A stretch of DNA of 64,000 nucleotides from the NCBI GenBank assembly GCA_020029535.1, contig JAIBJM010000005.1:1-64000 (forward strand), in the 5' to 3' direction. Positions 1 through 64,000 of the stretch are shown piece by piece. The first letter of the stretch is position 1. Each line of letters opens with the position of its first letter. Below the pieces are notes generated by a model. That model was given only the letters and a program-made list of their open reading frames with translations. It was not told where the DNA came from and did no database searches. Position numbers and translations under genes: made by a program. The DNA is from Gammaproteobacteria bacterium (GTDB lineage: Bacteria > Pseudomonadota > Gammaproteobacteria > Steroidobacterales > Steroidobacteraceae).

Positions 1-594
1 TTCACCGCCGTACTCGGTGTGATTGCCCTCGGCACGCACGTAGGCCGAATACTTGTCGAGGCTGGGTGCCGGTGTGATGAACCGCACCGTGCCGCCCAGT
101 GACGAACCACCATACAGCGTACCCTGCGGGCCACGCAGCACTTCGACGCGCTGCAGATCGAACATCGGGGGTGTCGGTGTGCCATTGATCTGGAAGGCGC
201 TGGTCGTGAACCGGCGCTGCAGCGGCGTTTCATTGAGATAGATGCCGGTCGTTGCAGCACCGGAAGTACCGCGCACGCCACGGATCGTGAAGTTGTTCAT
301 CGCCGCGCTATCGCCGGCGGCCCCAGCGCTCGAAACCGTCAGGCCCGGCACAACGCGCGCCAGATCGCGGATGTTGGTGATGCCCTGGGCAACCATCTGA
401 TCCTGACTGACCGCCGACACGCTCATGGGCACCCGGTTGACGGTCTCCTCGACGCGGGTGGACGTGATGATCACATCCTCCAGTTCGGGAAGATCAGACG
501 CCCCCTGCGGGAAGACCTGGCCGGCGACCAGCAAGGAAGTCGCAGCGACCACACCTCTGCACAAAACACTCGCAACCGATTGATCGGATTTCAT
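1..594 (-). CDS. TonB-dependent receptor, N-terminal part (runs off window)
   Basis: The protein begins with a signal peptide (Met-Lys, then a hydrophobic stretch ending near VFPQGAS at about residue 30). A TonB-box/plug region follows, with the plug signature VEVLRGPQGTLYGGSSLGGT around residues 150-170. The 198 residues visible cover only the signal and plug; the beta-barrel lies beyond base 1. The start at 594 is preceded by a purine-rich GGGG/GGGGCT region. Such receptors import a ligand across the outer membrane using TonB energy. The plug alone does not reveal the ligand, although the spacing resembles the large FecA/IroN-like group found in multiples in Xanthomonadales-type genomes. 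No ferric or B12 regulatory element was seen upstream. Confidence 0.9.
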   Translation of the reverse strand, partial: MKSDQSVASVLCRGVVAATSLLVAGQVFPQGASDLPELEDVIITSTRVEETVNRVPMSVSAVSQDQMVAQGITNIRDLARVVPGLTVSSAGAAGDSAAMNNFTIRGVRGTSGAATTGIYLNETPLQRRFTTSAFQINGTPTPPMFDLQRVEVLRGPQGTLYGGSSLGGTVRFITPAPSLDKYSAYVRAEGNHTEYGGE

Positions 595-786
595 AGCCCC
601 TGTTCCCCTCAGTTAATCGTTCTTAGGCCGGACGCTGAAGGCGGCCTCCCGCGTCGGACAGCGCTAGTAAAACACAACAGGGAAGAAATCCCTCAGCCCC
701 AAGCTATGGGAAATACAGGTAATTCCGCCAATTTTTGTAAAGCTTCTGGCGAACGTTGTGGGGACGCAACCGCCTTCGTGGGTACG

Positions 787-939
787 TCAGCGCCGCCCCA
801 ACTCTGCCCAGATCAGCAACGCCGCGACGATGACACCCAGGCTGGCCGCCACGGCGGTGTTGCGGTAGCTGCTGACCTGAAGGGCCGTACCCGCGACGAA
901 CAGCGCGGCGGCCAGAACCAGTTTTGCCTTGGTGCTCAT
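787..939 (-). CDS. 50-aa predicted membrane protein
   Basis: This short reading frame encodes 50 residues, with a basic N-terminus (MSTKAKL) and two hydrophobic segments at about residues 7-20 and 30-46, separated by a short polar turn (SSYRNT). A longer upstream extension in the same frame overlaps hslR on the other strand and looks non-coding, so the ATG at 939 was chosen. No family is recognised. It is divergent from hslR, with 30 bases between the two starts. It could be a small inner-membrane protein, or a chance frame in GC-rich DNA; the strict hydrophobic pattern favours the former. Confidence 0.45.
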   Translation of the reverse strand: MSTKAKLVLAAALFVAGTALQVSSYRNTAVAASLGVIVAALLIWAELGRR

Positions 940-969
940 CGGCGCATCTAACCCGATTCGGCGGACAAT

Positions 970-1386
970 ATGAAGATGAAACCCCCGGATGCCGCCGATC
1001 ACGACGACCGTCACCGCCTCGACAAGTGGCTGTGGCATGTGCGCTTGTTCAAGACACGCTCGCTCGCGGCCGAAGCGGTCAGCGGCGGCAAGGTGAAGCT
1101 CGATGATGAACGCGTGAAGCCCGCGCATGCGGTGCGCCGCGGGCAACTCGTGAGCGTCACGCTGCGCGAACGCGCCATCGAACTGGAAGTGATCGACCTG
1201 CCGCCGCGACGCGGCCCGGCCGCGCAGGCGCAGGCCTGCTATGCCGAGACCGCGGCCAGCGCCGAGCGTTCCGCCCGCCATCACGAGCAGCGGCGCCTGG
1301 CCGCGCTGGTGCGCCCGCAACCCGATCACCGGCCAGACAAGCGCGAGCGCCGACAGCTCGATCGGTTGCGGCGCCAGCAGGGATAG
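970..1386 (+). CDS. hslR: Ribosome-associated heat-shock protein 15, S4 RNA-binding domain
   Basis: The 138-aa product has an S4 domain from about residue 15 (RLDKWLWHVRLFKTRS) to about 75, then a basic Arg/Ala-rich tail. This is the layout of HslR/Hsp15, which binds stalled 50S subunits carrying a peptidyl-tRNA and helps recycle them. The length matches the family (about 130 residues). Two ATGs six bases apart (970 and 976) could start it; no strong Shine-Dalgarno sequence is seen upstream. It stands alone on its strand, followed by the first toxin-antitoxin pair. Confidence 0.88.
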   Translation: MKMKPPDAADHDDRHRLDKWLWHVRLFKTRSLAAEAVSGGKVKLDDERVKPAHAVRRGQLVSVTLRERAIELEVIDLPPRRGPAAQAQACYAETAASAERSARHHEQRRLAALVRPQPDHRPDKRERRQLDRLRRQQG

Positions 1387-1502
1387 AAACTGCGATGGAT
1401 AGCCAAATCCGCAGCAACACCAATCAGCGTGCGGGCGCGAAATCGAGGAAAACGCACCACTTTACCTTCGCGCAATGCTGAGTCAGGAGTGCCAAACTGC
1501 GC

Positions 1503-1539
1503 GTTAACCACAGTTTACAGTTCGTTAACCATGGTTTAC
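1503..1539. promoter_or_regulatory. Tandem palindromic operator of toxin-antitoxin pair 1
   Basis: Two 16-base near-palindromes, GTTAACCACAGTTTAC (1503-1518) and GTTAACCATGGTTTAC (1524-1539), repeat with a 21-base period, i.e. two helical turns. The second contains the ATG of the toxin gene (1531). Their placement on the start site is typical of an autoregulatory site for an HTH antitoxin. The repeat is seen directly; its role is inferred. Confidence 0.65.
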
Positions 1540-1845
1540 ACTCCAGCCGGGATCAATATCCTCAAATCGCAGGTCTTCGAGGCGTGGTTTTCATCACTGC
1601 GTGATCGCCAGGCCAAGGCTCGCATTGCGGTACGTATCCGACGCCTTGCGCTCGGCAATGCCGGGGATGTCCGCCCCGTCGGTTCCGGTGTCAGCGAGAT
1701 GCGGATCGACTACGGCTCCGGCTACCGGGTTTATTTCAAGCAACGGGGAACGGCACTTGTGCTCTTGCTGTGCGGAGGAGACAAGCGATCCCAGATCGCG
1801 AACATCCGAAGGGCCATTGAAATCGCAGCGGACTGGGAGAAATAG
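1531..1845 (+). CDS. RelE/ParE-superfamily (HigB-like) toxin of TA pair 1
   Basis: The 104-aa protein is of the 'addiction module killer' type. Its core reads (KARIAVRIRRL) ... GNAGDVRPVGSGVSEMRI and ends with the conserved GYRVYFKQRG, LLLCGGDK strands. Such proteins are RelE-fold mRNA interferases or gyrase poisons, neutralised by the partner encoded next. The ATG at 1531 was chosen because it matches family length; an upstream in-frame extension to 1429 is implausible. The antitoxin starts 3 bases after the stop, so the two are co-transcribed toxin-first. The start codon lies inside the second operator palindrome, so repressor binding should directly block expression. Confidence 0.85.
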   Translation: MVYTPAGINILKSQVFEAWFSSLRDRQAKARIAVRIRRLALGNAGDVRPVGSGVSEMRIDYGSGYRVYFKQRGTALVLLLCGGDKRSQIANIRRAIEIAADWEK

Positions 1846-1848
1846 GCC

Positions 1849-2157
1849 ATGGCAGCAAAGAAACACCGCAAGAAAAAATTCTCACCTTACGACACCGCCG
1901 ACTACCTGAAGTCCAGGGAAGATGTCGTTGCCTATCTCGAAGCCTGCATGGAAGAAGGCGATGACGACCCGGCATTCGTCGTCGCAGCGCTCGGCGACAT
2001 CGCGCGGAGTTATGGCATGGTGAAACTTGCGCGGGAAACCGGGCTGACGCGCGAAGGACTCTACAAGGCACTCTCCGCAGACGGAAATCCGAGCTTCGGG
2101 ACGGCGCTCAAGGTGTTAAAGGCCTTGGGCGTGAAGCTGGTGCCCCAAGTGGCCTGA
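1849..2157 (+). CDS. HigA-like HTH antitoxin of TA pair 1
   Basis: The 102-aa product starts with a Lys-rich segment, then FSPYDTADYLKSREDVVAYL and an HTH (GMVKLARETGLTREGLYKAL, about residues 55-75). This is the probable addiction-module antidote family with a Cro/C1-type HTH. It should bind and neutralise the toxin encoded immediately upstream and repress the operon through the tandem palindromes at 1503-1539. It is complete and ends with VKLVPQVA, typical for the family. Confidence 0.85.
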   Translation: MAAKKHRKKKFSPYDTADYLKSREDVVAYLEACMEEGDDDPAFVVAALGDIARSYGMVKLARETGLTREGLYKALSADGNPSFGTALKVLKALGVKLVPQVA

Positions 2158-2267
2158 AAGCTCCAAGTTCACGCGAAGCACTACCGTCAATGCGTTCGCG
2201 CGGCACGCGATCCTCGTCGCGAATCAGCAATGCGATGAGATCGTGCACGTCCATCAGCCCGCCACGC

Positions 2268-2702
2268 CTACAACAACCCCGCCGCAACGGCGGCGGCACG
2301 GAAACGAGTCAACAGACTGGGATGCAAGGTACCGAGGCGCGGCAGCAGTCCGTGCGGGGCGGCGGGTGGCATGGCGAACCAGTCATGCGTGTAAGGCAGC
2401 AACACCCGCTCGCGCAAATTGAATTTCGTCGGGAAGCTCAGACCCGATAGTTTGTAGGCCGCCGTCTCCGCGGCTGTGATTGCAAACTCGCCAGAGAACA
2501 ATTCGTCTACACGTTGAGAGGTGCCATAGGCAACAAGGACGCGATAAAGCGGCGCATCAGCATCGTCAACGGTGATCGCCAGCGCTGGCCTGTGCTTGGG
2601 CCCCGGATGTAGAGCCTTGTTCTCCGGGAACGCGCACCAAAGTATGTCACCCGCCGAAGGCATCCCCCAGCGCGTATCTGTCGCAGCGCCAGAGACAGTC
2701 AC
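2268..2702 (-). CDS. PemK/MazF-type toxin of TA pair 2
   Basis: The 144-aa protein has the PemK/MazF N-terminal pattern (AGDILWCAFPE, residues about 17-27), followed by KHRPALAITV and, near the C-terminus, KFNLRERVLLPYTHDWF. The family comprises sequence-specific endoribonucleases with an SH3-like fold. It starts with GTG at 2702, overlapping the stop of the upstream partner by four bases (GTGA), which implies translational coupling. An alternative start is the internal Met at residue 14. The C-terminal 40 residues are Ala/Leu-rich. Assignment to the PemK-like branch rests on these short motifs. Confidence 0.7.
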   Translation of the reverse strand: MTVSGAATDTRWGMPSAGDILWCAFPENKALHPGPKHRPALAITVDDADAPLYRVLVAYGTSQRVDELFSGEFAITAAETAAYKLSGLSFPTKFNLRERVLLPYTHDWFAMPPAAPHGLLPRLGTLHPSLLTRFRAAAVAAGLL

Positions 2703-3052
2703 AGCAATGTGGAACTGATCGAGCTGATTTCCTGGCGACCGGCAAGCCGGCGGACGGTGGCAAGTTGCTCCGCAGTGAGCGGCCCGTCGTCGGGTTCGTA
2801 GGCAGGCAGTACGCTATCGGCCAGGCGCCGTAGCGCAACGTGCACGACCTGTGTCTCGTTGAGGTTGAGTTCCGCGGCAAGCTTGCGCATGGTGCTGCGG
2901 GTGACGCCGAACATTCCGTCACGGCCGCGAAAGCTTACCAGAAGCTTCTTGCCCTTCTCGGAACCACTCGTCTTCGGAGCGGACCTCACAGACATCAAAC
3001 CGGCCTGCCTACCGGACGTCTTGCGCTTGCTGCGAACGTGGTTGGTGCTCAT
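2699..3052 (-). CDS. Predicted antitoxin of TA pair 2
   Basis: The 117-aa protein has a basic, disordered N-terminus and a predicted helical DNA-binding segment (FGVTRSTMRKLAAELNLNET, about residues 48-67). It ends in an acidic-to-basic tail with EPDDGPLTAEQLATVRRLA. No named antitoxin family is recognised with certainty. Its small size, its position directly upstream of a PemK-like toxin with a four-base overlap, and a perfect palindrome 18 bases upstream of its start all argue for an antitoxin that also represses the pair. The ATG at 3052 has a GGGG-type ribosome-binding site. Confidence 0.6.
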   Translation of the reverse strand: MSTNHVRSKRKTSGRQAGLMSVRSAPKTSGSEKGKKLLVSFRGRDGMFGVTRSTMRKLAAELNLNETQVVHVALRRLADSVLPAYEPDDGPLTAEQLATVRRLAGRQEISSISSTLL

Positions 3053-3069
3053 TGCGAACCCCTTACCTT

Positions 3070-3090
3070 GATATATAGAACGTATATATC
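3070..3090. promoter_or_regulatory. Palindromic operator/promoter of TA pair 2
   Basis: Perfect 8-base inverted arms GATATATA (3070-3077) and TATATATC (3083-3090) flank GAACG. The site is strongly AT-rich against its surroundings and lies 18 bases upstream of the leftward antitoxin start. It probably combines a -10 region with the repressor site. The structure is directly seen; its function is inferred. Confidence 0.55.
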
Positions 3091-3193
3091 ACATTCGCTG
3101 ACGGTAAAATTCCTCATCCTTGGGGATGAATCGTACGCGGAGCACTGCAACTCACTGATTCTTCGAGGAAATAGCAACCCGCCGAAAGCCACC

Positions 3194-3211
3194 TCACTCC
3201 CACTCAATCGT
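3194..3211. repeat. Left copy of guaA 3'-end repeat (att-like site)
   Basis: TCACTCCCACTCAATCGT is identical to the last bases of guaA at 5955-5972. Read on the minus strand, it and the adjoining bases spell the GuaA C-terminus (A)TIEWE plus stop. Flanking bases also resemble each other (GAAAGCCACCT here, GAAAGGCACCTAA there). This is what integration of an island at the guaA 3' end leaves behind. Between the two copies lie TA pair 3, the IS91 remnant and the DUF2846-like gene. Confidence 0.75.
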
Positions 3212-3266
3212 GGCCAGCCCTCGCAAGTGCCTGGGGTTATTGAGCTTCCAGCGAGAGTTGCAGGAT

Positions 3267-3323
3267 TTTACCGTCAAGAATGCCGTCAGAACGTGCCGCT
3301 TGGCAGCGCATGGTGCCGATAGA
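3267..3323. repeat. Repeated arm-like sequence next to left att-like site
   Basis: TTTTACCGTCA (3267-3277), CCGTCAGAACGTGCCGCTTGG (3283-3303, shown here in part as CCGTCAGAACGTGCCGC) and GGTGCCGATAGA (3312-3323) recur in the same order at 5831-5866 near the right att-like copy, with small differences. They may be integrase arm sites or the ends of two related elements. Apart from this and the promoter below, the 376-base stretch 3053-3428 shows no gene. Confidence 0.4.
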
Positions 3324-3394
3324 ACGTGAAAGCACAGAACGCGATCCCTGAAGCGATGAGCGATTGGCAGGCATTCCCGCCGGATTCATACACC

Positions 3395-3423
3395 TTGCTA
3401 CCTGTATCCTATCAGGATACAAT
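3395..3423 (+). promoter_or_regulatory. Promoter and palindromic operator of TA pair 3 (higBA)
   Basis: A -35-like TTGCTA (3395-3400) and a -10-like TACAAT (3418-3423) are separated by exactly 17 bases. The GTG start of the toxin follows only 5 bases later, so the transcript would be nearly leaderless. The perfect palindrome TGTATCCT-ATC-AGGATACA (3403-3421) fills the spacer and touches the -10. It is therefore well placed as the HigA operator. Confidence 0.65.
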
Positions 3424-3428
3424 GCGTC

Positions 3429-3710
3429 GTGATCAAGTCATTCCGCCACGACGGGCTTGAGCGCTTCTACCGCACCGGCTCGAAGGCTGGCATACAGCCC
3501 AAGCACGACAAGAAGCTGCGCTCACAACTGACCGCCCTGGATGCGGCGACGCAGCCGCAGGACCTCGCGGCGATCCCAAGCTGGCGCCTGCATGAGCTGA
3601 AGGGCAATCAGGCCGGTCGCTGGTCCATCACGGTCAACGGCAACTGGCGGCTGACTTTCATCTTCGAGGGCACAGACGTTGTGCTGCTCGACTACGAGGA
3701 CTATCACTAG
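3429..3710 (+). CDS. higB: HigB-family RelE-type toxin of TA pair 3
   Basis: The 93-aa protein is a full-length HigB/GraT-type RelE-fold toxin. It begins MIKSFRHDGLERFYRTGSKAG, has ...IPSWRLHELKGNQAGRW in the middle (about residues 49-66) and ends SITVNGNWRLTFIFEGTDVV then LLDYEDYH. These are the conserved strands and C-terminal residues of ribosome-dependent mRNA interferases of this branch. It starts with GTG at 3429; the ATG at 3422 is out of frame. Ten bases separate its stop from higA, whose start has a GGAGCGGCAAC leader, so the two form an operon. Confidence 0.92.
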   Translation: MIKSFRHDGLERFYRTGSKAGIQPKHDKKLRSQLTALDAATQPQDLAAIPSWRLHELKGNQAGRWSITVNGNWRLTFIFEGTDVVLLDYEDYH

Positions 3711-3720
3711 GAGCGGCAAC

Positions 3721-4014
3721 ATGAGCCAGATGCACAACCCCTGTCACCCCGGCGAGGTGCTCAAGGAAGCCCTTAGCAATATCAGCGTGACCGACGCCGC
3801 CGAGCGGCTAGGCGTGGGCCGCGTGGCGCTCTCGCGCCTGCTGAATGGCGCCACCGGCATCAGCCCGGAGATGGCCATGCGCCTGTCCAAGGCGCTCGGC
3901 ACGTCACCGGAGTTCTGGTATGGCATGCAGGTCAACTACGACTTGTGGCAGGCCAAGAAGAAGTTTCGCGGCAAGGTACGTCCCATCGTCCAGCGCGAAA
4001 ACGCTGCGGCTTGA
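3721..4014 (+). CDS. higA: HigA-family antitoxin of TA pair 3
   Basis: The 97-aa protein carries the HigA hallmark start (NPCHPGEVLKEAL, about residues 5-17), an XRE-type HTH (VTDAAERLGVGRVALSRLLN, about residues 22-41) and SPEMAMRLSKALGTSPEFW. Family members neutralise HigB and repress their own promoter; here the palindrome at 3403-3421 is the obvious target. The ATG at 3721 follows AGGAGCGGCAAC, a good ribosome-binding site. The gene lies inside the segment bracketed by guaA 3'-end repeats and is therefore probably acquired. Confidence 0.92.
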   Translation: MSQMHNPCHPGEVLKEALSNISVTDAAERLGVGRVALSRLLNGATGISPEMAMRLSKALGTSPEFWYGMQVNYDLWQAKKKFRGKVRPIVQRENAAA

Positions 4015-4231
4015 TAGGCAGAAGGTTTAGGAATCTGGATTTTTGCTCACCGTGAGTGAGTAAATTCGATACCAGGTAAACCACACGACAGATTTGCGGA
4101 TTGGAAATTCAAACCGCCCCTGTAGGGCAGTCTACTTGGCCGAACTGGCTTTATGGTGAGCCCGAGCCCGCCATCGTCAGACCCTGCCCAGTGAATCTGG
4201 CGGCCAGCGGATACGCCCCCTCAGCTTTGGT
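4015..4231. other. Intergenic stretch, no gene seen
   Basis: The 217 bases between higA and the transposase remnant hold only short, unsupported frames. The first part is less GC-rich than the surroundings. No terminal inverted repeat could be assigned; IS91-type elements lack these in any case. Confidence 0.5.
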
Positions 4232-4900
4232 TCACAGCAGACGCGACTGCACCGGCGGCGCCCGCGCTCCAAGCGGCAGCTCGGGGTGATGCTGATCCGG
4301 CGCCATGCCATCCAGGTGCGCCAGAATCTTCGCAATGACCATCGGCTCCTCGATGCTGGCAATGACCTTGAGCTTCCCGCCGCAACGCGCACAGGCCTCG
4401 ATCTCAACGCTGAACACGCGCTTGAGTCGTTGTGCCCAGCTCATCGCCACATGTCGGGGCGTGGACGATGGCTCAGCGCCCTCTTCCACCTGCGGCTTCT
4501 TGCCCTGGCCCCGACCCGCCGGCGTTACCGCTGCGCGCAGCTTGCTGTGCGGCGCGAACACACCGTGATATCGCGTCAGATGCATCCGCGGTGGCGGCAC
4601 CAGTGCGGCCAGGCGCGCCATCAGGTCCAGCGGTTCCAGTACGATGTGGGTGGTGCCGTCCCGATACGGCGTCTTCAGGGTGTAGCGCACCTGCCCTGAC
4701 GACGTGAGCGCCATGCGGTCCACCGCCACTGGCGGGCGGCTGACGTAGCGACACAGCCGCTCAAGCTTCTGACGCTGGTCAGGCTCAATGTCGATGCCGG
4801 CGGCTCCGGCCCCACCCAGGGAAAAGGCCCCGGGGAAAGCCTCCAGGTCAGCCGGTAAACAGAACTCCGCGGTTTGAGCGAGAGCCCCCGCAGGCCCGGG
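4232..4900 (-). pseudogene. IS91-family transposase remnant (C-terminal part)
   Basis: Read leftward, the frame encodes the C-terminal third of an IS91/IS801-type (Y2 rolling-circle) transposase. Recognisable segments are KLERLCRYVSRPPVAVDRM, YTLKTPYRDGTTHIVLEPLD, LTRYHGVFAPHSKLRAAVTP and SWAQRLKRVFSVEIEACARC with the CARCGGKLKVIASIEEP zinc-type motif. The catalytic HUH and tyrosine part is absent. Upstream the frame runs into the secreted-protein gene on the same strand, so the 5' end was lost. The left edge is set by a stop at 4232. It is probably inactive. Confidence 0.8.
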
Positions 4901-4932
4901 GGGTTTTTCCTGAACTGGCGGTTGATGCGCCC

Positions 4933-5598
4933 TCACTCGATTGCGCGCGGCCCCACCGTCTTGAAGGTGCTTCGATAGGCGTCGGAAAGACGACTCTGGG
5001 TGCAGTCCTGCTCCACCATGCGGGCAGCCTGCTCGGCCGCACTCTTCGAGAGAAACAGATATGGGTGCGTGGACCGCTTGAGCGTGGTGAGCTTGTGTTC
5101 CATCGCGGTCTCTTCGGACTGGACATAGACACGCAAACCGGGCGCCACTTCGACGAAGTATTCCCTGCCCGCCTCGGCGTTGAAAGTGGCTTCCCACTTG
5201 GGTCCGCCGTACACACCGAGATGGGAGAAATAGTACCTGGCGCCTTTCAGGAGCCACGGTCTGATCCATTCATTGTCCGATGAGTCGCACTTGAAAGGCA
5301 CTTCGCTGACGCCGCGCGCGCGCACGGTGACACTTCCCGGGGTCACCGCCACGGTCTCGTAGCGACCCGACCATAGCGCACCCGTCAACGCATCGTTGAC
5401 ATCGAAGCCGATGGGTGCGGCCGAGCCTGCCCCTTTGCGCCGACGGTAGACATAGACTATGGCTTCGCCAGCAGGGACATTCGCGACGCGCTGAAAGGTG
5501 CGGTCGTTGCCATCCTTATCCGCTGCGACCGCGCTGGCAGACAACGCAAACGAAAACGCCGCCGCCAGCGCCAGCACGAGCAATCGTTCGGCACGCAT
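4933..5598 (-). CDS. Secreted DUF2846-like protein
   Basis: The 221-aa protein has a clear signal peptide (about residues 1-25, ending SASAVAADKD). A beta-rich domain follows with GEAIVYVYRRRKGAG at about residues 43-57 and GFDVNDALTGALWSGRYETV after it, a pattern of DUF2846-type proteins. A second part has YYFSHLGVYGGPKWE and a C-terminal helix. The start at 5598 has a run of G residues as a strong ribosome-binding site. It lies within the guaA-flanked segment. A related domain occurs in the lipoprotein at 41931-42452. Its function is unknown; an envelope or stress role is only a guess. Confidence 0.7.
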   Translation of the reverse strand: MRAERLLVLALAAAFSFALSASAVAADKDGNDRTFQRVANVPAGEAIVYVYRRRKGAGSAAPIGFDVNDALTGALWSGRYETVAVTPGSVTVRARGVSEVPFKCDSSDNEWIRPWLLKGARYYFSHLGVYGGPKWEATFNAEAGREYFVEVAPGLRVYVQSEETAMEHKLTTLKRSTHPYLFLSKSAAEQAARMVEQDCTQSRLSDAYRSTFKTVGPRAIE

Positions 5599-5954
5599 AC
5601 TCCCCCCCTATTTCCGTTGCGCTGCCCGGCGTTGTTCCAACGCTGGAGGCAATGAATGCTACACCGGTTCTCGTGGATCCCTGACCACGCCCGCAACGGG
5701 CTCAGCCGCGCGGGATGCCGGGGAGAGTGCGTACAGGATGGTGCAGAGCAGGGCCCCGAGCGGCGCGGCGGCCTTGTTTCGGCGCAACATACTTTCCCCC
5801 TTGGACAATATTCGGCACCCCTGAACCCAGTTTTACCGTCAGAGTGTCCCGCTTGGTACCGATAGATGGCGAACGATTCGGAGAGTTTATTTTTTTATTC
5901 AGTGAGTTAGGTTCTTATTTCGCGGGGTGCCGATAGGCTGCGAAAGGCACCTAA
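5599..5954. other. Gene-less stretch with arm-like repeat before guaA end
   Basis: No supported gene was found. TTTTACCGTCA (5831-5841), CCGTCAGAGTGTCCCGCTTG (from 5836) and TACCGATAGA (5857-5866) repeat sequences near 3267-3323, and GGTGCCGATAG recurs near 5924-5934. An AT-rich tract lies around 5886-5900. The layout suggests the end of an integrated element abutting guaA. Confidence 0.45.
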
Positions 5955-5972
5955 TCACTCCCACTCAATCGT
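5955..5972. repeat. Right copy of guaA 3'-end repeat (att-like site)
   Basis: TCACTCCCACTCAATCGT forms the stop and last codons of the intact guaA gene. The identical 18 bases recur at 3194-3211. The 3' end of guaA is a known target of tyrosine-integrase islands in many bacteria. Confidence 0.75.
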
Positions 5973-7526
5973 CGCCGGCGGCTTCCCGGAGATATCGTAG
6001 ACCACGCGCGACACGCCTTTGACCTCATTCACGATGCGGCGCGAGCACAGGTCCAGCAGTTCGTACGGCAGGTGCGCCCAGTGCGCGGTCATGAAGTCGA
6101 TGGTCTGCACGGCGCGCAGGGCGATCACTGGTTCGTGGCGCCGGCCGTCGCCGGTGACACCGACGCTCTTCACCGGCAGGAACACGGCGAAGGCCTGTGA
6201 GGTCTTCTCGTACCAGCCGGCCCTGCGCAGCTCTTCGATGAAGATGTGATCGGCCTGCCGCAGCGTGTCGGCAGCGGCAGCGGTCACTTCGCCGAGGATG
6301 CGCACGCCGAGGCCCGGGCCTGGAAACGGATGACGATGCACCATCTCGGCGGGCAGCCCCAGTTCGACGCCAATGCGCCGCACTTCGTCCTTGAACAGTT
6401 CGCGCAGCGGTTCGACCAGCTTCAGCTTCATGTGCGCGGGCAGCCCGCCGACGTTGTGGTGGCTCTTGATCACATGCGCCTTGCCGGTCTTGCCACCGGC
6501 GGACTCGATCACGTCCGGATAGATGGTGCCCTGCGCGAGAAACTCCACGTCCTGGATCCTGTGGCTCTCTTCCTCGAACACGTCGATGAACAGTTTGCCG
6601 ATGATCTTGCGCTTGGCCTCCGGGTCGGCGACGCCCTTCAGTGCGGCGAAGTACCGCTCGGCGGCGTTGACGCGGATCACTTTCACGCCGAGGTTGCTGG
6701 CGAAGATGCGCATCACATCGTCACCTTCATTCAGGCGCAGCAGCCCGTGGTCGACGAACACGCAGGTCAGCTGATCGCCGATGGCCTTGTGCAGCAGCGC
6801 TGCCACCACCGAGGAATCCACGCCGCCGGACAGACCCAGCAGCACGCGGCCCTGCCCCACCTGTGCGCGCACGCGCGCGATGGCGTCTTCAATGATATTG
6901 CCGGCATTCCACGAATTGCCGCAGCCGCAGATGTCGTGCAGGAAGCGCGCATAGATGCGCTCACCCTGCTTCGTGTGCGTGACCTCGGGATGGAACTGCA
7001 GCGCGTAGTAGCGGCGCGAATCATCGGCCATGCCGGCAATCGGCACATCGCCGGTGGAGGCGATCAGCCTGAAGCCATCAGGCAGCGCCGTGACGCGATC
7101 GCCGTGGCTCATCCATACATCGAGAAGCCCGAAGCCTTCGGAGCTGACACGATCTTCGATGTCGCGCAGCAGCTGCGAGTGGCCGCGCGCGCGCACTTCG
7201 GCATAGCCGAACTCGTGCACGGTGCCCGGCTCCACGGTGCCACCCAGCTGCGCAGCCATGGTCTGCATGCCGTAGCAGATGCCCAGCACCGGGACGTTCG
7301 CCGCCCACACCGCGCGCGGCGCGGCCGGCGCATCGATCTGCAGCACCGATTCGGGCCCACCGGAGAGGATGATGCCCTTGGGCGCGAACCCGCGAATCGC
7401 CGCATCGCCGGCATCCCACGGATGGATCTCGCAGTACACACCCAGCTCGCGCACCCGCCGCGCAATCAGCTGCGTGTACTGCGAACCGAAGTCGAGGATC
7501 AGGATGCGGTCGGCGTGGATGTTCAT
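5955..7526 (-). CDS. guaA: GMP synthase (glutamine-hydrolysing)
   Basis: The 523-aa protein converts XMP to GMP, the last step of guanylate synthesis. The N-terminal glutaminase domain shows [18 protein letters not shown], the nucleophile loop ([13 protein letters not shown]) and the partner His/Glu in [10 protein letters not shown]. The ATP-pyrophosphatase P-loop is [17 protein letters not shown] at about residues 230-246. The C-terminal dimerisation domain ends KPPATIEWE. The start at 7526 has an excellent GAGGGAGGG site 7 bases after the guaB stop, so guaB-guaA form an operon. The extreme 3' end is duplicated at 3194-3211, marking an integration site that leaves the coding sequence intact. 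Confidence 0.98.
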
Positions 7527-7533
7527 CCCTCCC

Positions 7534-9186
<1,653 letters not shown>

Positions 9187-9188
9187 TC

Positions 9189-10409
9189 ATGAATGGCCCT
9201 GACCCCAGCTCTGACCGCACCGTCTACACAGTCGCGCAGCTGAATCGCGCGGCCCGGGTGGTACTGGAGTCCGGGCTCGGCATGGTCTGGGTGGAGGGAG
9301 AATTGTCCAACCTGGCCCGCCCCTCCTCCGGCCACTGGTACTTCTCGCTGAAAGACCGCGACGCACAACTGCGTTGCGCGATGTTCCGGGCCCGCAACCT
9401 GCTGACGCGCTTCAAGCCGGCCGACGGCCAGCAGGTGCTGGTGCGCGGCCGCATCAGCCTGTACGAACCGCGCGGCGACTACCAGCTGGTCGTCGAATAC
9501 ATGGAGGAAGCGGGGCTCGGCGCGCTGCAACGCGCCTTCGAGGAACTGAAGCAGAAGCTGGCGGCCGAAGGCCTGTTCGCCGCCGAGCACAAGCGGCCAT
9601 TGCCGGCAGCGCCGGCGCGCATCGGCGTCATCACCTCGCCCACCGGCGCTGCAATCCGCGACATCCTGCACATACTGCAGCGGCGCTTTCCCGCGGCCGC
9701 GGTGCTGATCTACCCGGTGCCGGTGCAGGGCGCGGCGGCTGCGCCGGCCATCGTCGATGCGCTGCACCTGGCCAGTGCGCGCGCGGAATGCGACGTGCTG
9801 ATCCTGGCGCGCGGCGGTGGTTCACTCGAAGACCTGTGGGCCTTCAACGATGAGCGCGTGGCGCGTGCGATTCGCGCATCGAACATTCCGGTGGTCACCG
9901 GCATCGGTCACGAAGTGGACGACACCATCGCGGATTTCGCCGCCGACCTGCGCGCGCCCACGCCGTCTGGCGCCGCTCAGCTGGTGGTGCCGGACCGGCA
10001 GGTGTGGCAGGCCCGCTTCGGGCAGCTGGCGCAACGCTTCGCGGCAGCGATACGTCGACAGCTGGTCGATGACACGCAGCAGTTGCAGCAGCTGCAACAA
10101 CGTCTGCAGCGCGCCCATCCCGGCGCCCGGTTGCAGCAGCATGCGCAGCGACTCGATGAACTGGAGCAGCGGCTGCTGCGCGCCGCGCAATCGCAGCTGC
10201 GGCTGGCCGGCAGCCGGCTGGAACTGCTCGCGCGCGCCTTGCACGGCATTAGTCCGCTGGCCACACTGGGCCGCGGCTTTGCAATCGTCACGCGCAGCAT
10301 CGATGGCGCAGTACTGACACAGGCCGCGCAGGCACCACCCGGCACCGCCATCGACGTGCGACTGGCGCAGGGGCGCCTGCAGGCCAACGTGACCGGAAGC
10401 AGCGAATGA
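9189..10409 (+). CDS. xseA: Exodeoxyribonuclease VII large subunit
   Basis: The 406-aa protein has an N-terminal OB fold (about residues 15-105, with VWVEGELSNLARPSSGHWYF and DAQLRCAMFR). The catalytic region follows with IGVITSPTGAAIRDILHIL, ARGGGSLEDLWAFNDE and GIGHEVDDTIADFAADLRAP. A long coiled-coil (about residues 275-355) and the end motif LGRGFAIVT complete it. With XseB, which is not in this window, it degrades single-stranded DNA to oligonucleotides. It is slightly shorter than E. coli XseA. No Shine-Dalgarno sequence is seen; TACACT ends six bases before the ATG. Its stop overlaps the next gene by four bases (ATGA). Confidence 0.95.
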   Translation: MNGPDPSSDRTVYTVAQLNRAARVVLESGLGMVWVEGELSNLARPSSGHWYFSLKDRDAQLRCAMFRARNLLTRFKPADGQQVLVRGRISLYEPRGDYQLVVEYMEEAGLGALQRAFEELKQKLAAEGLFAAEHKRPLPAAPARIGVITSPTGAAIRDILHILQRRFPAAAVLIYPVPVQGAAAAPAIVDALHLASARAECDVLILARGGGSLEDLWAFNDERVARAIRASNIPVVTGIGHEVDDTIADFAADLRAPTPSGAAQLVVPDRQVWQARFGQLAQRFAAAIRRQLVDDTQQLQQLQQRLQRAHPGARLQQHAQRLDELEQRLLRAAQSQLRLAGSRLELLARALHGISPLATLGRGFAIVTRSIDGAVLTQAAQAPPGTAIDVRLAQGRLQANVTGSSE

Positions 10410-11275
10410 ATCGGAACAACGCGGCGAACTGGCTGTTGACGATGCTGTGCGGCGCGATGTCGATTGCATACGGCGCCGATGCGAGCACCTCTGCGGCATT
10501 TCCACAGCAGCGCGCCGTGCCTGGCGGCGTGGCGCTGGTTCCAGTCAGCGGCCCCGCCGCGCGCGCGCCCACCGTCACCTTCGAAGGCCGCCGCGTGATG
10601 ATGCTGCGTGAAGGGGAGCGCTGGACCGCGGTGGTCGGACTGGCACTGGCGGTCAAGCCTGGCACCTACAGCGTCGACATCCGGCGCGATGACGGCAGCG
10701 TCGGGAAGCAATCGTTCACGGTGCGCGACCAGAAGTATGTCGAGCAGCGCCTGAAGGTGGCGCCTGCGCAGGTGGATCTGTCGCCGGAGAATCTGGCGCG
10801 TTACAACCGCGAGCAGGACAGGATGCGGACGGCCATGCTGACCTTCTCCGCGAACCCGCCGCTCTCGCTGCAATTGGCCAGCCCGGTGGCCGGCCCGCGT
10901 TCCAGCTCATTCGGGTTGCGTCGTTTCTTCAACAACCAGCCGCGCAATCCGCATTCGGGCATGGACATTGCCGCCGCCACCGGCACCGACATCGTCTCGG
11001 CCGCTGACGGCAAGGTCATCGACACCGGTGATTATTTCTTCAACGGCAACAGCGTGCTGATCGAACACGGCCAGGGGCTGATCACCATGTACTGCCACCT
11101 GTCGGCCATCAATGTGCAGACCGGTCAGCAGGTGAAACGCGGTGAGGTCATCGGCAAGGTGGGTGCCACAGGCCGTGTCACCGGCCCGCATCTGCACTTC
11201 GGCGTGGCGCTCAACCGCGCCTTTGTCGACCCGGCATTGTTCCTGCCGGCCGAGGCTTCCGCTTCCCGGCCCTGA
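10406..11275 (+). CDS. Periplasmic M23-family metallopeptidase
   Basis: The 289-aa protein has a signal peptide (about residues 1-24, ending AYGADA). A beta-rich N-terminal domain follows, then a LytM/M23 domain in the last 120 residues. Zinc and catalytic motifs are present: HSGMDIAA (HxxxD) and GPHLHFGVALN (HxH). With both complete, it is probably an active peptidoglycan endopeptidase rather than a degenerate activator. It is translationally coupled to xseA (four-base overlap), a common pairing in this group. Its last 65 bases overlap the convergent der gene. Confidence 0.9.
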   Translation: MNRNNAANWLLTMLCGAMSIAYGADASTSAAFPQQRAVPGGVALVPVSGPAARAPTVTFEGRRVMMLREGERWTAVVGLALAVKPGTYSVDIRRDDGSVGKQSFTVRDQKYVEQRLKVAPAQVDLSPENLARYNREQDRMRTAMLTFSANPPLSLQLASPVAGPRSSSFGLRRFFNNQPRNPHSGMDIAAATGTDIVSAADGKVIDTGDYFFNGNSVLIEHGQGLITMYCHLSAINVQTGQQVKRGEVIGKVGATGRVTGPHLHFGVALNRAFVDPALFLPAEASASRP

Positions 11276-12590
11276 GCCGGTCATAGGGATTGGCGTCGGT
11301 GCGGAATTCCACCGCCACCGGCGTCGCGTACAGATCGAACGCTTCGCGAAATACATTGGCCAGATAGCGCCGGTAGGATTCCGGCACGGCATTGGTCTGC
11401 CCGCCGTGGATCACGATGCGCGGCGGATTGCGCCCGCCCTGGTGTGCGTAGCGCAGCTTGATGCGCCGGCCGCGCACCAGCGGTGGTTGGTGGGCTTCGA
11501 TGGCTTTTTCCATTACGCGGGTCAGCAATGGCGTCGACATGGCGCGCATGGCCGCGTCGTAGCCCTTCACCGCATCGCGCGCAAGCTCGCCGACGCCGGT
11601 GCCATGCCGGGCCGAAATGAAATGCAGCGGCGCGAACGGCACGAAGTCCAGCTTGTATGACAGCAGGCGTTTGATCTCTTCGCGCTTCTCCAGCAGGATG
11701 CCGTCCCACTTGTTGATGGCGATGAGCAGCACGCGGCCACGCTCCAGCGCCTGGCCCAGCACGCTGGCGTCCTGCTCGCCGATGGAATCGTGTGCGTCCA
11801 GCATCATCACCACCACATGCGCCTCGGCGATGGCCTGCAGCGTGCGCGCCACGCTGGCGCGCTCCACCGGATCTTCAACCCTGGCGCGGCGGCGCACGCC
11901 GGCGGTGTCGATCAGCACGAAATCGCGACCCTCGCGTGTAAACGGCACAAAGATCGAATCGCGCGTGGTGCCCGGCTGTTCGCTGGCGATAACGCGTTCT
12001 TCACCGATCAGGCGATTCACCAGGGTCGATTTGCCCACATTGGGTCGGCCGATCACCGCCACGCGGATGGCACTGGTGTCATCGGCGGGCGCAATGCCCG
12101 GCGTGACGCCCTCGAGCACGGTATCGAGCAGCTCGCGGCAACCCTGGCCATGACTGGCCGCAATGGCATGCGGCGCGCCGAGACCCAGCTGGTAGAAGTC
12201 GGCCGACACCACATCGGGATCCAGACCCTCGGCCTTGTTGACCGCGAGCACCACCGGCTTGGCGGTGCGGCGCAGCTCGCGCGTGATGAAATGATCCTGC
12301 GGCGTCACGCCGGCGCGCGCATCGGCAAGGAAGATCAGGTAATCGGCCTCGGCAACAGCCTTTTCGGTCTGGATGCGCATCTGCACATCGAGGCCGCTGG
12401 GCTGCTCGATCAGTCCGCCGGTGTCGATCAGCACGCAGGGCACGGCGCCGACGCGCGCGTAGCCATACTGGCGATCGCGGGTCACCCCCGGTACGTCGGC
12501 GACAATGGCATCGCGCGTGCGCGTCAACGCATTGAACAGTGTGGACTTGCCCACATTGGGCCGCCCGACGATGGCTACTACCGGCAGCAT
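11211..12590 (-). CDS. der: Ribosome-assembly GTPase Der (EngA)
   Basis: The 459-aa protein has the tandem GTPase layout unique to Der. G-domain 1 starts at residue 3 (VAIVGRPNVGKSTLFNALTR, then DTGG and NKAEG). G-domain 2 starts at about residue 178 (VAVIGRPNVGKSTLVNRLIG, then DTAGVRRR and NKWD). A KH-like domain closes it (PPRIVIHGGQ). It acts in 50S subunit maturation. It is the last gene of the leftward array, 4 bases after bamB, an order widely conserved in gammaproteobacteria. The basic tail after ANPYD overlaps the convergent peptidase gene by 65 bases. Confidence 0.97.
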   Translation of the reverse strand: MLPVVAIVGRPNVGKSTLFNALTRTRDAIVADVPGVTRDRQYGYARVGAVPCVLIDTGGLIEQPSGLDVQMRIQTEKAVAEADYLIFLADARAGVTPQDHFITRELRRTAKPVVLAVNKAEGLDPDVVSADFYQLGLGAPHAIAASHGQGCRELLDTVLEGVTPGIAPADDTSAIRVAVIGRPNVGKSTLVNRLIGEERVIASEQPGTTRDSIFVPFTREGRDFVLIDTAGVRRRARVEDPVERASVARTLQAIAEAHVVVMMLDAHDSIGEQDASVLGQALERGRVLLIAINKWDGILLEKREEIKRLLSYKLDFVPFAPLHFISARHGTGVGELARDAVKGYDAAMRAMSTPLLTRVMEKAIEAHQPPLVRGRRIKLRYAHQGGRNPPRIVIHGGQTNAVPESYRRYLANVFREAFDLYATPVAVEFRTDANPYDRLRAGKRKPRPAGTMPGRQRRG

Positions 12591-12594
12591 CGGC

Positions 12595-13752
12595 TCAACC
12601 CGCAGCAGTACGGAAGGCGCGCAGGTCTCCGTCGTCGTTGTAGATCAGCAGCAGCCCGCCAGCCACCAGCGGCGGCGCGGACACACGGCCCCCGCTCTGC
12701 GAGCGCGCCTCGAAGTTGCCGTCCGCAGTCTTCATCCAGTGCACCACGCCGTCGAGATCCGCCAGCACCAGATGGCCGTTGTAGATGGCCGGCGCCGACA
12801 GCTGCCGGCGCAGCAATGCCTTCTGCCGCCATTGTTCATTGCCGTCGGCGCGATTCAGCCGCACCACTTCGCCCTCGGCAGTGGATACATAGACAGCCTG
12901 CGCGTCGATGGCCAGACCGCGATAGCTGGACAGCTCGCGCGCCCAGACAGTGGCGCCGGTTTCACGCGACAGGCGCACCAGCCGTCCCTGGAAGCTCACC
13001 ACGAAAATGTCATTGCCATCGACGGCCACTGCCGAGTCGATGTCGATCATCCGCTGCAGCTCGCTGCTGCCGCGCGATTGCCCGATGGCCGTATCCCATA
13101 CCGTGGTGCCGGTGGTCAGATTGACTGCCACCAGACGGCCATTGTCGAAACCCGCCACGACCAGATCGCCGCTGATCACCGGCGGCGCCGTGCCGCGCAT
13201 CGTCAGCCGTGGTAACTGCTCGTCGGTGGTCCACATCATGCTGCCATTGCTGGCCGACAAGCCATGCAGCTTGCCATCCACCGTGCGCACCACCACCACG
13301 TTGTTGCTGACCACCGGCGCAGCCAGCACTTCGGCATTGACCTGCGCACGCCAGCGCTCCGCGCCATTACTGCCGGCCAGCGCGACCACCTCACCATTCA
13401 GCGAGCCCATCACCACCAGCCCGGCACCGGCGCCGGGACCGCCGCTCAACTCCAGACGCAGCCGCTTGCGCCACAGCGATTTGCCGCTGCCCAGCTGCAG
13501 CGCCTGCACATTGCCGCGCGGATCGGCGATGTAGACGATGTTGCCGTCAACCGCAGCGTCCAGGCCCAGGCGCTGCTTCGGCTCGCCGCCGAGCCCGGCG
13601 CTCCAGACCTGATTGACGCGCAGCGTCTGCTGGATGTCGACCAGCTCGGCCGGTTGATCCGGTTTGCTCTTGCTGTCAGAGCAGGCAACCGCAGCAGCCC
13701 AGCCGATGCAGATCAGGGCCAGGCGGACGGCGCGAAGCGGCGCATCACTCAT
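12595..13752 (-). CDS. bamB: Outer-membrane assembly lipoprotein BamB
   Basis: The 385-aa product has a lipoprotein signal (residues about 1-24, ending WAAAVAC with acylated Cys). Repeated beta-propeller blades follow with the PQQ-like signature (NVQALQLGSGKSLWRKRL, GEVVALAGSNGAERWRAQV, GRLVAVNLTTGTTVWD). BamB supports the BAM complex in inserting beta-barrels. Position between yfgM-like and der is the standard gammaproteobacterial context. The length matches E. coli BamB (392). The gap to the upstream gene is 7 bases, which indicates an operon. Confidence 0.95.
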   Translation of the reverse strand: MSDAPLRAVRLALICIGWAAAVACSDSKSKPDQPAELVDIQQTLRVNQVWSAGLGGEPKQRLGLDAAVDGNIVYIADPRGNVQALQLGSGKSLWRKRLRLELSGGPGAGAGLVVMGSLNGEVVALAGSNGAERWRAQVNAEVLAAPVVSNNVVVVRTVDGKLHGLSASNGSMMWTTDEQLPRLTMRGTAPPVISGDLVVAGFDNGRLVAVNLTTGTTVWDTAIGQSRGSSELQRMIDIDSAVAVDGNDIFVVSFQGRLVRLSRETGATVWARELSSYRGLAIDAQAVYVSTAEGEVVRLNRADGNEQWRQKALLRRQLSAPAIYNGHLVLADLDGVVHWMKTADGNFEARSQSGGRVSAPPLVAGGLLLIYNDDGDLRAFRTAAG

Positions 13753-13759
13753 GGGAACC

Positions 13760-14395
13760 TCAGGAACGTGTCAGGTCGTTGATCTTCAATGTCAGCAGAT
13801 CGACATCCACCACGGCGGCGCCGGTGGCCTGCGCCTCGCGATAAGCCTTCAGCGCGCCATCGCGATCGCCCTTGGCCAGCAATGCATCGCCGCGCGTCTC
13901 GGCAAAGCGCGGCGCAAAGGCGCCGGGCTCGGCGGCGGCCAGCGTCGCCAGCGCCGCGTCGGGCTGCTTCTGGTCGATCTGGATGCGCGCCACGCGCAGA
14001 CGTGCGATCAACGCCAGTTCGGAATCGTCGGTGGTGGTCAGTAGCTGCTGCAATCGGGCCACTGCCTGCTCGGGCTGCTTGTTGTCCGCCAACAGTCGCG
14101 CCACCGCCAGCTGAGCCTGGTCGGCATAACCGGTATCGGGATGGTCCTTGGTCAGCGCATCGGCCTGGGTGATCACCACTTCCAGGTCGCCCTTGTCGAA
14201 GGCCTTGACCAGCGTTTCATAGCTGGCCGCGGCTGCCAGCAGCTGACGCTCTTCGCGTGCCTGCCACCAGCGCCAGCCCAGCACGCCCACCGCCGCAATG
14301 GCCACGCCGGCCAGCAGCCACGGGAGGTTCTGCTTGAGCCAGCCTTTTACCCGCTCCCACTGCTCGTTTTCACTCAGGAACTCGTCCACGCTCAC
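13760..14395 (-). CDS. YfgM-like membrane-anchored TPR protein
   Basis: The 211-aa protein has a cytoplasmic start with a conserved N-terminal helix ([20 protein letters not shown]), one membrane span at about residues 25-43 ([18 protein letters not shown]) and a helical TPR-like domain. This matches the TPR_21/YfgM family, an ancillary SecYEG-associated chaperone that hands over secreted proteins. It is shorter at some repeats but full overall. Its ATG overlaps the hisS stop by four bases, and bamB follows after 7 bases. Confidence 0.88.
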
Positions 14396-15666
14396 TCCTT
14401 CAACATGCTGATCAGGCGCGCCGGAAGTTCGGCCAGCGGGCAGTCGCTCTGACCCGCTTCGCGCCGCAAAGGTTTCACCGCCGCCACGCCACGCTGCAGT
14501 TCCTCATCGCCCAGCACCAGTGCCAGCGCCGCGCCACTCTTGTCGGCGCGGCGGAACTGCGCCTTGAAATTGCCGCCACCGAGATTGATCTGCACGCGCA
14601 GATTGGCCGGCGCATCGCGCAGCCGCTCGGCAACCTGCAATGCCTCCAGCTCCGCGCGCGCGCCGCTGGCAAGGATGTACACCTGCGGGGACGCGGTCGC
14701 CGGCACACTGCCGGCCTGCTCGAGCAGCGCGACGACGCGTTCCACGCCCATCGCACAGCCGATGCCGGCCGTGGGCTCACCGCCCAACTGCGCCACCAGT
14801 CCGTCATAGCGACCGCCGGAGCACACCGCGTCCTGGGAACCCAGCGCATCGGTGACCCATTCGAATACCGTGCGCGAATAGTAGTCGAGCCCGCGCACCA
14901 GCCGCGGGTTGATTTCGTAGCGGATACCCAGGGCATCCAGCGCGCCGCACAGCGTGGCAAAGTGCTGCTTCGACTCGGGATCGAGATGTTCGGTCAGCAG
15001 GGGCGCACCATCAATCACCGCGCGCATCGCGGGATTCTTGCTGTCGAGGATGCGCAGCGGATTGCCCTCGAGGCGTCGGCGGCTGTCCTCGTCCAGCGCC
15101 GCCTCATGCCGACGCAGATACCGCACCAGCGTCTCGCGATAGGCGTGCCGCGCTTCCGGCGTGCCCAGCGAATTCAGCTGCAGTCGCACCCGATCGATGC
15201 CGAGCCTGCGCCACAGCCGCGCGGTCAGCGCAATCAGCTCGATGTCGATGTCCGGACCGGCGAAGCCCAATGCTTCCAGGTCGATCTGATGGAACTGACG
15301 ATAGCGTCCTTTCTGCGGCCGCTCATGACGGAACATGGGGCCCGCCGACCACAGCTTGAGCCGCGCACCGCGCAGCAGTCCATTGGCAATCGCGGCGCGC
15401 AGGATGCCGGCGGTGGCCTCGGGACGCAGCGTCAGGCTGTCGCCGCCGCTGTCGGTGAAGGTGTACATCTCCTTCTCGACAATGTCGGTGTACTCGCCGA
15501 TTGAGCGCTTGAACAGCTCGGTGTGTTCCACCACCGGCACGCGCAGTTCCTCGTAGCCATAGGCCGCGAACAGCTCGCGCGTGACGCGTTCCAGATGCTG
15601 CCAGGGCGCGATCTGCGCCGGCAGCACGTCATTCATGCCGCGGATGGCCTGCAGCTGCCGGCTCAT
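14392..15666 (-). CDS. hisS: Histidyl-tRNA synthetase
   Basis: The 424-aa class II synthetase has motif 1 near [20 protein letters not shown], motif 2 in [20 protein letters not shown] and the histidine-specific segment [16 protein letters not shown] (about residues 258-273). Motif 3 is [15 protein letters not shown], followed by the C-terminal anticodon-binding domain ([11 protein letters not shown] onward). The start at 15666 follows the typical N-terminus [16 protein letters not shown]. It overlaps the rodZ-like gene and yfgM-like gene by four bases on either side, so the array is translationally coupled. The ispG gene often found here is absent. Confidence 0.97.
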
Positions 15667-16136
15667 GGAGTTCCTGTTGCGTCGCTGAGAGGAATGGTTT
15701 CGGTGGTGACACCGACCGGGGCCGGCGCGCTGAATATCCACCAGGCCAGCGCCGCCACCAGCAGCAGCACGGCGATCAGCACAATGGGCCACAGACCCAG
15801 CTTGCGCGGCGCGCGGCGCGCAGACAGCAGCGGCTGCTGCAGCGTCGAACGCGTGATTTCCGGCGCCTCGAGCGCACCGGGACGGCGCACGTAAAGGGCT
15901 TCGAGCTCGGCCGCATTCTCGCCGAGCAGGCCGGCATATCGGCGCAGATGGCCGCGCGCATAGACGCTGGGGCCCAGCGCATCGAACCGTCCGGCTTCCA
16001 TCGCCAGCACAGCCTGCGGTTCCAGCCGCAACCGTTCGGCGGCCTGCACGACGGTCAGACCCAGACGTTCACGCCCGCTCTGCAGCCTGGCTCCAACGCC
16101 ATCGGCGGGTGCTGCTGGCGGCTCGACCATGACCAT
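15663..16136 (-). CDS. Short RodZ-like HTH membrane protein
   Basis: The 157-aa protein has an N-terminal helix-turn-helix of RodZ type ([20 protein letters not shown] ... [20 protein letters not shown], then [15 protein letters not shown]). A linker and one membrane span follow at about residues 113-135 ([20 protein letters not shown]). Canonical RodZ is roughly twice as long, with a periplasmic domain that is missing here; only about 20 residues follow the span. Location between pilW and hisS is the usual rodZ place. It may keep the MreB/cytoskeletal anchor role, but this is inferred. Confidence 0.8.
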
Positions 16137-16895
16137 TCAACCTTTGCTGACGCGGGCCGCAAGGACGGCCTTCGCCTGCTCCGAAGCCGGATATTCGGTC
16201 TGCAGGCGATACGCCAGCCGCTCGGCGGTGGGCGTGTCACCGGCTTCGCGCGCTGCGCGCCAGCCCAGCAGCAGCAGATCGGGTGTGGCGGGATTACGGG
16301 CCAGAAAGGCATCGACACGCTTATAGGCCGCGGTGGCCCGCTTCTGCGTCAGATCGAGATCGGCCAGCTGGTATACGGCCTCGCCATAGCTGGGCTGAGC
16401 CTGCAACGCTTTATTGAACTGCTGCTGCGCATCGCCATCGCTGCCCGCACCACGCAGGCATACACCGGCATTGGTGTAGGCCACCCACGGCGTGCGATAC
16501 AGCGGATTGACGGCGGCCTGTTCGAAGCGCTTGACGCCCTCGCCCACACGACCCTTGTTGCACAGGAACACCGCATAGTTGTTCTGCACCTCGGGTTCGT
16601 TGGCGGCGATGCCCAGTGCTGCACGAAATTCGGCATCCGCCTTGGCATCGTCGCCCAACCGTTCGTGCAGCAGCGCCATTGTCGAATGCACTGCAGCCGA
16701 GCGCGGATTCTGCTGCAGCGCGCGCTCCAGCTTTTCCTTGGCAACAGGCAGATTGCCCTGGCGCAGATAGGCCGCGCCCAGCTGCAGGTTGGCTTCGGCC
16801 GCGGTCTTGTCGTTGGTGGCACCGTTGCCGCTGCTGACGCAGGCCATCAGCGAACCGGCCGCCAGCAGCACACAGAGCAGGCGCGATGCATTCAT
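16137..16895 (-). CDS. pilW: Type IV pilus biogenesis/stability lipoprotein PilW
   Basis: The 252-aa protein has a lipoprotein signal with Cys near residue 19 (AAGSLMACVSS). About six TPR units follow (e.g. ANLQLGAAYLRQGNLPVAKE, NPRSAAVHSTMALLHERLGD, NNYAVFLCNKG). This is the PilW/PilF family that helps the PilQ secretin multimerise in the outer membrane. Two starts are possible: GTG at 16901 overlapping the rlmN stop, or ATG at 16895 with GGAG eight bases upstream; the latter is better spaced. It sits between rlmN and the rodZ-like gene, a conserved gammaproteobacterial arrangement. Confidence 0.9.
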   Translation of the reverse strand: MNASRLLCVLLAAGSLMACVSSGNGATNDKTAAEANLQLGAAYLRQGNLPVAKEKLERALQQNPRSAAVHSTMALLHERLGDDAKADAEFRAALGIAANEPEVQNNYAVFLCNKGRVGEGVKRFEQAAVNPLYRTPWVAYTNAGVCLRGAGSDGDAQQQFNKALQAQPSYGEAVYQLADLDLTQKRATAAYKRVDAFLARNPATPDLLLLGWRAAREAGDTPTAERLAYRLQTEYPASEQAKAVLAARVSKG

Positions 16896-16897
16896 GT

Positions 16898-18031
16898 TCA
16901 CATCTCCACCTGCACCGGCACACGCTTGCTGCCCAGACGCACCACCGTGCGATCGATGACGCGCCCCACCAGCTGGCCGCAGGCGGCGTCGATGTCATCG
17001 CCACGCGTACGCCGTACCGTGGCCATGACGCCGCCGCGCAGCAGCAGATCGCGGAAGGTCGCGATGGCCTCATCGCTGGAGCGCCGGTAGCGCGTGCCCG
17101 GAAAGGGGTTGAACGGAATCAGATTGACCTTGGCGGGATGGCCCTTCAACAGCCGCGCCAGTGCCCGCGCCTGCGTCGGCGAATCGTTGACGCCGTCCAG
17201 CATCACGTACTCGAAAGTCACGCTGCGGCCGTTCTGCTCGTCGATGTAATGCCAGCAGGCTTCGAGCAACTCGGCGATGGGATGCAGACGGTTGATCGGC
17301 ACCAGCTGATTGCGCAGCTCGTCGTCGGGCGCATGCAGTGAAACCGCCAGCGCTACATTGCTGTGCTCGGCAAGCCGGTACATCTGCGGCACCAGACCCG
17401 AGGTCGACAGCGTCACCCGACGGCGCGACAGGTCGAAACCCAGATCATCCAGCAGGATCTGCGTCGCCGGAATCACGTTGCGGAAGTTGGCCAGCGGCTC
17501 GCCCATACCCATCAGCACCACGTTGGTGACGATGCGTTCGCCGGCGGGTGCGAAACCCAGCTCGCGGTTGGCCAGCCAGACCTGGCCGACGATTTCGGCG
17601 GCGGTCAGGTTGCGGTTGAAGCCCTGTTGCCCGGTGGAGCAGAAAGAACAGTCCAGCGCACAACCCACCTGCGAGGAAATGCACAGCGTGCCGCGATCGG
17701 TCTCCGGGATGTACACCATCTCGAAGGCCTGCGAATGATCGGCTCGCAGCAGCCACTTGCAGGTGCCATCCGACGAACGCTGCGCGGTGACGATCTCCGG
17801 CAGCTTGACCTCGGCGCGTTCACCGAGTTGCGCGCGGAAGTCCCGGGCCAGATCGGTCATGGCAGCGAAATCGCCCACGCCGCGCTTGTACAGCCAGTTC
17901 ATCAGCTGCCGCGCACGGAATGGTTTGGAGCCCAGCGCGCCACAGAAAGCCTCCAGTTCGGCGCGCGGCAACCCGAGCAGGTTGACGCGTGCTTCCTGGA
18001 ACTGTCCGTCGATGGCGGGCTGGGCGCTCAT
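16898..18031 (-). CDS. rlmN: Dual-specificity 23S rRNA/tRNA adenine C2-methyltransferase
   Basis: The 377-aa radical-SAM enzyme methylates A2503 of 23S rRNA and A37 of some tRNAs. The cluster-binding motif is [19 protein letters not shown] at about residues 124-142. The SAM motif [12 protein letters not shown] and the C-terminal segment with the resolving Cys ([10 protein letters not shown]) are also present. Length and N-terminal HhH-like region ([20 protein letters not shown]) agree with RlmN. It overlaps pilW by a few bases and follows ndk by 12 bases, all leftward. Confidence 0.97.
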
Positions 18032-18043
18032 GGATGCACGCGC

Positions 18044-18472
18044 TCAGCCGCGCGGGCAGATCTCGGTAGCGGAGAAGAAATACGCGATCTCGATGGCCGC
18101 GTTTTCCTGGCTGTCGGAACCGTGCGCGGTGTTGGCCTCGATGCTCTCGGCCAGATCGGCGCGGATGGTGCCCGGCGCCGCCTTCTTCGGATCGGTGGCT
18201 CCCATCACTTCGCGGTTCTTCGCGACGGCGTTCTCGCCCTCGAGCACCTGCACCACCACCGGACCCGAGGTCATGTACTTGACCAGGTCCTTGAAGAACG
18301 GGCGCTCGCGATGCACGGCATAGAAACCCTCGGCCTGCGACTGCGTCATCTGCAGCATGCGCGCGGCGACGATGCGCAACCCCGCCTGCTCGAAGCGGCG
18401 ATACACCTCGCCGATCAGGTTACGGGCCACGCCATCGGGTTTGACAATCGAAAAGGTGCGCTCAAGCGCCAT
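18044..18472 (-). CDS. ndk: Nucleoside diphosphate kinase
   Basis: The 142-aa enzyme equilibrates nucleoside di- and triphosphates. The start [15 protein letters not shown] is canonical. The catalytic His lies in [15 protein letters not shown] (about residue 117), and [16 protein letters not shown] matches the family loop. A GGAG ribosome-binding site precedes the ATG. About 84 bases separate it from iscA upstream, enough for an internal promoter (TAGACT near 18510 on the minus strand is a possible -10). It is co-directional with the ISC genes and rlmN. Confidence 0.97.
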
Positions 18473-18556
18473 CAGCAGTACTCCAGAGGATGGGGGAAAG
18501 CGCGGCAGTCTACACTGCTGCGGAAGTGCCCGAAAGTTAAGGCTTTTCCGGAAGGG

Positions 18557-18880
18557 TCAGACCGTGAAGCTTTCGCCGCAGCCGCACTCGCCCTTGACGT
18601 TGGGATTGCTGAAGCGGAAGGCCTCGTTGATGCCCTGGCGGACGTAATCCACCTCGGTGCCATCCAGCACCGACAGGCTGGTCTGCTCGACGAACAGCTT
18701 GACGCCGTGCTGCTCGAACACCACGTCGTTGTCGCCTGTTTCGTCTGCGAAATTGACCACGTAGCTGAAGCCGGAACAGCCCGATTCCTTGACCGAAAGA
18801 CGCAGGCCCAGCCCATGGCCACGGCTGGCCAGCTGGTTGCGGACCCGTTCGGCGGCGGCGGCAGTCAGTGAAATGCTCAT
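18557..18880 (-). CDS. iscA: A-type iron-sulfur carrier (IscA/ErpA family)
   Basis: The 107-aa protein has the three A-type cysteines, C35 (ESGCSGFSY), C99 and C101 (GECGCGESF). It would carry Fe-S clusters from the scaffold to apo-proteins. The operon context after iscS and the IscU-like gene favours the name iscA, but erpA cannot be excluded on sequence alone. The ATG at 18880 fits the family. It lacks a Shine-Dalgarno sequence but has TATAGT seven bases upstream, overlapping the previous stop, which may allow separate leaderless expression. Confidence 0.9.
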   Translation of the reverse strand: MSISLTAAAAERVRNQLASRGHGLGLRLSVKESGCSGFSYVVNFADETGDNDVVFEQHGVKLFVEQTSLSVLDGTEVDYVRQGINEAFRFSNPNVKGECGCGESFTV

Positions 18881-18899
18881 GCTCGATACTATAGCCGAA

Positions 18900-19301
18900 T
18901 CAGCGGCCAAGACCTTGTTCCGATTGAGCCTGCGCTGCTGCAGCGCGCAGCGCGTCCTCGATGGTCAGCAGGCGGGTCAGCCGGTCCACCGGCACCCCCA
19001 GCACCCCAGACCATTGCTGCGGCGACTCGGCTGCCAGTTGCGCCAGGGTCAGGCCCGGCAGCCGGCCTGCCAGCCAGTTGCAGGTGGCCAGCGTGTAAGG
19101 ACAGCCATAAGCGCGAAAGCGCGCCTCGCTGATGCGACCTTCCACCACCCGCAACTGGAAGCGCACATGGGTGCCCTCCGCCACGCTGCCGGCCTCGCCG
19201 CGCAGCTGCAGGCCAGGGGCCGGCGGCAGGTCACCGGCGCAGGTCAGCGTGCCGAATGCCTTGCGCACCTCTGGCGGCAAGGAATCATCAGGGCCGTTCA
19301 T
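18900..19301 (-). CDS. Divergent IscU/NifU-like scaffold protein
   Basis: The 133-aa protein keeps the NifU-N fold pattern (VRFQLRVVEGRISEARFRAY followed by GCP). It retains only one of the three scaffold cysteines. The first, normally in a (A)CGD loop, is replaced by VAEGTHV, and the third, before the C-terminal helix, is absent (LTRLLTIEDALRAAA). It has an extra Cys in ATCNW. It is coupled to iscS (four-base overlap) and precedes iscA. It therefore belongs to the cluster-assembly operon, but cannot bind a [2Fe-2S] cluster in the canonical way; a modified scaffold or accessory role is inferred. Confidence 0.78.
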   Translation of the reverse strand: MNGPDDSLPPEVRKAFGTLTCAGDLPPAPGLQLRGEAGSVAEGTHVRFQLRVVEGRISEARFRAYGCPYTLATCNWLAGRLPGLTLAQLAAESPQQWSGVLGVPVDRLTRLLTIEDALRAAAAQAQSEQGLGR

Positions 19302-20452
19302 GGCGCCACCGCATGCAGGCGCAATACTTCGCGACGTACGGCGGATATCGCAATGTCGATCTCGGCCGCGGTGGTGAAACGCCCCAGGCTGAAGCGCAGC
19401 GAGGATTGCGCGGTCGGCGTATCGCAACCCAGGGCGCGCAGCACATACGACGCCTCATCGCTGTCGGAATTACAGGCAGCACTGCTGGATAGCGCCAGTT
19501 CGATCAATCCCGCCAACAGGCTCTCCCCTTCGACGCCGGGGAAAGACACGTTCAGGATGCCCGGCACGCAACGCGAGGCGTGACCATTGCGTCGCACGCG
19601 CGGCAGATCGGCGATACCGGTCCACAGCCGGTCACGCAGCGCTGCGATACGTGCGGCCTCGGCGGCGGACTCGGCCGCGGCCAGCTCACAGGCCGCGCCG
19701 AAGCCTGCGATCTGATGCACCGGCAAGGTGCCCGAACGCAGCCCGCGCTGCTGCCCGCCGCCGAACAGCAGCGGCTGCAGGCCGGCGCGCCGCCGGCGTT
19801 TCACATACAGCGCGCCAATGCCCTTCGGACCGTAGATCTTGTGCGCGGTGAAGGACAGCAGATCGACCGGCAGCTGGCGCAGGTCCAGCGGCAGCTTGCC
19901 GACGCTCTGTGCCGCATCCACATGCAGCGGGATGTCGCGTGCCAGGCATTCGGCGCCAAGGGTCGCGATGTCCTGCAGCACACCGATCTCGTTGTTGGCA
20001 TGCATGATGGACACCAGCACCGTGTCCGCGCGCAGTGCCGCAGCCACCGCGGCCGGATCGATCAGTCCATCGCGGTCCGGATCGACGTAGCTGATCTGGA
20101 AACCTTCGCGTTGCAACTGCCGGCAGGGATCGAGCACGGCCTTGTGCTCGATGCGCGAGGTGACGATGTGCCGCCCCCGTTCGCGCGCGCCGCGGGCGAC
20201 GCCGAGGATGGCCAGGTTGTTCGATTCGGTGGCGCCCGAGGTCCACACCAGGTCGGCCGGCTCCGTACCAATCAGCGCCGCCACCGCCTCACCGGCCTGT
20301 TCGATGCGCGCCCGCGCGGCGCGGCCGAAACCATGCAGCGAAGCCGGGTTGCCGAATACGCCCTCGCTGGTCAGGCATTCGGCGATGCGTGCGGCAACGC
20401 GAACATCCACCGGCGTGGTCGCGGCGTAGTCGAGATAGATGGGCGCCGGCAT
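19298..20452 (-). CDS. iscS: Cysteine desulfurase
   Basis: The 384-aa PLP enzyme removes sulfur from cysteine for Fe-S assembly. It starts MPAPIYLDYAATTPVD. Other motifs are SGATESNN, the PLP lysine in SFTAHKIYGPKGIGALYV and the persulfide loop ALSSSAACNSDSDEASYVLR, whose Cys (in AAC) aligns with IscS Cys328. The stop of trmJ (20452) overlaps its start base, and the IscU-like gene overlaps its end. Unlike E. coli, no iscR separates trmJ from iscS. Confidence 0.95.
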   Translation of the reverse strand: MPAPIYLDYAATTPVDVRVAARIAECLTSEGVFGNPASLHGFGRAARARIEQAGEAVAALIGTEPADLVWTSGATESNNLAILGVARGARERGRHIVTSRIEHKAVLDPCRQLQREGFQISYVDPDRDGLIDPAAVAAALRADTVLVSIMHANNEIGVLQDIATLGAECLARDIPLHVDAAQSVGKLPLDLRQLPVDLLSFTAHKIYGPKGIGALYVKRRRRAGLQPLLFGGGQQRGLRSGTLPVHQIAGFGAACELAAAESAAEAARIAALRDRLWTGIADLPRVRRNGHASRCVPGILNVSFPGVEGESLLAGLIELALSSSAACNSDSDEASYVLRALGCDTPTAQSSLRFSLGRFTTAAEIDIAISAVRREVLRLHAVAP

Positions 20453-21195
20453 CAGCTGTGCTGCTCGCCGGCACGCCGGCGGCGCTGCTGCACGGCGCTC
20501 AGGATGCCGCGCAGGATATTCACTTCGTTGATATCGAGTTCGGCACGCTGCAGGAAGGCGCGGATGCGCGTGATCAGGTTGACGCCGCTCTGCGTGCGGT
20601 CGCGGAAGTCAATATCGTTGAGCACCACCTGCAGATGCTCATACAGCAGATCCATCTGCTGCGCCGATGCCAGCGGCTGGGTGCGCAGCAGCGGCGGCGG
20701 CGTCACCTCGCGCGAGGCACGCAGCAGTTCGTAGGACACCACCTGCACCGCCATCGCCAGATTCAGCGAGGCGTATTCATCGCTGGTGGGAATGCGCAGC
20801 AGGCCGTGCGCATTGCGCAGGTCGTCGTTGGTGAGGCCGGTACGCTCGGCACCGAACAGCAGCGCCACCGGCGCGCTGGCCGCCTCGGCCACCGCCCGCT
20901 GCGCCGCTTCGCGCACGTCGAACACACGATGGTAGTGATCGCGGCCGCGCGAGGTGGTGGCCAGCACCAACCCGCAGCCCTCGAGCGCAGCGCCGACGCT
21001 GTCGCAGACCACCGCGGCAGCCAGCACATCGTCGGCGCCCGAGGCCCGGGCGGTGGCCTCGGCATGCGGAAACTCGCGTGGCCGCACCAGATGCAGATGG
21101 CGCAGCCCCATGTTCTTCATGGCGCGCGCCACCGCCCCGATATTGCCGGGGTGCGAGCTGTCCACCAGCACGATGCGGATCGGGAACGGGGTCAT
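20452..21195 (-). CDS. trmJ: tRNA (Cm32/Um32) 2'-O-methyltransferase
   Basis: The 247-aa SPOUT-family enzyme shows the knotted-fold motifs IRIVLVDSSHPGNIGAVARA (N-terminus), ALLFGAERTGLTNDDL and YASLNLAMAVQVVSYEL. A C-terminal helical extension follows. It methylates the 2'-OH at position 32 in the anticodon loop. It is the first gene of the leftward array and is divergent from suhB with only 19 bases between starts. A TAGAAT ends six bases before the ATG, with TCAACA 17 bases upstream inside suhB, so a leaderless start is likely. Confidence 0.95.
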   Translation of the reverse strand: MTPFPIRIVLVDSSHPGNIGAVARAMKNMGLRHLHLVRPREFPHAEATARASGADDVLAAAVVCDSVGAALEGCGLVLATTSRGRDHYHRVFDVREAAQRAVAEAASAPVALLFGAERTGLTNDDLRNAHGLLRIPTSDEYASLNLAMAVQVVSYELLRASREVTPPPLLRTQPLASAQQMDLLYEHLQVVLNDIDFRDRTQSGVNLITRIRAFLQRAELDINEVNILRGILSAVQQRRRRAGEQHS

Positions 21196-21200
21196 TCTGC

Positions 21201-21230
21201 TATTCTAGTTCGTCATGCACCCACTGTTGA
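21201..21230 (-). promoter_or_regulatory. Predicted trmJ-isc promoter within trmJ/suhB gap
   Basis: On the minus strand TCAACA (21230-21225), a 17-base spacer and TAGAAT (21207-21202) precede trmJ by six bases. The same short gap gives TATTCT (21201-21206) eight bases before suhB on the plus strand, so the two -10 boxes overlap face to face. Divergent transcription would be mutually exclusive. Prediction only. Confidence 0.4.
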
Positions 21231-22051
21231 ACATCGGAATACGCGCCGCGCGGCGTGCCGGCGAAGTCATCGCCCGCAGCATCCCGCGCCTGGAAAGCCT
21301 GCAGGTCACGACCAAGGGCCGCAACGACTATGTCAGCGAAGTCGATCATGCCGCCGAGCGCGACATCATCGATACCATCCGTCGCCACTATCCCGACCAC
21401 GCCATCCTCGCCGAGGAAAGCGGTTCAAGCGGTGAGCATGAGACCCGCTGGATCATCGATCCGCTGGATGGCACCACCAATTTCCTGCATGGCTTCCCGG
21501 TGTTTGCCGTGTCGATCGCCTGCGAACACCGTGGCAAGACTGAAATCGCCGTGGTCTACGATGTGATGCGGCAGGAACTGTTCACGGCGACCCGTGGTGC
21601 GGGCGCCCATCTGGAAAATTATCGCATGCGCGTCAGCAAGCAACGGCTGCTGGAGGGCGCGCTGATTGCCACCGGCTTCCCCTACCGAGCCAACATCCAG
21701 CATGCCGAAGCCTACCTGCAGATGTTGCGCGTCATCATGGCCGAGGCCGCCGGCATCCGCCGTCCCGGCGCGGCGGCACTGGACCTCGCTTACGTGGCCG
21801 CCGGCCGCGTCGACGGTTTCTGGGAATTCGGCCTGCAGGCCTGGGACACCGCCGCGGGCGCGCTACTGATCCAGGAAGCCGGCGGCCGCATCGGCACGCT
21901 GGACGGTGGCGACTACGTGCATGGCGGTCACCTGGTGGCCGGCAATCCGAAGGTCTACGCCGCATTGCTGGAAGCTATTGCGCCACATCTGGCGGCGATG
22001 AATGCGCCGTCGGCTGAGGACGCAGCCAAGCCTTCTCAGCCGCCGGGATAA
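21215..22051 (+). CDS. suhB: Inositol-1-monophosphatase SuhB
   Basis: The 278-aa lithium-type phosphatase has the metal sites EESG (about residues 68-71) and IIDPLDGTTNFLHGFPVFAV (DPLDGT), and the C-terminal WDTAAGALLIQEAGG. In E. coli, SuhB also acts in rRNA antitermination; the divergent trmJ-suhB pairing is the same there. The length is close to the family norm, with a Pro/Ala-rich tail. The stop lies in a small stem (CCGGG/CCCGG, 22043-22059) without a T-tract. Confidence 0.95.
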   Translation: MHPLLNIGIRAARRAGEVIARSIPRLESLQVTTKGRNDYVSEVDHAAERDIIDTIRRHYPDHAILAEESGSSGEHETRWIIDPLDGTTNFLHGFPVFAVSIACEHRGKTEIAVVYDVMRQELFTATRGAGAHLENYRMRVSKQRLLEGALIATGFPYRANIQHAEAYLQMLRVIMAEAAGIRRPGAAALDLAYVAAGRVDGFWEFGLQAWDTAAGALLIQEAGGRIGTLDGGDYVHGGHLVAGNPKVYAALLEAIAPHLAAMNAPSAEDAAKPSQPPG

Positions 22052-22113
22052 GAGCCCGGAGCCGGAGCAGCGAGCGGGCCGCAGGCTCGCGCGCGGCGCT
22101 GAGACTCTGTGCC

Positions 22114-22161
22114 CGGGACTGCCCGAACAATTTGTATATACGAAATGAATCTGCAGTCCCG
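22114..22161. repeat. Inverted repeat with AT-rich core between suhB and livF
   Basis: Nine-base arms CGGGACTGC (22114-22122) and GCAGTCCCG (22153-22161) enclose 30 bases with ACAATTTGTATATACGAAAT. The core matches half of the palindrome at 9096-9119. It lies between convergent genes, where no promoter is expected. The rest of 22052-22335 contains no supported gene. Confidence 0.4.
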
Positions 22162-22335
22162 CAACAGATCTTCGCCTGCACCCTCGTCAATCGAATCTGA
22201 GCAGGACCAGCAGCCCGTAAAGCAAGTACTCACACACCCGCACCACAGCCACTCGAAGCCTTGCCGATCGTCAAGATATTTGCCCGAAAGCGCGTGGTCT
22301 TAAGCACAAGTATCGGCCTCTTGGCCCCCACAATC

Positions 22336-23036
<701 letters not shown>

Positions 23037-23043
<7 letters not shown>

Positions 23044-23807
23044 GCGCGCCCCAGATAGGCCTCGATGACCTTCGGATCGTTGCGCACCTGGGCCGGCGTG
23101 CCGTCGGCAATCTGCACGCCGTAGTCCAGCACCACGATGCGCTCGCAGATACCCATCACCACTGCCATGTCATGCTCGACCAGCAGCACGGCGATCCCGA
23201 AGCGGTCCTTGACGAAGCGGATCAGCCGCGTGAGCTCGGTCTTCTCGGTGGGATTCATGCCGGCCGCCGGTTCGTCCAGCAACAGCAGCTTCGGGCGCGT
23301 GGCCAGCGCGCGCACGATCTCCAGTCGCCGCTGGCTGCCGTATGGCAGGCAGGTAGCCGGTTCGTCGCGCACCTTCGCCAGATCGAAGATTTCCAGCAGT
23401 TCCAGCGTCTGCGCCTCGATCTGCTGCTCCTCTTCGCGGAACTTCCGCAGTCGCGTCAACGAATGCAGCGCGGCGTGCTTCAGGTGCAGATGCGTGGCGA
23501 CGCGCACATTGTCGAATACGCTGAGGCTGGGAAACAGCCGGATGTTCTGGAAGGTGCGGGCAATGCCGCGCGCCGTGATCTGGAAGGGCCTGAGCCCGTC
23601 TATGGGCTGACCGGCAAAGCGGATGGCGCCCGAGGTGGGCTTGTAGACGCCGGTGATCAGATTGAACACCGTGGTCTTACCGGCGCCATTGGGGCCGATC
23701 AGCGCCACCAGTTCGCGCTCGCCGATGTGATTACTCAGGTCGGACACTGCCGTCAGACCGCCAAAGCGGATCGTGCAACCGTCCAGTTCCAGCAGCGGCG
23801 CGGTCAT
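23037..23807 (-). CDS. livG: Branched-chain amino-acid ABC transporter ATPase LivG
   Basis: The 256-aa ATPase shows Walker A (LIGPNGAGKTTVFNLITGVY), the LivG-specific inserted region (IARTFQNIRLFPSLSVFDNV), the modified signature LPYGSQRRLEIVRALATRPK, Walker B (LLLLDEPAAGMNP) and VLLVEHDMAVVMGICERI. The longer insertion between Walker A and signature distinguishes it from LivF. Its stop overlaps the start of livF, and livM ends three bases upstream of its start, so the operon is fully coupled. Confidence 0.95.
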
Positions 23808-23810
23808 GGG

Positions 23811-24737
23811 TCAGCCGCGGCCCCAGCGGAACAGCCCCTGCGGACGCAGGATCATCAGCACGATGATCAGCAGCGAGTAGACGATCATGCGGTAGTCGCC
23901 GAACTGGCGCAGCGATTCGGTCAGCAGCGTCAGCAGCAGCGCCGCGGCGATCACACCGGCGGTATTGCCCATGCCGCCGAGAATCACGAACACCACGATC
24001 TCGATCGACTTGTCGAAGCCGAAACCCTGCGGCGCGATGTACTGCTTGAGATGCGCATACACGCCGCCGGCGAGACCGGCGAAGAATGCGCCCACCACGA
24101 AGGCGGCGATCTTGTAGCGGGTCGCGTTGATGCCCATGGCCTCGGCGGCGATTTCATTGTCGGCCACCGCGATGAAGCCGCGGCCATAGGTGGAATGCAC
24201 CAGCGCCCATACGCAGTACACAGCCACCGCGGCCAGACCGCAGGCCCAGAACAGCGTGGTGTAGCCCGGAATGCCGATCATGCCGCGCGAACCGCCGACG
24301 CTGTCGATGTTTTGCAGGATCACGCGAATGATCTCGCCGAAACCCAGCGTCACGATGGCCAGGTAGTCGCCGCGCAGACGGAGCGACGGCGCACCCACCA
24401 CCAGTCCCGCCAATGCGGCCAGCAGGCCACCCGCAGCCAGCGCCAGCAGGAACAGCAGCCAGGCCTGCCCTGCCAGCAATGGCAGCAGCGTCGCGCCAAA
24501 GCTGGTGGTCAGCAGCGCGGCCGCGTAGGCGCCAATGGCCATGAAACCGGCATGTCCCAACGAGAACTGGCCGGTGTAGCCATTGATCAGGTTCAGGCTC
24601 ACCGCCAGCGTGACATTGATGGCGCAGGTCAGCGCAATGTCGAGGAAGTACGGGTTGTAGGCCGGCGAAAAATACGACACCGCCGCACTGACCAGCAGCG
24701 CCGCCAGCAGCAGCCATTGCGCGCGCGGCAGCTTCAC
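23811..24737 (-). CDS. livM: Branched-chain amino-acid ABC permease LivM
   Basis: The 308-aa polytopic permease has about eight to ten spans and the conserved LivM segments NLINGYTGQFSLGHAGFMAI, LRLRGDYLAIVTLGFGEIIR and GVYAHLKQYIAPQGFGFDKS, ending LFRWGRG. With LivH it forms the channel of a HAAT-family importer. The N-terminus is shorter than in E. coli LivM and lacks the extra cytoplasmic region. It overlaps livH by four bases. Confidence 0.93.
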   Translation of the reverse strand: MKLPRAQWLLLAALLVSAAVSYFSPAYNPYFLDIALTCAINVTLAVSLNLINGYTGQFSLGHAGFMAIGAYAAALLTTSFGATLLPLLAGQAWLLFLLALAAGGLLAALAGLVVGAPSLRLRGDYLAIVTLGFGEIIRVILQNIDSVGGSRGMIGIPGYTTLFWACGLAAVAVYCVWALVHSTYGRGFIAVADNEIAAEAMGINATRYKIAAFVVGAFFAGLAGGVYAHLKQYIAPQGFGFDKSIEIVVFVILGGMGNTAGVIAAALLLTLLTESLRQFGDYRMIVYSLLIIVLMILRPQGLFRWGRG

Positions 24738-25624
24738 ACCTTCTCCGTCTGCAGCCGGCCGAGCAGGCCATTGGGCCTGAACAGCAGGATCAGGATCAGC
24801 ACCGCGAAGGCCACGGCATCGCGATAGGTGGAACCACCCAGCGCCACCACCAGCGTCTCGACCAGGCCCAGCACCACGCCGCCCAGCGCAGCCCCCGGAA
24901 TGTTGCCGATGCCGCCGAGCACGGCTGCCACAAAGGCCTTCAGACCCGGCAGCGTACCCATCAGCGGATCAATCGATGGATAACTGCTGGCGTAGAGAAT
25001 GCCGCCGGCCGCCGCCAGCGCTGACCCCAGCGCGAAGGTAAAGGAAATCACCCGGTCATTGTTGATGCCCACCAGCGAGGCAGCCACCGGATTGAAGGAC
25101 AGCGCGCGCATGGCGGTGCCGATGCGCGTCTTCATCACCACATGGCGCAGCCCCAGCAGCAGCACCGCCGTGACCGCGAACAAGATCAGCTGCGCGCTGG
25201 ACAGCACCACGCCACCGAGGTGGAAGTAATGCAGCGGAAACAGCACCGGAAACGAGCGCGGGTTGGGACCGAAGATGCGCTGCCCGAGATTCTGCAGCAG
25301 CAGCGACACGCCGATGGCGGTGATCAGCGCCGTCAGCGTGGAGCGACCGCGCAGCGGCCGGTAAGCCAGCTTCTCGATCAGCACACCGAGCAACGCGCAG
25401 ATCAGCATGGCGCCAGCCAGCACCAGCAAGCCACCGACTACCGAGCCTGTGGGTATCAACCGGGCCAGGAAATAGCCGGCGAAAGCGCCGGCCATGAAGA
25501 CTTCGCTGTGCGCGAAGTTGATGAAGCGCAGCACGCCGTAAACCATGGTGTAGCCCAGCGCGATCAGCGCATACACCGCGCCGAGGGCCAGACCGTTGAC
25601 CAGTTGCTGCAGGAACTCCGTCAC
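24734..25624 (-). CDS. livH: Branched-chain amino-acid ABC permease LivH
   Basis: The 296-aa permease begins MTEFLQQLVNGLALGAVYAL, followed by IALGYTMVYGVLRFINFAHS, both diagnostic of LivH. Further segments are ALSFNPVAASLVGINNDRVI and LPGLKAFVAAVLGGIGNIPG near residue 235. It has about eight spans and full family length. It starts 37 bases after the substrate-binding protein gene and overlaps livM by four bases. Confidence 0.95.
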   Translation of the reverse strand: MTEFLQQLVNGLALGAVYALIALGYTMVYGVLRFINFAHSEVFMAGAFAGYFLARLIPTGSVVGGLLVLAGAMLICALLGVLIEKLAYRPLRGRSTLTALITAIGVSLLLQNLGQRIFGPNPRSFPVLFPLHYFHLGGVVLSSAQLILFAVTAVLLLGLRHVVMKTRIGTAMRALSFNPVAASLVGINNDRVISFTFALGSALAAAGGILYASSYPSIDPLMGTLPGLKAFVAAVLGGIGNIPGAALGGVVLGLVETLVVALGGSTYRDAVAFAVLILILLFRPNGLLGRLQTEKV

Positions 25625-25661
25625 GGCGACGGCACGCTGTTATCGCGCCGCGCTCGTATGC

Positions 25662-26819
25662 TCACGGATTGACGGTCTCCAGGTACTTGAACTGGCCGTC
25701 ACGCACGGTGATGACCACCGCCGGCTTGGTGGCATTGCGCGCGGCATCCAGCGTGGTCTTGCCGGTGACGCCCTGATAGCCGGACGTGGCAGCAATGGCG
25801 TCGCGCAGCTTGGCTCCTTCAGTGGTGCCGGCGCGGCGGATCGCGTCGGCCAGCACCATGGCCGAGTCGTAACCCAGCGCTGCCATCGCATCCGGCGTCT
25901 CGCCGTTGTATTTGGCGCGGAAGGCGGCGACGAACTGCTGCACCTTGGGATCGCTGTTCTCGGCCGAGAAGTGCGTTGAGTAATAGGTGCCTTCCAGCGC
26001 GCTGCCGGCAATCTGCAGCAGTTCCGGCGCTTCCCAGCCATCGCCGCCGAACAGCGGCACGGTGATGCCGAGCTGGCGCGCCTGCGCGACGATCAGTCCC
26101 GCGTCGGTGTAGTAGCCGGGCACGAAGATCACGTCGGGCCTGGTGGCCTTGATGGCCGTCAGTTGCGCCTTGAAGTCCTTGTCGCCCCCGGTGTACTTCT
26201 GCTCCGAGACAATCTGTCCGCCGCTGGCGGCAAAGGGCTCGCGGAAGTACTGCGCCAGACCCATGCTGTAGGGCGCCGATACGTCAGAGAAGACCGCTGC
26301 CTTGCCGGCCTTCAATGATTTGCGCGCGAACTCGGCCAGCAGCTTGCCCTGGAAAGGATCGGTGAAGCAGACCCGGAAGATGTAGTCGCCGGTTTCAGTG
26401 ACCTTGGGATTGGTCGACGAGGGCGAAATCATCGGTATGCCGTTGGACTGTGCAATCGGCGCAGCCTCCAGCGAACGGCCGGAGGCCACTTCGCCCAGCA
26501 GTGCCACCACCTTGTCGCGGGTGATCAACTTCTTGGCAATGGTGGCCGATTCGCCCGGCGTGCTGCGGTTGTCCTCGTAGATGAACTCGATCTGCTTGCC
26601 GAGCAGCCCGCCGGCAGCGTTGATCTCGTCGATGGCCAGCTGGGTGCCCTTGTGCGAGGACTGGCCGAAGGCCGCTTCCTTGCCGGTCAGTGAAGCGAAC
26701 TCACCGATGCGGATGGTGCTGCCGGCAGCGCCGATGTTATCGCCGCCACTGCAGGCGGCCAGCGCCAGCCAGACGCCAGCAACTGCGGCGCACAGGATTC
26801 GGGACGACTTGATTGACAT
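25662..26819 (-). CDS. livK: ABC transporter substrate-binding lipoprotein (LivK/HAAT type)
   Basis: The 385-aa product has a lipoprotein signal (residues about 1-23, lipobox LAACSGG) and a Peripla_BP_6 domain (IRIGEFASLTGKEAAFGQSS, IPMISPSSTNPKVTETGDYI, VIFVPGYYTDAGLIVAQARQ). Lipid anchoring of the receptor is common in HAAT systems of this group. It is the first gene of the liv operon. A TATACT (26852-26847 on the minus strand) 27 bases upstream of the ATG is a possible -10. The substrate could be leucine/isoleucine/valine or another amide; it cannot be fixed here. Confidence 0.92.
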   Translation of the reverse strand: MSIKSSRILCAAVAGVWLALAACSGGDNIGAAGSTIRIGEFASLTGKEAAFGQSSHKGTQLAIDEINAAGGLLGKQIEFIYEDNRSTPGESATIAKKLITRDKVVALLGEVASGRSLEAAPIAQSNGIPMISPSSTNPKVTETGDYIFRVCFTDPFQGKLLAEFARKSLKAGKAAVFSDVSAPYSMGLAQYFREPFAASGGQIVSEQKYTGGDKDFKAQLTAIKATRPDVIFVPGYYTDAGLIVAQARQLGITVPLFGGDGWEAPELLQIAGSALEGTYYSTHFSAENSDPKVQQFVAAFRAKYNGETPDAMAALGYDSAMVLADAIRRAGTTEGAKLRDAIAATSGYQGVTGKTTLDAARNATKPAVVITVRDGQFKYLETVNP

Positions 26820-26876
26820 GGGTGAACCCGGGCAGCGGTGTTCGGCGGAGTATAAACGGCCGCCGGGTGGATTCCG

Positions 26877-27596
26877 CTACTTGCGTGCGTCGAGCAGCGC
26901 CCGCAACCGGATGTTCACCATTTCAACGCATACCGAGAAAGCCATTGCGAAGTACAGATAGCCCTTCGGAATATGGAAATCCAGGCCCTCGCCGACCAGC
27001 GCCATGCCGACCAGGATCAGGAAGGCCAGCGCCAGCATCTTGACCGTGGGATGACGATCGACGAAGTCCGAAATCGGGCCGGACAGCCACATCATCACCA
27101 GCACCGCCACGATGACGGCAGCCACCATCACCTCGATCTGATTGGCCATGCCCACCGCGGTGAACACCGAATCCAGCGAGAACACGATATCGATGACGGC
27201 GATCTGCACCACGATCAACGTGAAGCTCGACAGCACGCGGGTCTTGTGTTCGCTGGCGGCGCCCTCCAGCGAATGATGGATCTCCAGCACGCTCTTGACC
27301 AGCAGGAACAGACCGCCGCCGGCCAGCACGATGTCGCGTCCCGAAATGTCCTGGCCCGCCACCGTAAACAGGGGCTCGATCAGTCGCGTCAACCACACGA
27401 TTGAAAACAGCAGCGCAATGCGGGTCAGCATGGCCAGCGCCAGACCGATCACCCGCGCCCGCGGCTGCTGCTCCCTGGGGAGCCGCCCGACCAGGATGGA
27501 AATGAAGATGATGTTGTCGATGCCGAGGACAATTTCCAGAGCCGACAGCGTCAGAAAGGCCAGCCAGATAGCTGGATCGGTCAGCAGTTCAATCAT
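26877..27596 (-). CDS. TerC-family integral membrane protein
   Basis: The 239-aa protein has about seven spans and the TerC signature (LEIVLGIDNIIFISILVGRL at about residues 20-39, with the acidic IDNIIF motif, and a second IDIVFSLDSVFTAVGMANQ half). Relatives export manganese or other metals, or protect exoenzyme metallation. No tellurite genes are nearby. The start base abuts the secF stop (27596), so it is part of the queA-secF transcript. Assignment to family is secure; the substrate is unknown. Confidence 0.9.
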   Translation of the reverse strand: MIELLTDPAIWLAFLTLSALEIVLGIDNIIFISILVGRLPREQQPRARVIGLALAMLTRIALLFSIVWLTRLIEPLFTVAGQDISGRDIVLAGGGLFLLVKSVLEIHHSLEGAASEHKTRVLSSFTLIVVQIAVIDIVFSLDSVFTAVGMANQIEVMVAAVIVAVLVMMWLSGPISDFVDRHPTVKMLALAFLILVGMALVGEGLDFHIPKGYLYFAMAFSVCVEMVNIRLRALLDARK

Positions 27597-28531
27597 CAGG
27601 GCAGGTCATCCACCGGCTTCTTGACTGCCGTCGGCAGCAAATGTTCCGCCTTCAGCCCGCAATCGAGCGCCAGGGCGCTCGATATGTAGATCGACGAGTA
27701 GGTGCCGGCCAGGATGCCGATGATCAGTGCCTCGGAAAAGCCTTTCAGCGCCGGCCCGCCCAGCACATACAGCGCCACCACCACGATCAGCGTCACCACC
27801 TTGGTCATGATGGTGCGCGACAGCGTCTGGTTGACGGACTGGTCGAGGGCCAGCTTGGGATCCAGCCGGCGATTGGACTCGAAGCGCTCGCGGATGCGGT
27901 CGAACACCACCACGGTATCGTTCAGCGAATAGCCGATGACCGCCAGCATGGCCGCCACCACGGGCAGATCGAAGGGAGTGCCGGTCACCGAAAACACGCC
28001 CAGCACCAGGATGGGATCGTGCAGCACCGCAACGATGGCGCCGAAGGACAACCGCCAGGTGTGAAAGCGCAGCGCTATGTAGACGAATATCAGCAGCAGC
28101 GTGCAGCTCAGCGCCAGAATGGCGCTCTGTCGCAACTCATCGCCCACCTGCGGACCGATGACTTCGAAATTGACCGACTGGGCCTGCGGATCGACCTGCC
28201 TGAGCACGCCATCCACGCGGGCGCGGATCACCGGACCATCCTGGCTGGCTTCGGGCGGCAGACGGATGGCGATGTTGCGCGAGCTGCCGAAGTTCTGCAC
28301 CTGCGGTTCGCGGAAACCGGCCTGTTCCAGCCCGCGACGCACGGCATCGGTATCGGCGGTATTCGGGAACACTGCTTCAATGGTCACGCCACCGGTGAAA
28401 TCGGTGGCCAGGTTCAGACCCTTGGTGAAGAAGGAGACGAACGAGACCACCACCATCAGCGCCGACAGGCCGTACCACACCTTGCGCGTGGACATGAACG
28501 GAAAGCTGGTGCGCTTGTGAAAGAACTCCAT
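27596..28531 (-). CDS. secF: Protein-export membrane protein SecF
   Basis: The 311-aa protein has six predicted spans: an N-terminal span (WYGLSALMVVVSFVSFFTKG), a periplasmic P1 domain with ATDFTGGVTIEAVF, and a C-terminal set including GYSLNDTVVVFDRIRERFES, the diagnostic SecF motif. With SecD it uses the proton gradient to complete export through SecYEG. It follows the secD remnant after 9 bases and overlaps the TerC gene by one. The coding sequence is intact, unlike its partner. Confidence 0.96.
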   Translation of the reverse strand: MEFFHKRTSFPFMSTRKVWYGLSALMVVVSFVSFFTKGLNLATDFTGGVTIEAVFPNTADTDAVRRGLEQAGFREPQVQNFGSSRNIAIRLPPEASQDGPVIRARVDGVLRQVDPQAQSVNFEVIGPQVGDELRQSAILALSCTLLLIFVYIALRFHTWRLSFGAIVAVLHDPILVLGVFSVTGTPFDLPVVAAMLAVIGYSLNDTVVVFDRIRERFESNRRLDPKLALDQSVNQTLSRTIMTKVVTLIVVVALYVLGGPALKGFSEALIIGILAGTYSSIYISSALALDCGLKAEHLLPTAVKKPVDDLP

Positions 28532-28540
28532 GTTTCACTC

Positions 28541-30305
28541 CTACCCGATCGACAGCTTGCTGACCTTGCGCGATCCGCCGTACATCAGCGTGATCAACGC
28601 ACGGCTGCCCAGCAGCGAGGTGAACATCGAAGTGGCAATGCCCAGCGTCAGCACGATGGCGAAATTACGGATGGCGCCGGTACCCACCACCCACAGCACC
28701 AGACCGGCAATCAGCGCGGTGACGTTGGAATCGAGAATGGCCGAAAAAGCCTTTTCAAAGCCGATGCGGATCGCCGCCTGCGGCGAAACGTTGTTGCGCA
28801 ATTCCTCACGGATGCGCTCGTAGATCAGCACGTTGGCGTCGACCGCAATACCCACTGTCAGGATGATGCCGGCGATACCGGGCAGCGAGAGCGAGGCGCG
28901 CAACATCGACAGCAGCGCCGTCAGCAGCACCACGTTGGCCAGCAGCACTGCATCCGCGACCAGTCCGAACACGTGGTAGTACAGGATCATGAATACGAAC
29001 ACGGCGCCCATACCCACCAGCAGCGCGCGTACGCCCTTGTCGATGTTGTCCTGGCCGAGACTGGGGCCGATGGCCCGCTCGCTGACCGGATAGATGGTGG
29101 CGGCCAGCGAGCCCGAACGCATCAGCAGCGCCAGCTCGCGCGACTCGCCCGAGTTCAGGCCGGTGATGCGGAACTGGTTGCTGAGCACGCTCTGGATGGT
29201 GGCCAGGCTGATGACGCGCTCGTCGGTGACGTCGCGCTCCACCTTCTGGCCCGCCACTTCGACGATCTTGCGGCTCTTTTCGACATACACCACCGCCATG
29301 CGCCGGCCGACATTGCTGCGCGTGTTGCGGAACACCGAATCGCCGCCGCGGCCGTTGAAGGTGACGTTGACCTGCGGCCCCTGATCGCCCACCGACGAGG
29401 TGGCATTGGTCAGCTGGTCGCCGGTGGCGATCAGCTCGCGCTTCAGCAGCACCGGCTGGCCGTTCTGGTCCTTGTAGAGCTTGGCGCCCAGCGGCGCGCG
29501 GCCACGCGACTGCGCCTCGTAGGCATTGTTCTGCCAGTCTTCGAGACGGAACTCCAGCGTCGCCACCTTGCCCAGGATGTCCTTGACCTCGGCCGAGTTC
29601 TGCGGCGTAATCCTGTCTGGCACGGATCTGCGCCTGCGTCAGCGTCATGTCCACGGCCGGCCCCGCCGAAGTACTGGTCACTGCAAACGCCAGATCGGCA
29701 TTTTCCTTCTGCAGGGCATCGTGCACCGCCTGTGCGTTGGCGCCGGCCGGCAGCGAAATACGCAGTGCGTTGGGGGTCTGGCTCTGGCCACTGGTGACAG
29801 TGACGATGTCGGTGAACGGCAGCTGCGCCGCCGCCAGCGTGCGCCGGAAACCCTGCTGATAACTCTCCAGCAGCTGGCCGACCGCGCTGTCCACATCCAC
29901 CTGGTACAGCAGATACAGGCCGCCGCGCAGGTCCAGGCCCAACGGCATGGGCTTCAGCCCCAGCCAGCGCATCCAGGCCGGCGTATTCGGCGCATAGGCC
30001 AGCGCCGAGCGCAGATTGGTGGACAGCGATTCATTGACCAGGTCGCGCGCCTTGAGCTGCTCGTTGACAGCGCGGAAGCGCAGCATCAGGCGGCCGGCAT
30101 CGACATAAACACCGTCGTCCTGCACGCCGCTGGCGCGCAGCAGATCGGTGACCGTCTTGACCGCCGTGTCGTCCATCGCCACACGGTCGCGCCGTTCCAC
30201 CTGCAACGCCGGCTGCTCACCAAACACATTGGGCAGCGCGAACAACAGCGCGATCAACATGACGATCGCGACCAGAAAGTACTTCCAGCGGGGAAATTCC
30301 AGCAT
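28541..30305 (-). pseudogene. secD: SecD, disrupted by internal deletion and frameshift
   Basis: The first part (30305 to about 29600) reads MLEFPRWKYFLVAIVMLIAL, then LDLRGGLYLLYQVDVDSAVG, and ends in TLTQAQIRARQDYA. The second part (from about 29612 to 28541), in another frame, resumes at SAEVKDILGKVATLEFRLED and runs to a normal SecD end, including GIAVDANVLIYERIREELRN. The conserved P1 block normally between them (the TLRNRVNELGV and DRIVVELPG type segments, roughly 40 residues) is missing and the frame shifts by one. As sequenced, neither part makes full SecD. Because secD is nearly essential, assembly or sequencing error is a serious alternative to a true mutation. Confidence 0.85.
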
Positions 30306-30312
30306 CGGACGC

Positions 30313-30645
30313 TCAGCCGTTCTTCAGCGTGCCCTTGGGCAGCAATTGTGAAACCGCTGCCTTCTGCACCTTGATGCGCACGTTGTCGGCGATCTCCAGC
30401 GTCAGATAAGTGTCATTGACTTCGATGATGCGGCCCATCAAGCCGCCGGTGGTCACCACTTCATCGCCGGCCGCCAGCTTGGACAGCATGGCCTGGGTTT
30501 CCTTCATGCGCTTCTGCTGCGGGCGGATCAGCATGAAGTAGAAGATCACCACGAACACCACCAGAATCAGGATCTGGCTCAAGCCACCGCCAGACGACGG
30601 CGCTGCGCCGGTCTGCGCATAAGCGGTGCTGATAATTCCGTTCAT
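30313..30645 (-). CDS. yajC: Preprotein translocase accessory subunit YajC
   Basis: The 110-aa protein has one membrane span (about residues 24-43, LSQILILVVFVVIFYFMLIR) and the cytoplasmic motif RPQQKRMKETQAMLSKLAAG, then DEVVTTGGLMGRI. It associates with SecDF. The ATG at 30645 fits family length. It lies between tgt and secD with 7 bases to secD, as in E. coli. Confidence 0.96.
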   Translation of the reverse strand: MNGIISTAYAQTGAAPSSGGGLSQILILVVFVVIFYFMLIRPQQKRMKETQAMLSKLAAGDEVVTTGGLMGRIIEVNDTYLTLEIADNVRIKVQKAAVSQLLPKGTLKNG

Positions 30646-30679
30646 CGTTCTAGCCTTGGCGCCGGAAAAAGGGCCGGCA

Positions 30680-32835
<2,156 letters not shown>

Positions 32836-32920
32836 TGGTGGCCTCGCTCGGAGTCGAACCGAGATGGGCAAGCCCGGTCGATTTTGAGTCGACTGCGTCT
32901 ACCAGTTCCGCCACGAGGCC
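32836..32920 (-). tRNA. tRNA-Leu(CAA)
   Basis: An 85-base class II tRNA with encoded CCA. The acceptor stem is GGCCTCG with CGAGGCC and the discriminator base is A. The D-arm carries the AACTGGTAGAC motif. The anticodon stem GTCGA/TCGAC encloses loop CTCAAAA (anticodon CAA). A long variable arm (CGGGCTTGCCC) and the T-arm GGTTCGACTCC complete it. It is on the same strand as queA, whose ATG starts at the next base. Confidence 0.96.
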
Positions 32921-32975
32921 CAACGGCCGCGTACGATACCCGAATCGCCCGCCGACAGGCCATACTGCAAATCCG

Positions 32976-33509
32976 ATGAAATTCTGCAGCCAGTGCGGAC
33001 AACCCGTGGAGCTTCGCGTGCCCGAGGGCGACCAACGGCCACGCTTCGTCTGCGGTTCCTGCGGCACCATCCACTACCAGAATCCGCGCATCGTCGCGGG
33101 CTGCGTGCCGGAATGGGAGGGGCGCATCCTGCTGTGCCGCCGCGCCATCGAGCCGCGACGCGGCTACTGGACCACACCCGCCGGCTTCATGGAGATCGGG
33201 GAAACGCTGCCGCAGGCGGCGGCGCGCGAGACGCTCGAGGAAGCGCTTGCCGACGTGGCCATAGGCTCGATGCTGGCCGTGGTCGATGTGGTGTACGCCG
33301 CGCAGGTGCACGTCAATTTCCGCGCCCGGCTGCAACGACCGGAGTTCGCGGCCGGAACGGAAAGCCTCGAGGTGGGCCTGTACGAGGAAGCGCAGATCCC
33401 CTGGGACGATATTGCCTTCGAGAGCACCCGCTTCAGCCTGCGGCGCTGGTTCGAGGATCGCCGTCAGGGCCGCGAAGTCCTGCATTTCCACGAATTGCTG
33501 CGCCGCTGA
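32976..33509 (+). CDS. Nudix hydrolase with N-terminal zinc ribbon
   Basis: The 177-aa protein has a zinc ribbon (CSQCGQ at residues 4-9 and [17 protein letters not shown] at about 26-42). A Nudix domain follows with box [20 protein letters not shown] at about residues 70-89. The last Gly of the general Nudix consensus is not kept, as in several relatives of this zinc-ribbon group. It probably hydrolyses an ADP-ribose- or NADH-type substrate, not resolved from sequence. It is divergent from the tRNA-Leu/queA operon and followed by fdxA after 88 bases. Confidence 0.9.
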
Positions 33510-33520
33510 GGCGAGCGCGC

Positions 33521-33548
33521 TTGCGCTTGGAGGCGCGTTTGGCAGAAT
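33521..33548 (+). promoter_or_regulatory. Possible fdxA promoter
   Basis: TTGCGC (33521-33526) and CAGAAT (33543-33548) are separated by 16 bases, 49 bases before the fdxA ATG. GC-rich inverted repeats (GCCGG/CCGGC) lie in the leader, and a GGAG ribosome-binding site precedes the ATG. Prediction only. Confidence 0.3.
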
Positions 33549-33597
33549 ACCGGCCCCGGCCGCCGGACCTTCCGGCCGGAGTCCCCACGGAGCGCTA

Positions 33598-33921
33598 ATG
33601 ACCTTTGTCGTCACTGAAAATTGCATCAAGTGCAAGTACATGGATTGCGTGGAAGTCTGCCCGGTGGACTGCTTTCATGCCGGCCCGAACTTCCTGGTGA
33701 TCGATCCGGACGAGTGCATCGACTGCACGCTGTGCGAGCCGGAATGCCCGGCCGAGGCCATCTACTCCGAGGAAGAATTGCCGGCCGGCCAGGAACACTT
33801 CACGGCACTGAATGCCGAACTGGCGAAGAAATGGCCGGTGCTCGCCGAGAAGGGTCCGCCGCCTGCCGATGCCAAGGACTGGGACGGCAAGCCGGACAAG
33901 CTGAAGCTGCTGGAACGCTGA
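33598..33921 (+). CDS. fdxA: Seven-iron ferredoxin FdxA
   Basis: The 107-aa electron carrier begins [20 protein letters not shown]. It has the [3Fe-4S] set (C9, C17, plus later Cys) and the [4Fe-4S] motif [12 protein letters not shown] at about residues 40-51. The C-terminal extension ([20 protein letters not shown]) is the Azotobacter FdI/FdxA type. The ATG at 33598 has GGAG 9 bases upstream. Its redox partner is unknown. It is a single gene, convergent with dsbC. Confidence 0.96.
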
Positions 33922-33931
33922 GGGCCGGGCC

Positions 33932-34648
33932 CTAGCGGCGCTTGGCGGTCGCGTCTTCCTGCAATGCCTGCAACAGGCTCTGTGGCGGCAGGTAACCGGG
34001 CAGCAGTTCACCGGTTTCGGTGATGATGCCCGGCGTACCGGCCAGCCCCATGGCGCGTCCCATGGCGTACTGCTCGGCCACCGGATTGGATTTGCAGAGC
34101 GCCGAATCCAGTTTTTCGCCTTTCTTGGCACGCGTCAGCGCAGCCTTCGTGTCCTTGGCGCACCACACCTGCTCCGCCTTGGTCCACGACTCGGTGTCGG
34201 GGCCGCTGCGCGGAAAGGCCACGTAGCGCACCTTGATGCCGAGCCGGTTGTATTCAGCCATCTGGCTGTGCAGCGTGCGGCAGTAGCCGCAATCGATGTC
34301 GGTGAACACGGTGATGGTGTACTTGGGGTTCGGCGGCGCAAAAACCACCATGCCGCTTTCCGCCATCGGCTTCAGCAGTTCCAGCCGCAGTTCGCGCCGG
34401 CGCGTATCACTGAGATTGCTGCGATCGGACAGCTGATACAGATCGCCAGCAAAGGCATAGCGGCCATCTTCGGTGACATACACCATTTCAGCGCCGCGAC
34501 GGTATTCGTAAATGCCGGGAACCGGCGTGACACGCAGCTCAGCCGGCTTGGCGCCGGGAATGCGCGCGGCAACGGCAGCCAGATCGGCGGCGGCCATGGC
34601 CAGCGCCGGAACAATCAACAGGATGGAGAGAATGAGCGGACGTTTCAT
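33932..34648 (-). CDS. dsbC: Periplasmic disulfide isomerase DsbC
   Basis: The 238-aa product has a signal peptide (residues 1-19, ending LAMAA), an N-terminal dimerisation domain and a thioredoxin fold with active-site CGYC ([20 protein letters not shown]). It also has the cis-Pro loop [20 protein letters not shown] second Cys pair (WCAKD and ALCKS) matches the structural disulfide of DsbC. It corrects wrong disulfides in the periplasm. It lies downstream of xerD (46-base gap), an order also seen in E. coli. Confidence 0.94.
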
Positions 34649-34694
34649 GCACGCCAGAGTGCCGCACCGGCCCCCGCCAGTCCAGCAGCGCGGT

Positions 34695-35600
34695 TCAGCC
34701 ACGCGGATGGTGTTCGGCGTGCAGCTCTTTCATGCGCTCGCGCGCCACGTGGGTGTAGATCTGGGTGGTCGACAGGTCGCTGTGACCCAGCAGCATCTGC
34801 ACCACGCGCAGGTCGGCGCCATGATTCAGCAGATGGGTGGCAAAGGCATGACGCAGCGTGTGCGGCGACAGGTCACGCCCGATGCTGGCCTTGCCCGCAT
34901 AGCGCTTGATGATGTGCCAGAACGCCTGGCGCGTCATGCGATCGCCGCGGCGCGTCGGAAACAGATATTCGGTGCTGCGTTCGAGCAGGATCTCGCCACG
35001 CGGACCCATCATGAAATCGCCCAGCCAGCGCACCGCCTCCTCGCCCAGCGGAATCAGCCGCTCGCGATTGCCCTTGCCCAGCACGCGCACCACGCCCTGC
35101 GTCAGATTGACCTGCGTGGCGCGCAGACTGACCAGCTCCGAGACGCGCAGCCCGGTGGCATACAGCACCTCCAGCATGGCGCGGTCGCGATGACCCAGCG
35201 GATCGCTGACCGTCGGCGCCGACAGCAGCGCTTCCACTTCGGCCTCACTGAGCGACTTCGGCAGCGAGCGGCCGATGCGCGGCATGGCGATCTGCGCCGT
35301 TGGATCTTCGTGCACGACGCCTTCACGCATCAACTGGCGGTAGAAGCGGCGGAACGAGGACAGCTGGCGGGCCATCGAGCGCGGCTGAGCGCCCGCAGAC
35401 ACTCGCGCGGCAATGAAGGCCAGCAGATCGGTGCGCGTCGCGGCGCTGAGCGGAATACGGGATTTTGCGAGCCAGCGTCCGAGCGCTACAAGGTCGGCAC
35501 GGTATGCTGCCAGCGTGTTCGAAGACAGCCCACGCTCCATCCACACCGCATCCAGAAACCGGCTGATGGCCGGATCCGGTTCATCGGTGACGTCTTTCAT
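34695..35600 (-). CDS. xerD: Site-specific tyrosine recombinase XerD
   Basis: The 301-aa recombinase resolves chromosome dimers at dif with XerC. The N-terminal SAM-like domain is [20 protein letters not shown]. The catalytic residues are Arg in [31 protein letters not shown] (H-x-x-R), the His/Trp position in [16 protein letters not shown] and its Tyr nucleophile. The ATG at 35600 was preferred to a GTG at 35663 that adds 21 non-family residues. Synteny with dsbC supports XerD over an island integrase. Confidence 0.94.
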
Positions 35601-35792
35601 GGCGGTTGCGGCGGTCGCTGGTCTGATCAAGGCATTGCCCCGGTCGGTCGCATGGTTGCTCACGGGTGCCCGGAGCGCAGTCAGTATGCAAAGCGTGCAG
35701 CAGCGTCGATGTGATATTCCTCACAACGATGGTTGACCGTTAACATAAAGAGAACTGCATCACATGCGATTGCCGCAGCACCCATTGTTTCC

Positions 35793-36548
35793 ATGACGCG
35801 ACTCCGCGAAACCACCAGTGCCCGGTGGCGGGTACTGACCGCCCCGTTGCAGCTGATTTACGCCTGCTGGGCCTGGCCGGCCTTCCTGCTGCTGGGCCTC
35901 GTCGTCCTGCCGCTGCTGCTGGTGAATTCACTGCCCCGCCGCCGCCGGTTGATCCGGCGGGTGGCCCGCATGGCGCTGGCTCTGCTGGGCATGCGCCTGC
36001 GCGTCTCGGGCCTGGAACGCCTGCCCGAGGCCTGCGTGGTTGTGGCCAATCACGCCAGCTATCTGGATGGCGTGGTGCTGGCAGCAGCGCTGCCGCCGCG
36101 CTTCAGCTTCGTGATCAAGCGCGAGATGCGCGCGGTGCCCGCGGCCGGCTGGCTGCTGGAACGCATCGGCGCCTACTTCGTGGCGCGCAACAATGGCGCC
36201 GGCAGCGCGCGCGACACATTGCGCGTAATGCGTGGCGCCAGCCGTGGCGAAGCGCTGGCGTTCTTCCCCGAGGGCACTTTCCAGCATCGCCCCGGCCTGA
36301 TGCGCTTCCACAACGGCGCATTCGCCACCGCTGAACGGGCCGGAGTGCCGGTGGTGCCCGTGGTGATCCAGGGCACGCGACGCTGCCTGGCGCCGCGCTC
36401 ACCGCTCCCCTGGCCCGGCCCTATCAGCATCGAAGTGCTCGAGCCCATCGGCCCGTTCAGCGATCGCACCGACGGTGCGCTGGCGATGCGCGATGCGGCG
36501 CGCGCGGCCTTTCTGACGCGTCTCGACATTCCGGATCTGGCGGCATGA
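35793..36548 (+). CDS. Lysophospholipid/glycerophospholipid acyltransferase (PlsC family)
   Basis: The 251-aa protein has an N-terminal hydrophobic segment (about residues 18-48). PlsC motifs follow: catalytic VVANHASYLDGVVL (H-x4-D) at about residue 87 and FFPEGTFQHRPGL at about 150. A 1-acyl-G3P or related acceptor is likely but not certain. The ATG at 35793 was chosen; a TTG at 35733 in frame would add 20 residues. Its stop overlaps zapE by four bases. It is divergent from xerD, and the 190-base gap must hold both promoters. Confidence 0.88.
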   Translation: MTRLRETTSARWRVLTAPLQLIYACWAWPAFLLLGLVVLPLLLVNSLPRRRRLIRRVARMALALLGMRLRVSGLERLPEACVVVANHASYLDGVVLAAALPPRFSFVIKREMRAVPAAGWLLERIGAYFVARNNGAGSARDTLRVMRGASRGEALAFFPEGTFQHRPGLMRFHNGAFATAERAGVPVVPVVIQGTRRCLAPRSPLPWPGPISIEVLEPIGPFSDRTDGALAMRDAARAAFLTRLDIPDLAA

Positions 36549-37648
36549 GCGCCGCGACCGAAGACAGTCTGCCGGCGCAATATGCCGCCGAACTGCGCGC
36601 GCGCGGCTTCGACAGCGACCCGGCGCAGCAGCGTGCCGTCGGAAGTCTCGATCAGCTGCGTCAGCAACTGTCGCAGCCGGCCCGCGGCCGCGGCGCATTG
36701 GGACGGCTGCTGCGGCGCGATGCCGTCACATCGGCACCGCGCGGCCTGTATCTATGGGGCGGCGTCGGCCGCGGCAAGACCTGGCTGATGGATCTGTTCT
36801 TCGACGGCCTGCCTTTCCCCGAGCGGCGACGCCTGCACTTCCATCACTTCATACGCGAAGTACACGCCGAACTGCGCTCGCTGCCGCGCCAGACCGCGCC
36901 GTTGCAGACCGTGGCGCAGCGCATGCGCGAGGAGACACGGCTGCTGTGCCTTGACGAGCTGTTTGTCAACGACATCGCCGACGCCATGATTCTGGGTGGA
37001 CTGTTCAAGGCATTGCTGGAAGCGGGCGTCACGCTGGTCATCACTTCCAATGTGCCGCCGTCCGGACTGTATCGCGATGGCCTGCAGCGCGCGCGCTTCC
37101 TGCCGGCCATCGCACTGCTGGAAAAGCAGCTGCAGGTGCTGCAGCTGGATGGCGGCACGGATTATCGTCTGCGCCAGCTGCGCCAAGCGCCGATCTATCT
37201 GGCGGACGGTGCGGCGGCCCGCGAACAACTTGGCCAGCTGTTCCACCGGCTGGCCGATGCGCATGCCGAGCACAATGCCGAACTGTGCATCGGCGGTCGC
37301 CCGATCGCAGCCTGGCGTCGCAGCAGCGATGTGGTGTGGTTCGACTTCGCCAGTCTGTGCGAAGGACCGCGCAGCCAGCATGACTATGGCGAGATCGCCG
37401 ACGAATTCCACACCGTGTTCGTCTCCGACGTGCCGCGGTTCGACGAGACCCATGATGACGCAGCGCGCCGTTTCATCGCACTGGTGGATGAGTTCTACGA
37501 TCGCGGCGTCAAGCTGGTGTTGTCTGCAGCCGCGCCGCCCACCCAGCTGTATGGCGGCCAGCGGCTGCGCTTTGAATTCGAGCGCACTGCCAGCCGTCTG
37601 ATTGAAATGCAGAGCGAGGAATATCTGGCGCGCGCGCATCGCGGCTGA
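36545..37648 (+). CDS. zapE: Cell-division AFG1-like ATPase ZapE
   Basis: The 367-aa P-loop ATPase has Walker A GLYLWGGVGRGKTWLMDLFF (about residues 67-86), FHHFIREVHAEL and Walker B LLCLDELFVNDIADAMILGG. Sensor and Arg-finger segments include TSNVPPSGLYRDGLQR. This is the AFG1/ZapE family that modulates FtsZ rings at constriction and under oxidative or anaerobic stress. It is full length and translationally coupled to the upstream acyltransferase by a four-base overlap. Confidence 0.95.
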   Translation: MSAATEDSLPAQYAAELRARGFDSDPAQQRAVGSLDQLRQQLSQPARGRGALGRLLRRDAVTSAPRGLYLWGGVGRGKTWLMDLFFDGLPFPERRRLHFHHFIREVHAELRSLPRQTAPLQTVAQRMREETRLLCLDELFVNDIADAMILGGLFKALLEAGVTLVITSNVPPSGLYRDGLQRARFLPAIALLEKQLQVLQLDGGTDYRLRQLRQAPIYLADGAAAREQLGQLFHRLADAHAEHNAELCIGGRPIAAWRRSSDVVWFDFASLCEGPRSQHDYGEIADEFHTVFVSDVPRFDETHDDAARRFIALVDEFYDRGVKLVLSAAAPPTQLYGGQRLRFEFERTASRLIEMQSEEYLARAHRG

Positions 37649-37668
37649 GCCGGATGCTACGATTCGGC

Positions 37669-38751
37669 ATGGACCGGAATCACACTGTTGCCAGCTTCAC
37701 GATTCCCGGCAGACAGTGGCTGGATGCCGACGGACAATGCAGCGGCGAGCCGCCGGAATTTGCCCGGCAGCCGGCCGAGATGCTGGCCATGTACCGCATG
37801 ATGGTGCAGACACGACTGTTCGACACCAAGGCGGTAAACCTGCAGCGCACCGGCAAGCTGGGCACCTACCCTTCCTGTCTGGGCCACGAGGCCGTGCATG
37901 TAGGCGTAGGCGCCGCATTGCGCGCCGAAGACGTCGTGTTCCCGGTGTATCGCGAGATCGGCACCAAGTTCTGGCGCGGCATCGCGATGCAGGACATCCT
38001 GCTGTACTGGGGCGGCGATGAGCGCGGCACGCGGTACGCGGATTCACCGCAGGACTTTCCGTTCTGCATACCCATCGGCTCGCAGATGCCGCAGGCCGCG
38101 GGCACGGCGCTGGCCTTCAGCCTGCGCAACCAGCCGCGCTGTGCGCTGGCCTATGTCGGCGACGGCGGCACTTCGCAGGGCGCGTTCTACGAAGCCATCA
38201 ATTTCGCCGGTGTGCAGCGCCTGCCGCTGGTGACGGTGATCGTCAACAATCAGTGGGCCATCTCGGCGCCGGTGTCCACGCAGACAGCCGCCGCAACGCT
38301 GGCGCAGAAGGCCGTGGCGGCCGGCATTCCCGGCCTGCAGATCGACGGCAACGATGTGGTGGGCGTACGCCACACCGTGGCCGAAGCGGCCGCACGGGCA
38401 CGCGCCGGAGAGGGTCCGACGGTGATCGAGGCGCTGACCTATCGTCTCTCGGATCACACCACCTCGGACGATGCCAGCCGCTATCGGTCCGCCGACGAAG
38501 TGGAGCAAGCGCGCGCGGTGGAGCCGCTGCTGCGCACGCGGCGCTATCTCGAAGCGCGCGGCTGGTGGAATGAAGACGCCGAACAGCAATTGCGCGCCGA
38601 GTGCAGTGCCACTATCGAGGAGGCGGTGAAGCAGTATCTGGCCACGCCGCGCCAGTCCAGCGACGCCATGTTCGATCACCTGTACGCCAACATGCCGCGC
38701 AACCTGCAATGGCAGCGCGACCTGGCGCGGCGCTACGCCGCTCATCGCTGA
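37669..38751 (+). CDS. pdhA: 2-oxoacid (pyruvate-type) dehydrogenase E1 alpha subunit
   Basis: The 360-aa protein contains the ThDP-binding motif GDGGTSQGAFYEAINFAGVQ ... NNQW (about residues 163-195) and the phosphoserine-loop-type sequence YRLSDHTTSDDASRYR. With E1 beta it decarboxylates a 2-oxoacid and acylates E2. Pyruvate is likely, but a branched-chain 2-oxoacid is not excluded. Start: ATG at 37669 with TACGAT ending five bases upstream and no Shine-Dalgarno; 37654 is an alternative. It is the first of a four-gene operon. Confidence 0.92.
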   Translation: MDRNHTVASFTIPGRQWLDADGQCSGEPPEFARQPAEMLAMYRMMVQTRLFDTKAVNLQRTGKLGTYPSCLGHEAVHVGVGAALRAEDVVFPVYREIGTKFWRGIAMQDILLYWGGDERGTRYADSPQDFPFCIPIGSQMPQAAGTALAFSLRNQPRCALAYVGDGGTSQGAFYEAINFAGVQRLPLVTVIVNNQWAISAPVSTQTAAATLAQKAVAAGIPGLQIDGNDVVGVRHTVAEAAARARAGEGPTVIEALTYRLSDHTTSDDASRYRSADEVEQARAVEPLLRTRRYLEARGWWNEDAEQQLRAECSATIEEAVKQYLATPRQSSDAMFDHLYANMPRNLQWQRDLARRYAAHR

Positions 38752-38764
38752 CCGCTTCCCTCGC

Positions 38765-39742
38765 ATGACCAAGTTGACGATGGTCGAGGCCATCAATCTG
38801 GCGCAGGCCTGGGAGCTGGCGCACGACCCGGATGTGCTGGTGATGGGCGAGGACGTGGGCGTCAACGGCGGCGTGTTCCGCGCCACCGCGGGCCTGCAGC
38901 AGCGCTTTGGCGCACAGCGCGTGCTCGACACGCCGCTGGCCGAGGGCCTGATCGCGGGCGCGGCGATCGGACTGGCCACGCAGGGTTTCAAACCCGTGGC
39001 CGAAATCCAGTTCATGGGCTTTCTGTATCCGGCGCTGGACCAGATCGCCAGCCACATGGCGCGGCTGCGCAGCCGCACGCGCGGCCGGCTCAGTTGCCCG
39101 GTGGTGTTGCGCATGCCGCACGGCGGCGGCATCCATGCGCCCGAGCATCACTCCGAAAGTCTCGAATCACTGCTGTGTCATCACGCGGGTCTGCGCGTGC
39201 TGTGCCCTTCCTCGCCGCAGCGCGCCTATGGTCTGCTGCTGGCCGCCATCCGCGAACCCGATCCGGTGATGTTTCTCGAACCGGTGCGGCTGTACCGGCT
39301 GGGCAGGCAGGAAGTCGAAGACAATGGCCAGGCCCTGCCGCTGGACCGCTGCTTCGTACTGCGCCGTGGCGAAGATGCGACGCTGGTGACCTGGGGCGCC
39401 ATGGTCACCGAGACCATGAAAGCGGCCGAACAGCTCGCTGCAGAAAACATCGACTGCGAGGTCATTGATGCCGCCAGCCTCGCGCCGCTGGACTTCGAGA
39501 CCATGCTGGATTCAGTGGCCAGGACCGGCCGCGTGATCATCGTGCACGAGGCCATGCGCAACTGTGGCGTCGGCGCCGAAATCGCCGCGACCGTTGCCGA
39601 GCACGCGCTGTACGATCTGCGCGCACCGGTGCAGCGCGTCACCGGCTACGACACCATCATGCCGCTGTACCGTCTTGAACAGGACTACATCCCCGGTGTG
39701 CAGCGCATCGTCGATGCGGTGCGCACCACGCTGATTGAATGA
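38765..39742 (+). CDS. pdhB: 2-oxoacid dehydrogenase E1 beta subunit
   Basis: The 325-aa protein shows the transketolase-type beta-subunit motifs MTKLTMVEAINLAQAWELAH, VLVMGEDVGVNGGVFRAT, GLQQRFGAQRVLDTPLAEGL and HHSESLESLLCHHAGLRVLC. The C-terminal transketolase domain reads RRGEDATLVTWGAMV. It pairs with the E1 alpha subunit encoded 13 bases upstream and is followed by E2 after 11 bases. Confidence 0.95.
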   Translation: MTKLTMVEAINLAQAWELAHDPDVLVMGEDVGVNGGVFRATAGLQQRFGAQRVLDTPLAEGLIAGAAIGLATQGFKPVAEIQFMGFLYPALDQIASHMARLRSRTRGRLSCPVVLRMPHGGGIHAPEHHSESLESLLCHHAGLRVLCPSSPQRAYGLLLAAIREPDPVMFLEPVRLYRLGRQEVEDNGQALPLDRCFVLRRGEDATLVTWGAMVTETMKAAEQLAAENIDCEVIDAASLAPLDFETMLDSVARTGRVIIVHEAMRNCGVGAEIAATVAEHALYDLRAPVQRVTGYDTIMPLYRLEQDYIPGVQRIVDAVRTTLIE

Positions 39743-39753
39743 AGGAGCAATGC

Positions 39754-40914
39754 ATGAGCACCTTCAGATTGCCGGATCTGGGTGAAGGTCTCGCGGACGC
39801 CGAAATCGTGCGCTGGCATGTGCAGGTGGGCGACACCGTCGCGGCGGATCAGCCGCTGCTGTCGGTGGAAACGGCCAAGGCAGTGGTCGAAGTGCCCTCG
39901 CCCTGCGCCGGCATCATCGCAGCACTGCATGGCGAACCCGGCCAGCTCATTGAAACCGGCGCACCGCTGGTGGAGTTCGCTGGCGGCGACCATGACAGCG
40001 CGGATTCCGGCACCGTGGTGGGCCATATGCCGGACACCGGCGGCGACTATGCCGGCGATGCGGCGCCGCCTGCCTCGGCGTCGTCTCCGCAACGCATTCA
40101 GGCCGTGCCGGCCGCACGCGCACTGGCGCGCAGCCTGGGCGTCGAACTGGCCGCAGTGACCGGCAGCGGCAACGGCGGCGTTATCACGCTGGCCGATGTG
40201 ATCGCCGCGGGACTTCCCGCCAGCCGGCCGGCGGCATCTCGCGGCAGCACCATGCACCCGCCGCCGCAAGTCGAGGATGGCGAGGTGCAACCGCTGAAGA
40301 GCCTGCGTCGCGCCATGTCGCAGAGCATGTCGCTGTCGCGCGATTCGGTGATGGAATGCACCGTCGTCGATGATGCCGATCTGTGCGCCTGGCGCAGCCG
40401 CGACGATTACACCGCCCGCGTACTGCGCGCCATCGCGCGTGCCTGCCGCGAAGTGCCGGGGCTCAATGCCTGGTACGACGCCGACTCGCAGTCGCGACGG
40501 CTGTTCGATCATGTGGACGTGGGCCTGGCCGTGGACACGCCTGAAGGCCTGCTGGTACCGGTGATGCGCGACGTGGGCCAGCGTAGCGGCGCCGAGCTGC
40601 GCGCCGAACTGGAACGCGTCAGGCAGGCGGCCATGACCCGCAGCCTGCGCAGCGAGGAGCTGCGGAATTTCACCTTCATGCTGTCCAATTTCGGCATGAT
40701 GGCGGGGCGCTACGCTTCGCCGGTGGTCGTGCCACCGGCGGTGGCGATACTGGGCACCGGTCGGGCGCGCGATGATGTGGTAGCGGTCGAAGGCCGCGTC
40801 GCAATCCACCCGCGCATGCCGCTGTCGCTGACTTTCGACCACCGCGTCGTCACCGGCGCCGAGGCGGTGCGTTTTCTCGGAGCGCTGATCCGCGATCTGG
40901 AATTACCGGAGTAA
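39754..40914 (+). CDS. Dihydrolipoamide acyltransferase E2 component
   Basis: The 386-aa E2 has one N-terminal lipoyl domain with the lipoylated Lys in [18 protein letters not shown] Gly/Asp-rich linker follows, then a peripheral-subunit-binding domain ([20 protein letters not shown]). The catalytic domain ends in [20 protein letters not shown], with the acyltransferase His/Asp motif. AAGGAG seven bases before the ATG at 39754 decides the start over 39739. The E3 gene (lpd) is not in this window. Confidence 0.93.
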
Positions 40915-40918
40915 ACAC

Positions 40919-41680
40919 TTGTCCACGTCTGCAACTGGCAAACTGCTGCTGGTCCGTCACGGCCAGAGCACCTGGAATCTCGAAAACCTGTTCACCGGCT
41001 GGACCGATGTGGACCTGACCGAACAGGGCGTGCGCGAAGCGCAGCAGGCCGGCCGTGAAATCGCCACCGCCGGCATCGTGCCCGACGTGGTGTTCACGTC
41101 GGTGCTGAAACGCGCCATCCGCACCCAATGGCTGGTGCTGGAAGCCATGGATCTGCTGTGGCTGCCGGTGGAGCGCAGCTGGCGGCTCAACGAACGTCAT
41201 TACGGCGCGCTGCAGGGGCTGGACAAGGCGCAGACGGTGGCGAAGCACGGCGAGGCGCAGGTCAGGATCTGGCGTCGGAGCTACGACATTCCGCCGCCGC
41301 CGCTGGCCAGCGACGACCCGCGCCATCCGCGTTTCGATCGCCGCTATGCCGGCGTGCCGGTGGCCGATCTGCCCGGCACCGAATCGTTGAAGGACACCCT
41401 CGCGCGCGTACTCCCGTTCTGGGAACTGCATATCGCGCCGCAGCTGCGTACCGGCCGCAATGTGCTGGTGGTGGCGCATGGCAACAGCCTGCGCGCGCTG
41501 GTCAAGATGCTCGACAACATGTCGGAAGCAGCCATCCTCGAGCTGAACATTCCCACCGGCGTGCCGCTGCTGTACGAACTGGATGCGCAGCTGCGTCCGC
41601 TGGGCAGCCGTTATCTGGGCGATGCCGAAGCCATTGCCGCGGCTGCCGAGGCCGTGCGGCGCCAGACCGAGAAACGTTAG
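40919..41680 (+). CDS. gpmA: 2,3-bisphosphoglycerate-dependent phosphoglycerate mutase
   Basis: The 253-aa enzyme interconverts 2- and 3-phosphoglycerate. The phosphohistidine motif is [20 protein letters not shown] (His near residue 13). [16 protein letters not shown] and the second His in [15 protein letters not shown] follow. The start is TTG at 40919, four bases after the E2 stop, so glycolysis and oxoacid oxidation are joined in one transcript. This pairing supports pyruvate as the dehydrogenase substrate. Confidence 0.95.
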
Positions 41681-41930
41681 TGGTGGATAGCAAGTTCAAA
41701 CCACCTTCGCAGATCGGCCCTTATGTCCGGCCGCAGGGGTATCGTCGATGAGCGGCACCGATCAACTGAAGAACGCGCTTTTGTTTAACCTCCTACTGTC
41801 GTCTACAACGCCTGCTCCGGGTGTCCCAGGCCTCAGATCCCGACTCCCGCGGTACCATCCCGCATGCAACCAGCGGATCGCCGCCCACATTGCGCAGATG
41901 TCACTCTGCGCGTTGTAACCGCGGACCCGA
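41681..41930. repeat. Gene-less stretch starting with dispersed repeat copy A
   Basis: TGGTGGATAGCAAGTTCAAA plus CCACC (41681-41705) begins directly after the gpmA stop, and its ends can pair (GGTGG/CCACC). A close copy lies at 46121-46143. Further right, TACCAT (41853-41858) stands five bases before an ATG (41864) of a 31-codon frame with no recognisable product; this may be the relic of a lost gene's start. Nothing else is supported. Confidence 0.4.
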
Positions 41931-42452
41931 CTACTTTCTGGACCCGGCTGAATTCTTGAGCTTGTCTTTCACGCCGTCGAACGTGGCTGCATCCGACGGT
42001 GACAGGTTGGGACGACCGACCACGAGGCCCATGGAAATGGCACCCTGGACGTAATAGGTTTCACCGCGCTCGACTTCGATGTTGAGGATGTCCTTGACTT
42101 CCGAGTGCACGACGAAAGCATGCGAGCCCGTCGGCACTTGAGTGACGAAGTAGCTGCCGTTCGACAGCTTGCCAAGCTCCTGTTCTCCTTCGCGAACCTT
42201 GAAGCTGACGCCACTACCAGTGAACTTTCTTGCACGGAAGAAAACCACATTTCCCATGTCGCCGCTGGGCGCAGGAATGGCTGTTGCCGCAGCCGGTTCA
42301 GAAGCCGCTGCAGGTACGGCAGTTGCCGGCGCCGATGGAGCCTTGCTCGACTGCGTGCCGGTACTGGCGCAGCCAGCCAAGACGAACAACAGCCCGAGAG
42401 CTGCGGCCTGCACCAGGCGCTCGATGGAAATTTCATCGTTGAGAAGTTTCAT
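41931..42452 (-). CDS. DUF2846-type lipoprotein
   Basis: The 173-aa protein has a lipobox (LLFVLAGCASTG, Cys at about residue 28). An Ala/Pro/Ser linker of about 35 residues follows. The beta-rich domain starts GNVVFFRARKFTGSGVSFKV, then GSYFVTQVPTGSHAFVVHSE and VERGETYYVQGAISMGLVVG, the DUF2846 pattern of envelope lipoproteins. It overlaps the end of the upstream secreted protein by 20 bases and is expressed with it. A related domain is in the secreted protein at 4933-5598. Function is unknown. Confidence 0.8.
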   Translation of the reverse strand: MKLLNDEISIERLVQAAALGLLFVLAGCASTGTQSSKAPSAPATAVPAAASEPAAATAIPAPSGDMGNVVFFRARKFTGSGVSFKVREGEQELGKLSNGSYFVTQVPTGSHAFVVHSEVKDILNIEVERGETYYVQGAISMGLVVGRPNLSPSDAATFDGVKDKLKNSAGSRK

Positions 42453-43011
42453 TGTTTGTCTCCGATACTGGGATTAGGAATGAAGGCAATGAAGTATCAA
42501 CCGCGACTTTGGCGAATACATTGGTGTTCGCCGACAATGAAATTTCCTTGCCGGTGACGAAGATGCCGACAAAAACGTAGCTCAGGCCAAGCGCAAGGTT
42601 GACGCGATCATTGCCGCTGCCCGCCGAGAACGAGCGCAACTTGATTTGCTGATCGCCGACGCGCACGAAACGGCTGGCCAGGATGAGCTCACCACCGCGG
42701 CCGCCGAAGCCGCTCTTGGCGGCATGAACCACCTCACCTTCGCCCTTGGCGCCGGCGGGGATCACTATTGCCCCATCAACCGTGACCGGCTCGATAACTT
42801 CCAGCGCAAAGCGATCACCGTGCTTATGAGTGTTCGACGCGATGGATTCGAGCAGACGAAGATGAACTTCTCTGTCCGCGCGTAACAGGCAAAATGCCGG
42901 CTGCGAGACGACACTGGCGGCCGTTGGCGTTTCATCGGCGCTTGCGATGCTGACGAAGGCCGTGAGAGCAGACGCAAACACCGCAGCGTGGAACCTGACC
43001 CGGATTTGCAC
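42433..43011 (-). CDS. Secreted protein of unknown function
   Basis: The 192-aa protein has a signal peptide (about residues 1-25, ending SIASADE). Repeated short beta segments follow around AIVIPAGAKGEGEVVHAAKS, GFGGRGGELILASRFVRVGD and QQIKLRSFSAGSGNDRVN, ending in a hydrophobic stretch (LALGLSYVFVGIFVTG). The repeated 'pAGa-GeGeV' style occurs in several envelope proteins, but no family is claimed. It is upstream of, and overlaps, the DUF2846 lipoprotein gene, which suggests a two-protein envelope unit. Confidence 0.7.
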   Translation of the reverse strand: MQIRVRFHAAVFASALTAFVSIASADETPTAASVVSQPAFCLLRADREVHLRLLESIASNTHKHGDRFALEVIEPVTVDGAIVIPAGAKGEGEVVHAAKSGFGGRGGELILASRFVRVGDQQIKLRSFSAGSGNDRVNLALGLSYVFVGIFVTGKEISLSANTNVFAKVAVDTSLPSFLIPVSETNNETSQR

Positions 43012-43349
43012 AGCAGTTTCCCGGTTGTTGCTCGTTCAGCGAGCTGCATTCTACGAAAGGGCATCCGTCATTTATTCAAGCCCGTCACGTTTCGTAAATG
43101 CCGCATCCACGTTTTCCGGCACTAAGCTCTTCACCGGCGGCTGGCTCAAACAGTACAAATCCTGGCGTACCGACCGGGTACCATCGCGTTTAATCCCGCA
43201 TGGACGCAACCCCGCCCCGCCCGCCGCATGAATCAGCAGGCTATGGTCATCAAGTTCAAATCAGACTGAGCTGAAAAGGCGGCGCCCGTGCTTCAGGCGG
43301 CGTCGCTGACTGTGGCGGTTCCTCCCACAGAATCAACTCCTTCGACGCT
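43012..43349. other. Intergenic stretch with degraded start-like sequence
   Basis: No supported gene is present. A TACCAT/TTTAAT-like sequence precedes ATG 43201, which opens a 24-codon frame. A weak copy of the dispersed repeat (CATCAAGTTCAAATC) lies at 43248-43262. The region looks like remains of deleted genes. Confidence 0.35.
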
Positions 43350-43502
43350 CCCACGCCGCGATGCGCCGGGGTGATCTGTGCCCGCAAGCGCACGTGTTGC
43401 GATATCGATCCCGGCGTGCAGCGTGAACAGCTTCTGCCCTGCTCTCGGTCCAACCGCGATGCTATAGGTGATCGAGTGGCCGCCGAAAGCGAGGTTCAGC
43501 AA
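43350..43502 (-). pseudogene. Possible IS91-type transposase scrap
   Basis: A leftward frame contains SITYSIAVGPRAGQKLFTLH AGI. This resembles the segment of IS91/IS801 transposases just before their 'FSLHAGV' region. Only about 30 residues look related, there is no start and the rest is unrelated. It could be a degraded transposase fragment or chance similarity. Confidence 0.35.
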
Positions 43503-43535
43503 TTGCGATGACGAGGTCCACGCCGGAGACCTTGC

Positions 43536-44696
43536 TCAGGTGGCCGCGCTTGCCTGCGCCCGCGGCTCGACGACCGACACCGCGCGACGCGACGCTGCGA
43601 AGAGTCCGAACGCAATCAGGTTGAGCGCCAGCGCTGTAACGCCAAGCGCCGGATAGCCGAATGTCTGCACCAGCAGTCCGCCCAGCAATGGCGCGATCGT
43701 CGATCCTGCCATGACCATGGCCGGCGTCGCAGCGACCGCGCGTCCGGTTGGTTCGAGGCGGGCAAGGCGCCCGAACATGAATGTATGCGTGAACAGAATG
43801 ACGAATGGAAAGACCGCCGTGCCCACCGCGTAAGGCAGGAAGCCGCTGCTGCAATAGATCAGCGCAGCAAACAATCCCTGCACAAGCGCGCCTCCGATGC
43901 CAACCCCGGTCGCCGGCAGCCGTTTTTCCAGCAGCGCGGCGATAGGCGCGGGCGCAATGGCAATGAGTCCCATGATCACCAGAACGCTCCGGACCTGCTG
44001 CGGCGAGAGGCCGCGGTCCGCGCCCGCTCGCTCCAGGAACGACGAGACCATGGCCTGAACCAGCGACATCAGCATGATGCCGATAATCACCTGCCATACC
44101 GACCGGCTGAAGCGGGATGCACCGGCGACAACAGCGTCCTTGACCGGGACGGAGGGAAAGAAGAAAGCGGCCACGACGGCGCCCATCGCCATCACCACGG
44201 CGAATATGACAAAGATGGTGGGCGGCCCGAATCTGGCGATCAGGCCCGGTGCGACGCCAAGGTAGATAAAGGCGAAGGTGCCGAGAAGCATCCCGCCCAT
44301 GGCAAAGATGCGGTGCGGGTTGCTGGTGCGGCCCATGGTTCCGTGCGTAAAGGAGAGCCCGAGTCCGGTCGCGACGCCGGCAATCAAATGGCCGATCGCC
44401 AGGGGGCCAAAATCTCTCAGGCCGATCATGATGCAGAACACCAGCGCACTGATTCCGAAGCCGAGCGTTGGCATCCAGCGGCCCGGCACACGGTGGAAGA
44501 ACGGCGACAGCAATACGCTCGATACCACGATGCCGCCGAGAAACAGTGTGGCGAGGCCACCGGCCTGTGCCGGTGCAAAGGCGAAACCGGAAATCAGGAT
44601 GCCGACCCAGACGGGCAGCGCTGGCTGGTCGATCATGCCGACCATGTGCCCCGTGACCAGGGAAACCCTGGAACCCCATGAATTGACTCGTGACAC
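43536..44696 (-). CDS. Major facilitator superfamily transporter
   Basis: The 386-aa protein has twelve predicted spans in two halves with a central loop near ASRFSRSVWQ. MFS features include GGIVVSSVLLSPFFHRVPGR between spans 2 and 3 and GLGLSFTHGTMGRTSNPHR. The substrate is unknown. It starts with GTG at 44696 behind a strong AGGGAGGG site. An ORF extending to 43462 in another frame on this strand is a shadow. It follows the DUF3500 gene by 38 bases on the same strand and may be co-transcribed. Confidence 0.85.
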   Translation of the reverse strand: MSRVNSWGSRVSLVTGHMVGMIDQPALPVWVGILISGFAFAPAQAGGLATLFLGGIVVSSVLLSPFFHRVPGRWMPTLGFGISALVFCIMIGLRDFGPLAIGHLIAGVATGLGLSFTHGTMGRTSNPHRIFAMGGMLLGTFAFIYLGVAPGLIARFGPPTIFVIFAVVMAMGAVVAAFFFPSVPVKDAVVAGASRFSRSVWQVIIGIMLMSLVQAMVSSFLERAGADRGLSPQQVRSVLVIMGLIAIAPAPIAALLEKRLPATGVGIGGALVQGLFAALIYCSSGFLPYAVGTAVFPFVILFTHTFMFGRLARLEPTGRAVAATPAMVMAGSTIAPLLGGLLVQTFGYPALGVTALALNLIAFGLFAASRRAVSVVEPRAQASAAT

Positions 44697-44734
44697 GCTA
44701 CCCTCCCTATCCTGTTGCCGCTCGTTCCCGCCGC

Positions 44735-46030
44735 CTATCTCCGTTCGTTCTGCCGTTCAAGTTCTTCTTCACCGCGACGGATGTAGTCCGCCAACATTTC
44801 ATTGGTCGCGGTCATGTCGCGGTGCTGCTCCCCATAGTGCTTTCCCAGCCAGTCTTCCCCGTAGTCATTGGCCGGGTCGCGCACGATGGTATGCACATGA
44901 TTGCGGGCCTCCCAGGCGAGCTCGATGATCAGGCGCGGTCCGTGTACGCGGTAGTAGAAGAACTCGCCCTCTCCAATGGGGCCACGCCAGGAAAACCACA
45001 GATTGTTCCATCCCGCCGCCTCGATGGCGGCAAGCTGCGCTTCGGCAGCATCGAAATCGGCGCTGCGCACATACTGCTCCACCAGCACCCGCAACAGACG
45101 CTGTTGTGACGGCGTCAGCTCGGATGTCTTCAGTCCTTCGTAGTCACCGAGCGAATTTCGGCGGCCCGGCCCCGTCATCACCTGGTAGCTGCGCTGCTTG
45201 CTGACCCAGGCCACGCGCTGCTGCGCCGGCGACAACGACTGCATCAGCTCCAGCCCGCGCTCGCTGAAGTGGAACAGCGGTGACCAGCCAGCCTCGTTGC
45301 CCCGACGAACCTGGAAGGGCTGCGAACCCATGAACAGCGGCGTGAATGCCACCGTCTTGCCGGACACCGTGAAACTCGCCGCCAGGTGATGCCCGGTCAG
45401 CAGATATGCCCAGGGATGCGAGGAATCGGGGGTATCGAAGAACGAGATGTAGAAATCCAGTCCATCGTTCTTCGGCGGGACGCCGCGCGCGCCGGGTGGG
45501 TCGACCTCGGGCGGCTGGCTGGCGCCGCGGTCCGGGAAGGGCGGCACCTGATCCATCGGGCCGGGCCAGAACTCACCGGCGTCCGCGCCGACCATGTTCG
45601 GCGGCGGATTCACATGGAGATCGCGCAGTATCTGGTCCATGCGCATGACGCCCGACACCTCAAGGTAGCCCTGGCTGGACATCGACGCGCGCAGCAGGTC
45701 ATGCAGTCTGACGCGCTGGTTCTCGGTGAGATCACCGAGACGCAGTCCCGACCGCTTGGCGAGAAACGCTGGTATGTTCGACCAGCGGCCGCGCTCGTTG
45801 CTGTCCAGAGGAAACAGGATCGCCCTGGCCTGTTCGGGCTGCAGCGCTGCGAGAAAGACCTTCGCCCTGGCCGTCATCTGCTCCGCGCTGCTGGTGCCCG
45901 CCGGCAGAGCCACAGCGGCAGAAGCGGCTGCCCGGGCCGTGGCCGGCGCTGCAATCTGAATCCTGCCTGACAGGAAGGCCGCGCCGATCATGACGGCCAG
46001 CACGACAGGAATGACGATGTGCCGTTTCAT
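44735..46030 (-). CDS. DUF3500-domain secreted or anchored protein
   Basis: The 431-aa protein starts with a basic N-terminus and hydrophobic signal or anchor (MKRHIVIPVVLAVMIGAAFL). The DUF3500 domain follows: RWSNIPAFLAKRSGLRLGDL, HHLAASFTVSGKTVAFTPLF, LWFSWRGPIGEGEFFYYRVH and HVHTIVRDPANDYGEDWLG. The biochemical role of DUF3500 is not established. The ATG at 46030 was preferred because the 20-residue upstream extension is not signal-like. It is flanked by MFS genes, which is suggestive but not proof of a catabolic cluster. Confidence 0.85.
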   Translation of the reverse strand: MKRHIVIPVVLAVMIGAAFLSGRIQIAAPATARAAASAAVALPAGTSSAEQMTARAKVFLAALQPEQARAILFPLDSNERGRWSNIPAFLAKRSGLRLGDLTENQRVRLHDLLRASMSSQGYLEVSGVMRMDQILRDLHVNPPPNMVGADAGEFWPGPMDQVPPFPDRGASQPPEVDPPGARGVPPKNDGLDFYISFFDTPDSSHPWAYLLTGHHLAASFTVSGKTVAFTPLFMGSQPFQVRRGNEAGWSPLFHFSERGLELMQSLSPAQQRVAWVSKQRSYQVMTGPGRRNSLGDYEGLKTSELTPSQQRLLRVLVEQYVRSADFDAAEAQLAAIEAAGWNNLWFSWRGPIGEGEFFYYRVHGPRLIIELAWEARNHVHTIVRDPANDYGEDWLGKHYGEQHRDMTATNEMLADYIRRGEEELERQNERR

Positions 46031-46120
46031 GTGAACACCGCAGTGAGTCCATGCGCCCTGGATCAGGGTACGACAAGATGAAGCTGGCAATATTACCTAT
46101 TGTTGCGAGCCGATCCGCCC

Positions 46121-46143
46121 GTGGATGGTAAGTTCAAACCACC
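46121..46143. repeat. Dispersed intergenic repeat copy B
   Basis: GTGGATGGTAAGTTCAAACC plus ACC repeats the sequence at 41681-41705. A weaker related sequence, GTGGATAAGACTTTCAAATC, lies at 47581-47600. All copies are intergenic, near gene ends. The rest of 46031-46272 shows only an AAGGGG ribosome-binding site before the MFS gene. Confidence 0.45.
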
Positions 46144-46272
46144 GTCGCTCAACCGACGAATCCTTGTTCTCACGGCAGCAAGCGCAGCCCTTCCCCTGCC
46201 CGACAATCCCGCTACACTCAATGCTGTCTATTCGTCACACAGAAATACAACGCAGATGTAAGGGGTAGCACC

Positions 46273-47544
46273 ATGCAGCCGAGCGGCTTTACGCCTACAG
46301 ATGCACTCGCAGCGAACTCGAGCCATGACACCCGCTACGAGTGGAAGGCCGTAACCTTGCTTGCGGCGGGATTTGCCCTGGTGGGCATTGACCGCCAGAT
46401 CATTGGCCCACTGTTTCCGGTGATGCAGAAGGATCTGCACCTCACGTACCAGGACATCGGCAACATCACCGGCGTGCTGGGCCTCACCTGGGGCATCACC
46501 TCGCTGTTCATCGGCCGGATATCGGATCGCATCGGGCGCCGCAAGGTACTCATCCCCGCCGTGCTTCTTTATTCCCTGCTCGGTGGGCTCACGGGGTTGG
46601 CAAGCGGGGTCGGGATGTTGTTGATCATCCGCGCACTGCTCGGCGTTACTGAAGGCGCGTACGCGCCCCTGTCGAGTGTCGCGGCGGTGGAAGCGTCCAA
46701 GCCCACCCGCCGTGCACGCAATCTCGGTTTCGTCTTGTTCGGCTTTATGGCGGCAAGCATGATCGTGGCGCCGATTCTGGCCACTCAGCTGGTCACATAT
46801 CTGCCTTCCTGGCGATGGGTTTTCATATTGGTCGCCCTGCCCGGATTCCTCGTCGGCTGGTTGATGCACCGGGTATTGCGGGACACCCAGGGCAGCCTTG
46901 TGCATTCGGATGCCAAATTGGCACCCTCCGCTGCAGGGCATCGCTGGACCGAGATTTTCAGGTATCGGAACATCCGCCTGAATCTGATCGCGATCTTCTG
47001 CATGATGACCTGTTTTTTCATGGTCGCTGCAATGATGCCGAACTACCTGACCGACATCGTCAAACTCAGCGTGCAGCAGATGGGCTTCGTCATGTCCGGA
47101 TTTGGCTTTGGCGCCTGCATCGGTCTTGTCGTCACGCCGGCGCTTTCGGACCGGTTCGGGCGCAAGCCCTTTGTCCTGCTGGGCTTCCTGGGTATGGGCA
47201 CGGCTCTCTGGACCCTGCTGCAGATCGGCAATATGCCGATACAATTGTTTGCGTGCATATTCCTGGTGGGAATATTCTTTTCCGCCATGGTCGTCAACCT
47301 GGTCGCACCGATCACGGTGGAGTCGGTGCCGCCGGCACTGAGCGGCACAGCCACAGGCATCGTCAATGGTGTTGGCGAGATCGTCGGTGGCGCGGTGGCT
47401 CCCGTGACTGCCGGTTTCATCGCCACGCACTACGGACTACAGCAAGCCTTCACTTTGGCGCTGGTGGCTGCCGGCGTGGGTTTCCTGATTTCTACGCTGT
47501 TCATCGAGACCGCCCCCTCGCGCACGCGCAAGAGAGTCCTCTGA
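46273..47544 (+). CDS. Major facilitator superfamily transporter (aromatic-acid/sugar-phosphate type)
   Basis: The 423-aa protein has twelve spans and MFS motif A variants (GRISDRIGRRKVLIPAVLLY and SDRFGRKPFVLLGFLGMGTA). It also has GIDRQIIGPLFPVMQKDLHL in span 1, as in members that move organic acids. An AAGGGG site lies 9 bases before the ATG at 46273. It is divergent from the DUF3500 gene. No catabolic enzyme is next to it, so its substrate is unknown. Confidence 0.9.
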   Translation: MQPSGFTPTDALAANSSHDTRYEWKAVTLLAAGFALVGIDRQIIGPLFPVMQKDLHLTYQDIGNITGVLGLTWGITSLFIGRISDRIGRRKVLIPAVLLYSLLGGLTGLASGVGMLLIIRALLGVTEGAYAPLSSVAAVEASKPTRRARNLGFVLFGFMAASMIVAPILATQLVTYLPSWRWVFILVALPGFLVGWLMHRVLRDTQGSLVHSDAKLAPSAAGHRWTEIFRYRNIRLNLIAIFCMMTCFFMVAAMMPNYLTDIVKLSVQQMGFVMSGFGFGACIGLVVTPALSDRFGRKPFVLLGFLGMGTALWTLLQIGNMPIQLFACIFLVGIFFSAMVVNLVAPITVESVPPALSGTATGIVNGVGEIVGGAVAPVTAGFIATHYGLQQAFTLALVAAGVGFLISTLFIETAPSRTRKRVL

Positions 47545-47680
47545 AGGACCAGATCGACCGCTGAGGCGCGCCGCCGGAAAGTGGATAAGACTTTCAAATC
47601 GTCTGCTCGATCTACCTTCCTGGCCATGGACACGGCGGCGCCCGTGCTGATGCCCGGTCGTGGAGTGGCAGCAGCCCCGC

Positions 47681-48130
47681 TCAGCGCTGCCGACGCAGGA
47701 TGTCGGGCGGCTCGCGCGGACGCGTGACGCCGGGCGTGGCCCAGCCGTCGTAGCTGGCGCCATGCATGGCCGCCAGCTTGCGGAAGCGCTCCGAGTATTC
47801 CTGCATCGCCGGCACCGAAACGCGGATGCCCTGGCGCGCATGCAGTGAGAAGCCACTGGCGCCTTCGGTCTTCATCGGCTGGTAGTCCACCTCAAAGCCT
47901 TCAGCGCGCAAGGCGGCGGCCAGCGGTTCACAACCGGCCGCCTCGTCGACGCTGAAGAAGAAATCGATGTCGTAGGGCGTGAATGCGTTGCCGCCCTGCG
48001 CGCGCAGGTTACGGACCAGCATTTCGTCCCAGTCATCGCCGCGCGCCGCGCGCGCGCGCTGGATGGCTCCGTAAATGCGCCAGGCCGCGACGCCTGCGCC
48101 CAGCACCAGCAGCAGATACAGCCAGTCCAA
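47681..48130 (-). CDS. RraB-like protein with N-terminal membrane span
   Basis: The 149-aa protein has a span at residues about 3-20 (WLYLLLVLGAGVAAWRIYGA). An RraB-type domain follows: DDWDEMLVRNLRAQGGNAFT, YDIDFFFSVDEAAGCEPLAA and EGFEVDYQP. RraB proteins inhibit RNase E; the membrane anchor would place this one near membrane-bound RNase E, as an inference. The start is TTG at 48130, 7 bases after the ferredoxin stop. Confidence 0.7.
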   Translation of the reverse strand: MDWLYLLLVLGAGVAAWRIYGAIQRARAARGDDWDEMLVRNLRAQGGNAFTPYDIDFFFSVDEAAGCEPLAAALRAEGFEVDYQPMKTEGASGFSLHARQGIRVSVPAMQEYSERFRKLAAMHGASYDGWATPGVTRPREPPDILRRQR

Positions 48131-48137
48131 ACGTTAC

Positions 48138-48452
48138 TCAGTCTTCAGGCGCGATGGTCACGCGCAGGCCGGCCAGCGCCTCGGTCATCGTTATCTGGCA
48201 GGACAGTCGCGAGGTCTCGCGACGGTGACCCAGATCCTGCAGCATGTCGGTCTCGTCGGACATGGGCGCCGGCAGGCGGCTCACCCACTCGGGATCGATG
48301 TACACATGGCAGGTGGCGCAGGAGCACATGCCACCACAGATGGCGGTAACGCCATCGTCCATGTCGCGCAACGGCTCCATCAGCACATAACCGGCGGGAG
48401 CGTTCATCTCCAGTTCCTGACCGTCCCGGTTGATCACCTTCAGCAACGGCAT
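48138..48452 (-). CDS. [2Fe-2S] ferredoxin
   Basis: The 104-aa adrenodoxin-like ferredoxin has ligands in ICGGMCSCATCHVYI (C-x5-C-x2-C) and RLSCQI. The sequence PEWVSRLPAPMSDETDMLQD between them is of the bacterial P450/dioxygenase-partner type. It would pass electrons to an oxygenase, none of which is adjacent. It lies upstream of the RraB-like gene on the same strand. Confidence 0.92.
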   Translation of the reverse strand: MPLLKVINRDGQELEMNAPAGYVLMEPLRDMDDGVTAICGGMCSCATCHVYIDPEWVSRLPAPMSDETDMLQDLGHRRETSRLSCQITMTEALAGLRVTIAPED

Positions 48453-48577
48453 GGGGGTTCCTCATCCAATGGGGGCGCTAGTTTGCCGACAGCCGGCCGC
48501 CGACGCCAGCGCCGGTGGCGCAATGCCTTATGCTACCCGTCAAGGTAGCCGGCTCCGAGGTGTTGGGGAGAGTCTTG

Positions 48578-49063
48578 TTACTTGTCGTCCTCGTCCGGCA
48601 GTTCATCTCGCAACAAGTCTTTCAACTCCTTCAGTGCCTCACCCCACCCGGTCGCCTTTCCAAGGCTGCCGAGAAAATTGTTGATGATGTCGACCCACTT
48701 CCTGAATGGCTTCTTGAAGAAGCCGCGGGCCCCACCGACGAGGCGCTCGCGCAGGCTGTGGTTGGCGTTGCGGACCTGTCGCTCCTTGACTGCCAGCTGC
48801 GCCCCATAGAATCCCGCCTGCTGAAGGTTTTCGCGCGGGCACTGAAAGATCAAGCCTTCCGGATGGCGTTCGCCGCTGGCACTCGTGTTACGCCAGAAGT
48901 CATTCAGGCACTCCGCAATCGCCGCCCGGATCTCGTCGGCACGATCGCCGAAGAGAGTATCCGTGTTCTTTTCGATCAGCTGGAATGTCTCGATCGTATC
49001 GACGAGCATGTAGTTCAGGCGGCGCCGAACATCGTCCAATTCACCTTCATTACTCAGTGGCAT
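48578..49063 (-). CDS. Hypothetical protein, 161 aa
   Basis: No family is recognised. The protein is hydrophilic and mostly helical (LDDVRRRLNYMLVDTIETFQ at the N-terminus, acidic LKELKDLLRDELPDEDDK at the end). It has single cysteines at ECLND and FQCPR, and no signal or span. AAGGAGTAACGC before the ATG at 49063 is a good ribosome-binding site, so it is probably real. It stands between the ferredoxin unit and the rightward phospholipase-D cluster. Confidence 0.65.
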   Translation of the reverse strand: MPLSNEGELDDVRRRLNYMLVDTIETFQLIEKNTDTLFGDRADEIRAAIAECLNDFWRNTSASGERHPEGLIFQCPRENLQQAGFYGAQLAVKERQVRNANHSLRERLVGGARGFFKKPFRKWVDIINNFLGSLGKATGWGEALKELKDLLRDELPDEDDK

Positions 49064-49324
49064 GCGTTACTCCTTGCGGAAAATGGCAGTATTGCATTCA
49101 GCGACTTTCAAAGCGCCCGCCTCACCGTGGTAGCGATCAACTTGAAGTAGCAATGGTCGCCCTGGCGGCCGACTGCCGGGTGGCCGCTACGCAACGGTTG
49201 CGGTCGATCCCCAAGGCGCGAAGTGCGAAGTTGCGGGACCGCGCACACGCTGCATGCCGATATCGTGACGTGATCGGTCTGTCGTGAGACCGGCAGGAAC
49301 ACCGGGCTCACGTAGACTTCTGCC

Positions 49325-50827
49325 ATGATTCGTGCCCTTGCCCTGCTTGCAGTCCTGCTTTCCATGCCCGCCGTTGCGGGCAATGCATCGGCTCCGCTGC
49401 CGGTCGATCCCAGGGGCTTCATTGATGCGGAGCTGCAGGCACATCCGGGCCAAACCGGCTCCTACGTGCTGGAGCGCGGCGAACAGGCGTTGCTCGCGCG
49501 GGCCTGGCTGGTGGACCACGCCCGTCACAGCATCGAAGTGCAGTATTTCATCTGGAGTACCGACAACATCGGCATCCTCGCTTCCGAAGCACTGCTGCGC
49601 GCAGCCAACCGCGGTGTGAAGGTGCGGGTGATTGTGGACGATCTGCTGATGGATGCGCCGGACAAGACGCTGCTGGCGTTGGCGCACCACCCCGACATGG
49701 ATATCCGCATCTACAACCCGGTGCACTCGGTGGGCGTTCCCTGGTACCGGCGACTGCTGAATCTGGTCACGAACTTCCGTGGTGCCAACCAGCGCATGCA
49801 TGACAAGACGCTGATTGTTGATGGCGAGCTGGCCATAACCGGTGGCCGCAACATGGCTGATGAGTATTTCGACTATGACCACGCCTACAACTTCCGCGAT
49901 CGCGACGCGCTGGTGATTGGTGCCGTGGTACCGCAGATCCGTGCGAGCTTCGAGCGCTTCTGGGCCAGTGCTCTCAGCCAGCCAGTGGCAACGCTGTATA
50001 GTGCCCATTCGCTGATGCGCAAGCACGCCACGGTCATGGATGCAGAGGTCCAGCAGATCTACGCCGAACTGGGTGCCTATGCCTCGGACCGGCGCAACTT
50101 TGCACCCGACGTCCGCGGCGCCATCGATGCGATACCGGCGAACTTCCCGGCGCTGGCAGCGGCGCTGGTCTGGGGCCAAGTGGACTTCATCAGCGATGTG
50201 CCGGGCAAGAACGACGGCAAGGCGGGATTTGGCGGAGGCGGCCTGAGTACGGCGGCATTGGCGGCACTGCTGCAGGGCGCGCAGCGCGAGGTGCTGATCC
50301 AGTCTCCCTATCTGGTGCTCTCGGCTCCTGCCATGGAGTTGTTCGGCGCAATGATCACGCGCGGTGTGCGGGTGCGCATCAGCACCAACTCGCTGGCGTC
50401 GACAGACAATCTCCAGGCTTTCGGCGGTTATCGGGCACAGCGGCGCAAGCTCCTGCGCCTGGGGATCGATGTGCGCGAGTACAGGCCCGATCCGCTCGTC
50501 CAGCGTGAAGTGATGCAACGCTATGAGGCGCTGCGTGCAGAGGCGCCGGTGTTCGCATTGCACGCCAAGACCCTGGTGGTGGACCGCGCCGTGGTCTTCG
50601 TCGGGACCTACAACCTTGATCCACGCTCCGAGAACCTGAACACGGAAATGGGCGTGGTGATCCGCAATGCGGACCAGGCCGCCACGGTGGCAGCCGCCAT
50701 CGAGACCGACATGCTGTCTGGGAACAGCTGGAGCGCAGCCAGCGACAAGCCGGACCGCTTTGCGTCGTGGGGCAAGCGGTTTCGTGCCTGGTTCTGGGGC
50801 ATCATGCCGATCAAGGCGCTGCTGTAA
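49325..50827 (+). CDS. Phospholipase-D-superfamily enzyme (cardiolipin-synthase-like), secreted
   Basis: The 500-aa protein has a signal peptide (residues 1-19) and two complete HKD motifs: H159-x-K161 with D166 (HDKTLIVDGELAITGGRN) and H413-x-K415 with D420 (HAKTLVVDRAVVFVGTYN). Two motifs make one active site for phosphodiester transfer, as in ClsC-type synthases or phospholipases. A signal peptide suggests action at the periplasmic membrane face. TAGACT ends six bases before the ATG and no Shine-Dalgarno is seen. The next gene starts four bases after its stop, so it heads the cluster. Confidence 0.92.
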   Translation: MIRALALLAVLLSMPAVAGNASAPLPVDPRGFIDAELQAHPGQTGSYVLERGEQALLARAWLVDHARHSIEVQYFIWSTDNIGILASEALLRAANRGVKVRVIVDDLLMDAPDKTLLALAHHPDMDIRIYNPVHSVGVPWYRRLLNLVTNFRGANQRMHDKTLIVDGELAITGGRNMADEYFDYDHAYNFRDRDALVIGAVVPQIRASFERFWASALSQPVATLYSAHSLMRKHATVMDAEVQQIYAELGAYASDRRNFAPDVRGAIDAIPANFPALAAALVWGQVDFISDVPGKNDGKAGFGGGGLSTAALAALLQGAQREVLIQSPYLVLSAPAMELFGAMITRGVRVRISTNSLASTDNLQAFGGYRAQRRKLLRLGIDVREYRPDPLVQREVMQRYEALRAEAPVFALHAKTLVVDRAVVFVGTYNLDPRSENLNTEMGVVIRNADQAATVAAAIETDMLSGNSWSAASDKPDRFASWGKRFRAWFWGIMPIKALL

Positions 50828-50831
50828 TCCC

Positions 50832-51392
50832 ATGCCCACAACCAACCAGCTGCTGATCAACCTGATTCTTTACGGACTGCTGCCGCTGTGGGGCATCACC
50901 GGCTTCATTGACTGGTACTGCCATCGCGCCACTGGCATCGAACGTACCTCCGGCCTGCGGGAATCACTGATCCATTCGCTCATGGGTGTACAGCTCGGAA
51001 TTCCGATCATGCTCTGCCTGCTGTTCCAGGTGAACGTGCTGGTGCTGCTGATCTGCTTCGCTGCATTCCTGCTGCATGAGGCGGTGGCGCACTATGACGT
51101 GCACTACTCCGCGCCGAAGCGAACGATCAGCATCTGGGAGGTGCATGTCCACAACTACATGGCCACCATTCCGCTCTATCTGTTGATGCTGATTATGGTG
51201 CTTAATTGGGATGTGGTGCTGAAACTGGTTCATCTGCAGTGGGCGGGTCAGTTCACGCTGCGGCGATTGCCAGCGCCACAGGGTGGGTCCAGCTACCTGC
51301 GCGGCTACCTGCTGTTCATGTTCGTGTTGTGCGTAGTGCCATACATCGAAGAGAACCTGCGTTGCCTGCGGGCGCGCGGGCGCGCAGCTTGA
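50832..51392 (+). CDS. Histidine-rich polytopic membrane protein
   Basis: The 186-aa protein has about four to five spans (residues 7-26, 46-64, 65-82, 111-127, 157-172). Between them lie clustered His motifs: D27WYCH31, H82EAVAHYDVH91 (H-x4-H-x3-H) and H105VH107. The arrangement recalls membrane diiron hydroxylases or desaturases but is not an exact match, so no function is assigned. It is coupled to the phospholipase-D gene and overlaps the ketosynthase start (TTGA). Its place in the cluster suggests work on a lipid or acyl product. Confidence 0.75.
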   Translation: MPTTNQLLINLILYGLLPLWGITGFIDWYCHRATGIERTSGLRESLIHSLMGVQLGIPIMLCLLFQVNVLVLLICFAAFLLHEAVAHYDVHYSAPKRTISIWEVHVHNYMATIPLYLLMLIMVLNWDVVLKLVHLQWAGQFTLRRLPAPQGGSSYLRGYLLFMFVLCVVPYIEENLRCLRARGRAA

Positions 51393-52501
51393 GTGCCTAT
51401 GTCACAAGCACCGGCTCCTTCCTGCCCGGACCACCGATCGACAACGACCAGATCGAGGATATCCTCGGATTGATCGATGGCCGTCCCAGCCGTTTGAAGT
51501 CGCGCATCCTGAAGGCCAACGGCATCCGCACGCGGCACTACGCCATGGATCGGGAGCATCGCACCACCCACAGCAACACCGAGCTTGCAGTGGCTGCGGC
51601 CCGCCACTGCATGCAGGCTTCGCCCGTGCCGATGCGTTCGCTGCGACTGCTCAGCTGCGCGACCACCCAGGGTGATCTGGTCATTCCCGGCTTCGGCAGC
51701 ATGGTGCAGGCCGGGCTTGGTATGCCGGAGGTGGAGTTGCACACCACGCATGGCATCTGCTCCAGCGGCGTAATGGCGATCCGGGCGGCGGTGAATTCGT
51801 TGCGTGTCGGTGACCAGCCCAATGCGCTGGTGGTGGTCAGCGAGCTGGCCTCGCGGCTCTTCAAGCACACCCGCTACGAGGCGGCCGGCGGCCAGTTCAA
51901 CATGGATTTCGACGCGGAGTTCCTGCGCTGGATGCTTTCCGATGGCGCGGGCGCCTGGCTGCTGGAGCGCGAACCGCGCGGCCGCTGCCTGCGGGTGGAC
52001 TGGATCCGCAGCTATTCGCATGCTGATTCGTTGCCGGTGTGCATGAGCATCGGCCGTCCCACCGACAGCACCGACGGCCGCAGCTGGCAGGACTTTCCCA
52101 CCTATGCCGAGGCAGAAGCCGCCGGCGCATTGCTGATCCGCCAGGATGTGCGATTGCTGGACCACATCGTGAAACTGGGAGTGGACGGCGCGCTGCGCCT
52201 GATTGGCGAGGGCCTGCTGGACATGCAGCGGCTGGATCATCTGCTCTGCCACTATTCCTCGCATCACTTCCGCAGCCGCATCTTCGACATGCTGCAGATG
52301 TGCGGCGCCGGCGTGCCCGATGAAAAATGGTTCACCAACCTGTATACCAAGGGCAATACGGGCTGCGCCTCGATCCTGATCATGCTGGATGATTTCCTCA
52401 AGGAAGGCCGGGCGCAGCCTGGCGAGACCCTGTTGTGCGTGGTGCCGGAAAGCGGGCGCTTCAACATGGCCTACATGCATTTCACCGTGGTGGAGACCTG
52501 A
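51389..52501 (+). CDS. FabH-like beta-ketoacyl synthase III family enzyme
   Basis: The 370-aa thiolase-fold protein keeps the full KAS III triad: C124 in HGICSSGVMA, H288 in CHYSSHH and N323 in KGNTGCASI. It should thus form carbon-carbon bonds from an acyl thioester. It is not the housekeeping FabH: motifs around the triad differ and no fab genes are near. The start is TTG at 51389 (frame MSAYVTSTGSFLPG), overlapping the upstream stop. It overlaps the oxygenase gene by one base (TGATG). The substrate is unknown; no acyl carrier protein is encoded nearby. Confidence 0.88.
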   Translation: MSAYVTSTGSFLPGPPIDNDQIEDILGLIDGRPSRLKSRILKANGIRTRHYAMDREHRTTHSNTELAVAAARHCMQASPVPMRSLRLLSCATTQGDLVIPGFGSMVQAGLGMPEVELHTTHGICSSGVMAIRAAVNSLRVGDQPNALVVVSELASRLFKHTRYEAAGGQFNMDFDAEFLRWMLSDGAGAWLLEREPRGRCLRVDWIRSYSHADSLPVCMSIGRPTDSTDGRSWQDFPTYAEAEAAGALLIRQDVRLLDHIVKLGVDGALRLIGEGLLDMQRLDHLLCHYSSHHFRSRIFDMLQMCGAGVPDEKWFTNLYTKGNTGCASILIMLDDFLKEGRAQPGETLLCVVPESGRFNMAYMHFTVVET

Positions 52502-53205
52502 TGGCGGAGACCGTAGTCCTGGCGCGGCCGGAGCAGCTGTCCGAAGCAGGGCAAGCTGCATTGCGCGGGCTGATGCGCGCCTGGTTCGACTTCGAACGGC
52601 GCCTGTCGCGCGTGCCGATGATTCAGCGGCTGGAGATCGGTACCTTCACGAAGGCGGACTACCTGCAGCTGCTGTTGAACCTGCGCCAGCAGGTTGTCGA
52701 AGGCTCGCGCTGGATCAGCCGCTGCGCCTCGAGTTTCGATCGGGACCATGCGGATATCCGCTCGGTGATCCTCGGGCACGCGCATGAGGAGCATCGCGAC
52801 TATGAGGTGCTGGAGCACGACTACGTGACGGCCGGGGGCGATCTGGCAGCGATTCGTTCACACCTGCGCAATCCGGGTTCCGAAGCCCTGCATGGCTACA
52901 TGATGTATCGCGCCAGCGAACCGAATCCGGTCGGGCTGCTGGGCGCCATGTGGATCGTGGAAGGGCTGGGCGAGAAGATGGCGAAGGACTGGGCAATGCG
53001 AATCAGCGACCTGCCCGGTGTCGGTGAGGCCGGCACGCGCTTCTTGCGCTATCACGGCCAGAACGACCAGAACCATCTGAGCAAGCTCTATGCCCTGCTG
53101 GACCGATTGTGCACCAGCGAGGCAATTGCCGCGGATATCCTGCGCACGGCCGCCGTGGTAGGCCGGCTGTACGCGCTGCAGCTGGAGGAAGTCGATGTCG
53201 AGTGA
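52501..53205 (+). CDS. Haem-oxygenase-like diiron oxygenase
   Basis: The 234-aa helical protein fits the iron-containing redox enzyme family (TenA/UndA/CADD fold). Candidate ligands are E67, the H95-E96-E97-H98 segment, E105-H106, E154 (MWIVEGLGEK) and H185-x3-D189-x2-H192. That last spacing is the HxxxDxxH pattern of CADD-type diiron enzymes. Family members cleave or desaturate fatty acids and amino acids with O2. Coupling to a ketosynthase gene suggests oxidation of an acyl or beta-keto product. The precise reaction is unknown. Confidence 0.83.
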   Translation: MAETVVLARPEQLSEAGQAALRGLMRAWFDFERRLSRVPMIQRLEIGTFTKADYLQLLLNLRQQVVEGSRWISRCASSFDRDHADIRSVILGHAHEEHRDYEVLEHDYVTAGGDLAAIRSHLRNPGSEALHGYMMYRASEPNPVGLLGAMWIVEGLGEKMAKDWAMRISDLPGVGEAGTRFLRYHGQNDQNHLSKLYALLDRLCTSEAIAADILRTAAVVGRLYALQLEEVDVE

Positions 53206-54037
53206 TCCACGCGGACCCGTTCACAGCGCATACCTGCAGGCAATCGCGGTCGACAACTCGCTGCCCATCAGTCCGGCGGCCATCAAGCTGTGGATGCGTG
53301 ATCTCGAGAACCCGCTGCGCTGGATCGTGCGGCCGGTGCTGCAGTTGGTCTTCGCGGCGCTGTTGCACCTGACCTGGGCGCTCAAGCGTCTGCCACTGCC
53401 GCAGTTCCGTGCCCACGGCCTGCTGCAGCAGACGATCTGCGCCTTCTGCCGAAATTTCGTCACGCCCGAAGCCAACCAGCTGATCCTGCGGCATTTCGCC
53501 ACCGAGTCGAACCTGTTGAATTTCCTGCGCGATAACAGTGGTGGCTGCGTGCAGCCGCTGACGCTGTATCCACGGCGGATCGATGACATGCTACGCATGA
53601 CCTTCGTCGATCACGACCAGGAACTGTTCCGCATGATGCGTGACCTGGGACGCTGGAATCACGCGCGGGCCGCCGCTCGGGCTGCAGACCTCGACTGGAG
53701 CCACTGGCGGACCATCGACATCACCGATCAGGGACATCCACGGCGCTGGACGCAGGTACTCGACTTCGAGACCTCGCACGCGCTGTTCATGTGCCTGTTC
53801 TGCCTGCTGCTGAAGCGCGATGAATACCGCGACGCCATCAACGGTTTCAATCTCGATCAATCGATCGCGATCCGCATCGGCCAGCTGATCGGTGATCCGC
53901 GGCTGGCCGAGATGGCCTACAACAAGTATCCGCATTACATGGTCGGGCCATGGAACCTGGGGCAACGGTTCCTGATGCACGGATTTTTCACCGAATACCT
54001 GCACGAACGACTGGAACATTTCAGGGCTGCAGCTTGA
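53195..54037 (+). CDS. Unknown protein of the ketosynthase/oxygenase cluster
   Basis: No family is claimed for this 280-aa protein. It has a hydrophobic helix at about residues 46-62 (WIVRPVLQLVFAALLHLTWA), so it is probably membrane-associated. The rest is helical with His/acidic clusters (LRHFATESNLLNF, FVDHDQELFRMMRDLG, VLDFETSHALFMCLF). These could be metal ligands of another ferritin-like or HO-like domain; that is speculation. The ATG overlaps the oxygenase gene by 11 bases. It ends the coupled set of five genes. Confidence 0.75.
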   Translation: MSSDPRGPVHSAYLQAIAVDNSLPISPAAIKLWMRDLENPLRWIVRPVLQLVFAALLHLTWALKRLPLPQFRAHGLLQQTICAFCRNFVTPEANQLILRHFATESNLLNFLRDNSGGCVQPLTLYPRRIDDMLRMTFVDHDQELFRMMRDLGRWNHARAAARAADLDWSHWRTIDITDQGHPRRWTQVLDFETSHALFMCLFCLLLKRDEYRDAINGFNLDQSIAIRIGQLIGDPRLAEMAYNKYPHYMVGPWNLGQRFLMHGFFTEYLHERLEHFRAAA

Positions 54038-54126
54038 GTCTTGCCGTCCTGCGCATGCCATTGTGGGGAGGCTTCTTCCTGCGCGTCTTGCCAGACCAAC
54101 CATCGAGGACTAACTTCCCGACTGGC

Positions 54127-54993
54127 ATGGACACGCGGCAATCACCCTGCTCCCGGCAATTCCCGCGGGCGCGGCCTTCGATCCGGGTCGCAGCGCTCGC
54201 AGCTGCATTGCTGTCGTGCACTGGAGTCGCTGGCGCTGCGGATCCGCTCGAGGATCGCTTCGCGCTCACGCTGGGCACATATTTCCTGTCCTCGGACACC
54301 ACCCTGCGCGTCGACGAATTGCGCGGCGTGGGCGTAGGTACGGAATTCGAGGTCGAAGACGTGTTCCACTTCGACGAGGATACGGTCTTCCGTGTGGAGG
54401 GCGCGTGGCGATTTCGGCCGCGTCACAGCCTGCGCCTCATGTACTTCGAGAGCGACCGGACGCGCACCGACACCATCGACCGCAACATCGAGTTCGGCGA
54501 CGAATCCTTCCCGCTCGGGGCGTCGGCGACCATGCGCTTCGAATTCACCATCATGGAGCTGGCTTATCGCTACGCATTCCTGAAACGTGACAATCTCGAA
54601 CTCGCGGGCTCCTTCGGTGTTCACAACATCGAGTTCAAGACGGCGCTGCACGCCTCGATCGCATCACCCGGCTTGGGCAGTATCTCCGCGCAGGACGATG
54701 CCTCCACCGACGCGCCTTTGCCCGTGGTCGGGCTGGGTTTCACGTGGCGCATGGGCGAGAACATCTATCTGCAGGCGCATGCCCAGTACTTCCAGGTGAA
54801 GTACGGCGACATCGAAGGCAGCCTGCTGAACTACCAGGCAGGGGTGCTGTGGCAGTTCTCGCAGCATGTCGGCATGGGCGCGGCTTACAACCTGTTCGAC
54901 CTCGGCATCAAAGCGGACGCCGCCGACTCCTTCCGCGGCAAGCTCGACTGGCAATACGCAGGGCCACAGCTCTACCTGCGTGCGGCATTCTAG
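54127..54993 (+). CDS. Predicted outer-membrane beta-barrel protein
   Basis: The 288-aa protein has a long N-region with a signal peptide (hydrophobic RVAALAAALLSCTGVAGAAD, about residues 19-39). Regularly alternating beta strands follow (RFALTLGTYFLSSDTTLRVD, MGENIYLQAHAQYFQVKYGD) to a C-terminal aromatic residue (LYLRAAF), the BAM signal. It is therefore a small barrel with a size near OmpW/OmpA-type porins. It lies 89 bases after the lipid-like cluster and might be the exit route for its product, which is only inferred. Confidence 0.78.
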   Translation: MDTRQSPCSRQFPRARPSIRVAALAAALLSCTGVAGAADPLEDRFALTLGTYFLSSDTTLRVDELRGVGVGTEFEVEDVFHFDEDTVFRVEGAWRFRPRHSLRLMYFESDRTRTDTIDRNIEFGDESFPLGASATMRFEFTIMELAYRYAFLKRDNLELAGSFGVHNIEFKTALHASIASPGLGSISAQDDASTDAPLPVVGLGFTWRMGENIYLQAHAQYFQVKYGDIEGSLLNYQAGVLWQFSQHVGMGAAYNLFDLGIKADAADSFRGKLDWQYAGPQLYLRAAF

Positions 54994-55039
54994 GTCTCGA
55001 AGTAGCCTGGAGACCGGACGTCAGGGCAAGATCAGGCGA

Positions 55040-55846
55040 ATGACGTCGAACACGCCGACACGGTCGCCGAGCTCACCTCGCCATGGCGTGGCGCGGGTGA
55101 TCTCAAAGATGGGTTTGGGTTCGCGAACACAGGCTGCGCAGTGGGTGAGCGCGGGGCGCGTTCGCGTCAACGGCCGCGTGGTTCACGATGCGGAATTTCC
55201 TGTCCGTCAGGGAGTGGATCGTGTCGACATTGATGGGCAGGTATCGACATCGGCGGGGCGACTGGTATTGATGTTGAACAAGCCGCGCGGTCTGGTTACC
55301 ACAGTGAAAGATGAGCAGGGCCGCGATACGGTCTACAGCTGCTTCGCAGGTGCGGATCTGCCGTGGCTGGCGCCGGTCGGACGTCTCGACAAGGCCAGTG
55401 AAGGACTGCTGCTGTTCACCAACGACCCCGCCTGGGCGGCTGACATCACTGATCCGAAGAGCGGGCAGTCAAAGACCTACCACGTGCAGATCGACAGGCT
55501 GCCGGACGCGGCCCTGCTCGCTTCGCTTGAGAACGGCGTCGCTGTGGGTGACGAATGCCTGACTGTGAAGTCGGCGCGATGCCTGCGCAGCGGGGACAAG
55601 AACTCGTGGCTGGAGATCATCCTGGACGAGGGACGCAACCGACAGATACGACGAATGCTGGCGGCCCTGGACGTGACGGTGCTGCGCCTGGTGCGCGTAG
55701 CTGTTGGTGGACTGAACCTCGGCGACCTGCCCAAGGGTCAGTGGCGGATGCTTACCGGGCCGGAAATCGATTCACTTACTCCGCGACCGGAGGCAGCGGT
55801 TCACCGCGGGCATACAACCACAGCTCACCCAGCGCGTGATGGATGA
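55040..55846 (+). CDS. Pseudouridine synthase, RsuA/RluB/E/F family
   Basis: The 268-aa enzyme has an S4 RNA-binding domain (GVARVISKMGLGSRTQAAQW, VSAGRVRVNGRVV) and a catalytic domain with the Asp in PVGRLDKASEGLLLFTND. Conserved NKPRGLVTT and DEGRNRQIRRMLAALDVTVL follow. The RsuA group modifies 16S or 23S rRNA; which member this is cannot be fixed. Its 3' end overlaps the convergent kinase gene by 71 bases, so transcription of the two may interfere. Confidence 0.9.
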   Translation: MTSNTPTRSPSSPRHGVARVISKMGLGSRTQAAQWVSAGRVRVNGRVVHDAEFPVRQGVDRVDIDGQVSTSAGRLVLMLNKPRGLVTTVKDEQGRDTVYSCFAGADLPWLAPVGRLDKASEGLLLFTNDPAWAADITDPKSGQSKTYHVQIDRLPDAALLASLENGVAVGDECLTVKSARCLRSGDKNSWLEIILDEGRNRQIRRMLAALDVTVLRLVRVAVGGLNLGDLPKGQWRMLTGPEIDSLTPRPEAAVHRGHTTTAHPARDG

Positions 55847-56606
55847 TGACGGCAGCTTCCAGCGCTGCGACACGTGGCGACAGTTGCGCGGCCTCGAGCA
55901 GCACGGCCTGCGCGGCGCGGGCCGCAGGATAGTAGGCCAGCACCGCGGCCACATCGAAGACCGGATCGGCCAGCTGTGCGTATTCCCAGTCCAGCAACCA
56001 CAGCCGCTCGCCGTCCAGGATATTGCCGTGCACCGGATCGCCGTGGACGATGACGCCCGGTTGTCGCTCCGCGGCCAGCGCCGCATCGGCCCGCTGGATC
56101 TTCCGCAACAGTCGCAGCACGCGGCGCGTGGTGTCGGTATCCGGTGGCTCGCGGCCACCGATGTAGCCGTGCGCAATGGACACCGGATCGAACGAGGCCA
56201 CCGCCGGCGGCGGCAGCCGATGCAGCTGCGCCAGCCGCTCGCCCAGCCGCTGCAGCTGCGCCGGATCCGCATAGTCCTGCGGCGTCCAGCAGCGGCCGGG
56301 CAGGAATTCGCACACCCATGCATCGAGCGCGGCCGACTTGGCGATAATGCGCGGCGCCAGACCGGCCGCGGCGGCTACTGAATGCAGTTGCAGTTCGCGC
56401 CATCGTTCGACACCGGGACGGCGCCAGTCCGGGCCGTCCAGCCGCAGCACGAAGCGACCCTCGGCCGTATCGACGCGCCATACCTCGTTGACACTGCCAC
56501 CGCGCAGCGGCTCGATGCGCAGCGGCGGCCCTTGCGCAGCGCCGGGCACCAGCGCCAGCGCCGCGGGCGGTATCAGGTGCCCTGCTGGCGGTAGCGCTTC
56601 AGCCAT
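55776..56606 (-). CDS. APH/choline-kinase-fold kinase (candidate thiamine kinase)
   Basis: The 276-aa protein has LRGGSVNEVWRVDTAEGRFV (nucleotide loop, about residue 34 on). The catalytic set is H188-G-D190 (VIVHGDPVHGNILDG) with N195, and D206 in LLDWEYAQLADPVFDVA. This is the APH/ChoK/ThiK fold. It is the last gene of the TPP-riboswitch operon, overlapping pnuT-like by 34 bases. Phosphorylation of imported thiamine or a precursor is therefore the most likely role. Pure sequence would equally allow choline or an amino sugar. Confidence 0.8.
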   Translation of the reverse strand: MAEALPPAGHLIPPAALALVPGAAQGPPLRIEPLRGGSVNEVWRVDTAEGRFVLRLDGPDWRRPGVERWRELQLHSVAAAAGLAPRIIAKSAALDAWVCEFLPGRCWTPQDYADPAQLQRLGERLAQLHRLPPPAVASFDPVSIAHGYIGGREPPDTDTTRRVLRLLRKIQRADAALAAERQPGVIVHGDPVHGNILDGERLWLLDWEYAQLADPVFDVAAVLAYYPAARAAQAVLLEAAQLSPRVAALEAAVIIHHALGELWLYARGEPLPPVAE

Positions 56607-57166
56607 GCCTGAAAACCAAAGACCGCCACGATCATGTAGCAGCCGAACAGTGCTGCGGTAAATGGATGATCCTGCTGCACGAACAGGAACACGCCCAGCG
56701 CATCGGCGGCTATCCAGTACAGCCAGTTCTGCAGCACCGAACGCGCCACCAGCCAGGTGGCCAGCAGACTGATGCCGGTGCACAGCGAATCCACCAGCGG
56801 CCAGGCGGCCTGCGTTTCGGCGGCCAGCCACTGCGCACTGAGCGCACTCAGCGACACGATGATCACCGCCGCCAGCAGATGTCGCGGCCAGCGCCAGCTG
56901 TAGACCCGGCCGCCCTCGTCATGGGCATTGCGCGTCCAGCTGTACCAGCCGTAGGCCGACATCGCCACATAGTAGGCCTGCAGCGCCGACTGCATCGGCA
57001 GCTGCGCGCGCGCTGCCAGCCAGACATAGATCGATGAACTGACGGCGCCCGCCACCCAGCCCCAGCGGTTGCGCCGTGCAATCAGCACCACGTAGACCAG
57101 CCCGGCCACCACAGCCACGGCCTCGAGCAACGAGACCTGCCGCAGCGCCTGCCAGGTCTCGTTCAC
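56573..57166 (-). CDS. PnuC-family transporter, probably thiamine (PnuT-like)
   Basis: The 197-aa protein has seven predicted spans and the PnuC-family signatures NRWGWVAGAVSSSIYVWLAA, YYVAMSAYGWYSW and NWLYWIAADALGVFLF. PnuC proteins facilitate vitamin uptake (nicotinamide riboside, riboflavin, thiamine), with trapping by a kinase. Here the riboswitch, the small binding-type protein and the kinase in the same operon point to thiamine (PnuT). It overlaps the upstream gene by four bases and the kinase gene by 34. Confidence 0.88.
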   Translation of the reverse strand: MNETWQALRQVSLLEAVAVVAGLVYVVLIARRNRWGWVAGAVSSSIYVWLAARAQLPMQSALQAYYVAMSAYGWYSWTRNAHDEGGRVYSWRWPRHLLAAVIIVSLSALSAQWLAAETQAAWPLVDSLCTGISLLATWLVARSVLQNWLYWIAADALGVFLFVQQDHPFTAALFGCYMIVAVFGFQAWLKRYRQQGT

Positions 57167-57414
57167 CGTGCGGCGGCCAGCGGCCCCAGCACCTTCATCA
57201 CGAACACCGCCTTGTCGTTGTCGGCAAAGCTGCGGCGCATCTCGGCGTTGAGCAGAGGCATCAGCCGGTCGAACTCGCCGAAGATCTGCGTGCTCATGCT
57301 GTTGGTGACCACGCGCAGCCCGCCATGCGCATTGATGCGATCGATGAAGGACTGGATCGGCGGAATGTAGTCGGGGTTCAACGGATACAGGCTGATCTCG
57401 ACGCCGATTTCCAT
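57163..57414 (-). CDS. Small thiamine-binding-type protein (MTH1187/YkoF-like fold)
   Basis: The 83-aa protein reads MEIGVEISLYPLNPDYIPPI ... VVTNSMSTQIFGEFDRLMPL ending FVMKVLGPLAAAR. The ferredoxin-like pattern and the 'SLYPL ... TNSMSTQIFGE' signature fit the YkoF/MTH1187 group, members of which bind thiamine or HMP. A GTG-CAT-ATG run offers two starts; ATG at 57414 was taken. It lies 7 bases after the TonB receptor stop and overlaps the PnuC-type gene by four bases. Confidence 0.75.
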   Translation of the reverse strand: MEIGVEISLYPLNPDYIPPIQSFIDRINAHGGLRVVTNSMSTQIFGEFDRLMPLLNAEMRRSFADNDKAVFVMKVLGPLAAAR

Positions 57415-57421
57415 ATGCACC

Positions 57422-59536
57422 TCACTGGCCGGGCTGGTAGCGGATCGTAATGCCGAACTGTCGCGGTTCGCCACGCTGCTCATACCGCTTGAGGGGAAAG
57501 TCCGGCGGTTCATTAACGAAATAGAAGGCGTGCACCGCGTAGTCTTCGTCAAACAGGTTGCGTACCCACAGACTGGCATCCCAGGCGCTGCGCGCATAGC
57601 CGAGGCGCAGGTTCACCAGCCGGCGCGCGTCCAGCTGCTGATCGTGGCTGGCGCTGGCGTACAGCGCCGACTGCCCTTGCACATCCACACGTCCGTACCA
57701 TCCGGACGGATGCCGATAGGCTGCATGCAGTGCAGCCTGCAGCCGCGGCGCATATTCCTGCTCACGCCCGGCCAGATCACGCACCGCCCCCTGCTGATCG
57801 AGGTAGCTGAATTCCAGATAGCGCGCGCGCAGCGCGCCAAGGCTGCCACCCAGCTGCCAGCGCGGCGCCGGCTGCCACTCGAGCGACGCTTCGAGACCGA
57901 AATTCTCGGCGCGTGCCGCATTGTCGGTATAGAACTGGTAGGTCAGCGGATCGAAGGGATCGGTCTGCACCGAGGTACTGACCTGCTGATCCATGCGCCG
58001 CATGTAGAACAGTGCGGCCTGCCAATTGAGTGTCGCCGCGGCATTGCCGCCCTTGCGGCCAACTTCCAGATTCCACAGGTATTCGGGACGGAACTGTCGC
58101 CGTTCGGCCGGAATCGCGGTGCCGATGTTGAAGCCGCCGGCCTTGTAGCCGCGTGACAGCGTCAGGTAGTCCAGATGCCGTTCACCGATGCGCGTCAGCG
58201 ACAGATGGCCGCCCAGCATGCTGTCGGCGGGCGAAAAGTCGCTGCCGTCGCTGTCGGTATAGTCGGCATCGCGGCGTTCGCCGCGCAGCCCCATGCCCAA
58301 CCACAGCTCCCTGCCCAGCTGCCAGTCCAGCTGCGCATACAGCGCCTCGTTGACAGCGCGGTAGCGGCTGTCGATCTGCCGATACAGCGCGCCGTTGTAG
58401 TGATCGATCTGCTGATTCTGCTCACGCAGTCGCTGCGCATAGGCACCCAGCAGCCAGCGCGCGCGACCGAACAGCAGATGATCGTCATCGCCGATGAAGC
58501 GCAGATCCTCGGCCAGCGTGTTGCGCTGCCGGTCGGTACGCGAGACGAAGTCGTACGGTACGCACAGCGAGGGATCGGGCACGCAGGCCGGGGTGGCCGC
58601 CCAGTAGGCGTCGTTGCCCCAGTCACCGTCAAACGAGAACACGATGTCGGAATCCGCGGCACTGGTGACGCTGCGCACTTCGCCCCAGCCGGTGGCGTAG
58701 TTGAGCCGCAACGCAGCGCCATTGGAGCGCTGCGCATCTCGGCCGGGCTGGTCCGACTGTGAAAGGCGCGAATTGTCCACCGACCAGGCGTCGTAGCCAT
58801 TGTCCAGATTCACGTGCATCAGCGTCAGCTGCGCACGCAGTGCGCCGAACTGCCGCACCAGCTTGCCGCGCAGCGTGGATTCATCGAAGCCATTGGTGTC
58901 ATCGCGACCGAGAAACACGTCGCGCCGGAAGCCATCGGACCGGTATTTCTGCGCCACCAGTCGCCAGCCGCCCGTCGCGCTGCCATCGCCGGCCGCCAGC
59001 GCCAGCGCGCGCGTGCCGTAGTCGCCCAATGTGGCTTCGCCCGACAGTTCCGGCTGCATGCCCGGATCGCGGGTGCGCAGCGCAATCAGGCCGGCCAGCG
59101 CATTGGCGCCATAGGCGGTGCCCTGCGGGCCGCGCAGCACTTCGATCTGCGCCACATCGAACAGCGTGGCCGGCATCGCCACGCCGGAGAAATCGATGTC
59201 ATCGATCAGGAAACCCACCGAGGGATTGGGCGCACCCTGGTACTGCTCCTGCTCGCCCACGCCGCGCAGCTGGAAGTAGCGCGGCCGCGAGGTGCCGCCG
59301 GCCGCGCTGAGATCGGGCACCATGCCGAGAACGTCGGCGAAATGTTCGACGCCAGCCTCGCGGAGTGCGGTTGAATCCAGCACGGTGACACTGGCCGGCG
59401 TCTGTGCCACTGGCGCCGGACGCAGGCTGGCGCTGATGACCACCTCCGCCAGTTGCGGCTCGGCATCCTGCGCCTGTGCGAAGGCAGACAGCAACAACGC
59501 CGCGAACGGCGCACTGGATATGCAATGTTTGATCAT
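57422..59536 (-). CDS. TonB-dependent receptor under TPP riboswitch control
   Basis: The 704-aa receptor has a signal peptide (residues 1-21, ending AFAQAQD), the TonB box region (LAEVVISASLRPA), a plug with VAQIEVLRGPQGTAYGANAL and a complete beta-barrel ending FGITIRYQPGQ. Riboswitch control and its downstream genes indicate uptake of thiamine or a thiamine precursor across the outer membrane. This is a predicted receptor class in proteobacteria, with the ligand inferred. The ATG at 59536 lies 8 bases after the riboswitch 3' end, and its ribosome-binding region is partly inside the RNA element. Confidence 0.92.
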   Translation of the reverse strand: MIKHCISSAPFAALLLSAFAQAQDAEPQLAEVVISASLRPAPVAQTPASVTVLDSTALREAGVEHFADVLGMVPDLSAAGGTSRPRYFQLRGVGEQEQYQGAPNPSVGFLIDDIDFSGVAMPATLFDVAQIEVLRGPQGTAYGANALAGLIALRTRDPGMQPELSGEATLGDYGTRALALAAGDGSATGGWRLVAQKYRSDGFRRDVFLGRDDTNGFDESTLRGKLVRQFGALRAQLTLMHVNLDNGYDAWSVDNSRLSQSDQPGRDAQRSNGAALRLNYATGWGEVRSVTSAADSDIVFSFDGDWGNDAYWAATPACVPDPSLCVPYDFVSRTDRQRNTLAEDLRFIGDDDHLLFGRARWLLGAYAQRLREQNQQIDHYNGALYRQIDSRYRAVNEALYAQLDWQLGRELWLGMGLRGERRDADYTDSDGSDFSPADSMLGGHLSLTRIGERHLDYLTLSRGYKAGGFNIGTAIPAERRQFRPEYLWNLEVGRKGGNAAATLNWQAALFYMRRMDQQVSTSVQTDPFDPLTYQFYTDNAARAENFGLEASLEWQPAPRWQLGGSLGALRARYLEFSYLDQQGAVRDLAGREQEYAPRLQAALHAAYRHPSGWYGRVDVQGQSALYASASHDQQLDARRLVNLRLGYARSAWDASLWVRNLFDEDYAVHAFYFVNEPPDFPLKRYEQRGEPRQFGITIRYQPGQ

Positions 59537-59544
59537 CGACCTGC

Positions 59545-59622
59545 TCCCTACGCCGGTACTAGCCGGATCAGGTTCAACGGGTTCACCGCTACGCGGCATC
59601 TCAGGCCCGAAGGCCACCCCAA
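59545..59622 (-). promoter_or_regulatory. TPP (THI-element) riboswitch
   Basis: Read on the minus strand, the hallmark blocks occur in order: GGGGTG (5' P1/P2), CTGAGAT, ACCCGTTGAACCTGATCCGG and the 3' end GTACCGGCGTAGGGA. The last block overlaps the GGGAGCAGG ribosome-binding region just before the receptor ATG. Control should therefore act on translation initiation: TPP binding closes the ribosome-binding site and lowers the whole salvage operon. Confidence 0.96.
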
Positions 59623-59770
59623 GGTTTGCGCGGCGGACTATAGCACCACGTCTTCGATTCTTTTATAAAAAAAGAAAATTTTACTGTCGCTGCAATGCCC
59701 GTAAGGCTTCACTGAGGCTGCGGCGAATCGCCGCGGATAACGGTAAGAAGTGCGAAGTCACGGTCAAAGG
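59623..59770. other. AT-rich upstream region of the thiamine operon
   Basis: No gene. A markedly AT-rich tract (TTTTATAAAAAAAGAAAATT, 59661-59680) in a GC-rich setting lies upstream of the riboswitch and probably holds its promoter, but no convincing -35/-10 pair was fixed. Confidence 0.4.
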
Positions 59771-60031
59771 TCATCCACCGTCTCTCTCGTCTCCCGGGTG
59801 GGCCATCTTATTTTCGGAATCTGGCTCCCGGACCGTGGTTGTAGTGCTGGTGCCCGACGTTGCCGCATAGCGTTTTGGCATCGCCTGAAGCCGATCGGAA
59901 AGCTCCGCCAGCTGATCGAGCGCCTCCAATCTTTGACGCAGGCTCATGGCCTGAGCCTGCCGCAACTGTTCGCGGCGACTACCATCGAAGCTGGATTCCG
60001 GCCAATCTGCTGACTGGGTCTCTTTACTCAC
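59771..60031 (-). CDS. Small coiled-coil protein linked to nucleotidyltransferase
   Basis: The 86-aa protein starts with GTG at 60031, giving VSKETQSADWPESSFDGSRR. A helical Gln/Leu-rich segment follows (REQLRQAQAMSLRQRLEALD, QLAELSDRLQAMPKR) and then a polar tail. Similar short genes often follow this kind of nucleotidyltransferase, but no named domain is recognised. It overlaps the stop of the nucleotidyltransferase gene by 8 bases, so the two are translated together, as in a toxin-antitoxin-like pair. Confidence 0.65.
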   Translation of the reverse strand: MSKETQSADWPESSFDGSRREQLRQAQAMSLRQRLEALDQLAELSDRLQAMPKRYAATSGTSTTTTVREPDSENKMAHPGDERDGG

Positions 60032-60533
60032 TGGAAGAGTTCTCCTGCAACCAGCGAAGGTGCTGGATGTCATCGAGGTCGCGCGGCCTGCCCGCTGCCT
60101 GCTTCATCTGAATCAGCGTTGGAATGGAAACGAAGCGCGTCACGACGCCCGGCAGAATCTCGCCCTGCAGCGCCTGCTCATACTCATGTGAGAAGTCGAA
60201 CGGTTCGTACACGAATACATCCACCGAAGTGCCGCGATAAGCGTCGCTGAAAAAGTTGAGCACCTTCATTCCCTTCTCTTCCTGCCAACGTTCCCGTTGT
60301 TCTGGTCGGGCGAAACCCTCGGCGGTGACGGGAACGGACGGACGATAGCTAATGTCTCCGAGAGCTTTGAAAGCGCTAAGGATGTTATCGGCATCGAGCG
60401 CCAGAACGATATCGATGTCTGCGGTGAGGCGAATGTAGCCGTGTGCGTTGACGGCCAGACCACCTGCCACGACATAGCGCACCCGTGCAGCCTGCAGGGC
60501 CTTGGCGACAGCCTCAAAGGCGACAAGACGCAT
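60024..60533 (-). CDS. Nucleotidyltransferase-fold protein (AbiEii/MNT-like)
   Basis: The 169-aa protein shows the minimal nucleotidyltransferase pattern: VRYVVAGGLAVNAHGYIRLT (G-G helix) and ADIDIVLALD with the metal-binding D-x-D, then a third acidic residue in SVDVFVYEPFDF. The C-terminal part (VSIPTLIQMKQAAGRPRDLD) is typical of this standalone group. Such proteins occur in TA and abortive-infection systems and as unknown orphans. It is coupled to the small downstream protein and preceded by a truncated regulator. Confidence 0.82.
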   Translation of the reverse strand: MRLVAFEAVAKALQAARVRYVVAGGLAVNAHGYIRLTADIDIVLALDADNILSAFKALGDISYRPSVPVTAEGFARPEQRERWQEEKGMKVLNFFSDAYRGTSVDVFVYEPFDFSHEYEQALQGEILPGVVTRFVSIPTLIQMKQAAGRPRDLDDIQHLRWLQENSSSE

Positions 60534-60548
60534 GCCTACTCCTGCTGT

Positions 60549-60806
<258 letters not shown>

Positions 60807-60832
60807 TCAGACAACTCGCATAAACTACAGCC

Positions 60833-61732
60833 ATGCCACGCGAAATACGCCTCTTTCAGGTCGATGCCTTCACCACCCGGCGTTTCACCGGCAATCCCGC
60901 CGGCGTCGTGCTGGACGCCGATGGCCTCAGCGATGCGGAGATGCAGGCGCTGGCGCGCGAACTGAACAATGGCGATACCGCCTTCGTGCTGCGTCCCGAC
61001 GCGACGGATCACGATGTGCGGGTGCGTTTCTTCACGCCGCGCAAGGAAGCGGGCTTCGTCGGTCACGCGACGCTGGCGCTGCATGCGGTGTTGCGCGCGC
61101 TGGATCTGCCGCCGGCAACGCGCCAGAAGCAATCCACCGGCATCGTGCAGGTGGCCGTGGAGCCCGGCGCATCGGGATCGATCGCCATCACGCAGCCGCC
61201 GGCTGCGCTGCGCGCCGACATCGACGCGGCGCTGCTGGATGAAGCGTTGCAGGCGCTGGGCCTCAGCCGCGCCGATCTCGCCGCGGACCGCACGCCGATG
61301 ATTGCGGGCGCCGGCAGCACCCGTCTGCTGCTGCCGGTGCGCGACGGCGCGGTGCTGGCAGGACTGCGCCCCGACCTGCGCAAGCTGGCCGCGCTCTCGC
61401 CCGCCATCGGTGCCGCCGGTTTTTTCATATTCACGCAACGACCTGCGATACCCGGCTGCGACACCGAAGCGCGCATGTTCTGCCCCGCGCTGGGCATCGA
61501 TGAGGATCCGGTCAGCGGCAATGCGCATGGCATGCTGGGCGCGTACCTGCTGCAACAGTACGCGCTGCCCGCTACCGGCGAGGTAGTCCGCTTCCGCGGC
61601 GCGCAGGGTCATCACATGGACCGGCCCGGCCGCATCGACATTGCACTGCAGTTGCACGATGGCACGCTGCGGAGCGTGCAGATCGGCGGTCAGGCCATCG
61701 TGGTATTTGAAACCCGCATCGAACTCGACTGA
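60833..61732 (+). CDS. PhzF-family isomerase/epimerase
   Basis: The 299-aa protein begins IRLFQVDAFTTRRFTGNPAG with the family loop and Glu in ARELNNGDTAFVL. The second motif is FFTPRKEAGFVGHATLALHA (G-H-A/T), and the C-terminal half has EDPVSGNAHGMLGAYL. The fold is the diaminopimelate-epimerase-like duplicate barrel. Isolated PhzF homologues outside phenazine clusters have unknown substrates, and no phz genes are near. TAAACT ends six bases before the ATG without a Shine-Dalgarno. It overlaps the convergent otsA gene by 43 bases. Confidence 0.9.
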   Translation: MPREIRLFQVDAFTTRRFTGNPAGVVLDADGLSDAEMQALARELNNGDTAFVLRPDATDHDVRVRFFTPRKEAGFVGHATLALHAVLRALDLPPATRQKQSTGIVQVAVEPGASGSIAITQPPAALRADIDAALLDEALQALGLSRADLAADRTPMIAGAGSTRLLLPVRDGAVLAGLRPDLRKLAALSPAIGAAGFFIFTQRPAIPGCDTEARMFCPALGIDEDPVSGNAHGMLGAYLLQQYALPATGEVVRFRGAQGHHMDRPGRIDIALQLHDGTLRSVQIGGQAIVVFETRIELD

Positions 61733-63108
61733 GCGCCGGCGGCGGACAGCTCCGCCAGAAAACGCTCATGCCAGGCATGCACGTCGTTCCGGCGCAGCAC
61801 CGCCAGCATGGCCTGATGCCGCTCGCGCCGCTCTGCCAGCGGCATGTTGAACGCCATGTCGATGGCATTGGCAATGCCGCGCGTGTCGTAGGGATTGACC
61901 TGTAACGCCGTGGTCAGCTCGCGCGCGGCACCGGCCATCGAGGACAGGATCAGCACGCCGGGATCGTCGGCATCCTGCGCCGCGACGAACTCCTTGGCGA
62001 CCAGGTTCATGCCATCGCGCGCCGGCGTCACCAACCCCACCGGTGCGGCGCGCATGAAGCCGGTCACCACATCGTGCGCGAAATTGCGGTTCAGGTAGCG
62101 GATCGGGGTCCAGTCGGTGTCGGCAAAGCGGCCGTTGGTGCGCCCGGCGGCTTGTTCCAGTTCGCGCCGGATCGCCGAATAGGCCCGCACATCGGCGCGC
62201 GACAGTGGCGCGATCTGCAGGAAGGTGACGCGGTTGTGCTGATCGGGATGCATTTCCAGGAAGCGCTCATAAGCCCGGAAACGCTCGACCAGCCCCTTGC
62301 TGTAATCGAGCCGGTCGACGCCGATCATCAGCTTGCGGCCAAGGAGCCCCGCGATCATGCGCCGGCAGGCCTCGTCCTGCTGCGCCTCCATTGCCTGCTG
62401 CTGGATCACGTCCACATCGACGCCGATCGGAAACACGCCAAGTCGTGTGCGCCGACTGCCCATACTGATCTCGGTGCATTCGGCATTCAGGCACTGCGCG
62501 CCCCACAGCCGGGAAGCGGAGGCGGCGAAGGACCGCAGATCGACATCGGTCTGGAAGCCGATCAGGTCGAAGGCCAGCATGGCCTGCACCAGCTCGCCGC
62601 ACACCGGCAGCGCGCGCAGCACTTCGGCGGCCGGAAAAGGCGTGTGTATGAACAGCCCCAGCGGTTGCCTGACACCGCGCTCGCGCAGCTTCTGCGCCAG
62701 CGGCAGGAAGTGATAGTCGTGCACCCAGATCAGATCATCGGCGGCCAGCCGCGGTTGCAGCTCACGTGCCACGCGCTGATTGAGCCGCTGGTAGGCCTCG
62801 TACTGCTGATCGGAGTAGTGAAAACCGTTCAGGAAGTAGTGAAACACCGGCCACAGGATGCCGTTGCAGAATCCCTGGTAATAATCGGCGTATTCGGCCG
62901 GTTCGAATTCGATGGTCACGTAGCTGATGCCATCGCGACGCACTTCCTCGGCTGGCTGGTCGGGAGCCGCGGCGTGCTCGCCATTCCAGCCGAACCACAG
63001 TCCACCGCGGCGGCGCATTGCCGCCAGCACGCCGACCACCAGTCCGCCCGGCGCAGCATTGCGACGCGGCAGCGAGACGCGGTTGGAGACCACGACCAGC
63101 CGGCTCAC
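61690..63108 (-). CDS. otsA: Trehalose-6-phosphate synthase
   Basis: The 472-aa GT20 enzyme joins UDP-glucose and glucose-6-phosphate. Motifs are LVVVSNRVSLPRRNAAPGGL, DDLIWVHDYHFLPLAQKLRE, GLFIHTPFPAAEVLRALP, IGVDRLDYSKGLVERFRAYE and TPARDGMNLVAKEFVAAQ. The start is GTG at 63108, overlapping the stop of the GH15 gene (GTGA), so both are coupled. No otsB phosphatase is seen inside the window. Overlap with phzF affects only the last 14 codons. Confidence 0.95.
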   Translation of the reverse strand: MSRLVVVSNRVSLPRRNAAPGGLVVGVLAAMRRRGGLWFGWNGEHAAAPDQPAEEVRRDGISYVTIEFEPAEYADYYQGFCNGILWPVFHYFLNGFHYSDQQYEAYQRLNQRVARELQPRLAADDLIWVHDYHFLPLAQKLRERGVRQPLGLFIHTPFPAAEVLRALPVCGELVQAMLAFDLIGFQTDVDLRSFAASASRLWGAQCLNAECTEISMGSRRTRLGVFPIGVDVDVIQQQAMEAQQDEACRRMIAGLLGRKLMIGVDRLDYSKGLVERFRAYERFLEMHPDQHNRVTFLQIAPLSRADVRAYSAIRRELEQAAGRTNGRFADTDWTPIRYLNRNFAHDVVTGFMRAAPVGLVTPARDGMNLVAKEFVAAQDADDPGVLILSSMAGAARELTTALQVNPYDTRGIANAIDMAFNMPLAERRERHQAMLAVLRRNDVHAWHERFLAELSAAGAQSSSMRVSNTTMA

Positions 63109-64000
63109 AGCGCGTCTTCCCAGCTCTGGCTGAGACGCAGCGCGCTGGTGATGATGCCCACCATGCTGTAGGTCTGCGGAAAGTTGCCCCACAGTTCCCC
63201 GCTGCGCGGATCGATGTCCTCGGACAGCAGACCCAGCGCGGTGCGCCGCGCCAGCAACCGCTCGAACACCTCGCGGGCCTGCGCACGACGGCCGATCGCC
63301 GCCAGCGCATTGACGTACCAGAACGCACAGACCACGAAGGCCACCTCGGGCCGGCCGAAGTCGTCGGCATAGCGATAGCGATACAGCAGATCGCCATCGG
63401 CCAGATCGCGACCGATGGCCGTGACGGTGGCCGCAAAGCGCGGATCGTCGGCGCTCACCAGCCCCAGCTCGTGCAGCAGCAACATCGAGGCATCGAGCTC
63501 ATCGCCATCCAGCGTGGCGCTGAAGGCCTGACGCTGCTCATTCCATGCGCGCTTCAGAATGACCTGACGCATGGCATCGGCGCTGCTCTGCCAGTACGTG
63601 GCACGCTCGCCGAGCCCCAGGCGGCGCGCGATACGTGCCAGACGGTCGCAGCCGGCCCACGACACCGCCGACGAAAAGGTGTGCACATGCTGGCTGTTGC
63701 GCAGCTCCCAGGGGCCGGCATCCACCTGATCGTAGACACGCCGCGCCATCTCGCCGAATTTCTCCAGCCGCTGGAACAGCGCCAGATCGCCGCCGCTGAC
63801 CAGACGCTGGTCGAAGAACAGCTGCGTCGAAGCCAGGATCACCGAGCCGTACACATCGTGCTGGGTCTGGATGGCGGCCAGGTTCCCCACCCGCACCGGG
63901 CCGTTGCCGCGGAAACCGTCCAGCGAATCCAGCAGTTTCTCGTCCAGCTGCGATTCGCCGCTGATGCCGTACAGCGGCTGCAGCGCGCCGACGCTGGAGT
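63105..64000 (-). CDS. GH15-family glycoside hydrolase (glucoamylase/trehalase-like), C-terminal part
   Basis: The frame is open to the window edge, giving 298 C-terminal residues. Segments are VGNLAAIQTQHDVYGSVILA, VDAGPWELRNSQHVHTFSSA, WAGCDRLARIARRLGLGERA and LWGNFPQTYSMVGIITSALR (catalytic Glu region near LLSEDIDPRSGELWGNF). This matches the GH15 family that often neighbours otsA in bacteria and in some cases acts as trehalase. The N-terminus lies beyond 64000. It is coupled to otsA by a four-base overlap, which supports a role in trehalose turnover. Confidence 0.9.
   Translation of the reverse strand, partial: SSVGALQPLYGISGESQLDEKLLDSLDGFRGNGPVRVGNLAAIQTQHDVYGSVILASTQLFFDQRLVSGGDLALFQRLEKFGEMARRVYDQVDAGPWELRNSQHVHTFSSAVSWAGCDRLARIARRLGLGERATYWQSSADAMRQVILKRAWNEQRQAFSATLDGDELDASMLLLHELGLVSADDPRFAATVTAIGRDLADGDLLYRYRYADDFGRPEVAFVVCAFWYVNALAAIGRRAQAREVFERLLARRTALGLLSEDIDPRSGELWGNFPQTYSMVGIITSALRLSQSWEDAL

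Follow-up and report, generated by a model that had tools for sequence, protein, structure and literature searches.

The window, meaning the whole 64,000-nucleotide stretch of DNA analysed here, carries five tightly packed genes at positions 49325-54037, followed by a gene for an outer-membrane beta-barrel protein (Table 1). Direct reading of the open reading frames gave spacings of +4, -4, -1 and -11 bases between the five genes, exactly the values claimed in an earlier sequence-only reading of this DNA. The TTG start of the ketosynthase (KS) gene overlaps the stop of the gene for the 186-aa membrane protein by 4 bases, and this overlap recurs in most relatives (L012-L017). The sequence-only reading had treated all five genes as one cluster. 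Their packing is real, but the conserved core comprises four of them, encoding the 186-aa membrane protein, the KS, the haem-oxygenase-like protein (HO) and the DUF6999 protein; the PLD gene is a recurrent, movable neighbour.

Table 1. Genes of the KS-HO cluster and the adjoining barrel-protein gene, with positions in the window.
Feature	Position	Strand	Evidence
PLD (HKD) protein, cardiolipin-synthase-like, signal-peptide-like N-terminus	49325..50827	+	Pfam PLDc_2 4.5e-35; two PLD motifs
186-aa membrane protein, unnamed family	50832..51392	+	Helical model and family alignment
Ketosynthase (KS), 370 aa, TTG start	51389..52501	+	NCBIfam StlD/DarB subfamily 368 bits; StlD structure match; tree; triad
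Haem-oxygenase-like protein (HO), 234 aa, probable dimetal oxidase	52501..53205	+	PF14518 3.6e-7; 3dde profile match; alignments
DUF6999 protein (PF22523), 280 aa, helical	53195..54037	+	PF22523 1.2e-91; alignment of 13
Outer-membrane beta-barrel protein, weak link to cluster	54127..54993	+	OMP_b-brl 8.4e-6, below cut-off

StlD/DarB ketosynthases make cyclohexanediones and dialkylresorcinols. The KS of the window scored 367.9 bits against the NCBIfam model of this subfamily, which is below the curated cut-off of 450 and far above the FabH models. Its best solved structure is StlD (E 4e-73), and the FabH-type matches in the PDB score far lower. The earlier label "FabH-like" was too loose, and the protein is placed in the StlD/DarB superfamily by its NCBIfam score. 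In the KS search described below, all five HO-linked KS fall below the 450-bit cut-off, whereas all 16 Dar-type KS lie above it. A maximum likelihood tree was built from 38 KS, with OleA and PpyS left out and with FabH on a distant long branch that leaves the rooting uncertain. In this tree, the HO-linked KS form a group of their own beside DarB and StlD, outside that group. Support was 100/98 for version A of the cluster and 100/100 for version F (both described below), 95/89 for the two versions together, and 98/95 for DarB plus StlD. A housekeeping FabH identity was rejected, as the KS did not group with FabH in the tree; the host genome has a separate FabH-type gene (G000:C16), 30% identical to the KS. 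The triad C124/H288/N323, which had been read as retained, is present and invariant in all 38 aligned KS. Residues that separate the groups include F102, which replaces His, and, near the active site, C287, which replaces the Pro immediately preceding the catalytic His. Judged by its score under the StlD/DarB cut-off and the differences near the catalytic His, the KS may not make a ring.

In dialkylresorcinol clusters, the cyclising KS DarB is accompanied by the aromatase DarA (PMC3949708, PMC3992019). In each of five Dar loci inspected, DarA is encoded immediately upstream of DarB. It was found in 7/7 DarB genomes versus 1/13 KS-HO genomes, there on another contig, and was not found in the genome of the window (G000; assembly 95% complete). 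An HO-profile search of 16 DarB genomes gave no match in 14 and weak, unlinked matches in two. Since DarA is missing from 12 of the 13 KS-HO genomes, HO stands where DarA would be expected. The window cluster and the DarAB system are alike in the KS superfamily, the intact Cys-His-Asn triad, and one dedicated oxidative partner encoded adjacently. They differ in that the window KS belongs to a separate clade below the family cut-off and that its partner is HO-like and sometimes fused to the KS, whereas DarA is flavodoxin-like. The window cluster also adds a DUF6999 protein and a membrane protein, and contains no ACP gene.

HO passes the PF14518 gathering score and gave a profile match to 3dde (7e-12). 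The residues singled out in the sequence-only reading (E67, E154, and the H185-D189-H192 pattern) are present and invariant in 14/14 sequences covering both versions of the cluster; the same holds for H93, E97, and D100, which were not on the earlier list. A ligand motif, E-H-E-H-(D/E)-H, is common to the published dimetal HO-like members (PMC11363339). In comparisons with 3dde and the CADD-type family (the latter a weak alignment, E 0.026), E97, E154, H185, D189, and H192 align with ligand positions. A metal site in HO is likely, with a putative ligand make-up. The HO-like dimetal oxidases UndA, CADD, SznF, FlcD, and DtpC belong to the same fold family (PF14518), and HO resembles the CADD type in E154 and H185-xxx-D189-xx-H192, along with a conserved E97. 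HO departs from these enzymes at the second ligand position, where the usual His of the first core helix is replaced by Asp (D100) and a conserved H93 lies one to two turns earlier. Unlike them, it is also partnered with or fused to a ketosynthase, a link that was not found in the open-access literature.

The conservation of the gene set was evaluated by searches started from different members. DUF6999 searches of whole genomes matched 6/274 genomes of the class and 9/398 of the phylum; with one plasmid and six more contigs, this gave 13 distinct genomes and seven records. Although these were found via DUF6999 alone, KS and HO adjoin DUF6999 in 18 of the 20, the exceptions being G074 and the fragmentary G052. 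The StlD/DarB-type KS search returned 21 genomes, 16 with a KS above the family cut-off and five with a KS below it, and all five of the latter (G000, G019, G077, G224, and G684) sit in KS-HO-DUF6999 loci. Both strong matches of the 186-aa protein search belong to the same cluster. In a Myxococcota MAG (L016), DUF6999 is divergently oriented yet still adjacent, which indicates that the linkage has outlasted rearrangement. The cluster is carried on a plasmid in a Pseudoalteromonas strain. Two outcomes named earlier as refuting the cluster did not occur: the genes stay together in other genomes, and the KS falls outside FabH. The conserved KS-oxygenase unit is real.

Two versions of the cluster were recognized. 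Version A has the order membrane protein, KS, HO, and DUF6999, and occurs in the window, L011-L017, L036, and L041. In version F (L018, L019, and L030-L034), a single fusion protein of approximately 640 aa (e.g. L018:5328-7256) combines KS and HO and is followed by DUF6999; the 186-aa protein was not found in these seven loci, and the upstream genes include a fatty-acid desaturase in 5/7 and a fatty-acid hydroxylase in 4/7. In L021 and L035, KS, HO, and DUF6999 are encoded by separate genes, and the 186-aa protein is absent. Given the fusion in seven loci, KS and HO very probably work on one substrate, in sequence.

The neighbouring genes of both versions were also compared. The PLD gene, upstream of the core in the window, has a 56% identical counterpart that immediately follows DUF6999 in L014 and L015. 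In L031, a PLD with 36% identity is encoded upstream of the hydroxylase. PLD genes recur in both versions, but most loci have none next to the cluster. The gene directly after DUF6999 in L035 encodes an Aas-like MFS-acyltransferase-AMP-ligase protein. PLD, fatty-acid hydroxylase or desaturase, and Aas-like acyltransferase all point to lipids, as a pattern in a small sample, and they support the lipid link suggested earlier. The PLD protein itself has two HKD motifs, with PLDc matched in two stretches, and scores below the NCBIfam Cls equivalog cut-offs (e.g. 97.8 vs 787 bits). The barrel protein had been put forward as a possible exporter; this role finds little backing, as a homologue recurs near the cluster in just one other locus (L012).

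The DUF6999 protein matched PF22523 with 307 bits against a gathering score of 27 bits. Residues R99-H100, H140-D141, D190, N216, D221, H262, and E267 are invariant in 13 aligned sequences of both versions, a set that appears metal-site-like. The structure model was poor (pLDDT 59.6) and gave no fold match at Z 5 or more, and a solved relative of DUF6999 was not found. That DUF6999 is a diverged HO was rejected by a negative profile comparison.

The 186-aa protein had no match in Pfam or NCBIfam, and a weak-threshold Pfam scan of its family gave chance matches only. Its helical model (pLDDT 85.9) matched generic helix bundles within noise, and Foldseek returned nothing at E<=0.001. D27, H31, R32, E44, H48, H82, D89, R97, E103, H107, and E174 are identical in 15/15 aligned members, and H105 is conserved. 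Among the residues listed in the sequence-only reading, D27, H31, H82, H105, and H107 are conserved, whereas conservation of H87 is limited to the KS-linked subfamily and H91 lacks conservation altogether; R32, E44, H48, D89, R97, E103, and E174 are new to the list. As read from the predicted helix ends rather than from coordinates, D27/H31, H48, H82/D89, E103/H107, and E174 should share a single membrane face, an arrangement of the kind found in His-rich membrane oxygenases. Relatives on Erwinia and Burkholderia plasmids occur beside Mn catalase and ferritin-like genes without a nearby KS. The neighbours of the Erwinia relatives also include a general stress protein gene, and other relatives lie among unrelated genes. 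This unnamed stress-linked family (Erwinia and Pantoea; annotated as "diguanylate cyclase" or hypothetical) shares the signatures D-x3-HR, E-x3-H, H-x6-D, E-x-H-x-H, and P-Y-x-EE. The KS-linked members are distinguished from it by the extra H87 and by their place in a biosynthetic operon. Since the membrane family also occurs without KS, in some plasmids beside stress genes, its role is not confined to this pathway.

From the observed linkage, fusion, KS clade, KS triad, absence of DarA, and conserved metal-ligand-type residues, we infer every reaction and the product of the following model. A lipid pathway built on a two-step core, KS and then HO, is given a little less than an even chance. 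In this model, KS would condense two acyl thioesters in a DarB/StlD-like manner; an acyl chain carried on C124 would be joined to a second fatty-acyl thioester with the assistance of H288 and N323. HO, the probable dimetal oxidase, would fill the position of the flavodoxin-like DarA and oxidise the KS product directly with O2, through, for instance, oxidative decarboxylation or aromatisation. The oxidative cutting of an acyl chain, as suggested earlier, is possible as one among several reactions. The product would be a two-chain lipid, either phenolic-type or a ketone. DUF6999 and the 186-aa protein may tailor this product or keep it at the membrane, tasks that the fatty-acid hydroxylase and desaturase would take over from the 186-aa protein in version F, and PLD may attach or swap a phospholipid head group. 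The lipid-enzyme neighbours, together with the membrane protein, suggest that the product resides in or at the membrane; its placement on a membrane lipid, as suggested earlier, is conceivable. Sequence does not discriminate between a dialkylresorcinol-like ring, a ketone, and a modified fatty acid as the putative product.

Other pathways were considered for the same genes. KS might instead catalyse a head-to-head condensation to a linear beta-keto acid, an outcome like that of OleA or PpyS, and HO might carry out an UndA-like decarboxylation or desaturation to yield a ringless long-chain ketone, enone, or hydrocarbon. The fold and ligand pattern of HO, the KS-HO fusion, and the 12/13 genomes without a DarA-like aromatase are consistent with this route, and UndA is an example of an HO-like enzyme that decarboxylates fatty acids (PMC13108848). 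However, the KS lies beside StlD/DarB in a tree constructed without OleA and PpyS, and we regard the route as unlikely. It is quite unlikely that the cluster tailors membrane fatty acids, with KS starting or extending a special fatty acid, HO, DUF6999, and the membrane protein desaturating or hydroxylating it for a phospholipid, and PLD making a cardiolipin-type lipid. The hydroxylase and desaturase neighbours of the fused version, the Aas-like gene of L035, and the presence of PLD in both versions agree with such a role, but the KS stands clearly apart from the FabH branch and its FabH-type matches in the PDB are far below StlD.

A stress-protection module, in which the genes supply a lipid or redox factor against desiccation or oxidative stress, would draw on the Mn catalase, ferritin-like, and general stress genes beside the membrane-protein relatives. 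The HO-like DtpC of Acinetobacter, to which HO would correspond, is co-transcribed with katE and protects dried cells (PMC13232832). The KS-linked subfamily is, however, distinct in its extra H87, and no stress genes were seen to recur around the KS-HO cluster itself; we regard this explanation as very unlikely. The stress settings of the membrane family and of DtpC nevertheless make a protective role of the lipid plausible by analogy. An ordinary dialkylresorcinol (dar) or flexirubin-type cluster is extremely improbable and was rejected, since, despite the 368 bits of the KS to the StlD/DarB subfamily, the KS is outside the DarB/StlD group in the tree, the genome is without DarA, and the partner genes are unrelated.

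No paper on DUF6999, the KS-HO pair or fusion, or this gene set was found in the open-access literature, with most subscription journals outside the scope of the search; within that scope, the sequence-only reading, which recognised no described pathway with this gene set, is upheld. The Pbo/phaseolotoxin cluster was compared and consists of different genes. The parts belong to known superfamilies; neither their combination nor the KS clade seems to have been described. The most far-reaching reading, to which we assign a probability of about 0.4, is that KS and the HO oxidase are an undescribed enzyme pair, in some bacteria a single fused protein, which condenses two acyl chains before oxidising the product. 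DUF6999 would be the third enzyme dedicated to this pathway, and the lipid made would belong to a class so far unreported. The patchy spread of the KS-HO-DUF6999 set through Pseudomonadota, and possibly Myxococcota, forms part of this tentative reading. If it is true, the cluster would represent a new partnership between a KS and a diiron oxidase, whose natural fusion allows the order of the steps to be tested directly. It would also provide the first context for DUF6999 and for the unnamed, metal-site-like membrane family, and would predict that cultivable bacteria, among them the Pseudoalteromonas strain with the plasmid-borne cluster, contain a new lipid.

Close to the cluster, on the opposite strand, a 2Fe-2S ferredoxin gene was located that could serve the haem-oxygenase-like protein (HO), a putative diiron enzyme; no homologue of this ferredoxin was found beside the cluster in related loci.

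The gene for DUF6999, the PF22523 protein encoded next to the ketosynthase (KS) and HO, is broken by one in-frame stop codon in L017, a locus of a Granulosicoccaceae MAG. The remainder of the gene is open, and close relatives carry unbroken copies. In genome G074, DUF6999 is present without KS or HO, and the gene adjoining it looks, on visual inspection, like an IS-type transposase; this DUF6999 is possibly a solo or relic copy.

Relatives of the 186-aa membrane protein on Erwinia and Pantoea plasmids are annotated as 'diguanylate cyclase', yet they retain a metal-site-like His/Asp/Glu set. Mn catalase and ferritin-like genes adjoin the relatives in Erwinia and Burkholderia.

A Streptomyces linear plasmid (L064) carries a KS near the HO-linked clade, clustered with genes for ACPs, a P450, an FAD monooxygenase, and FabF; this cluster may represent a further pathway that is uncharacterised. 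In the window, consecutive TonB-receptor-like, 144-aa, PnuC-like and kinase-like genes look like a vitamin uptake and salvage cluster, the vitamin perhaps being thiamine.

Coordinates of the features described
Feature	Location	Strand	Remark
2Fe-2S ferredoxin gene	window 48138-48452	-	~0.9 kb upstream of cluster
TonB-receptor-like, 144-aa, PnuC-like, kinase-like genes	window 55776-59617	-	by eye only
DUF6999, interrupted	L017:2849-3679		
DUF6999, G074	L020:7889-8947		
Plasmid KS cluster	L064:7703-17092		
186-aa protein relatives	L079:5935-6513; L080:5938-6489; L081-L084
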